Positions 1 through 29,512 of a stretch of 29,512 bases of DNA are shown here, in pieces. The stretch is from positions 1-29,512 of IMG/VR virus record IMGVR_UViG_3300042465_005741; one strand, 5' to 3'. Numbering within the stretch: the first letter of the stretch is position 1; the number at the start of each line of letters is the position of its first letter. Origin of the DNA: a virus. The notes under the pieces were generated by a model, which saw only the letters and a program-made list of their open reading frames with translations, was not told where the DNA came from and did not search any database. A program made the position numbers and the translations under genes.

Positions 1-2
1 GC

Positions 3-50
3 GAGGAGTGCGACAAGGAGATTGAGACAGATGACTGCTGGCGAGCCTAG
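3..50 (+). CDS. possible 3' end of an upstream gene (partial)
   Basis: An open frame enters from the left edge and ends with TAG at 48-50, giving an acidic tail EECDKEIETDDCWRA. It overlaps the ATG at 31 by 20 nt, an overlap size seen elsewhere in this genome. A second frame also enters from the edge and stops at 25, so the choice of frame is uncertain and no function can be proposed. Confidence 0.3.
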   Translation, partial: EECDKEIETDDCWRA

Positions 51-627
51 CGCACACACAATCCATTCAGACGAGGCCGGAAACTCGATCTATCTGGAAG
101 AACACACAGGCTGCTGCGATCACGCCTGCGATGACGAGTGCGACTGCCGCCGGATTGACTTTATGCTGGACAAGGCGGCGATTGCCGAATACGCAGAGTG
201 GCTATTCGGCGCGTCACTTCCGCTTACGGTCGAGCGGCGGCAGCAGAAGTGGAGAGAGGATACGCAAATGTTCTCCGTTGCGCGAGACTGTAATGGCTGG
301 ATGCGCTACAAGTTTGACGCAGAAACGGAAACACTTGCGAACATAAAGATACTGCTGGTAAGCGCGGAGCCGAATCCAGACGACCCATTTGACAACGGTA
401 GTATCCTGTATAGAACAGCCGGACAAACGCTTAGGACTCTGGCTCACGAGTTTCAGCACATAAGGCAACTGCTGGACTTCGGCCCGGTCGAACTACATAA
501 GCAATACAAAACCGACCGGGATGTGTTTGAGGATGACGCAAAAGAAGCAGAGAAGCATTGGCTCAGTATGGGACACCTACTGAAGCCGCGAAAAAGAAGT
601 GAAGTCAGTTGGACTCACGCCTACTAG
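31..627 (+). CDS. zincin-like protein with HEFQH motif (putative metallopeptidase)
   Basis: The 198-residue protein carries HEFQH near residue 139, inside a helix (TLRTLAHEFQHIRQ). This fits the HExxH zinc site of zincin metallopeptidases, where a downstream Glu (candidate in DDAKEAEKHW) would be the third ligand. The N-terminal part holds a Cys cluster (CCDHACDDECDC) that might bind another metal. There is no signal peptide, so it should be cytoplasmic. ATG at 31 is preferred over the in-frame TTG at 22 because AAGGAG at 15-20 is 10 nt from the ATG but only 1 nt from the TTG. The gene is followed by a WYL-like gene. SprT-like, ImmA/IrrE-like or an unnamed phage zincin are all possible; the peptidase substrate is unknown. 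Confidence 0.75.
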   Translation: MTAGEPSAHTIHSDEAGNSIYLEEHTGCCDHACDDECDCRRIDFMLDKAAIAEYAEWLFGASLPLTVERRQQKWREDTQMFSVARDCNGWMRYKFDAETETLANIKILLVSAEPNPDDPFDNGSILYRTAGQTLRTLAHEFQHIRQLLDFGPVELHKQYKTDRDVFEDDAKEAEKHWLSMGHLLKPRKRSEVSWTHAY

Positions 628-638
628 AAAGGACAGAA

Positions 639-932
639 ATGAGCATCGAGACGGTAGAATCAACGCTTGATCTGACATCGCTCGCTGACGGGCTTGACAT
701 CGCAGCCGCCAACGAGACCCCTGTAATGATTGTCTATGAAAAAACAGACGAACCGGCGCAGCATCGGCTTGTGTCTCCCTCAGAAGTGTGGGAAGCGAAG
801 GATTCCTCGCTGATTCTTAGCGCCTACGACCACGGACGAGAGGAACCCCGCTCGTTCCGGCTTGACCGCATCGAGCGCATCTACGACGCGCCAGATGTGG
901 ATTACATCGCAATCGAAAGGAAGGACGGCTAA
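639..932 (+). CDS. stand-alone WYL-like domain protein
   Basis: The 97-residue protein has the pattern of the C-terminal half of a WYL domain: a PVMIVYEK strand, then RLVSPSEVW, a hydrophobic strand, AYDHG, and SFRLDRIERI, which matches the FRLDRI signature that closes many WYL domains. WYL domains in bacterial regulators and CRISPR/BREX/CBASS-linked regulators sense nucleic acid or nucleotide ligands. Here there is no DNA-binding HTH in front of it. ATG at 639 follows AAAGGA at 628-633, better than the in-frame TTG at 609. Its stop overlaps the next ATG (TAATG at 930-934), implying translational coupling. Function, and whether it antagonises host WYL regulators or senses a ligand, is inference. 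Confidence 0.65.
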   Translation: MSIETVESTLDLTSLADGLDIAAANETPVMIVYEKTDEPAQHRLVSPSEVWEAKDSSLILSAYDHGREEPRSFRLDRIERIYDAPDVDYIAIERKDG

Positions 933-1237
933 TGGCATACACAACCAGAGAAGCGATAGAGGAAATCTACAACTTCTACGAGCCTGATGCGGGCAGTGGT
1001 GTGCCGCACGGAGCGCCCGAAGATTTTGTGGATTGGGCGACCCGGAACGGCTATGTGCTGGACAGAAAGATTGTCGATCTGTTCGGTGCCTGTGCCGAAG
1101 GCGTGTTTGACTCGCTGGAAGATTTTGCCGACGCGGTATTTCCCGGTGTCACTTGGCAAGTTCTAGTCGAAGAAGGCTATTGGCAGGGTGACTATTCCGA
1201 TATGGTGTTCGGCCCCGGCGACAAGGTGTTTGGCTGA
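932..1237 (+). CDS. hypothetical acidic protein
   Basis: The 101-residue protein is acidic and aromatic-rich, and I recognise no family. It has no membrane segment, signal peptide or Cys cluster. Predicted helices (REAIEEIYNFY, FVDWATRNGY, SLEDFADAVF) are followed by a Gly/aromatic C-terminus (EEGYWQGDYSDMVFG). Its ATG overlaps the stop of the WYL-like gene, and its TGA overlaps the ATG of the transglycosylase-like gene (ATGA at 1237-1240). It is therefore the middle of a tightly coupled three-gene unit. Confidence 0.8.
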   Translation: MAYTTREAIEEIYNFYEPDAGSGVPHGAPEDFVDWATRNGYVLDRKIVDLFGACAEGVFDSLEDFADAVFPGVTWQVLVEEGYWQGDYSDMVFGPGDKVFG

Positions 1238-1893
1238 TGAAGGCACTGCTGACAACACTAGCAGCCGGTCTTGTCGTGACGGCGCTTGCGTTCCCTTCGC
1301 TGGCGCTGGCCGATCAGGACTCGGATGGCATCGAGGACGCAGACGACCGCTGTGTGTTGGTCGCGGGCGACGAAGAACATCTCGGCTGTCCGTTCCCTGT
1401 GCGCGTCGGATCGAAGATCACCCGACCGCCAAAGCGCGTGTCTGATACGATCAAGGGTTGGCGCCCGTGGTCAGAGCCGACACCTTCGCAAGTGATTGCG
1501 ATTGCGGCCTCAGAGCAGAAGCGTTGGGGCGGGCCTAGCATCGTCGGGCTGCTGACTTGCGAATCGACGCTGAATTGGGCGGCGACGAACGGGCAGTATC
1601 AGGGCTTGGCGCAGTTCGGCCCGATCTGGCACTCGATGTGGCCGGGAACGCCGAGAGGCGTTCGCTTTGTCGAGACCCGCACAAAGGTCAAGCCTGTCCA
1701 GCGGCATACTCTCTGGTCAGACGGGCGCTGGACGCACAAGCGCATCGGCAAGGTAAAGCAGCGCCAGAAGATTACCCGTGCTGGGCGACTGCCGAGAAAC
1801 GCTACCCCGTTTCACGGATACGCGGCTATCAGAGTGACGCAGCGTGCCTTCGCAGGTGTCGGGCCGACTACGAGTTGGGCTTGCGGAATCTAG
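1237..1893 (+). CDS. secreted lytic-transglycosylase-like protein
   Basis: The 218-residue protein begins with a Sec signal peptide (MKALL, hydrophobic core to residue 22, ALA|DQ cleavage near 25). The mature N-terminus DQDSDGIEDADDRC matches a thrombospondin type-3 / calcium-binding repeat. Residues about 85-215 look like a transglycosylase fold: IAASEQKRWGG, catalytic-Glu candidate E109 in LLTCESTLNW, then NGQYQGLAQFGPIW (compare the G-x-x-G-L-x-Q-F region of goose-type/SLT lysozymes), and a closing HGYAAIRVTQRAFAGVGP. Such enzymes cleave the MurNAc-GlcNAc bond of peptidoglycan. Being exported rather than virion- or holin-linked, it may act late in infection or on the cell surface. An overlapping frame (1557-1910) was not chosen because the conserved C-terminal motif lies in this one. 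Confidence 0.75.
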   Translation: MKALLTTLAAGLVVTALAFPSLALADQDSDGIEDADDRCVLVAGDEEHLGCPFPVRVGSKITRPPKRVSDTIKGWRPWSEPTPSQVIAIAASEQKRWGGPSIVGLLTCESTLNWAATNGQYQGLAQFGPIWHSMWPGTPRGVRFVETRTKVKPVQRHTLWSDGRWTHKRIGKVKQRQKITRAGRLPRNATPFHGYAAIRVTQRAFAGVGPTTSWACGI

Positions 1894-1960
1894 GTCAGAA
1901 GGAGGGCTAACTCTACGACCACGATAAATCCAACCCACGCAAGAGGAAGGCACGGTATCG

Positions 1961-2149
1961 TCACTGCGGATCGTCCTCTCCCTGTCGGACTCTCCACTGA
2001 TGCTCCGCGTGGAACATACCCGGCAGACCCATCATTCCAGCCGCTAGCACTAGGGCTTGGAGTGAGGGAGGCGGAGAAATCACGATCTCGTGAACGGCGA
2101 ATCCTAGACCCCCGAAAAACAGAACTATGTCTCGTATAGATGTCCACAC
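1961..2149 (-). CDS. small membrane protein on the opposite strand
   Basis: A 62-residue ORF runs against the surrounding plus-strand genes. It encodes a charged start (MWTSIRD), a hydrophobic segment IVLFFGGLGFAVHEIVI, a Pro turn (SPPPS), a second hydrophobic segment LQALVLAAGMMGLPGMF, and a polar tail. This two-helix pattern resembles small phage membrane proteins, often found near lysis genes, although I cannot name a family. The start is GTG, directly preceded by an in-frame TAG, with only a weak GGGTG ribosome site, so expression is uncertain. It fills most of a 288-nt gap that otherwise has no plus-strand gene. It could be a moron-type insertion with its own promoter; none is obvious. 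Confidence 0.5.
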   Translation of the reverse strand: MWTSIRDIVLFFGGLGFAVHEIVISPPPSLQALVLAAGMMGLPGMFHAEHQWRVRQGEDDPQ

Positions 2150-2181
2150 CTAAACACCCACGATACAGGAAGGCTTGACCC

Positions 2182-2490
2182 TTGACTACAAACCGCATTA
2201 TGACTGACAATCCAGCAAACATAGACGGCGAACCCGCCGAAGTTCAGGCGCTAATCGCAAAGCAGTTGGCAGAGTTGGCAGACGAGTTGGATGCCTACAT
2301 CGAGACTGCCGTGGTTCAGTTGTCGAACTCGGAACGGACTCGCATCTTGGACGAGCAGCCGAAACTGACGCCCGAAGAACTAGCAGACGCCTACGACGAG
2401 AGCGCTTACGCAGGTAAGATCGCCCGACTTGACGGGGCTGCTAAGGTGTTTCTTAGGCTGGCAAACGAGGTAGCAAAGGAGGAACGCTGA
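2182..2490 (+). CDS. hypothetical acidic helical protein
   Basis: The 102-residue protein is strongly acidic and predicted mostly helical, with heptad-like stretches (VQALIAKQLAELADELDAYIETAVVQL). I recognise no family. The TTG start at 2182 is chosen because AGGAAGG at 2167-2173 lies 8 nt upstream, whereas the in-frame ATG at 2200 would be 26 nt away. The stop overlaps the following ATG (ATGA at 2490-2493). Confidence 0.75.
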   Translation: MTTNRIMTDNPANIDGEPAEVQALIAKQLAELADELDAYIETAVVQLSNSERTRILDEQPKLTPEELADAYDESAYAGKIARLDGAAKVFLRLANEVAKEER

Positions 2491-2645
2491 TGGGGCCGGA
2501 TTGGTATTTCGCAGCATCCGAACGGGCCGAGGAGAACCACGACCCGGAGGACTACGACGGACGGGAGTGGGACGAACTCACTGACGAGGAAAAGGACGCG
2601 GCTACGATGGACGGAATCACGGACTTCGCAGACGCGATTGAGTAG
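2490..2645 (+). CDS. very small acidic protein (51 aa)
   Basis: ATG at 2490 overlaps the previous TGA and has a near-perfect ribosome site AAAGGAGG at 2475-2482, 7 nt upstream. The 51-residue product starts MGPDWYFAAS and is extremely acidic (segments EENHDPEDYDGREWDELTDE and DGITDFADAIE). A DNA-mimic or inhibitor role is conceivable from charge alone, but nothing specific supports it. It is the last gene before the palindromic intergenic region. Confidence 0.7.
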   Translation: MGPDWYFAASERAEENHDPEDYDGREWDELTDEEKDAATMDGITDFADAIE

Positions 2646-2652
2646 GGCTTTT

Positions 2653-2668
2653 ACCCCGAAAAAGGGGT
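2653..2668. other. short GC hairpin
   Basis: Arms ACCCC (2653-2657) and GGGGT (2664-2668) flank an A-rich loop GAAAAA, 8 nt after the stop of the 51-aa gene. It might help end the upstream transcript. However, no T-run follows on the plus strand, so it is not a convincing intrinsic terminator. Confidence 0.35.
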
Positions 2669-2712
2669 TATAAGGGTCAGAGAAGATTTGGCTCTAAAAG
2701 CCACTCTCCGGG

Positions 2713-2754
2713 TTATGACACACGGGGGGTCTATATAGACCCCCTGTGTCATAA
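2713..2754. promoter_or_regulatory. long inverted repeat (20-bp arms) in intergenic region
   Basis: The left arm 2713-2734 and right arm 2735-2754 are reverse complements over 20 bp, centred on CTATATAG, with a 2-nt insertion (CG, 2723-2724) in the left arm. The outer part reads TTATGACACA on the left and TGTGTCATAA on the right; the inner part is GGGGGTCTAT / ATAGACCCCC. It lies about 50 nt upstream of the HTH gene at 2804. It could be an operator for a dimeric regulator, a strong RNA hairpin protecting or insulating the mRNA, or a bidirectional terminator, although no clear U-tract follows on the plus strand. The repeat is directly visible; its role is inferred. Confidence 0.8.
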
Positions 2755-2803
2755 AATCCCGGTCGATTTTCGGACGCAAAACAAACAAAACAAGGAGATT
2801 TTT

Positions 2804-3388
2804 ATGGACGAGAAGTGGGCCACAGAGAAGTATGCGAAGTCGGGCGAGGTTGTCAAGTGGCTGCTTGGCGCGTGCCCCGGCGGGCTGAACGAGATCAGGT
2901 CTGCGATTCGATACAGCGAGCGCTGGCAGCGGCGCTGGCAGGAGTGGCAGGCCGACCCGAACATCCGAGTCGATGTCGAGACCACGCTGGATTCTTTCCT
3001 GTGTGTAGTCGGGATGCCGCTGTCGATGGCGCCCGATCACATCTTCGGAGACCCGCACGCAAAGAAGTATCGGCAGGGCAAGAAGGGCGCGTCGAAAAAG
3101 ACTCGCGCCGAGGCTGTGCGTTTCGCAGCCGAGAACGGGACGACGGCAGCCGCCAAGAAGTATGGCGTGACTCCGGCGGCTGTGCGGCACTGGATACGCG
3201 CCTACAAGAAGGAGCGCGGCGAAAGCACCGCTCGCGCATCGCGCCCTGCCGTGGATGCGGCTGCTAAGATGCGACTCGCAAACCCGAAGATGACCTATGC
3301 TGAGATTTCGAGGCAGACCGGCGTTCCCCGCACTACTATCCGTAGGCGGGTTGCTAAGATGTCTGAGTCAGGCAAAGGTGTATCGTAA
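2804..3388 (+). CDS. DNA-binding protein with two helix-turn-helix motifs
   Basis: The 194-residue protein has a basic C-terminal half with two HTH-like units. One, about 102-138, is EAVRFAAENGTTAAAKKYGV followed by TPAAVRHWIRAYKKE, a transposase-type HTH_23/29 pattern. The other, about 152-185, is MRLANPKMTYAEISRQTGV followed by PRTTIRRRVAKM. The N-terminal half (about 1-95) is Trp-rich and unrecognised. ATG at 2804 is preceded by AAGGAG at 2792-2797, and the leader upstream is A-rich and unstructured (CAAAACAAACAAAACAAG), which favours strong translation. The long palindrome sits just upstream, so autoregulation through it is an attractive but untested idea. A small-terminase-like role is less likely, since one is identified next to the large terminase. 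Confidence 0.75.
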   Translation: MDEKWATEKYAKSGEVVKWLLGACPGGLNEIRSAIRYSERWQRRWQEWQADPNIRVDVETTLDSFLCVVGMPLSMAPDHIFGDPHAKKYRQGKKGASKKTRAEAVRFAAENGTTAAAKKYGVTPAAVRHWIRAYKKERGESTARASRPAVDAAAKMRLANPKMTYAEISRQTGVPRTTIRRRVAKMSESGKGVS

Positions 3389-3487
3389 AGCCATCTGGCC
3401 GAGGATGTTGGTCGTTGGCGAGGACGGTTGCGCAGCCTAGTGCTGTGGTGCCGTGTGTAAGCCGGATATTTTCTGAAAGGAGTCAAG

Positions 3488-4678
3488 ATGGCGAATCCAA
3501 AGGTTGATCGAGCAATCGAGTTGCTTATTAGTGGGGCAGAGAAAACTGTCACCGCAGCGGCACGCGCAGCAGGAGCACCGAGGACTTCGGTGCAGTCCCG
3601 CTGGCAAGAAGTGAAGGCTGGCACCGGGGCTGAGAAGCCGGAGCCGGGATTCACAAAGCACGACGACGGCAGCGCAAGTCTTGTGGCGGAGCCGGGAGTC
3701 AAGACTTCGCCAGAGGCGCTGCTCAAAAAGTTCGGGCTGGACATCGAAGACTGGAAGATCGTTCGTGTCCGAGCGAACGAGTGGGGCGACCCGCCGCAGC
3801 CGCAGTTGCGCGTCGATGTCGTTCCGACTGAGTTGCTGATTGCGCCGGTTGACCCCGACGGATGGAAAGGTCTGCCGAAGCCGAAGAAGGCGCAGAAGGC
3901 CGATCAGTCTGTCGTGATCTGCGGCGACCACCACTGCCCGCATCAGGACGAGACTCTTCACCGGCTGTTCTGCGCGTTTCTCGCAGACGAGCAGCCCGAC
4001 TTGCTGGTGCTGTTGGGCGACATTGCTGACTACTCAACTGTGTCGAGGCACCGCGAGACCGAAGGCTTTCGCCAGAGCGTCGTCGAGTGCAACCGCGCCG
4101 TGTTCGATGTGCTCCGCGATTACCGCGAGGCATCCCCGGATACCCGCGTTGTGATGTTGCCGGGTAATCACGATGCGCGAGTCGAGTATTACATTCTCGA
4201 TAAGGCACCGGGACTGCGTGAGATCGGCCCGGCGTTTGAGGAGCAGGTCTCGGCCTACTCTCTGCGCAGGCTGTGGCGGCTCGACGAGTTGGGCATCGAT
4301 CTGGTTTCCGACCACGACTCGGACTGGGAGCGGGCTAAGTTCCCGATCACTGACGCGCTGACCGCCCGCCACGGCTACATGACTTCTAAGAACGCTGGCG
4401 AGACCATGTTGGTCAAGCATTCGCGCTCTCAGATTCAGGGGCACTCGCACAGGATGCAGTTCACCTACAAGACGAAGCACGATCCTATTGACGTTCGGCT
4501 GGCTGTGCAGGCCGGAACGATGGCAAAGATCGAGGACGGTCTTGGCTATTCGTCCGAACCAGACTGGCAGCAGGGCTTTGTCTATGGGCACACTTGGGGC
4601 AAGAAGGACTTTGCGCTCGCGCCCGCGATCTATGTGAAGGGACGGCTGCTGCTTCCAGATGGCCGTCGATACGAATGA
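3488..4678 (+). CDS. metallophosphoesterase with N-terminal helix-turn-helix
   Basis: The 396-residue protein has calcineurin-like phosphoesterase motifs in order: GDHH (146-149, canonical D-x-H), GDIAD (177-181, GDxxD), GNHD (226-229) and GHSH (318-321). These should bind two metal ions and hydrolyse phosphomono- or diesters. Residues 1-45 form a separate HTH-like unit (RAIELLISGAEKTVTAAARA, then PRTSVQSRWQEV), suggesting DNA association and nucleic-acid processing rather than small-molecule turnover. GAAAGGAG at 3475-3482 gives a strong start. The stop overlaps the next ATG. Nuclease (SbcD/Mre11-like) or phosphatase activity cannot be told apart from sequence alone. Confidence 0.9.
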   Translation: MANPKVDRAIELLISGAEKTVTAAARAAGAPRTSVQSRWQEVKAGTGAEKPEPGFTKHDDGSASLVAEPGVKTSPEALLKKFGLDIEDWKIVRVRANEWGDPPQPQLRVDVVPTELLIAPVDPDGWKGLPKPKKAQKADQSVVICGDHHCPHQDETLHRLFCAFLADEQPDLLVLLGDIADYSTVSRHRETEGFRQSVVECNRAVFDVLRDYREASPDTRVVMLPGNHDARVEYYILDKAPGLREIGPAFEEQVSAYSLRRLWRLDELGIDLVSDHDSDWERAKFPITDALTARHGYMTSKNAGETMLVKHSRSQIQGHSHRMQFTYKTKHDPIDVRLAVQAGTMAKIEDGLGYSSEPDWQQGFVYGHTWGKKDFALAPAIYVKGRLLLPDGRRYE

Positions 4679-4821
4679 CGACTGTGGAACTTACTGACAC
4701 ACAGTTGGAAATGCTCAAAGAGTGTTTGGTTGCGGCATCGCGGTCTAACCCGGCGCTGTATCCGACAGTCGAACTACTGATCTCGGTAATCTTGGAGGCA
4801 GAGCAAAATGGAAAAGGCTGA
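4675..4821 (+). CDS. hypothetical small helical protein (48 aa)
   Basis: The start ATG at 4675 overlaps the phosphoesterase stop (ATGA), so translation is probably coupled. The product MTTVELTDTQLEMLKEC... is amphipathic and helical with no recognised family. An upstream extension in the same frame (from 4594) lies inside the phosphoesterase gene and was rejected. Confidence 0.65.
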   Translation: MTTVELTDTQLEMLKECLVAASRSNPALYPTVELLISVILEAEQNGKG

Positions 4822-5002
4822 TCTGAAGAAACTGGTAGGCGGCGTGATTACCCGCGCTGATACCGGCCCGGACGGCGGGCTGGTGCTGTCGATCTCGCAC
4901 GATGCAGGCCACTATGTCGTCGAGGCAAGGGCTTGTCAGTGTGGGAAGCCTTGCGATCTGACGCACATCGAGATCACGAAGATTAGCGGCTATGGGCAGT
5001 AA
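4808..5002 (+). CDS. hypothetical protein with CxCGxxC motif (64 aa)
   Basis: ATG at 4808 follows GGAGG at 4794-4798 and overlaps the preceding gene by 14 nt. The 64-residue product combines a beta-rich middle (GLVLSISHDAGHYVVEA) with a Cys motif CQCGKPCDLTHIEI, perhaps half of a zinc site. It sits in a run of small genes leading to the SNF2-type helicase. No family is recognised. Confidence 0.75.
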   Translation: MEKADLKKLVGGVITRADTGPDGGLVLSISHDAGHYVVEARACQCGKPCDLTHIEITKISGYGQ

Positions 5003-5189
5003 GGAAACCAGAGTGCTCCGAATCTGCCGCAGTTGTCAGTTGGTCTGTCACGAACGCCTGTGCGCCTGTGGGGCTGTCCCTGAGCACTACTACGCACTGG
5101 CCGAGTTGCCGCCGACGATAGCCGAGCAACTTCGAGCCGACACGCTGACCGTCAACACGCCGGACGGCGCTAAGAAAGTCGGAGAGTAG
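4992..5189 (+). CDS. small zinc-ribbon-like protein (65 aa)
   Basis: The protein starts MGSKETRVLRICRSCQLVCHERLCACG, giving CxxC and CxCG pairs compatible with a zinc ribbon. The C-terminal half (LPPTIAEQLRADTLTVN) is non-Cys. The ATG lies within the end of the previous gene, with only a weak ribosome site, so coupling is likely. The stop overlaps the helicase GTG (TAGTG at 5187-5191). Confidence 0.7.
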   Translation: MGSKETRVLRICRSCQLVCHERLCACGAVPEHYYALAELPPTIAEQLRADTLTVNTPDGAKKVGE

Positions 5190-6862
5190 TGCCCGCGTAT
5201 CTGAAACGGGACGCCGAAAAGGGCGTGCTCTACATTGTCCTCGGCGGCATGAAAGGCCCAGAGTTCTCCGACGCGCTGGCTCGCGTCAAGTCAGTTCCCG
5301 GTCGGCGCTACGACCCTGTTGAGAAGCGATGGGAGTTGCCGGACGACGCGGCTACCGCTCTCCGAGTGATGCAGATGCTTGAGCCGGTTGCCGACAGCGA
5401 TGTGCAGCAGGCCGTTCGAGCGCACACTGCCGAGATTGCTGAGAGCCTTGTCACCGCACTGCCGGAAGATGCGAAGTTGCAGTTGCCGTGGGCAGAGAAG
5501 TTGCGTCCGTATCAGCGGGCCGCTGTCGATTTTATTGTCGAGCATCCGAAGACGCTGCTGGCCGACGAGATGGGAACCGGCAAGACGCTGCAATCGCTGG
5601 CGACCGTCGAGGAATGGAAGATTAGAAACAATGTTGATCAGAATACTCATCAATTGATTGTCTGCCCGAAGTCGTTGCGCGGCACTTGGCAGAACGAGAT
5701 CGAGAAGTGGCTTGGCAATCAGCCGGTCGCGGTGATCGACGGGCGCAACCCGGCAGCGCGGCTGAAGCAGTTGGCCGAGACCGAAGACACCGGCGGCTTT
5801 GTGATTGTCAACTGGGAATCGGCGTGGCGCGACCCGCTGCACAAAGAGTTGGCAAAGCGCGACTGGACTGCCGTGATTGCAGACGAAGCGCACAGGGCCA
5901 AGAACCGCAAGGCAAAGCAGACGAAGGGCTTGTGGAAGTTCACGGCTCCGTTGCAGATTGCGCTGACAGGAACGCCGATTATGAACTCCCCGGACGAGTT
6001 GTGGGCGATTCTGAAATGGCTGCGGCCGGAGCAATACACTGGCTTTTGGCCGTTCCACTATTCCTATGTGGACGAATACAACACGCGCTACGGAACCGTG
6101 ATGACCGGCGTTCGCAATGCCGATCAGTTGCGTTTCGAGTTGTCTGACAAGATGGTGCGCCGGACGAAGAAGGATGTTCTCACCGAACTTCCTGAGAAAA
6201 CTCGTCAGGTTATCCCCGTCGAACTCGACCCTAAGCAAAGGAAACTTTACCGCGAAGTGGAGGAAGCACTATTTCTGGACATCGCGCAGTTCGTGGAAGA
6301 CCACGACGATCTCGACGCAGACGCCCTTGCAGGTATGCCTTTATCGAAACTCGAAGGACTGGTTCCGAACGCGGGCGCTCGGATTGCCAAGTTGCGCCAA
6401 GTTACTTCCGCCGCGAAAGCAGCCGCCGCTGAGGAAATCATTCGAGACAACCCCGGCAAGCCGTTTGTCATCTTCACTTGGTTTGTGGACACGGCTCGAA
6501 ACATGGCCGAGTCGCTGGAGAAGGGCAAGCCAGCGCAGAAAGTCGGCACGATTGCCGGTAACGACAATCCCGATCCTGTCAAGGACGGTTTCCAGAACGG
6601 CGAACTTGATCATGTCATTGCCACCATTGCGAAGGGCGGCGTCGGTTTGACACTTACGCGGGCCGACACTGCTATATTTGTGGACGAGGACTGGGTTCCG
6701 GCAATGAACGAGCAGGCCGAAGATCGGCTGCATCGCATTGGTCAGAAGCAGCCCGTTACCATTCTTGTTCTCCGCTGCCCCGGCACGGTGGACGATGGTA
6801 AAGTGGCAAAGGCAAACGACTTTAAGCGGCTAGTCACGGCCGCTGTGTTAGGAGAGCGATGA
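5189..6862 (+). CDS. SNF2-family DNA helicase/translocase
   Basis: The 557-residue protein has a small N-terminal beta domain (about 1-60, HARP-like appearance) and then the two RecA lobes of SNF2/superfamily 2. Visible motifs are LRPYQ (Q-region, about 106), Walker A DEMGTGKT (126-133), DEAH (231-234), LTGTP (259-263), GGVGLT (483-488) and motif VI EDRLHRIGQ (511-519). HRIGQ is typical of SMARCAL1/RapA-like translocases that remodel or anneal DNA rather than simple unwinding helicases. GTG start with GGAG at 5181-5184. Its role in the cluster is probably replication-fork or recombination processing. Confidence 0.95.
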   Translation: MPAYLKRDAEKGVLYIVLGGMKGPEFSDALARVKSVPGRRYDPVEKRWELPDDAATALRVMQMLEPVADSDVQQAVRAHTAEIAESLVTALPEDAKLQLPWAEKLRPYQRAAVDFIVEHPKTLLADEMGTGKTLQSLATVEEWKIRNNVDQNTHQLIVCPKSLRGTWQNEIEKWLGNQPVAVIDGRNPAARLKQLAETEDTGGFVIVNWESAWRDPLHKELAKRDWTAVIADEAHRAKNRKAKQTKGLWKFTAPLQIALTGTPIMNSPDELWAILKWLRPEQYTGFWPFHYSYVDEYNTRYGTVMTGVRNADQLRFELSDKMVRRTKKDVLTELPEKTRQVIPVELDPKQRKLYREVEEALFLDIAQFVEDHDDLDADALAGMPLSKLEGLVPNAGARIAKLRQVTSAAKAAAAEEIIRDNPGKPFVIFTWFVDTARNMAESLEKGKPAQKVGTIAGNDNPDPVKDGFQNGELDHVIATIAKGGVGLTLTRADTAIFVDEDWVPAMNEQAEDRLHRIGQKQPVTILVLRCPGTVDDGKVAKANDFKRLVTAAVLGER

Positions 6863-7020
6863 CTAAACGAGTGTGGATAGAACTGAAGTGTCCGAAGTGC
6901 GAAAAGAAGTGGGAAATTATGTCGGCTGATTCCGAAGGTCTGCGTGCCGTCGATACGGAGCAGCGCGAGTGCTCGAACTGCCGCGTTCGAGGCGTCCGCA
7001 CAGGCGCGGTGATCAGGTGA
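6859..7020 (+). CDS. small zinc-ribbon protein (53 aa)
   Basis: ATG at 6859 overlaps the helicase TGA, with TTAGGAGAG at 6848-6856 as ribosome site. The 53-residue product contains CPKC (11-14) and CSNC (38-41), a classic two-knuckle zinc ribbon, with a basic C-terminus (CRVRGVRTGAVIR). It could bind nucleic acid or a polymerase, as many phage Zn-ribbon peptides do. The specific partner is unknown. Confidence 0.8.
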   Translation: MTKRVWIELKCPKCEKKWEIMSADSEGLRAVDTEQRECSNCRVRGVRTGAVIR

Positions 7021-7223
7021 GCGTGTCTCTGCCAGAACTGCTGCTGCACCAGTTGAGCGAAGCCGAGAAGTATCTCGCGGCTGCTCGTGAGACTGCGTTT
7101 GACGGGCTGAACGAAGAGCATCCTGAGAAGCCGCTGCTGGAACGCGCCGCTCAGAACTGTGACGAGTGCGTAAGGCTGATTGGCGAGGTCACGACAAAGG
7201 TAAGGACACTTGTAAATGAGTGA
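7017..7223 (+). CDS. hypothetical helical protein (68 aa)
   Basis: GTG at 7017 gives a GTGA overlap with the preceding stop; a second GTG at 7023 would shorten the product by two residues. The product (about 68 aa, SLPELLLHQLSEAEKYLAAA...) is helical with one CDEC pair. A longer frame starting at 6969 is a read-through of the Zn-ribbon gene region and was rejected. No family recognised. Confidence 0.7.
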   Translation: MSVSLPELLLHQLSEAEKYLAAARETAFDGLNEEHPEKPLLERAAQNCDECVRLIGEVTTKVRTLVNE

Positions 7224-7638
7224 GCGAATCGACAGTCGAGCACGCCGCCTTGTCAGTCTCAAAGACGAGAAGAATCGTCTGGAGAAGGACGCCGAGCGGG
7301 CCGCTCGCGCATACTCGGAAGAAGAGCAGGCTTTCTGGATGGAGTTGTCCGACGAACTTGGCGACATCAAGACCGTCACCCTTGACTTGGGGGAAGGCTA
7401 CGGAACCGTTCAGTTGCAGCGCCGCGAGACTATCACCGCCCGCATTGTGGATAAGGAGGCGGCGGTCGAATCGCTCGAAGCCGCAGGGCTTGGGCAAGGT
7501 ATGCTGGGCGTTCCCGAAATTCGAAAGCGTGCGCTAAACGAAGAAGTCCGAGACCGACTGCAACGAGGAGAAGCGTTGCCGGACGGCGTGGACTTTAACG
7601 CACGGCGTTACATAACCGTCACAAGAAAGGGCGACTAA
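7216..7638 (+). CDS. hypothetical phage protein with N-terminal coiled coil
   Basis: The 140-residue protein has a charged helical N-terminus (about 1-50, RLVSLKDEKNRLEKDAERAA) likely to form a coiled coil. A beta segment follows (TVTLDLGEGYGTVQLQRRET), then a helical C-terminus ending in VDFNARRYITVTRKGD. The arrangement recalls small phage proteins near replication genes, but I cannot assign a family. AAGGA at 7202-7206 supports the ATG. It overlaps the previous gene by 8 nt. Confidence 0.8.
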   Translation: MSERIDSRARRLVSLKDEKNRLEKDAERAARAYSEEEQAFWMELSDELGDIKTVTLDLGEGYGTVQLQRRETITARIVDKEAAVESLEAAGLGQGMLGVPEIRKRALNEEVRDRLQRGEALPDGVDFNARRYITVTRKGD

Positions 7639-7919
7639 TGCAGTTTGGATCAAACGGAGAGCCAATCTTCGAAGAGCATGATGACAGCGTTTATGACTAC
7701 GAGCAAGAAGTTGAGCCGTTCGAAAAGAGACATCCGGCGGCGTTGCTAGTCTTGGGTCTGTTGGTCAGCGTTGTGATTCTGGCAGCCGCGTCACTGAGTA
7801 TGTGGATCGGCGTCGATCTCATTGCAGGCCACGACATAAGTTTCCGCGAAGCAGTCGGAGGCGGCTGGATTATCACCGCCATCGGAGGCTACGCAGGAGT
7901 CAAAGCCCAGTCTGCTTGA
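7638..7919 (+). CDS. membrane protein with two predicted transmembrane segments
   Basis: The 93-residue protein has an acidic cytoplasmic-type N-terminus (about 1-30), a long hydrophobic segment (about 34-58, ALLVLGLLVSVVILAAASLS) and a second weaker one (about 74-90, GGGWIITAIGGYAGV). There is no signal cleavage site. It follows its neighbour with a TAATG overlap and is the last gene before a short promoter-sized gap. A superinfection-exclusion or membrane-anchoring role is possible but unsupported. Confidence 0.75.
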   Translation: MQFGSNGEPIFEEHDDSVYDYEQEVEPFEKRHPAALLVLGLLVSVVILAAASLSMWIGVDLIAGHDISFREAVGGGWIITAIGGYAGVKAQSA

Positions 7920-7944
7920 CAGGGCTAGTATCATCGAAAATACA
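7916..7944 (+). promoter_or_regulatory. weak promoter candidate upstream of the ssDNA-binding-like gene
   Basis: A consensus -35 hexamer TTGACA (7916-7921) is followed after 17 nt by AATACA (7939-7944), a poor -10. It sits in a 51-nt gap before the next ATG. The -35 match overlaps the TGA stop codon of the membrane-protein gene, so it may be coincidental. Confidence 0.3.
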
Positions 7945-7970
7945 CGCAAAGCGAGAAAGCGAGAACGCAC

Positions 7971-8768
7971 ATGAGTAAAGAAGTCAGCACCACCACAAAG
8001 ACCAGCACCGACCTAGCCAAGCGCGACGAAGAACTTGCCGCAGGCGCACTGGCCGGTATCCACAAGGAAGACCTACAACTTCCAGTAATCAAGGTCACGC
8101 AGCAGTTGAGCCGCGAGGTCACGGACGGAGATGCAGAGTCCGGCCACTTCGTCAACACGCTCACCGGCGAAGACCTCGGTTCTGAGATCGAGTTGGTTGT
8201 CTGCCACTACTTCCGAGGCCGTTTCTTCGCTCCCCGTGAGGGCGAGTTTGAGGGACGCACCTTTGTTGCAGGCGGCGACACCGCACCGTCCACTTGGCCC
8301 GCGCAGTATGCCGGTCAGAAGTTCGTGGACATCCCCGACGCTGAGGAGTCCTACCGCGAGCGTGTCAACGCTGGCGAGATCGAGTGGGGCCGTGGCCCGT
8401 CGATCACGACGACTCACAACTACATCGGATTCCTTCTGGACGACCCCGGTATCCCGGTTCGTGTCTCTCTGATGCGCACTTCGGCACCGGCTGCCCGCAA
8501 GATCAACACACTGATCTCGTTTGGCAACAGGTCTCCGTGGAACGCCGCAATCAAGTTGGAGGCTGAACTCCGACAGGATAAGCAGCAGCGGCCCTTCTAT
8601 GTAGTCAAGGCAACGCAGGGTCGTCAGACCACTGCCGAGGAAATCTCTCAGGCCCAGACTCTCGCGCTCGAAGCGCAGAGCGCGGCCTTCCAACTGACCG
8701 GCGACGAGCAGTTGGCTGAGGGCAAGTCCGACAAGCCGAAGACTCCAGCCGGAGGCATCGAGGTTTAA
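7971..8768 (+). CDS. putative phage single-stranded-DNA-binding-like protein
   Basis: The 265-residue protein has the layout of phage proteins often annotated as ssDNA-binding or recombination accessory proteins: LQLPVIKVTQQLSREV near the N-terminus, GHFVNTLTGEDLG, a beta-rich core (IELVVCHYFRGRFFA), and an acidic/Gln-rich flexible C-terminus (about 215-265). No enzyme motif is seen. It lies in the replication module, upstream of the primase and helicase, and is followed by a hairpin-rich gap, suggesting it is a separately controlled, perhaps highly expressed gene. The exact family is not certain. Confidence 0.55.
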   Translation: MSKEVSTTTKTSTDLAKRDEELAAGALAGIHKEDLQLPVIKVTQQLSREVTDGDAESGHFVNTLTGEDLGSEIELVVCHYFRGRFFAPREGEFEGRTFVAGGDTAPSTWPAQYAGQKFVDIPDAEESYRERVNAGEIEWGRGPSITTTHNYIGFLLDDPGIPVRVSLMRTSAPAARKINTLISFGNRSPWNAAIKLEAELRQDKQQRPFYVVKATQGRQTTAEEISQAQTLALEAQSAAFQLTGDEQLAEGKSDKPKTPAGGIEV

Positions 8769-8778
8769 GCAGGAACAA

Positions 8779-8835
8779 ATGTGGGTCTCCGAGGCGCTGG
8801 CATCGCGTCTCCTGCGTAGGACTCGGAGCGGCTAG
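8779..8835 (+). CDS. candidate leader peptide (18 aa)
   Basis: ATG at 8779, with AGGA at 8771-8774, opens an 18-codon ORF encoding MWVSEALASRLLRRTRSG and ending in TAG at 8833-8835. It overlaps two complementary heptamers (8787-8793 and 8822-8828), so ribosome transit would disrupt that pairing. It is short enough to be chance; it is listed as a possible attenuation-type leader. Confidence 0.3.
   Translation: MWVSEALASRLLRRTRSG
8787..8828 (+). other. paired heptamers forming a stem-loop
   Basis: CTCCGAG (8787-8793) is complementary to CTCGGAG (8822-8828), enclosing a smaller TCCT/AGGA hairpin with loop GCGT. It lies between the ssDNA-binding-like gene and the next gene and may be a regulatory RNA structure or part of a composite terminator. 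Confidence 0.45.
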
Positions 8836-8862
8836 TCGGGTGGGTGTCTAGCCATTTTCTTT
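8830..8862 (+). terminator. candidate intrinsic terminator
   Basis: GGCTAG (8830-8835) pairs with CTAGCC (8848-8853), and the pyrimidine/T-rich tail ATTTTCTTT follows (8854-8862). The stem is only 6 bp with a 12-nt loop, so termination may be partial. It precedes the ribosome site of the gene at 8882. Confidence 0.45.
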
Positions 8863-8881
8863 AACGGAGAGGAAGGATGCA

Positions 8882-9133
8882 ATGGAAGAACCAGCGTTTC
8901 TAAGCGAAGAACTCGATCTTGACGAAAATGACAGGATCGGCGCAGCGCATACCGCTATGACAACTGGTGTGCCGAGCAAGAATGATCTGCTCGAAACGAT
9001 TAGACGAGAAGGACAGGTCGAGGGCGTGCTGGAGTCAGCGCTGCTGCTGCCTCTGCGCGATTACCGCGACATTGAGGAAGCGTGGAAAGCCGCGCCAAAG
9101 CCGAAGTTGCCGAAGATTCGAAGGAGGAAGTGA
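8882..9133 (+). CDS. hypothetical protein preceding the primase
   Basis: The 83-residue protein has an acidic N-terminus (EELDLDENDRIG) and a basic, Pro/Lys-rich C-terminus (APKPKLPKIRRRK). AGGAAGG at 8870-8876 supports ATG 8882. The C-terminal KPKLPK recurs at the N-terminus of the next protein, and the DNA around it forms a near-repeat (see findings). Its stop overlaps the primase ATG (TGATG at 9131-9135). No family recognised. Confidence 0.75.
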   Translation: MEEPAFLSEELDLDENDRIGAAHTAMTTGVPSKNDLLETIRREGQVEGVLESALLLPLRDYRDIEEAWKAAPKPKLPKIRRRK

Positions 9134-10095
9134 TGGCAGTAAAGCCAAAGTTGCCGAAGTTTGACCCCGCAACGCTTGTAGGATTTCACAGCCTGTTTGC
9201 CGGGCGCCAAGATGCGATGGGCACTGGCGCTGGCCCGGTCGAGCGGCACAAGGTCACGCAGCAGCACTACAACCAGCACCTTCACGGAGACAGCACGGGC
9301 ATTGGCATTTTCCCGATGTTGGACACGGATGAAGTGAACTTTGCAGCGATTGACTTGGACGAGCCAAACTTTGAGTTGGCCCGGACGATGCAGAAGTTGA
9401 TTCCCGGCGAGTCGTTCATCGAGCGGTCTCGCTCTGGCAACGCGCACATCTGGGTCTTCTTTACGACCGCTGCTCCGGCGTGGGCAGTGCGGGCCGTGCT
9501 GAAAGGCGCAACCGAGGCCGTCGGTCGGCGCGATGTTGAGATTTTCCCGAAGCAGGACTCGCTCCGCGAAGGCATGGTTGGCAACTACATTAACCTGCCT
9601 TATCACGGCCTTGCTCGGCCCATCCTCGATAGCGACGACAATGTGATGGCTGTTGAGGACTTTGTGCAGGCTGCGACTGAGGCCCGGCAAGACCCCGATG
9701 GTTGGGTAAGGCGAGCACGGGCGCTTGGCGCAGTCCCGCCGCAAGATCGAGTCAAGTCGTCCGAGTTTGGCGAGTCTCCCGTGCTGCACTCTTGCGCTGA
9801 ACACATCATCAAGAACCGCGAGACGAACCCGCTAACGCCCGGACACAGAGCCGTCGTGTTGTTTAACCTTGCACGGCAGTTGCTCAACTACCGGGATATG
9901 ACCGTGGACGAGGCTCGGCATTGGGTGCACGAAGTCAACAAGTGCGGTCAGAAGCCGATGACCGACAACGAAGTTGACCGTCAGTTTGAGAACGCGCTGG
10001 CTGGCAAATACACTTCGACCGGCTGCGATGACCCGGTGATGGCTCCGTATGTTTCCCCGGAGTGCCCGATTGCGAGTGGTCATGTCGGACGATAG
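9133..10095 (+). CDS. archaeo-eukaryotic-type primase (AEP / TOTE-like)
   Basis: The 320-residue protein shows AEP-superfamily motifs: the metal-binding DLD (74-76) in FAAIDLDEP, the nucleotide-binding S-x-H-type stretch SGNAHIW (101-107), and a third acidic motif EIFPKQD (136-142) followed by GNYINLPYHG (150-159). This arrangement matches primase domains of the TOTE/PrimPol type found in phages and plasmids. Residues about 220-310 are helical and may be a PriCT-like domain. ATG at 9133 is preceded by AAGGAGGAA (9121-9129); the longer in-frame start at 9082 lies in the previous gene. It probably primes replication with the downstream helicase. Confidence 0.85.
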   Translation: MAVKPKLPKFDPATLVGFHSLFAGRQDAMGTGAGPVERHKVTQQHYNQHLHGDSTGIGIFPMLDTDEVNFAAIDLDEPNFELARTMQKLIPGESFIERSRSGNAHIWVFFTTAAPAWAVRAVLKGATEAVGRRDVEIFPKQDSLREGMVGNYINLPYHGLARPILDSDDNVMAVEDFVQAATEARQDPDGWVRRARALGAVPPQDRVKSSEFGESPVLHSCAEHIIKNRETNPLTPGHRAVVLFNLARQLLNYRDMTVDEARHWVHEVNKCGQKPMTDNEVDRQFENALAGKYTSTGCDDPVMAPYVSPECPIASGHVGR

Positions 10096-10312
10096 ACCAT
10101 ATGTTCGCCCGCTACTGACACTCAGCGAAGCGCTGCACATTGTCGCAATTTGCAGAGTTTATGCGATGCAGGATGCTGTAGTGCAGGCCGGAGCAACGGA
10201 GTTGTTGGCAGCCGCCGACGAGATCATTGACGAGTTCCCCGAAGAGGCAGATCGGGTCACTCGTGAAATTTTGGCACGGGCCGAACTTGGTAAGATCGAT
10301 CTCGATGACTGA
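10082..10312 (+). CDS. hypothetical helical protein (76 aa)
   Basis: ATG at 10082 overlaps the end of the primase gene by 14 nt, with a weak ribosome site. The 76-residue product is predicted all-helical (LTLSEALHIVAICRVYAMQD, then ELLAAADEIIDEFPEEADRV). No known motif. Its position between primase and helicase suggests a small partner of the replication complex, which is inference. Confidence 0.65.
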   Translation: MSDDRPYVRPLLTLSEALHIVAICRVYAMQDAVVQAGATELLAAADEIIDEFPEEADRVTREILARAELGKIDLDD

Positions 10313-11459
10313 TCTGAGCAAGGAGACCACGGACTACGGCGAGTTCCTAGCGGGACTAGAATCCGACGAGGCGCGTCAGCGAGCGATGCAGCAGTTGAAG
10401 CAACTGGTGCTGGCGCAACTGCCCGACAAAGATGTTGGCAAGCCGCCGATCTCGACGCTTGGCGAATATCTCGATACCGAAATCGAGTTGCCGCCGATGC
10501 TGGTCGAGCCGGGGCTTGTAGCACGCGGAGCGATTAGCGCAATGATTGCGCGAGGCGGTAAAGGTAAGACCGCCGTATCGCTCAACCGGCTGGTGCGCTG
10601 GTCGATGGGCAAGCCGCTCGTTGACGAGTTGCCTGACTTGATGAAGCCGGTTGGGGCGCTCAAAGTGCTGATCATCGAGAACGAAGGTGCGCCCGGCCAC
10701 TTCCAGACCGTGCTGCGCACGATCTTGATGGAGAACGACTTTACCGAAGACGAGATTGCCCTAGCGCGTGAGAATGTCACGATTTGGGGCGACGGCGGAT
10801 GGTCAGGTCTGAAGTTGGACGACCCTGAGAACATCGCGCTGGTTGATCGAGCAGTGGGCGAGACCGACTGCGACATCGTGTTCATCGAGCCGTTCCGAGG
10901 ACTGTGGCGCGGCGACGAGAACTCTTCGACCGAGATGGCAAATGTTCTGGACGCGATCTCTGACATTGCGAACCGGCACGACTGCGCTGCTTTGTTGACA
11001 CACCATGAGAACAAGTCGGGCGGCAATGAGAATACCGATCCGATGTCGGCAGCGCGAGGTTCGTCCGTGATGGAAGCCGTAGCCGCTGTCATGGAGCGTT
11101 GGTCTCCTGTCAAGGGGGGTCGGCAGCGCGAACTCAGTTGGATCAAGGCTCGATTCGCAGAAGCGCCCGCCCCTGTGCGGCTGGAGTTCGACCGCGAGAA
11201 GTGGTCTTACCGTCACGTCGCAGAGGAAGAGGGCGAGCGCGAAGTGCTTGGTCTGCTGTCTCAGTTCCCCGGTCAGTACATGACACTTGCCGAGATGAAG
11301 GATGAACTTGGCGAGTCGTATCAGAAGGTGCGCAAGTGGTCTAACGCGCTGGCTGAAGAGGGCAAGATTAAGAAGCGTTCGGACGCGGGTCAGATGCACT
11401 ACTGCTATCTTGGCAGTGACGGCTCGGACGACGAAACTTCGCCACTGGCGATTACATAG
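10305..11459 (+). CDS. RepA/AAA_25-type replicative helicase (RecA-like ATPase)
   Basis: The 384-residue protein has a RecA-like core: Walker A GGKGKT (84-89), an arginine/acid-rich region with IENEGAPGHFQ (about 124-134), Walker B-type DIVFIEP (190-196), and LLTHHENKSGG (about 230-240), a motif seen in RSF1010 RepA-like hexameric helicases. The C-terminus (about 315-375, EVLGLLSQFPGQYMTLAEM) looks like a winged-helix DNA-binding domain. ATG at 10305 is preferred; upstream in-frame TTG at 10227 lies inside the preceding gene. Together with the AEP primase it makes a plasmid/phage-type initiation pair in place of a DnaB-DnaG system. Confidence 0.85.
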   Translation: MTDLSKETTDYGEFLAGLESDEARQRAMQQLKQLVLAQLPDKDVGKPPISTLGEYLDTEIELPPMLVEPGLVARGAISAMIARGGKGKTAVSLNRLVRWSMGKPLVDELPDLMKPVGALKVLIIENEGAPGHFQTVLRTILMENDFTEDEIALARENVTIWGDGGWSGLKLDDPENIALVDRAVGETDCDIVFIEPFRGLWRGDENSSTEMANVLDAISDIANRHDCAALLTHHENKSGGNENTDPMSAARGSSVMEAVAAVMERWSPVKGGRQRELSWIKARFAEAPAPVRLEFDREKWSYRHVAEEEGEREVLGLLSQFPGQYMTLAEMKDELGESYQKVRKWSNALAEEGKIKKRSDAGQMHYCYLGSDGSDDETSPLAIT

Positions 11460-11467
11460 GAGATCAG

Positions 11468-12190
11468 ATGAAGATTTACATTGCAGGGCCAATGAGCGGA
11501 ATCCCGCAGTTCAACATCCCCGCGTTTGACGACGCGGCAAAGCGGCTGCGCGAGGCTGGCTACGACGCAGTTAGCCCGGCCGAGTTGGACGACCCGGAAA
11601 CCCGCGCTGCGGCGCTGGCAAGCGATGACGGGCACATCGAAGGCTCGCTTAACGGCGAGACTTGGGGCGACTTCCTTGCCCGCGATGTGAAGTTGGTTGC
11701 TGACGAGATCGACGCTATTGCGCTGCTACCGGGCTGGGAAGGCTCTCGCGGTGCGCAGTTGGAGTTGCATGTCGCAAGCCTGTGCAATCTGCCAATCTAC
11801 CGCTACGATAACGGCAAACTGGCTGAGTTGAACGAGGAAGAGCGCGTTACTTCTGAGACCGGCGGGCAGAAGGGTCGCAAGCCCGCTCGGATGGACTTGA
11901 TTCCGCCCGGCCCGCTGCTGGAATTGTCGAAGGTCTATGGCTTCGGCGCGACGAAGTACGATGATCATAACTACATTAAGGGCTACGACTGGTCGCTGTC
12001 TTACGGCGCGATGCAGAGGCATCTTATGGCTTGGGCTGGCGGCGAGGACATTGATCCTGAGTCCGGCCGGATGCACTTGGCCCACGCCGCTTGGCACTGC
12101 TTCTGCCTGATGGTCTTTGCGCAGGAGGGACTTGGAAACGACGACCGAGTGTTTCACGCAATCGAAGGAGCGCGTAATGGGAGCCGCTGA
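11468..12190 (+). CDS. fused DUF4406 and dATP/dGTP-diphosphohydrolase-like protein
   Basis: The 240-residue protein joins two domains. Residues 1-115 match DUF4406 / nucleoside 2-deoxyribosyltransferase-like proteins: KIYIAGPMSGI, NIPAFDDAAKRLREAGYDAVSP, TWGDFLARDV, AIALLPGWEGSRGAQLE. Residues about 140-230 match the dATP/dGTP diphosphohydrolase (MazZ-like, formerly DUF5664) family: RMDLIPPGPLLELSKVYGFG, ATKYDDHNYIKG, LSYGAMQRHLMAW, GGEDIDPESGRMHLAHAAWH. The second domain would hydrolyse purine dNTPs, shaping the nucleotide pool before the adjacent polymerase. AGGAGA at 11458-11463 sets the start. Catalytic activity of the first domain is uncertain. Confidence 0.85.
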   Translation: MKIYIAGPMSGIPQFNIPAFDDAAKRLREAGYDAVSPAELDDPETRAAALASDDGHIEGSLNGETWGDFLARDVKLVADEIDAIALLPGWEGSRGAQLELHVASLCNLPIYRYDNGKLAELNEEERVTSETGGQKGRKPARMDLIPPGPLLELSKVYGFGATKYDDHNYIKGYDWSLSYGAMQRHLMAWAGGEDIDPESGRMHLAHAAWHCFCLMVFAQEGLGNDDRVFHAIEGARNGSR

Positions 12191-12272
12191 GTGGCTTGCC
12201 GCCGGAGCGCTGTCGCTTTTGATTGCGCTTTGGCTGCTGGCAATCGCTATCGAGTCTTGGAGGCCGAGATGA
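12177..12272 (+). CDS. 31-aa single-pass membrane peptide
   Basis: ATG at 12177 has AAGGAG at 12165-12170 and encodes a 31-residue peptide: MGAAEW, a continuous hydrophobic helix LAAGALSLLIALWLLAIAI (about 7-25), then ESWRPR. The gene overlaps the end of the nucleotide enzyme by 14 nt and its TGA overlaps the polymerase ATG (ATGA at 12269-12272). The strong ribosome site and clean membrane helix argue that it is real. Role unknown. Confidence 0.65.
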   Translation: MGAAEWLAAGALSLLIALWLLAIAIESWRPR

Positions 12273-14083
12273 TTGAGTTTGACGTAGAAACGACGAGCCT
12301 CCAACTACACGGTGCGGTCCCGGCAGACCTTTTCCTTGTCCAGTTTCACGACAACAAAGAGACGGCCGTGCTGAAGCATCCTGACGACCGCGAGAAGATT
12401 CAGGAATGGCTTGACCGGGACGACCAGTTTCGGGCTTGGAATACCAAGTTCGACTTGCACGCGCTGAAGCAGGCAGGCTACACGCTGCCGGACGAGTCGC
12501 GCTGGCACGACGGCATGGTAGCGGCGCACATTATTGACGAGCGTTCTTCTGTGGCTCTGCAGGCTCGCGGCAACCGGCTGTTTGGCGAAGAGATTGCGAA
12601 GGCTTCGACCGAGGACGATCTCAAAGAGTGGCTTAAGAAAGAAAACGCCCGCCGCCGTAAGCAGTCCAAAGAGGACGGCACGGAGTACGTCGAGGCTAAC
12701 TACTCGGACGTGCCGGACGAGATCATGTTTCCGTATGCGGCCCACGATGTCGAACTGACCCGCGAGATTGGGGAAGTGTACGACGGGCAGTTGGAGACGA
12801 ACGAGGATTTGGCGCAGGTCTATGACTTGGAGCGCCGCGTGCTCCGCGCTCTGTTCGCTATGGAGTCTCGCGGTATTCCGATGGATCGGTCGGCTCTGGC
12901 TACGATGGAGGCCGCGATCTTGCCGCAGTTGGACGCGCTCGAAAGCCGCTGTCGGGAGATTGCCGACTTCGACGCTTTCAACCCGCGTTCTTACAAACAC
13001 ATATCAGAAGCGCTTGACCGGCAAGAGGCCGACACGCGGTTTATGACCCGCGATGCGACGACGCGCATACTGAAGACCGATCAGGAGAACTTGGAAGCGT
13101 GCGATCACCCGCTGGCCGAGGCGATCTTGGAGTATCGAGGCACGCACAAGATGTACGCGATGCTGCGCGGCATCCTGCACACCGGCTCGAACGACGGCAA
13201 GTTTCCCAGTGCCTATCTTGACCAAACTGATCGACTTCATCCGAATTTCCGGCAGGTAGGAGCGCGCACCGGCCGTATGTCCTGCGCTAACCCTAACTTC
13301 CAGCAGATTCCCCGCGACGACTTGCGGCTGCGCTACGCAGTCTGCGCCGACCCCGGCAAGAAGTTGGTTGCGTGCGACTTGGACTCTATTGAGATGCGGC
13401 TACTGGCTGCGTTTGCAGGCGATGGTGCTTTGCTCGACGCTATCAAGAACGGCAAGGACATCCACGAGATGACCGCCGAGCGCGTCGGACTACTCGGCCG
13501 GGCAAGGACGACCGGCGCCGCCGAGTCACCCCGCGATCAGGGAAAGCGGATGAACTACTTGATTATTTATGGCGGAGGCACACGCGCTATCCGAAAGTGG
13601 TTCGGGATGTCGCAAAACGACGCCCGTGCAACTTTGCAGCGGATGCACAGAGCATACCCGGAAGTCGGCGCTTTGCAGGGGCGCATCGAGCACGCGCTCG
13701 AAGATCGCGGCTATGTGAAATCGCCGCTTACCGGGCGGCATTGGCGCTTGCAGGGCAGCGGCTATCAGGCAGTGCAGAAAGAGGGCTACCGTTTCATCAA
13801 CTACTTGATTCAGGGCACGGCTGCCGACATCATCAAGGTTGCGACCGCCCGCTGCCATGAGGCAGGCATCGATCTGGTGGCGATCATCCACGACGAGATT
13901 CTGGCCGAAGTGGATGCGGACAAAGCGGAGGAGGCTGCTAAGATCATTGAGCAGTCGATGACCGAGGGCTTTGAGGGCATCACCAGCAAAGTGCCGATCA
14001 CGGCCGAGGCGAAGATTGTTGACCGCTGGAGTCAAGCAAAAGACCCGGACTACGTGCCGGAGTACATTAAGGAGCAGGAGTGA
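12269..14083 (+). CDS. polA: family A DNA polymerase with 3'-5' exonuclease domain
   Basis: The 604-residue protein starts directly with Exo I (D5-x-E7 in FDVET), followed by Exo II AWNTKFD (N58, D62) and Exo III YAAHD (D160), so proofreading is probably intact; there is no 5'-3' exonuclease domain. Polymerase motifs are TGRMSCANPNFQQIP (about 335-348), motif A DLDSIEMR (370-377), O-helix motif B K426-x-x-x-Y430 ending in YGG, and motif C HDE (541-543). The O-helix aromatic residue is Tyr, as in T7 polymerase, where E. coli Pol I has Phe762. ATG at 12269 with GGAGG at 12259-12263 is preferred over an earlier in-frame start. It would be the replicative polymerase. Confidence 0.95.
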   Translation: MIEFDVETTSLQLHGAVPADLFLVQFHDNKETAVLKHPDDREKIQEWLDRDDQFRAWNTKFDLHALKQAGYTLPDESRWHDGMVAAHIIDERSSVALQARGNRLFGEEIAKASTEDDLKEWLKKENARRRKQSKEDGTEYVEANYSDVPDEIMFPYAAHDVELTREIGEVYDGQLETNEDLAQVYDLERRVLRALFAMESRGIPMDRSALATMEAAILPQLDALESRCREIADFDAFNPRSYKHISEALDRQEADTRFMTRDATTRILKTDQENLEACDHPLAEAILEYRGTHKMYAMLRGILHTGSNDGKFPSAYLDQTDRLHPNFRQVGARTGRMSCANPNFQQIPRDDLRLRYAVCADPGKKLVACDLDSIEMRLLAAFAGDGALLDAIKNGKDIHEMTAERVGLLGRARTTGAAESPRDQGKRMNYLIIYGGGTRAIRKWFGMSQNDARATLQRMHRAYPEVGALQGRIEHALEDRGYVKSPLTGRHWRLQGSGYQAVQKEGYRFINYLIQGTAADIIKVATARCHEAGIDLVAIIHDEILAEVDADKAEEAAKIIEQSMTEGFEGITSKVPITAEAKIVDRWSQAKDPDYVPEYIKEQE

Positions 14084-14289
14084 TAAAGAAGCAGCAGGCG
14101 CCAGTCTCTAAGCGGCGCTGGATGATTATTCGCACAGAGGACGGCAAGCCGACGCTTGGCTGCCCATCTGACGGCATCTCGCTGGAAGATCGCGCTAGGC
14201 GCATCTCAGAGAGTTACGTAATTGAGACGGAAGTAGTGGCGCATCACGAGTATTACAACCTAGACGACCCCGATCAGGAGGAGGAGTAG
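14080..14289 (+). CDS. hypothetical protein (69 aa)
   Basis: GTG at 14080 overlaps the polymerase stop (GTGA) and has AAGGAG at 14069-14074. The 69-residue product starts basic (MIKKQQAPVSKRRW) and ends very acidic (YYNLDDPDQEEE). No recognised family; its stop overlaps the next GTG (TAGTG). Confidence 0.75.
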   Translation: MIKKQQAPVSKRRWMIIRTEDGKPTLGCPSDGISLEDRARRISESYVIETEVVAHHEYYNLDDPDQEEE

Positions 14290-14579
14290 TGCCGTACATC
14301 GATCCAGACAGAGCCAAAACCTTGCGGCCGCCCGGCTACGAGTTGGACACGGTTGAGGAATACCTAAAGCCCGGCGATGTGGCTTGGGCAATTTCTGAAG
14401 ATGTGGCCGCGTACCTGCGTCAGAACGGCATCTGTTTTGAAACCCTGAACGCGATGATCGGCGTGCTGGAGAACATCAAGGCCGAGTTGCGGTTGCGCAT
14501 TGTGGACGACTACGAAGGTGAGAAGTTGGCCGCAGGCGGTGCTGACCCGTTCGACGGGCTGATGAACAAACTTCCATGA
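14289..14579 (+). CDS. conserved-type small phage protein (96 aa)
   Basis: GTG at 14289 follows AGGAGGAG (about 14277-14284). The sequence begins MPYIDPDR and later has LNAMIGVLENIKAELRLRIV and DDYEGEKL. This resembles a widespread small phage family (about 90 aa) that starts MPYI and carries a GVLE-x-x-K-x-E helix before a YE-x-x-K motif. I do not know its function. It ends the replication operon; a regulatory gap follows. Confidence 0.75.
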   Translation: MPYIDPDRAKTLRPPGYELDTVEEYLKPGDVAWAISEDVAAYLRQNGICFETLNAMIGVLENIKAELRLRIVDDYEGEKLAAGGADPFDGLMNKLP

Positions 14580-14595
14580 TTTACGGGCGGCTCAA

Positions 14596-14604
14596 TGCTA
14601 TGAT
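14596..14604 (+). promoter_or_regulatory. candidate extended -10 promoter
   Basis: TGCTATGAT at 14596-14604 fits an extended -10 element (TG-n-TATGAT). No good -35 lies 16-18 nt upstream. If active it would start a transcript near 14611 that meets the strong hairpin at 14657-14687, giving an RNA of roughly 80 nt. Confidence 0.35.
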
Positions 14605-14617
14605 GATTGGGCTGTAC

Positions 14618-14637
14618 GAAGGAAATTCATTCCCTTC
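14618..14637 (+). other. small hairpin
   Basis: GAAGGAA (14618-14624) pairs with TTCCCTTC (14630-14637) with one bulged C, followed by a pyrimidine-rich stretch. It may be a weak terminator or part of a structured RNA with the next hairpin. Confidence 0.4.
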
Positions 14638-14656
14638 CTTTCTGTTGTTGTCACTG

Positions 14657-14690
14657 GTGCCCGGCGAGACTGTCCCTCGCCGGGCACTTT
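14657..14690 (+). terminator. strong GC-rich intrinsic-type terminator
   Basis: A perfect 12-bp stem, GTGCCCGGCGAG (14657-14668) with CTCGCCGGGCAC (14676-14687), encloses a 7-nt loop ACTGTCC and is followed by TTTCGCT. The T-tract is short, but the stem is the strongest simple hairpin with a T tail that I found in the window. It would separate the replication operon from the resolvase-terminase operon. Confidence 0.7.
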
Positions 14691-14693
14691 CGC

Positions 14694-14699
14694 TATAAT
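14694..14699 (+). promoter_or_regulatory. TATAAT -10 box just before the resolvase ATG
   Basis: A perfect TATAAT at 14694-14699 ends 8 nt before the ATG at 14708. Initiation 6-8 nt downstream of the box would give a leaderless or nearly leaderless mRNA. No ribosome site is visible before this ATG, which fits. There is no consensus -35 because that position falls within the terminator hairpin. Confidence 0.5.
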
Positions 14700-14707
14700 C
14701 ACTTCTA

Positions 14708-15175
14708 ATGAAGATCGTCGCAATAGACCCCGGTGAGTCACTTGGCTACGCCATCGGAACCCCGGAGTGGGAGATGGCAGGGACTTCTGAGTTGTGGGAC
14801 TTCATTCATGCGCTTGGCCGCGCTCTCGGCGTCACTGAGGCTGAGGTTGCCGACCAAGAATTGCTCGACCGGCTTCAGGGCGTCGAGTTTGTAGTGATCG
14901 AGGATTGGCAGTTGTATCCGTGGGAGTTGGAAAACCTCGGATGGGACAAGTGCCGCACCGCTCGCGGTATCGGCGCTTTGGAGTACATCTGCCAGTCTGC
15001 GAGCATCCCTTACACGCTTCAACCCGCCGCAATCAAAGACACGGCCGTATCGGCTGGCGCTGAGGAAAACTTCCTTCGCCCCTTGCACGAAAACCGCCAC
15101 GCTAACGACGCGACGATGCACCTAACCTACTACTTGTTGCAACAGCGCGTTGGCCGAGCCAAAAGTAGTAACTGA
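14708..15175 (+). CDS. RuvC-like Holliday-junction resolvase
   Basis: The 155-residue protein has a RuvC-type RNase H fold signature: D7 in IVAIDPGESLGYA, E65 in FVVIEDWQ, and H131/D134 in NRHANDATMH, which supply the catalytic acids. Phage RuvC-like enzymes of this size resolve branched DNA before packaging. It is the first gene of the operon that ends with the terminase, consistent with that role. ATG at 14708 lacks a Shine-Dalgarno sequence but is close behind a TATAAT box. Confidence 0.85.
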   Translation: MKIVAIDPGESLGYAIGTPEWEMAGTSELWDFIHALGRALGVTEAEVADQELLDRLQGVEFVVIEDWQLYPWELENLGWDKCRTARGIGALEYICQSASIPYTLQPAAIKDTAVSAGAEENFLRPLHENRHANDATMHLTYYLLQQRVGRAKSSN

Positions 15176-15449
15176 GGACGTAGCGGCCGTGCTGCGGCGC
15201 GTTGTGCGCCCGGACGATCCCGACGACGGGGAGGCTGTGCAGCGGCTTGCCGAGCGTGCCCAGACCTCGACGCGCACCGTCTATCGAGCGCTCTCTCCGC
15301 CTGACAGCGCGCCTGAGAACCCGCACACGATCTCGCTAGACCTCGCAGATCGCCTTGTATTGGCTTCTGGCAACCATCTGGCACAGGTAAACCCGCGAAT
15401 GGTGCTGCGGCCGAGCGGCGAAGTGGTAAGATATAGGGACGCACTATGA
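15150..15449 (+). CDS. small helix-turn-helix protein
   Basis: The protein (up to 99 residues) carries a HTH-like segment about 30-47, VQRLAERAQTSTRTVYRAL, then PHTISLDLADRLVLASGNHL, as in small phage regulators. The start is uncertain. TTG at 15150 gives the longest form and overlaps the resolvase by 26 nt without a clear ribosome site. GTG at 15189 has GAGG 11 nt upstream and gives 86 residues. The stop overlaps the small terminase ATG by 4 nt. Confidence 0.65.
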   Translation: MAEPKVVTEDVAAVLRRVVRPDDPDDGEAVQRLAERAQTSTRTVYRALSPPDSAPENPHTISLDLADRLVLASGNHLAQVNPRMVLRPSGEVVRYRDAL

Positions 15450-15871
15450 AAGTAGCCAAGATAGACGCATACCCGGAGTTGAAGGATCAACTCGCAGAAC
15501 TTACCGCAGACGGCGTTAGCCAAACCGAGATTGCTAAGGCTCTAGGAGTCAAGGATCGCGGCACGGTCGCGGACTGGCAGAAGCGGCCTGAAATACAGGC
15601 CCGCGTATCCGAGATCATTCGGAACCGCTGCAACACGATTACGCGCCACACAACCCGCCGCATCGAGGGCTTGCTGAACTCTGGCAAGGAGATCAGCCTT
15701 GAGAATGTCTTGAAGATTCACCGTGAGTTCGCTGGTTCAACGCTCAACATCAACCACTCTGACGCCGATGCAGGTAAGGCTATGGAAGAACTGATGATGG
15801 CAGTCCACGATGACCCCGCTCTGGCAGCGGCCGTGGACAAGTTGAAGACTGCGGATAATGACGAAGACTGA
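15446..15871 (+). CDS. terS: terminase small subunit
   Basis: The 141-residue protein has an N-terminal HTH (about 24-50, GVSQTEIAKALGV then RGTVADWQKRPEI), a helical middle (RNRCNTITRHTTRRIEGLLN) and an acidic C-terminus. This is the usual layout of small terminases: DNA-binding domain, oligomerisation core, and a tail contacting the large subunit. It lies directly before the large terminase and overlaps it by 14 nt. ATG at 15446 follows AGGGA at about 15433. Confidence 0.8.
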   Translation: MKVAKIDAYPELKDQLAELTADGVSQTEIAKALGVKDRGTVADWQKRPEIQARVSEIIRNRCNTITRHTTRRIEGLLNSGKEISLENVLKIHREFAGSTLNINHSDADAGKAMEELMMAVHDDPALAAAVDKLKTADNDED

Positions 15872-17303
15872 CCTCGACTCTTGGAAGGCGCTTCTTGAAG
15901 TACAGCCCGGAGCGGCTGACCATGTACTGACGCAGTTGCGCAAGGCTGTCTTCGTTCCGCACGAAGGCGGGCAGCGCGATGTGATGGACTCGGACAAGCG
16001 CTTCCGCGTGCTTCGAGCCGGACGACGCTGGGGCAAGACTGAGTTGGCCGCGCACGAAGTCATCGTGGCCGCGCTGTCAAAGCCAAACCAAATGGTCTGG
16101 TGGGTAGCAAACTCTGACAAGAACGTTCGACGCGGCTACCGCAAGGTCAAATCGCAGTTGCCCCGGATGCTGCTAGCCAAAGACCCGCCATCCGACGCCG
16201 CCAACGACCGCATCCTGTCGTTTAACAACGGCTCTCAGATCGAGTTCTACACAGCCGGTACGCCGGACTCGCTGGCCGGTGAAGGTGTGGACTTTGTTGT
16301 AATGGACGAGGCCGCGCTTATTCCTGAGAATGTCTGGTTCCAACTTGTGCGCCCGACGCTTTCGGACAAGGGCGGGCGAGCGCTGATCATCTCAACCCCG
16401 CGAGGCCGCAACTGGTTCTATCAGGTGTGGCAGCGAGGACAGGACGGCCACAAGGCTTACGAGTCGTGGCACTTCCCGTCTTCCCACAATCCTCTGATCG
16501 ATCTCGACGAAGTGGATGACGCAAAGGCGTCGTTGCCGGACTTGCTGTTTCAGCAGGAGTACTTGGCAAACTTTGTCGATAACGCTGCTTCGATCTTCAC
16601 CCTACAGGGAGAGCGCCCCGACGGAACCGAGTGGTCTGCCGTTCGAGCAGGGCTAGTGCCGCCGCGAGGCTGGGTCACGCTGGGCATCGACTTGGCAAAG
16701 AAAGAGGACTTCACGGTGATCTCCGGCTGCAACTCTGAGACCCGCGAGCCGTGCATCCTTGAGCGCTATAACGAAGTCTCGTGGCCGATTCAAGAAGAGT
16801 ACATTGTGGACATTGTGCGAGGCTTGCAGGAAGACCCGGAGGTAGAGGGTCTTACAGTCGTCGTGGACTCGACAGGTATCGGTGATGTCGTCTTCGATCA
16901 CTTAGAAGATCGCGGACTCGACGTGATCCCTGTCAACTTTGCGTCAGGACACCAGAAAGAGCGCATGGTTCGCTTGCTGGCTGCTGATCTGGAGCACGGC
17001 CGGGCATTCATTACCGAGGAAGAGCGTAAAGAGTTCCAGCACTACGAGTACGAAATCACAAAGAACGGCCGCTACACCTTCTCAGCGCCGCCCGGTCAAC
17101 ACGACGATATGGTGGCTGCCAAGATGCTCCAGAACTGGGGCGTCGTTCACGAGGCTCCGCCCGGTGTGCAGGTGATGAACCCCGCCGACCCGGACCCCGA
17201 CGATCTGGTGTGGGATGAACCCGAAGAGCCGGAGGGGCAGATCACGACTATAAAGCCGGACTCTACCCGCTCCATCGCTCTTCGAGAAGATGCGTGGTTC
17301 TAA
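15858..17303 (+). CDS. terL: terminase large subunit
   Basis: The 481-residue protein has the packaging ATPase motifs Walker A RAGRRWGKT (53-61) and Walker B VVMDEAAL (147-154), with LIISTPRG as coupling motif (about 177-184). The C-terminal RNase H-like nuclease shows GIDLAKKED (276-284), VVDSTGIGD (335-343) and HDDM (415-418) as metal-binding acids. Length is normal. Its TAA (17301-17303) overlaps the stop of the convergent holin-like gene by 4 nt. No portal gene follows on this strand, which is unusual. Confidence 0.95.
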   Translation: MTKTDLDSWKALLEVQPGAADHVLTQLRKAVFVPHEGGQRDVMDSDKRFRVLRAGRRWGKTELAAHEVIVAALSKPNQMVWWVANSDKNVRRGYRKVKSQLPRMLLAKDPPSDAANDRILSFNNGSQIEFYTAGTPDSLAGEGVDFVVMDEAALIPENVWFQLVRPTLSDKGGRALIISTPRGRNWFYQVWQRGQDGHKAYESWHFPSSHNPLIDLDEVDDAKASLPDLLFQQEYLANFVDNAASIFTLQGERPDGTEWSAVRAGLVPPRGWVTLGIDLAKKEDFTVISGCNSETREPCILERYNEVSWPIQEEYIVDIVRGLQEDPEVEGLTVVVDSTGIGDVVFDHLEDRGLDVIPVNFASGHQKERMVRLLAADLEHGRAFITEEERKEFQHYEYEITKNGRYTFSAPPGQHDDMVAAKMLQNWGVVHEAPPGVQVMNPADPDPDDLVWDEPEEPEGQITTIKPDSTRSIALREDAWF

Positions 17304-17545
17304 GCCTTCTTCTTTGGCTTAGACTTCCGCTTGATCTGCTTCTTGACGGGTTTAACGTCGTGGCGGACGATCTCGCCGCCGAACAGCACGGCCAAAGCCG
17401 TACCAACAACAACAAACACCGTGTTCGAGTCGATGCCGACATCGAGCCACTGCGCAACAAACACAATCGCAGCCACTACAGCAGCGACGACCCGTGCAGG
17501 CTCGCGGCGGTAGAAGTTGCGTACAGCAGTAAATACCTTGTTCAT
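17300..17545 (-). CDS. holin-like small membrane protein
   Basis: The 81-residue protein has a basic N-terminus (MNKVFTAVRNFYRREPAR), two hydrophobic segments (VVAAVVAAIVFVAQWL, about 18-33, and TVFVVVGTALAVLFGG, about 40-55) and a lysine-rich C-terminus (KKQIKRKSKPKKKA). This fits a class II-type holin or similar lysis membrane protein, and it directly follows the muramidase. ATG at 17545 (GGGGG 5 nt upstream) is preferred to the GTG at 17551, which lies too close to that site. Confidence 0.75.
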   Translation of the reverse strand: MNKVFTAVRNFYRREPARVVAAVVAAIVFVAQWLDVGIDSNTVFVVVGTALAVLFGGEIVRHDVKPVKKQIKRKSKPKKKA

Positions 17546-17555
17546 GTTCACCCCC

Positions 17556-18356
17556 TTAGATTGCTAGTTTCAGAAGATGGCGCCGGTCTCCGCGATAAAA
17601 GTTCATGTCGCAGGGTCCGATACCGGGACAGGCAGGCGGGCCAGCAGGATCGCTTGGCACCCTACCGTCTGTGTACTGCCAGAATGTCGGGCCAGCCTTC
17701 CACCAGCCCGGAGGCAGCAGCGCCGGGCTGAGTTCAGTGACGTAAGCCGCCAGCCACAATGGGCAACCGAAGTCGCTGTCTGTGCGCTCGCGCAGGACGT
17801 GCCCGCCGTAAATGATCGGAGTCTGACCAGTCAAAGTCTTGTACTCGTCAACCCACGCGGCAATCCACTTTTCGTCCTTGCCCTCCGGGTGATAGACCTC
17901 GTAATCGAGCACGCCCGGCATTTCGGTACGCCGGAGAAGGCCGTGCCGCCGCGAGCCGAGATAGCCGCCCGCGTCACGCACTGTGTTGACAAAGTTGCGC
18001 GCTTCGGCCCGTGGATCGTTGTTGTCAGGCCGGGCAAAGTGGTAATAGCCAACGAGCAGACCTTCGCGCTGGGCAGCGGCACGCGCCTCAGCCAGTTTTG
18101 AGACAAGCGTAGGGTCTTCATAAGTGCGGCCTTCGGATGCCTTCAAGAAGCAGAAGTCGGCAAACTCGGCTGCCTTATCCCAGTCGATGCCGGGGTTCCA
18201 CATCGAGACATCTGGGCCGGGGTTCGGAACCGTGCGACCGATGCGGCGAACCTTGCGGCGGAATCTGCGCCACGCTGCTCCGCGCTTCTTCTTCGACACA
18301 GAGTTCAACTTGGCGCGCTTCTTTGCGTAGCGCTGTGTGTCTCGATTGTCAGGCAT
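17556..18356 (-). CDS. GH25 muramidase endolysin with cationic N-terminus
   Basis: Residues about 47-260 form a glycoside hydrolase 25 (Chalaropsis-type lysozyme) domain: D49 in PDVSMWNPGIDW, E75 in FLKASEG, YYHFARP (about 104-110), the catalytic pair D151/E153 in VLDYEV, FWQYTDG, and D250 near the end. It should cleave the beta-1,4 MurNAc-GlcNAc bond. Residues 1-45 are a separate strongly basic stretch (18 Arg/Lys of 45) without a signal peptide. No C-terminal cell-wall-binding module is evident. It starts at ATG 18356, overlapping the stop of the upstream peptidase gene (TAATG), and leads into the holin-like gene. Confidence 0.9.
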   Translation of the reverse strand: MPDNRDTQRYAKKRAKLNSVSKKKRGAAWRRFRRKVRRIGRTVPNPGPDVSMWNPGIDWDKAAEFADFCFLKASEGRTYEDPTLVSKLAEARAAAQREGLLVGYYHFARPDNNDPRAEARNFVNTVRDAGGYLGSRRHGLLRRTEMPGVLDYEVYHPEGKDEKWIAAWVDEYKTLTGQTPIIYGGHVLRERTDSDFGCPLWLAAYVTELSPALLPPGWWKAGPTFWQYTDGRVPSDPAGPPACPGIGPCDMNFYRGDRRHLLKLAI

Positions 18357-19000
18357 TAGGCTGCGAAGTGGATGTGATCGTCGTGATCGGGGAACTTGGC
18401 ATTGACAACGTACCCGTTCTTGACGTAGCGCGGCGCTGGGCCGAACAGTTCAAGGAAGTAGTCCGCTCCAAAGTGCTTTTCAAGATCGAGTTGGCAAGCA
18501 GCCATGTCGTCGCACACGCCGTCCACAGCGCGGCCGTGATAGTGCCAACTCGTCGGAGAGTGAACGCCGCCAGTAGTGCTCGTGATGATGAAGCCGTGCT
18601 TGCGCTGCGCGTAGCGGATGGCGCGGCGAACCTTTTTGTTAGAGACCGGCGGATAGCCGTTCCAGTCGATGCGGCGGTTGACCTCTACCCAGCGTGCCCA
18701 CTTGATCTGACGCCGCTTCAGCACCTCAGTCCAGAAAGCGCGGCGACGAAGAGAGAAGTCCCGCCGGTTGCGCCAGAACAGGGTTTTGCGCTGGAATCGG
18801 GCTGCTGCCCTGACGGTCTCAGCCAGATCGGGCGAGCCGGGCTTTGTATGCTCTAGTTTCGTCACGCGGCGCTTTGCGCTCGTCCACTTGCGCCGCCACT
18901 TGACCAGACGCTTCTGCGCAAACCGCGATATGGCGGTGTAGCGGGACTGCCGACGAGCGGCTTCTTCTAGTTGCTTTTGTATGTTGGATTCAGTGCTCAT
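18356..19000 (-). CDS. M15-like peptidase with Arg/Lys-rich N-terminal helix
   Basis: The 214-residue protein has a long, charged, Arg-rich helical N-terminus (about 1-110). A C-terminal domain follows whose motifs recall M15/VanY-type zinc peptidases: HSPTSWHYHGRAVDG (147-161, S-x-x-x-H...D pattern) and HDDHIHF (206-212). Such enzymes cut D-Ala or L-Ala-D-Glu linkages in peptidoglycan stems. Standing immediately before GH25 and the holin-like gene, it is either a second endolysin or a virion-associated lysin. Its ATG overlaps the stop of the tail protein upstream (ATGA). Confidence 0.75.
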   Translation of the reverse strand: MSTESNIQKQLEEAARRQSRYTAISRFAQKRLVKWRRKWTSAKRRVTKLEHTKPGSPDLAETVRAAARFQRKTLFWRNRRDFSLRRRAFWTEVLKRRQIKWARWVEVNRRIDWNGYPPVSNKKVRRAIRYAQRKHGFIITSTTGGVHSPTSWHYHGRAVDGVCDDMAACQLDLEKHFGADYFLELFGPAPRYVKNGYVVNAKFPDHDDHIHFAA

Positions 19001-19602
19001 GTAGTTGATGTAGATAGCATCATAGCGTACAGGGTTCCGTTAGATAGGGTCACTCCTGTCCCCGCGCCGCCTGTCTTCGTGACTTGGAACGTTAGAGACG
19101 CCGTTGGTCCCCACGGCCCGGAAGTCACGTACGGCATAATTATTGGAGTTGAAACTCCAGTTTGTGAGCCTAAGTTAGAATCGTAAGTAAACGCCGCCGC
19201 CGCTGCCGGAACTGGGGAAAGAGTCCTTCCCGTACCGGCAGATGCGAAAGAGTATGTCCATGTGTGCGTGTCGGCCCCTGTTAAGACGACGTTGCCGCTC
19301 GCAGCACCTCCTTGTGCATACGCAGTGATTCTAAACCAGATCATAAGGTCTGCAAATTGTGTTTTAAGTGGGTCTGTTGAACGACCAGACGGAATAGGAA
19401 TGTCGATGACCCACGTGTGAGACGTAGTATTAGAGACAACACTCGGCTGATCCCAGCGAAAACTGGGAATTTGTATCAGTTGTTTTCCCTGCTCTAACTG
19501 TTTTACGCGCTCTTCTAGCCGCGCCATGCGAGTCTGCTGCCGCGTATCTGAGTTAGAGACTGAGAACTGCTGTCTTGGAAGTTGTGCTGGATTGTCCGTC
19601 AT
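18997..19602 (-). CDS. minor tail protein with coiled coil
   Basis: The 201-residue protein begins with a polar stretch and a short coiled coil (RMARLEERVKQLEQGKQ, about 26-42). A beta-rich, Ser/Thr/Gly/Ala-rich remainder typical of tail-tip or receptor-binding proteins follows. GGAGG 5-6 nt before ATG 19602 supports the start. It is the last tail gene before the lysis cassette. A host-recognition role is inferred from position and composition only. Confidence 0.7.
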   Translation of the reverse strand: MTDNPAQLPRQQFSVSNSDTRQQTRMARLEERVKQLEQGKQLIQIPSFRWDQPSVVSNTTSHTWVIDIPIPSGRSTDPLKTQFADLMIWFRITAYAQGGAASGNVVLTGADTHTWTYSFASAGTGRTLSPVPAAAAAFTYDSNLGSQTGVSTPIIMPYVTSGPWGPTASLTFQVTKTGGAGTGVTLSNGTLYAMMLSTSTT

Positions 19603-21363
19603 TTAGACCTCCTGTACCAGTGTAAGGGTTGTTCGTACAAAGCCATTTTGATCGACTTCGACATCTGCGCCGTAAACGCGCACTGTCGAATCAATGCGGA
19701 GATTGTTATAGTCCTGCACTCGTGCCGTGACCCAATCGCCAATTACGTAATCCGCGCCGAACTGCGGAGTGCGGCTGCCGTCTTCTACCTGCGGAATAAA
19801 CGAGAAAACACGCTTGTATCTCTGCCGAACCGATACGTGTGCGTCAACAATCTGCTGCCGAGCAGTGTCGCTTTGCAGATCGGAAGACACTACTTCCTCT
19901 CTTGCTCGCTGTCGGGTCGTCCCGGTCGAATCGGCCTTGCTAACGGTTCCAGAGCCGCCGCTTGGAAAGCCGGGCGGTAGTGCGTAGGCCGTGTTAATCA
20001 GCCCGTCGCCTGACAAAGTAAAGCGATACTCAGTCACGTTATGCTTACCAGTCCCGTACTCAAAGATGACATTGGAGCGTGTTTGCCCCTTGTACGAGGT
20101 AGAAGTAGTCCATGCAGTAGTAGCCGCCGCCCCCACGGTAAATGTGCCGGAGTTGCCGTTGTTCGTTACTGGATCAAGCGGAGTCTGCCAGAAATCGAAC
20201 CCTCCAGCGGTCAAAGCCGCCTCTTGCACGAACTCCATAAACGGCTTGTAGTACCACGGTCCTCCGGCGAAGATGTCTCCCGAAGTCCACCCGGCTGAAC
20301 TGCCCGACACGATGCCGGTGTGGGGCGCTGGACCAAAGAACACATTGTCGAGGCCGTAGGAAAACGATTGACTGGTGACATTAGTAGTCACGATAAAGAA
20401 AACAGTTGCGTAGGCCGCATCTGAAGGTGCTACACCGCTGTCGTACAGCGTTGCAGTAGTGCCGTTAGTAGTTAGAATTGGCGGCTGTCCAACTGTCGTA
20501 GCCTGAACAGCGGATGCTGTGCCATCGCTCTTGTACCACGCAATTTGTACGTATATTCCGTTGTTCGTGCCGGTTACTGCGGTCGTAGTGCGCAGCGTTG
20601 TCCTAGCGGTGTACACAGCGCCGGGCACTACTGAAATTCCAGAAGTGCCAGTCGGAGTACGAGCAGAGATTGTGCGCTGAGTTGTAGAACTGTCTTTTGT
20701 CCCCGTAAAACGCATAAATCCCGAAGCGCTGTCGGTGTCCCATGAACCAGAAGTCTGTTTTGTCAAAGATGAAGCAGCGCCGGTTCCTGTCCAGAAGGCA
20801 GTGCCCAATGCCCAGCCGGTCGGTGTTGCCCCGGCCGCTTGATCGGTGAATGTAGTCTGAATCGTGCTCGGAATAGTCTGTACTGGAGTTTGATTAATGT
20901 GATCCAGTTGCGTCATCACTTCCTTTGTCCGATCCACTGTGGACGAAACGCGGTAGCCGAGCGCCCGCTTGCTGTCGGGAATCATTCGCTTACTCAAACG
21001 ATTCCACATGGTCTCGGTCGCTACAATCGCAAGCGTGGCTGTTTGTCCTTGACTGGTAATCTCCGCCGACACGATCTCACAGACCATCATCAGCGTAGTG
21101 TCACGGTACAACTTAATTATCGGAATAGACAAAGCATCATTAGTCAGGCTCACGATGTCATCGGCCAAGCCGTCGGTCAGCGGAAGATTGAAACTAATCG
21201 TCTGCGGTTGATTCAACTTGAACGAAAATCGTCGGTCGGTCGCGGCGGCGAGTTCCCCGATGTTTTCGGCTACCCACGGATTTGCGACTGTGTACAACGA
21301 TGAAGTCGTAGTGCCCGTCTCTTTGGCGAGCACCATGCGCCATGTCTGAGGTCCGCTAGTCAT
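19603..21363 (-). CDS. Gp37-like tail protein with inserted carbohydrate-binding-like domain
   Basis: The 586-residue protein has N-terminal (about 1-150) and C-terminal (about 380-586) parts resembling the ReqiPepy6 Gp37-like / tail-hub family: IKLYRDTTLMMVCEIVSAEI, SNVIFEYGTGKHNVTEYRF and YVIGDWVTARVQDY. Between them, about 168-347, lies a Thr/Ser-rich beta sandwich (GWALGTAFWTGTGAAS to GLDNVFFGPAP) with the pattern of carbohydrate-binding modules. The hub would sit at the tail tip and the insert could bind cell-wall glycan. The ATG lies 3 nt after the previous stop. Confidence 0.8.
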   Translation of the reverse strand: MTSGPQTWRMVLAKETGTTTSSLYTVANPWVAENIGELAAATDRRFSFKLNQPQTISFNLPLTDGLADDIVSLTNDALSIPIIKLYRDTTLMMVCEIVSAEITSQGQTATLAIVATETMWNRLSKRMIPDSKRALGYRVSSTVDRTKEVMTQLDHINQTPVQTIPSTIQTTFTDQAAGATPTGWALGTAFWTGTGAASSLTKQTSGSWDTDSASGFMRFTGTKDSSTTQRTISARTPTGTSGISVVPGAVYTARTTLRTTTAVTGTNNGIYVQIAWYKSDGTASAVQATTVGQPPILTTNGTTATLYDSGVAPSDAAYATVFFIVTTNVTSQSFSYGLDNVFFGPAPHTGIVSGSSAGWTSGDIFAGGPWYYKPFMEFVQEAALTAGGFDFWQTPLDPVTNNGNSGTFTVGAAATTAWTTSTSYKGQTRSNVIFEYGTGKHNVTEYRFTLSGDGLINTAYALPPGFPSGGSGTVSKADSTGTTRQRAREEVVSSDLQSDTARQQIVDAHVSVRQRYKRVFSFIPQVEDGSRTPQFGADYVIGDWVTARVQDYNNLRIDSTVRVYGADVEVDQNGFVRTTLTLVQEV

Positions 21364-21366
21364 GGA

Positions 21367-22263
21367 CTACATCCAAACGTCGCGCCAAGACACGTCAAAC
21401 GTAAGGTTAGGCGTTCCTGTCGGGCTTAGTCTCTCAAGATAGATATTTTGCGTGCCCGGCGAAAGTTCGGTCCAAGTAGAGGAAGTGAAATTGACCAAGT
21501 TGTAGCGATTCGTCGCGGTCGAGCCGACGTAACTCTGCACTGAGCGCGTTCGGGTGTTGATCAAATAGTAGTCAGGCGAAGCAGTTGCCGGGCTTGGACC
21601 CCAAGTAAAACCCAGATTCATTTCTACACTAATAGCACCAGTCGAGCCGCCGACGCGCAAACGAAAGCCCGTCACCGAACTTGAAGCAGTCGTTGGACGA
21701 ATTACTTTGATGCTTTCAAATGGAGCGTCATACGAGCCTTTGTTCTCCACAGACACGTTTGCGTTGCTGGCTTGACCAGTAAGGCTGTTTAGCGTGGTCG
21801 AGTAGATGCGAGGATCGGCTGCGACAAGTGCGACGAAGAAAGACTTAAGCGTTCCGGCTCCGGCGATCCGCGTCGGCTGCTGCTTGCGAACGTAACAGAA
21901 CTGCTCGATGCTGCCGGAAGGTGTCCACGTCAGCGTGCCATCGCCCTGCAATGAGTTGGTAGCGCGCTGCAACTTGGTCAGACGGCCGTTGCGCTCCGTG
22001 TTCGTGCTGCCGAGAATCTGGCCGGACAGCGTGATTGGACGCCGCCCGTGATAGAAGTTGCCGTGAATTGCGCCGTCGGCCTCTGCCAGATCGGAGAAGG
22101 CTTCGCGCACTTCGGGGCTGTCAAGGCCGGTGATTGCGTCGTCTCCGGCCAAGCCGCCGACGTAATCGGCACTGGTCGTGTCGTTAAACACAGCCGAGTA
22201 GCCGCTGTTGTTGGTCAGCGTGTACTTGACTCCTGTTTCCGGGCCTGTGTTTTGACTTGCCAT
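21367..22263 (-). CDS. distal tail protein (Dit-like)
   Basis: The 298-residue protein directly follows the tape measure gene, the usual place for the distal tail protein. The N-terminal domain includes HGNFYHGRRPITLSGQILG, a strand pattern typical of Dit/minor tail families; a galectin-like C-terminal beta domain is likely. ATG at 22263 overlaps the tape measure stop (TAATG), with GGAGGTGG about 10 nt upstream. A longer GTG start at 22284 lies within the tape measure gene and was rejected. Confidence 0.8.
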   Translation of the reverse strand: MASQNTGPETGVKYTLTNNSGYSAVFNDTTSADYVGGLAGDDAITGLDSPEVREAFSDLAEADGAIHGNFYHGRRPITLSGQILGSTNTERNGRLTKLQRATNSLQGDGTLTWTPSGSIEQFCYVRKQQPTRIAGAGTLKSFFVALVAADPRIYSTTLNSLTGQASNANVSVENKGSYDAPFESIKVIRPTTASSSVTGFRLRVGGSTGAISVEMNLGFTWGPSPATASPDYYLINTRTRSVQSYVGSTATNRYNLVNFTSSTWTELSPGTQNIYLERLSPTGTPNLTFDVSWRDVWM

Positions 22264-25200
22264 TAGGCTACGCCCACCTCCCATTCAAGTTGCTTAGACC
22301 ACGTGTGCGGGTCTGCTGGCGGCTCTTGGTAGTTGTTTGTGACGTTAACAACCTTACCACGCGAGGCCGCTCCGGCGCTGCGTTGCTCGATGCCGCCGGG
22401 GGCGATTACGCCGGTTGTCGAGCCGATGCCCGCTGATGCTCTAAACATGTTGCTGCCAAACTGCATACCGAGTCCGTAGTGGCCGCTCAACAGGTTGAGG
22501 GCTTCGGTTACGGCCGGTGAAGCGCCAAGTCCCGTGCCGCCAGTCTGCACTTCGTTTAGAAATTCGTCAAGATCAACTTGTGCGTTTCGAATGGCGATGT
22601 CCATGTTTTTATGCTCGGCCACGTACTGTCCGCGCTTCTGACGCAACTCCTTCAGTTTTTGCTTCTTCTTTTCTTTGCTGAGATCGCTCTTTCCGACAGC
22701 CTTAATAGAATCCGCATACTCTGATTTAAGGTGGCCCAGCAACTTCTTCAAATACACCTGCGCATTAACCACTCTTTCGAGCGGACGCTTTACGTTGGCT
22801 TCTCTAAAGGTCAAACCCTTGCCAAGTCGCAAGTCTTCTTCGCGCCGGGCGACAGCAGCAAGATCAGTCTGACGCTGAATCTTAAATTGAGTCTGCCGGT
22901 ACAGTTTCTCCAGAGCGGGTATATTCTTCTTGCCAAGCGGAACCGGCCGGTTAGGTTTGCCGGACGCGCCAGCCGTCATCCCGCCATTAGCAAAGCCCGG
23001 AATCCCCAATGCGGCGCCTGCCTGCATCCAGTACTTAACGTTGTTTTTACGGTAAGCCGGATTGGTTGCGATCACGTACTCCGGGCGATTCTCTTCACCC
23101 ACAAGAAAGGTCGGACCCGTGAAGCGACCGCCGGAGGTGCGGCTGCCTTCCTGCTTTGCCGTGCCGATGTAGCCGCCTTCGGCGTTCATTGGAATTTTCT
23201 TTACATTTACTGTGACCGTGCTAGTAGTCAGTTCCGGCGTGATTCGAATAGTCTTTGTTGGAGCGTCGTCAACCCAGTCTTCGAGTCTGCCCTTGATTTG
23301 CTCAAGGTTCGAGATACCCAACTTCACGTCCTTCTTACCGGGTCGGCCGGTCACGTCCTTAAGGGTCTTGTTAAAGTCTCCCGGCAGTGCTTCGAGTTTG
23401 ACCTTCTTCGGGCTGATGTTCAACTGCTTGGCCTTACGGCGAATGGCCTGCAAGTCGCTGTCAATAGTCTTAGCGTCAACACGAGCCGCCAGTTTGATTG
23501 CCTGCTTAGTCTTGCCGCTGCTTGCCATTGCTTGCAGGAGCCTTGTAGTCTGACGCACAGCCTCCGGCTCCATCTTCGAGAACGCGGCGGTCAGATTGGC
23601 GCGGGCCTGCTTCGGAAGTTCCGCAAACAATTGACCAACTTGCTGAGTAAGTCTCGGCGGCAGCGCCACTTTGCCGAGGTCTTGGCGAACGACATTGACC
23701 TTCGCGCCGAGGCGTTCGAAGCCGGTCACTAGCCAAGTGTCGATTGCGTTTCTCAGTTCGGCCGGAACCTTCAAGCCGCTGAGTGCCTTGTTCATCTTAC
23801 GAACGCTTGGAACCGCTCCTGAGTTGAGTAGGTTAGTCAGTTCTTGCACCTGCGCAGCCGAGCCGCCGAACCCGGCAGCGCCGCCGCCCTTGCCAAACCC
23901 TTGAACCTGACGCAGCCCGGACAGGCTTTGAATTGCTAGATTGCGCGCTTCGCCGCGAGCGCTCTGCAAGTTCGAGATGTAATCAATGAGCGACTGCGCA
24001 GCGTCCTTCTGATTGGTCGCTACCTGTCGGCTCTGGCGAGAAATCTCTCCGAGGCTCTGCTCAGGGCGCCTGCCGCCTTCGACAGCAGCGTTGTACGCCT
24101 TGACGCTATCTTTGAGTTCTTTGTACGAGGTGCGAGCCTTGTCGATGGCCGGACCGGCGTTTCGTATAGCGCTGTTGGCGGCGATCTGGCGCTGCCTAAT
24201 GCTTCGGGCCTGCTCTGCGTAAGTTCGTGTGTTTGAAATCAGCCCCAGCAGTTTGTCGCCGTAGAGCACCAGCCCGGTGACAGCGGCCGTGATCGCAAAG
24301 CCCCACGGGCCGCCTAGAAACCCTACAAGCCGCGAGCCTGCTCCAAGAAAGCCTGCCGTCGCTCCTCTGGCTGCCACGGTTGCTGCGCCAAAGCGAGTAG
24401 TTGAGGCCGCAGCGACAGTTTGCGCAGCGGCGGAGGCCGTCGTGGCTCTGGTCGCGGCTGCTGCTGTCGCGGCTTGTGCGGTCTGAGCGACAGTTACTCC
24501 TGTAATCGCAGTGCGCAATGCTCGGTATGCCGTAACCAGTCCGGCGACTCCGGCCACGACTCTCTTTGCAAACAATCCAAGAGTTGCGGCCACTGCCGCG
24601 TCCACAACAATGCCAAGTCGAGTAATGACCTCGATTGCGCTCGCTACTCCTGCTACTAGCCGCAGCACGGCCTGCGAGATCGGACGAGTCGCCTCGGTCC
24701 ATCGAGCAAAGATTTTAATTATAGGCGAGATCGCGTTGTAGAGCAGTTTGAGTTCTGTGATGCTGTCTTTAAAGAACTCCGACAACTCTTGCTGACCTGC
24801 GGTGCTCTTCATCCAAGCGTTCCAGCGGTTGATCGTCGCGGCCAACTGAGTTGTGAACTGCTGCCCGGCGGATGCGCCAGCGCTAAAGAACGTGACCAGC
24901 AGACGGCCTGTGGCTGTGAGTACACGACCGACGCCCGTAAGTTGCTCCATCATTCCATTGACTTGATTCTGGAAGTTGGTTCGCCCGGTAGCGCCAGCCA
25001 GCGTTGCTGACCACTGCCTAAAGTTTTCGGAGATGCGCGGAAGGTGGGAGGACGAGGCAACTGCAAGACGAGCAATCGCGGTAGTTATGCTGCCCATTCC
25101 TTGAATGAAGCCGGGCAGAGCGCGAGTGTTGTTGCGCATCAAAGTCTCAATAGTCTGTTGCCCTTCAAGACTGCCAAGCCCTCGAAGCAGTCCTTGAATC

Positions 25201-26429
25201 TCGTCTGCGACAACTGTGAACGCAGACTGAGTTTCGTTCTTGAACGTCGGCATCAAACGAGTTAGCGTCTGTATCCCGACTCCAGCCGTTTCGAAGAATG
25301 GACGCCGCAGCAGATCAGTCAACTGCGCCCACTCGTTGTACAACTTGCCCGACTCGGCAATCAAGTCTTGTGTGTCTTTCGGCAGATTCTTTACAGTGGT
25401 GCGGTACTCTTCAAGTTTGTCGCGGGCCTCTTCTGAGTTCTTGCCCGTCTCCAGCACTTGTTCTTGATAGTCGGTCGCAGCCTTTGTAGCCGTGGACAAC
25501 TCATTGAACAGCGGCTTGACGGCCGCTCCTATGCCAATAAGACTTAATAGGAACCCGCTTCCGGCGGCGGCTGCGAGGCCGAACGCTCCTACTGCCGCCG
25601 TGCCAACGGCTCCGACAAGCGCCGAGACGCCGCCAACGACGCCGCTCAAAACTGGCCCAAACACTGCCAGCGCTCCGAGCAACTGACGAACGCTTAGAGA
25701 GAAGAATCCCAAGTGCAGCCGGACGTTAGTGAGTCCTTTAATCATGTTGGCAAGCCTCTCGTCGTGCTCGTTGTAGCGCTTGTTAACTCCTTCTACATCT
25801 CCGTTCAGTTCGGCAAGCCGGTCGCTCAGAGCGATCACTTCGACACGCATCCGGGCCAACTCACGGCGCTCCTGTTCGGTGTTCTGTGCCAGCAGAGACT
25901 TTTCGCGCTTTCCGATCTCAGCGTTTAGTTTTACGATGCGCTCTTCAAGTTTCGCAGTTTCAATCGCTTCTTTGCGCGTCGTTCTAATCTGATTCTCTTG
26001 CGCCTTGACCTGATCGTTTGTGGCACGCCGCGCTCGATCCGCTGCATCGCTTGCAGTTCGTTGCAGATACGTCCACTCGCTCATGTACGCGGCGTTGCGG
26101 TCAAGAGCCACGCTGAACTTCTCCATCGCCTCTTCGGCACCGCCCGCGCCTTCAACAAACACCTTTAAGTCTTCTGGCAGGCGTCGATACTCTTTAAGCG
26201 TTTTGTTAAGTTTTCCGCCCCCGGCCGTCATAGCCGACTTTAGAAGTTTCTGGTACTTGACCAGTTCAGACCGGGCCTTGCGGAGACTTTCTACATTTGT
26301 GTCAATCTGGAGATTGACAGTTTCATCGGGGATGCCTTCAAGAACAGCCTTAACCTCAGCCGCGCCAGCATAGACGCCGCTAGTGTCGATGTCAACCAGA
26401 TATTCAAGAGTTCCGAGGTTTCTAGCCAT
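22263..26429 (-). CDS. tape measure protein
   Basis: At 1388 residues this is the longest gene, as expected for a siphovirus tape measure; length should set tail length (about 200 nm at roughly 0.15 nm per residue, a general rule). It has coiled-coil stretches (about 120-230 and in the C-terminal third), a large hydrophobic zone (about 239-305) and Ala/Gly-rich membrane-like segments (about 600-730). A typical tape-measure element is GGRFTGPTFLVGEENRPEYV. No peptidase motif is obvious. The N-terminus overlaps the chaperone ORF by 8 nt. Confidence 0.95.
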   Translation of the reverse strand: MARNLGTLEYLVDIDTSGVYAGAAEVKAVLEGIPDETVNLQIDTNVESLRKARSELVKYQKLLKSAMTAGGGKLNKTLKEYRRLPEDLKVFVEGAGGAEEAMEKFSVALDRNAAYMSEWTYLQRTASDAADRARRATNDQVKAQENQIRTTRKEAIETAKLEERIVKLNAEIGKREKSLLAQNTEQERRELARMRVEVIALSDRLAELNGDVEGVNKRYNEHDERLANMIKGLTNVRLHLGFFSLSVRQLLGALAVFGPVLSGVVGGVSALVGAVGTAAVGAFGLAAAAGSGFLLSLIGIGAAVKPLFNELSTATKAATDYQEQVLETGKNSEEARDKLEEYRTTVKNLPKDTQDLIAESGKLYNEWAQLTDLLRRPFFETAGVGIQTLTRLMPTFKNETQSAFTVVADEIQGLLRGLGSLEGQQTIETLMRNNTRALPGFIQGMGSITTAIARLAVASSSHLPRISENFRQWSATLAGATGRTNFQNQVNGMMEQLTGVGRVLTATGRLLVTFFSAGASAGQQFTTQLAATINRWNAWMKSTAGQQELSEFFKDSITELKLLYNAISPIIKIFARWTEATRPISQAVLRLVAGVASAIEVITRLGIVVDAAVAATLGLFAKRVVAGVAGLVTAYRALRTAITGVTVAQTAQAATAAAATRATTASAAAQTVAAASTTRFGAATVAARGATAGFLGAGSRLVGFLGGPWGFAITAAVTGLVLYGDKLLGLISNTRTYAEQARSIRQRQIAANSAIRNAGPAIDKARTSYKELKDSVKAYNAAVEGGRRPEQSLGEISRQSRQVATNQKDAAQSLIDYISNLQSARGEARNLAIQSLSGLRQVQGFGKGGGAAGFGGSAAQVQELTNLLNSGAVPSVRKMNKALSGLKVPAELRNAIDTWLVTGFERLGAKVNVVRQDLGKVALPPRLTQQVGQLFAELPKQARANLTAAFSKMEPEAVRQTTRLLQAMASSGKTKQAIKLAARVDAKTIDSDLQAIRRKAKQLNISPKKVKLEALPGDFNKTLKDVTGRPGKKDVKLGISNLEQIKGRLEDWVDDAPTKTIRITPELTTSTVTVNVKKIPMNAEGGYIGTAKQEGSRTSGGRFTGPTFLVGEENRPEYVIATNPAYRKNNVKYWMQAGAALGIPGFANGGMTAGASGKPNRPVPLGKKNIPALEKLYRQTQFKIQRQTDLAAVARREEDLRLGKGLTFREANVKRPLERVVNAQVYLKKLLGHLKSEYADSIKAVGKSDLSKEKKKQKLKELRQKRGQYVAEHKNMDIAIRNAQVDLDEFLNEVQTGGTGLGASPAVTEALNLLSGHYGLGMQFGSNMFRASAGIGSTTGVIAPGGIEQRSAGAASRGKVVNVTNNYQEPPADPHTWSKQLEWEVGVA

Positions 26430-26607
26430 TGAGCGTCATCCCCTGCTGCCACGCAGCCGTGCCAGAGCCTCGCATATCCTTGTGCGATTGACGGAACTCT
26501 TTGCGTTCCTGTTCTTTTTCTTGCTTACGACGTTCTTTGGCCACCTTAGCAACGATAGCCTCTCGCACGACGTAATCTACGACATCATCATCTGAAAACG
26601 GCGGCAT
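26422..26607 (-). CDS. second tail assembly chaperone ORF (gpT-like)
   Basis: A charged helical ORF (Glu/Lys/Arg-rich, KVAKERRKQEKEQERKEF) lies between the first chaperone and the tape measure. As an independent gene it would start at ATG 26607 with GGGGGA 3 nt upstream, giving 61 residues; an in-frame GTG at 26664 lacks a ribosome site. The frame stays open back to 26730, inside the first chaperone gene, so it may instead be translated as a frameshift extension, as in lambda gpG/gpGT. It ends 8 nt inside the tape measure gene. Confidence 0.75.
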   Translation of the reverse strand: MPPFSDDDVVDYVVREAIVAKVAKERRKQEKEQERKEFRQSHKDMRGSGTAAWQQGMTLNG

Positions 26608-26623
26608 CGTTCCCCCTGATTGC

Positions 26624-27079
26624 TCATAGGTTGAGTAAATCCGAAGTGGTAAGGTCGAGGCCACGAACGTTGCGAAAGGAGTCTTGTGTTTCCAGACCTC
26701 CCAACTGGTGTCCGATAGCGTCGAGATCGGTTACGCGGCTTGCAAATCCAATCAGCAATTCCAGATCGAGGGCAGGCAGGTCTTCTACGTCGTCCTCAGT
26801 AATCTCTGGATTGACGAGCATCTGCGGGATGATGAACTTTGTGAACTCCCAAGTCTGCTCCAGAACTTCTTTGTCAATTTTCTCGGCCGATCCCTGCTCT
26901 ACGGCAATGTCGATAAGGTGATTCGGAACTTGACCAGACTTGATAAGGCGCGGCAGCGACGGGATCGTGATGTCAACAATAGTGCCGGACGGCAGTGTGA
27001 CTCCTGTGTGGACGTTCGCCTGCTTCCAAGCGTCCTTGCTTGCGGCCTTAGTCTTCGTTGTGGGGGATGATTCTGTCAA
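26624..27079 (-). CDS. tail assembly chaperone (gpG-like)
   Basis: The 151-residue protein has the features of actinophage tail assembly chaperones: VTLPSGTIVDITIPSLPRLI, a helical acidic middle and LDLELLIGFASRVTDLDAIG. It precedes the tape measure, which it should bind during tail assembly. The start is TTG at 27079, chosen because AAAGGAGG lies about 9 nt upstream; the longer in-frame TTG at 27106 lies upstream of that site. It overlaps the preceding small gene by 32 nt. Its end overlaps a second ORF in a frame reached by +1 (or -2) shifting. Confidence 0.8.
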   Translation of the reverse strand: MTESSPTTKTKAASKDAWKQANVHTGVTLPSGTIVDITIPSLPRLIKSGQVPNHLIDIAVEQGSAEKIDKEVLEQTWEFTKFIIPQMLVNPEITEDDVEDLPALDLELLIGFASRVTDLDAIGHQLGGLETQDSFRNVRGLDLTTSDLLNL

Positions 27080-27239
27080 TTTGTGTGTCCTCCTTTGGAC
27101 TGTCAATGTTTTCGTCTGCTGTCTCGTCGAGTGCTTCCAACAAGCGTGCAGACAACTTTCTTAGTACATTAGCGCGCCGCGTGACGCGGTTCGCTTCCTC
27201 CCGAACCAGCACTGCCAGTTCGTGAATTTCTTTGTCCAT
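27048..27239 (-). CDS. small helical protein in tail operon (63 aa)
   Basis: ATG at 27239 has GGAG about 8 nt upstream. The 63-residue product is helical and highly charged (MDKEIHELAVLVREEANRVT) with an acidic end. It lies between the major tail protein and the tail chaperone, overlapping the chaperone start. No family is recognised; a small accessory to tail assembly is possible. Confidence 0.7.
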   Translation of the reverse strand: MDKEIHELAVLVREEANRVTRRANVLRKLSARLLEALDETADENIDSPKEDTQIDRIIPHNED

Positions 27240-27251
27240 GCGCTACTCCGA

Positions 27252-28211
27252 TCAGGTGGCTTCTTGATTCTTCACTTCGCACGAGATGACGCCGGAGGCG
27301 TTGCGCTGTGCGACGGCGCGGACATCCACAGTAATAGGATCGCCGCCCGGATCAGGCTCGACCGGGAACTCCTGATAGGCGATCTGCGGGAAGTCAAACT
27401 CGATAGCGTTGTTGGCGCCCTTCGAGAAGACAAAGTTAGCGTCCGTGGTAGCCAGCGTGCTCGACTGAGCGGTGCCGCTGGTGCTGCCGTAGTTGAAGCG
27501 GTTGTACTCGTCCAGCGTCTCAAAGATCAGCGTGAAGCCGAGCGAAACCTCGCGCAGCCCCTCAACGACATCGTAAGGCTTGGCATCGTCGGTCTGCTGC
27601 ATCGACACGTTGTTGGAGATGGTGCACTCGAACGAGCCAACAAGTGCCGTGCTGCCGCTCGCCAAAGTTACAGCGGCCTCGTTGAAGTTGTACACGGCGT
27701 CGGAAGCGGTAGTCGCAATCGAAGCGGGCTGAGAGGTCAGACGAACGGCGTTGCGGCCCATAATGTTGAGCGACGCGGTGAGCGGCTGCCCGGCCTCGGC
27801 CGAAATCGTGACCTCGGAAACCTTGCAGTCCTCGAAGCGCTCATAAAGCGTGTCGCCAATCTCACGATAGAAGGTGTAGTAAGGAAGCGCACTGGCCGGA
27901 GTAATAGTGTGCGTGTAGTTGGTCGTGCCCGTGCTTGAGATGGTGCCCAGTACGGACTCAAGAATGTGATGAATGTTCGAGTCACGCACATACACTTCTG
28001 GCGTGCCCTCAACCGAGAAGTTCTGGACGTAAGCAACGCCCTGATCACGGCTGGAATCAGTCTCAGACAGGTTCTCTACCGAACGGACGGGGCCGATGGA
28101 GCCGCCGGAGAACGGAAGAACATCCCAAGTGGATGCAGTAGAGTTGGCAGTGCCCTTGCCGGACTGCTTGCCAATACCAAAAAGTGCGTCATTTCCGCGA
28201 AGTCCACCCAT
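27252..28211 (-). CDS. major tail protein (tail tube)
   Basis: The 319-residue protein is beta-rich with Ser/Thr/Gly-rich loops. It contains typical tube-protein segments (DTLYERFEDCKVSEVTISAE, AGQPLTASLNIMGRNA, SFECTISNNVSMQQTDDAKP) and a conserved-looking EVSLGFTLIFETLDEYNRF. Position (after the tail terminator, before chaperone and tape measure) fits the tube subunit. ATG at 28211 follows the previous stop directly, with AAGGTAGG upstream. Near the C-terminus is a Pro/Gly linker EPDPGGDP. Confidence 0.85.
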   Translation of the reverse strand: MGGLRGNDALFGIGKQSGKGTANSTASTWDVLPFSGGSIGPVRSVENLSETDSSRDQGVAYVQNFSVEGTPEVYVRDSNIHHILESVLGTISSTGTTNYTHTITPASALPYYTFYREIGDTLYERFEDCKVSEVTISAEAGQPLTASLNIMGRNAVRLTSQPASIATTASDAVYNFNEAAVTLASGSTALVGSFECTISNNVSMQQTDDAKPYDVVEGLREVSLGFTLIFETLDEYNRFNYGSTSGTAQSSTLATTDANFVFSKGANNAIEFDFPQIAYQEFPVEPDPGGDPITVDVRAVAQRNASGVISCEVKNQEAT

Positions 28212-28460
28212 TTACGAACCTACCTTAACAGCCGGAGAGGCAGACAGGGCTGAAGCGGTCTGCTGAGAAACGGTCTTGCCAGCAGCAGAAATCTCCACAC
28301 GGCCGTCAGAATCGGCGTCTGCCGGGTCCACGCCTACAACAGAGACGAAAACCGAGCCATCAGCAGCAAAATCAGGGTTGAGAGAGACCTTTACGCCTTC
28401 CTTCGACGCGGCCTTCTTGGGCTTATCTTCGGCCTTTACAGCCTTTGCTTCATCGGACAT
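28212..28460 (-). CDS. small Ala/Lys-rich protein in tail operon (82 aa)
   Basis: The protein has a disordered, Lys/Ala-rich N-terminus (about 1-22) and a small beta domain (VKVSLNPDFAADGSVFVSVV to VEISAAGKTV). It lies just upstream of the major tail protein. No family is recognised; a small structural or decoration protein is possible. ATG at 28460 follows AGGGG at short spacing. Confidence 0.7.
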   Translation of the reverse strand: MSDEAKAVKAEDKPKKAASKEGVKVSLNPDFAADGSVFVSVVGVDPADADSDGRVEISAAGKTVSQQTASALSASPAVKVGS

Positions 28461-28491
28461 TACCCCTTAGAATATCGTGCGGTGTGCCAGT

Positions 28492-28935
28492 CTAGCCGGG
28501 GAAAGAAGCCAGATTATTGCCGTGGCCCTCGATTTGAGCCTCAAGACGGGACTTGTTTCCAGTCGGATCGTCCGGGTAGTCAATCCGAGTAAGCCGCAGG
28601 AACCACATCTCGCCGGTGTTTCCGCTCGATTGCGTCTGAAAGGCGCTGCGCAGACGGTCGCCGTAGTCCTCGATCACGCCGGGATCAACTTGAATGGTCT
28701 CGTCCGGCTCGGCATCGTAAGCCATATAAATCTGAAGCACGACAGGCACGACCAACTCGATTACGCGCCCCGGACGCTCGTATTCGGCCTCTGGATAGAC
28801 CGCCGCGACCGTCTCGCCTTCTTTTCCGGCAGCACGGGTCAATTTGTCGTTCGTCACGATTAGACCTTCGGCTGAGAACTCGTCCTCAACGATGTCGATT
28901 ACGCGCTGCCGAACTGCTGTTGCTGCTGATGCCAT
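28492..28935 (-). CDS. tail terminator-like protein
   Basis: The 147-residue protein starts with a helix (TAVRQRVIDIVEDEFSAEGL) and continues as a mixed alpha/beta domain (RVIELVVPVVLQIYMAYDAE, WFLRLTRIDYPDD). Size, helical start and place after the gp10-like gene and before the tube protein match siphovirus tail terminators (lambda gpU-like). The start is coupled to the previous stop (TAATG). Confidence 0.65.
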   Translation of the reverse strand: MASAATAVRQRVIDIVEDEFSAEGLIVTNDKLTRAAGKEGETVAAVYPEAEYERPGRVIELVVPVVLQIYMAYDAEPDETIQVDPGVIEDYGDRLRSAFQTQSSGNTGEMWFLRLTRIDYPDDPTGNKSRLEAQIEGHGNNLASFPG

Positions 28936-29495
28936 TAGGAGAACATTATAGCGAGAATTTCTCCCGCTTCGTCCGCGATTTCATCGAGCGTGTCTGACAT
29001 ATAATTCTGAGCCGCGTATCCAGGATGCACAAACGGCTCGTGTGCTTCGCCTGGTTCGAAGTCGTATGGGCCGGTAAAGCGGTAGAAACTCTTGCCGCCG
29101 CTAGTAGGGAGGTTGAAGTTCATCGGACCTCGACCTTCTTCTTGCCAGCGAGCGTGCGCGGCAGTTGCTGAGATTGTGATCGTGTCGCCATTGACTCTCC
29201 CTGTGATCGAGTTGCGCAGCGCGCCAGTGCGCACCGGCGCTTTGGACCGCGCCTTCTGCACCGCTAGTTCGGCAATGGCTTGCAGTCCTGCTCGCAGGCG
29301 TCCTTCCAACTCAATGCCTGCCTCGGCCAACGCAGCAGGATCGTCTTCGGCTTTCAGGAAGATTTCGGCCTGAGCTGCCGAGGCAAACCGACCGCCTACA
29401 GACTTGCCATTTATGACCGTTCCGGCGGGGAACTGGAACGGGCGGCGACTAGGGCCACGAGCTGAGCGGCGCGATCCGCCCTTAATGAGAGCCAT
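28935..29495 (-). CDS. HK97 gp10-like tail-completion protein
   Basis: The 186-residue protein contains AELAVQKARSKAPVRTGALRNSI, whose A-P-V-x-T-G-x-L-R-x-S-I signature is typical of HK97 gp10-like proteins at the head-tail or tail junction. HARWQEEGRGPMNF and a C-terminal FVHPGY follow. The N-terminus (about 1-40) is basic and unusual. ATG at 29495 overlaps the stop of an upstream gene (TAATG). Its position implies head-tail adaptors lie beyond the right edge. Confidence 0.85.
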   Translation of the reverse strand: MALIKGGSRRSARGPSRRPFQFPAGTVINGKSVGGRFASAAQAEIFLKAEDDPAALAEAGIELEGRLRAGLQAIAELAVQKARSKAPVRTGALRNSITGRVNGDTITISATAAHARWQEEGRGPMNFNLPTSGGKSFYRFTGPYDFEPGEAHEPFVHPGYAAQNYMSDTLDEIADEAGEILAIMFS

Positions 29496-29512
29496 TAGAG
29501 CACCAAACGGCG
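29495..29512 (-). CDS. 3' end of an upstream head-tail gene (partial)
   Basis: A minus-strand frame entering from the right edge ends RRLVL followed by TAA (29495-29497), which overlaps the ATG of the gp10-like gene, the same TAATG coupling used repeatedly in this operon. Only five codons are visible; a head-tail adaptor would be expected here. Confidence 0.45.
   Translation of the reverse strand, partial: RRLVL

Follow-up and report, generated by a model that had tools for sequence, protein, structure and literature searches.

What does a 128-nt gap (14580-14707) between the replication and packaging genes of a phage do? The stretch of DNA analysed here, referred to as the window, is a contig of 29,512 nt from an uncultured phage. 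Its + strand carries helicase, primase and polymerase genes, followed by a DUF6899 gene, the gap, a resolvase gene, a gene for a small protein and the genes for both terminase subunits; endolysin and tail functions are encoded on the - strand. A first-pass annotation had read the gap as a possible small RNA or attenuator followed by a leaderless promoter, and the individual elements of that reading, which are collected in Table 1, are considered below together with the same region in related contigs.

Table 1. Features in and around the gap, with window coordinates and the basis on which each is listed.
Feature	Coordinates	Strand	Basis
DUF6899 protein, last gene 5' of the gap	14289..14579	+	PF21840, E 5.3e-9
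P1 block TTTACG...TGCTATGATG, promoter-like, with extended -10 at 14596-14604	14580..14605	+	Conservation in relatives
Small hairpin in the P1 leader	14618..14641	+	Fold; absent from L003-L005
Perfect 12-bp stem with 7-nt loop, intrinsic-terminator-like	14657..14687	+	Fold, stem scan, terminator score
Short U-containing tail TTTCGCTATAAT, overlapping the P2 -10	14688..14699	+	T-tail score 2.68
P2 -10 hexamer TATAAT, predicted start about 14706-14708	14694..14699	+	TATTAT 7 nt before the ATG in L003-L005
Predicted Holliday junction resolvase of RuvC type, heading the packaging operon, without Shine-Dalgarno sequence	14708..15175	+	phrog_1770, E 3.3e-4
Small protein without assigned function, second in the packaging operon	15150..15449	+	Kept in syntenic relatives
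Terminase small subunit	15446..15871	+	phrog_2538, E 2.9e-4
Terminase large subunit	15858..17303	+	phrog_2, E 9e-47

Gene identities and related contigs

Judged by its predicted structure, the first gene product after the gap is a RuvC-like resolvase. The AlphaFold2 model has a pLDDT of 90, and the top Foldseek matches are bacterial RuvC structures (best E 3.1e-6). At the sequence level the assignment to phrog_1770 is weak; no Pfam match is obtained for any of the seven members of the family, and there is no match of note among PDB sequences. When 3 kb was searched against an annotated phage collection, only a short terminase stretch was found in common, in Thermus phages (seven records), and a profile search of genome contigs with the resolvase alignment, conducted for host identification, returned no relative.

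A search for related loci identified four contigs with the same neighbourhood, which represent two lineages: L003, L004 and L005, identical to one another in the gap, and L006. Aligned coding sequences are 82% identical to the window in L005 and 89% identical in L006. The gap is kept in all four contigs. In the comparison with L006, 120 of 127 ungapped gap positions are identical versus 531 of 826 four-fold sites (64%), a difference (binomial 7e-16, or 7e-9 with a local rate of 75%) that local recombination could inflate in part, because four-fold identity varies along the region, from 68% and 75% in the flanking genes to 86-95% in two genes further on. The gap is also structured, as had been claimed: a 131-nt region folds with a z of -4.96, and none of 200 shuffles folds as well.

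The GC-rich hairpin

The perfect 12-bp GC-rich stem described in the first-pass annotation is present, with arms at 14657-14668 and 14676-14687 enclosing the loop ACTGTCC, and the resulting hairpin combines high stability (-25.8 kcal/mol) with the GC-rich stem and short loop sought in a terminator. The window has no other perfect stem of at least 9 bp (loop 3-12); 20 shuffles gave on average 1.8 such stems, and a single stem of at least 12 bp in total. By a d'Aubenton-Carafa-type score, in our own implementation, the hairpin reaches 12.2, and no other position in the window, on either strand, is positive. Because 2 of 20 shuffled whole windows reach this score somewhere, the score alone is not decisive, and position and conservation count instead. 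Three relatives were scored in the same way (G001, G003 and G004, with G002 left out), and the hairpin of the gap ranks first in G001 and G003 and is the third distinct site in G004.

All 33 hairpin positions are identical in L006. In L003-L005 the same place is occupied by a hairpin of other sequence, with a perfect 15-bp stem, and this replacement of the stem sequence between lineages, with a hairpin kept, supports the reading of the hairpin as a terminator. The tail is poor in U, with TTT followed by CG, and fails a rule of five T in eight positions, and its T-tail score is matched or exceeded by 0.8% of window positions. A simple promoter and terminator scan lists neither kind of site in the gap, which is explained by the lack of a fitting -35 and the scarcity of T in the tail. 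Intrinsic terminators between phage operons resemble this element in the perfect GC-rich stem, the 7-nt loop, the short T-containing tail and the location at an operon border, whereas the gap tail is unlike theirs in having only three U before CG and in sharing its bases with the predicted next promoter.

The weak U tail also fits a different reading, in which the hairpin would be an mRNA-processing or stability element within a single long transcript and the TATAAT behind it would be incidental. Such an element would be consistent with the hairpins, differing in sequence, that precede the resolvase in several lineages and in L064 lie as close as 7 nt to its start. However, a resolvase without a Shine-Dalgarno sequence would be poorly translated from a long transcript, and both close lineages retain a -10-like hexamer 7-8 nt before the start, which makes this reading rather unlikely.

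The resolvase start

The TATAAT that had been claimed 8 nt before the resolvase ATG is separated from this codon, at 14708, by the spacer CACTTCTA. The claim that the start is without a Shine-Dalgarno sequence is likewise borne out: its best duplex with the anti-Shine-Dalgarno string has an energy of +2.0 kcal/mol, the weakest of 23 + strand starts listed, 13 of which have energies of -6.4 or lower. TATAAT alone is not rare in the window (4 occurrences vs 1.84 expected); a full six-position match 5-9 nt upstream is found for 2 of 1432 ATG/GTG triplets, the resolvase start included. No -35 is recognisable at the expected distance from this candidate promoter (P2).

Transcripts generally start some 6-8 nt downstream of a -10, and the hexamer is placed for initiation at the start codon; the absence of a Shine-Dalgarno sequence is a second feature expected of a leaderless promoter. 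The hexamer lies 7-8 nt before the ATG in the window, in L006 and in L005, to which L003 and L004 are identical in sequence. It is preceded by TG at the extended -10 position in L003-L005, but not in the window. Leaderless -10 promoters are alike in these respects, and the start in the gap is predicted by the same layout. The leaderless resolvase mRNA is thus the better-supported half of the first-pass annotation, carried by the hexamer and by the lack of a Shine-Dalgarno sequence in both close lineages. According to one published study (PMC4633059), leaderless -10 promoters are common in mycobacteria, and most of the examples in E. coli come from mobile DNA, including lambda and P2; another (PMC5312081) remarks that phage transcripts often lack a leader. 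A literature search on leaderless phage late promoters returned general treatments only.

Beyond the close group, a scan with the terminase alignment yielded 13 loci and one with the resolvase alignment 22, and the region upstream of the resolvase was tabulated for 19 entries, including the window, L006 and L003. Strong hairpins precede the resolvase in L063 (z -7.65) and L064 (z -6.97), where the hairpin overlaps the upstream stop codon; a weak one is found in L062 and none in L053 or L007. The remaining entries have no perfect stem of at least 8 bp and no TATNAT within 200 nt upstream. In most of the tabulated relatives outside the close group the resolvase is packed against its neighbour without a gap, and it also lies tight behind its neighbour, with no gap, in L012-L014, which have a distant terminase.

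Anti-Shine-Dalgarno energies (kcal/mol) at the resolvase start are +2.0 in L006, as in the window, and -1.1 in L005. The distant syntenic relatives are also without a Shine-Dalgarno sequence (L062 -2.1, L063 +0.4, L064 -2.4, L053 -2.0), and the values are -3.2 for L007 and -10.6 for L065. The best -10 match 5-9 nt upstream covers six of six positions in the window and L006, five in L005, four in L062, L063 and L053, and three in L064. Since 7.4% of ATG/GTG triplets in the window reach a match of four and 0.9% reach five, the -10 is persuasive in the close group only; in the more distant relatives TATAAT was not found at the P2 spacing, and the candidates for a -10 are weak, matching 3-4 of 6 positions.

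The upstream block and its leader

The extended -10 claimed at the upstream end of the gap, TGCTATGAT, is present at the position given in Table 1, and no -35 is recognisable at the expected distance of 17 nt. The block that contains it (P1) keeps 25 of 26 positions in L006, against the neutral four-fold identity given above, and 21 of 26 in L003-L005 versus 396 of 765 four-fold sites (about 52%), with a binomial value of 0.002 for boundaries set after the alignment had been viewed. The TG at the extended -10 position is present in the window and absent in L003-L005. The block is conserved above neutral expectation, and it could be a promoter yielding an RNA of 50-80 nt.

The leader between this block and the GC-rich hairpin is not conserved in L003-L005, where it is shortened to about 50 nt. 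A small hairpin had been claimed within it, which holds for the fold of the window and not for the L003-L005 lineage. A 33-codon frame, read by eye, overlaps the leader and the GC-rich hairpin in the window, and ends after five codons in L006 and after 13 in L003-L005. The ideas of a discrete RNA of about 80 nt and of an attenuator, which the first-pass annotation had offered for this part of the gap, are weak because the small hairpin and the 33-codon frame are not conserved, and neither gained specific support.

In the former case, the product of P1 would be a small RNA of about 80 nt, stable and acting in trans, with a pyrimidine-rich single-stranded part and the terminator. The RNA predicted from P1 (14611-14690, 80 nt) does fold into two hairpins. 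The shortened leader of L003-L005 contains CACCTCCT (in L003 after the P1 block and ahead of the hairpin at 468), which matches the anti-Shine-Dalgarno end of 16S rRNA. There is also a sub-threshold match to the Rfam family ar14, but it scores 26.3 bits against a gathering score of 58.8 and is not listed in a whole-window scan at E 5; no Rfam family reaches its gathering threshold in the gap. Since the leader is largely missing or altered in L003-L005, its small hairpin included, such an RNA seems quite improbable. If the resolvase operon were controlled in cis by an attenuator or leader peptide, this might involve the 33-codon frame, which spans both leader and hairpin in the window. The early stops in both relatives led to its rejection as a candidate, no preserved alternative anti-terminator pairing was noticed, and control of this kind is very improbable.

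In the lambda late leader, a promoter is followed by a terminator. If the gap were organised like lambda pR'-tR', P1 would be a late promoter, its 50-80 nt leader would stop at the hairpin and a phage antiterminator would permit read-through into the packaging genes. The order of promoter, short leader, terminator and packaging genes is as expected for such a switch, and the P1 block, including the sequence just 5' of the -10, is kept in both lineages although the intervening leader is not. In lambda, according to one account (PMC7171158), Q loads at a DNA element adjoining the promoter-proximal pause. However, the Q families PF06530 and PF03589 have no match in any of the four contigs searched, which may be incomplete, with the controls detected; the search with a third Q family, PF06323, had no control that was detected and is hence uninformative. 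P2, an additional candidate promoter behind the hairpin that has no equivalent in the lambda layout, would be redundant, and the position of the L064 hairpin over the upstream stop leaves P1 no intergenic room. Likewise, homologues of P23-45 gp39 or gp76 were not found by tblastn in the window, G001, G003 or G004 at E <=1, which is a sequence-level test. A lambda-like switch is accordingly considered unlikely here. It is also conceivable, but again decidedly improbable, that a switch of the lambda type operates without Q: P1 would be recognised via its conserved upstream block, the transcript would stall or terminate at a replaceable hairpin, and an unrecognised phage antiterminator, or a handover between P1 and P2, would time the packaging operon.

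A study of the Thermus phage P23-45 (PMC7403470) describes middle and late extended -10 promoters that work with gp39, a protein with antitermination activity as well. The gap is like this system in having an extended -10 without a -35 (P1, and also P2 of L003-L005), and the terminases are distantly related (71.6% over 133 nt). It is unlike it in that P2 of the window has no TG and no gp39 or gp76 homologue was found, and the P23-45 gene annotated as a resolvase lies elsewhere in that genome, on the other strand.

Other sequence features

Several further features were observed outside the gap. Within about 25 nt 5' of the terminase small subunit start (15446, +) there is a TAAGATATA that is kept in G001, G003 and G004 and is a possible internal promoter. 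A genome-wide promoter motif GCTATRAT was considered (4 in the window vs 0.53 expected) and rejected: the site at 19019-19026 is inside coding sequence, and that at 28945-28952 is not retained where the orthologous gene begins in G001, G003 and G004. The latter, a second GCTATAAT on the - strand, lies 8 nt before the ATG of 28492-28935 in a layout like that of P2, and overlaps the end of the previous gene. A large imperfect palindrome at 2713-2754 (coordinates counted by hand) has the core GGGGGTCTATATAGACCCCC and flanks TTATGACACA and TGTGTCATAA, and is found 5' of an HTH gene at 2804.

In G004 (L038; IMGVR_UViG_3300032282_002631), nine copies of an intergenic element are found between small ORFs on the minus strand of 41410-43990. 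The element consists of a 33-nt hairpin with the loop TTCGATT and 13 bp that are perfect in 7 of 9 copies, then CCCCATTAGGGG (8 of 9 copies), then a purine-rich leader that ends in GAAAGGG, and then a start codon. Its exact 27-nt core is found in one viral contig only. The hairpin resembles a tRNA T-arm/acceptor minihelix, which could point to processing by RNase P/Z; ARAGORN detects no tRNA in it. In layout the element is like the start-associated sequences of Cluster K mycobacteriophages, which have inverted repeats (PMC3203893), and it differs from them in its T-arm look.

Proposed organisation of the gap

On balance, the 128-nt gap is probably the border of two co-directional operons, at which a terminator closes the replication genes and a leaderless promoter opens the resolvase and terminase genes. 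The GC-rich hairpin would halt transcription coming from the replication genes (DNA polymerase and DUF6899), and would also halt P1 transcription, should P1 fire. Right behind it, P2 would act as a -10-only promoter, initiating at the ATG or within 1-2 nt of it, and the predicted leaderless mRNA would carry the RuvC-like resolvase and terminase genes.

Such an arrangement is essentially ordinary, a tidy gene border, and because leaderless genes are well documented elsewhere it would add one more example to a known type. That several lineages have unrelated hairpins at this border suggests that selection acts on the border and not on a particular RNA. The gap likely separates transcription of the replication genes from that of the packaging genes in a lineage of uncultured phages that has no close relative in the annotated collection searched, and it may lend itself, as a compact system, to the study of leaderless late expression.
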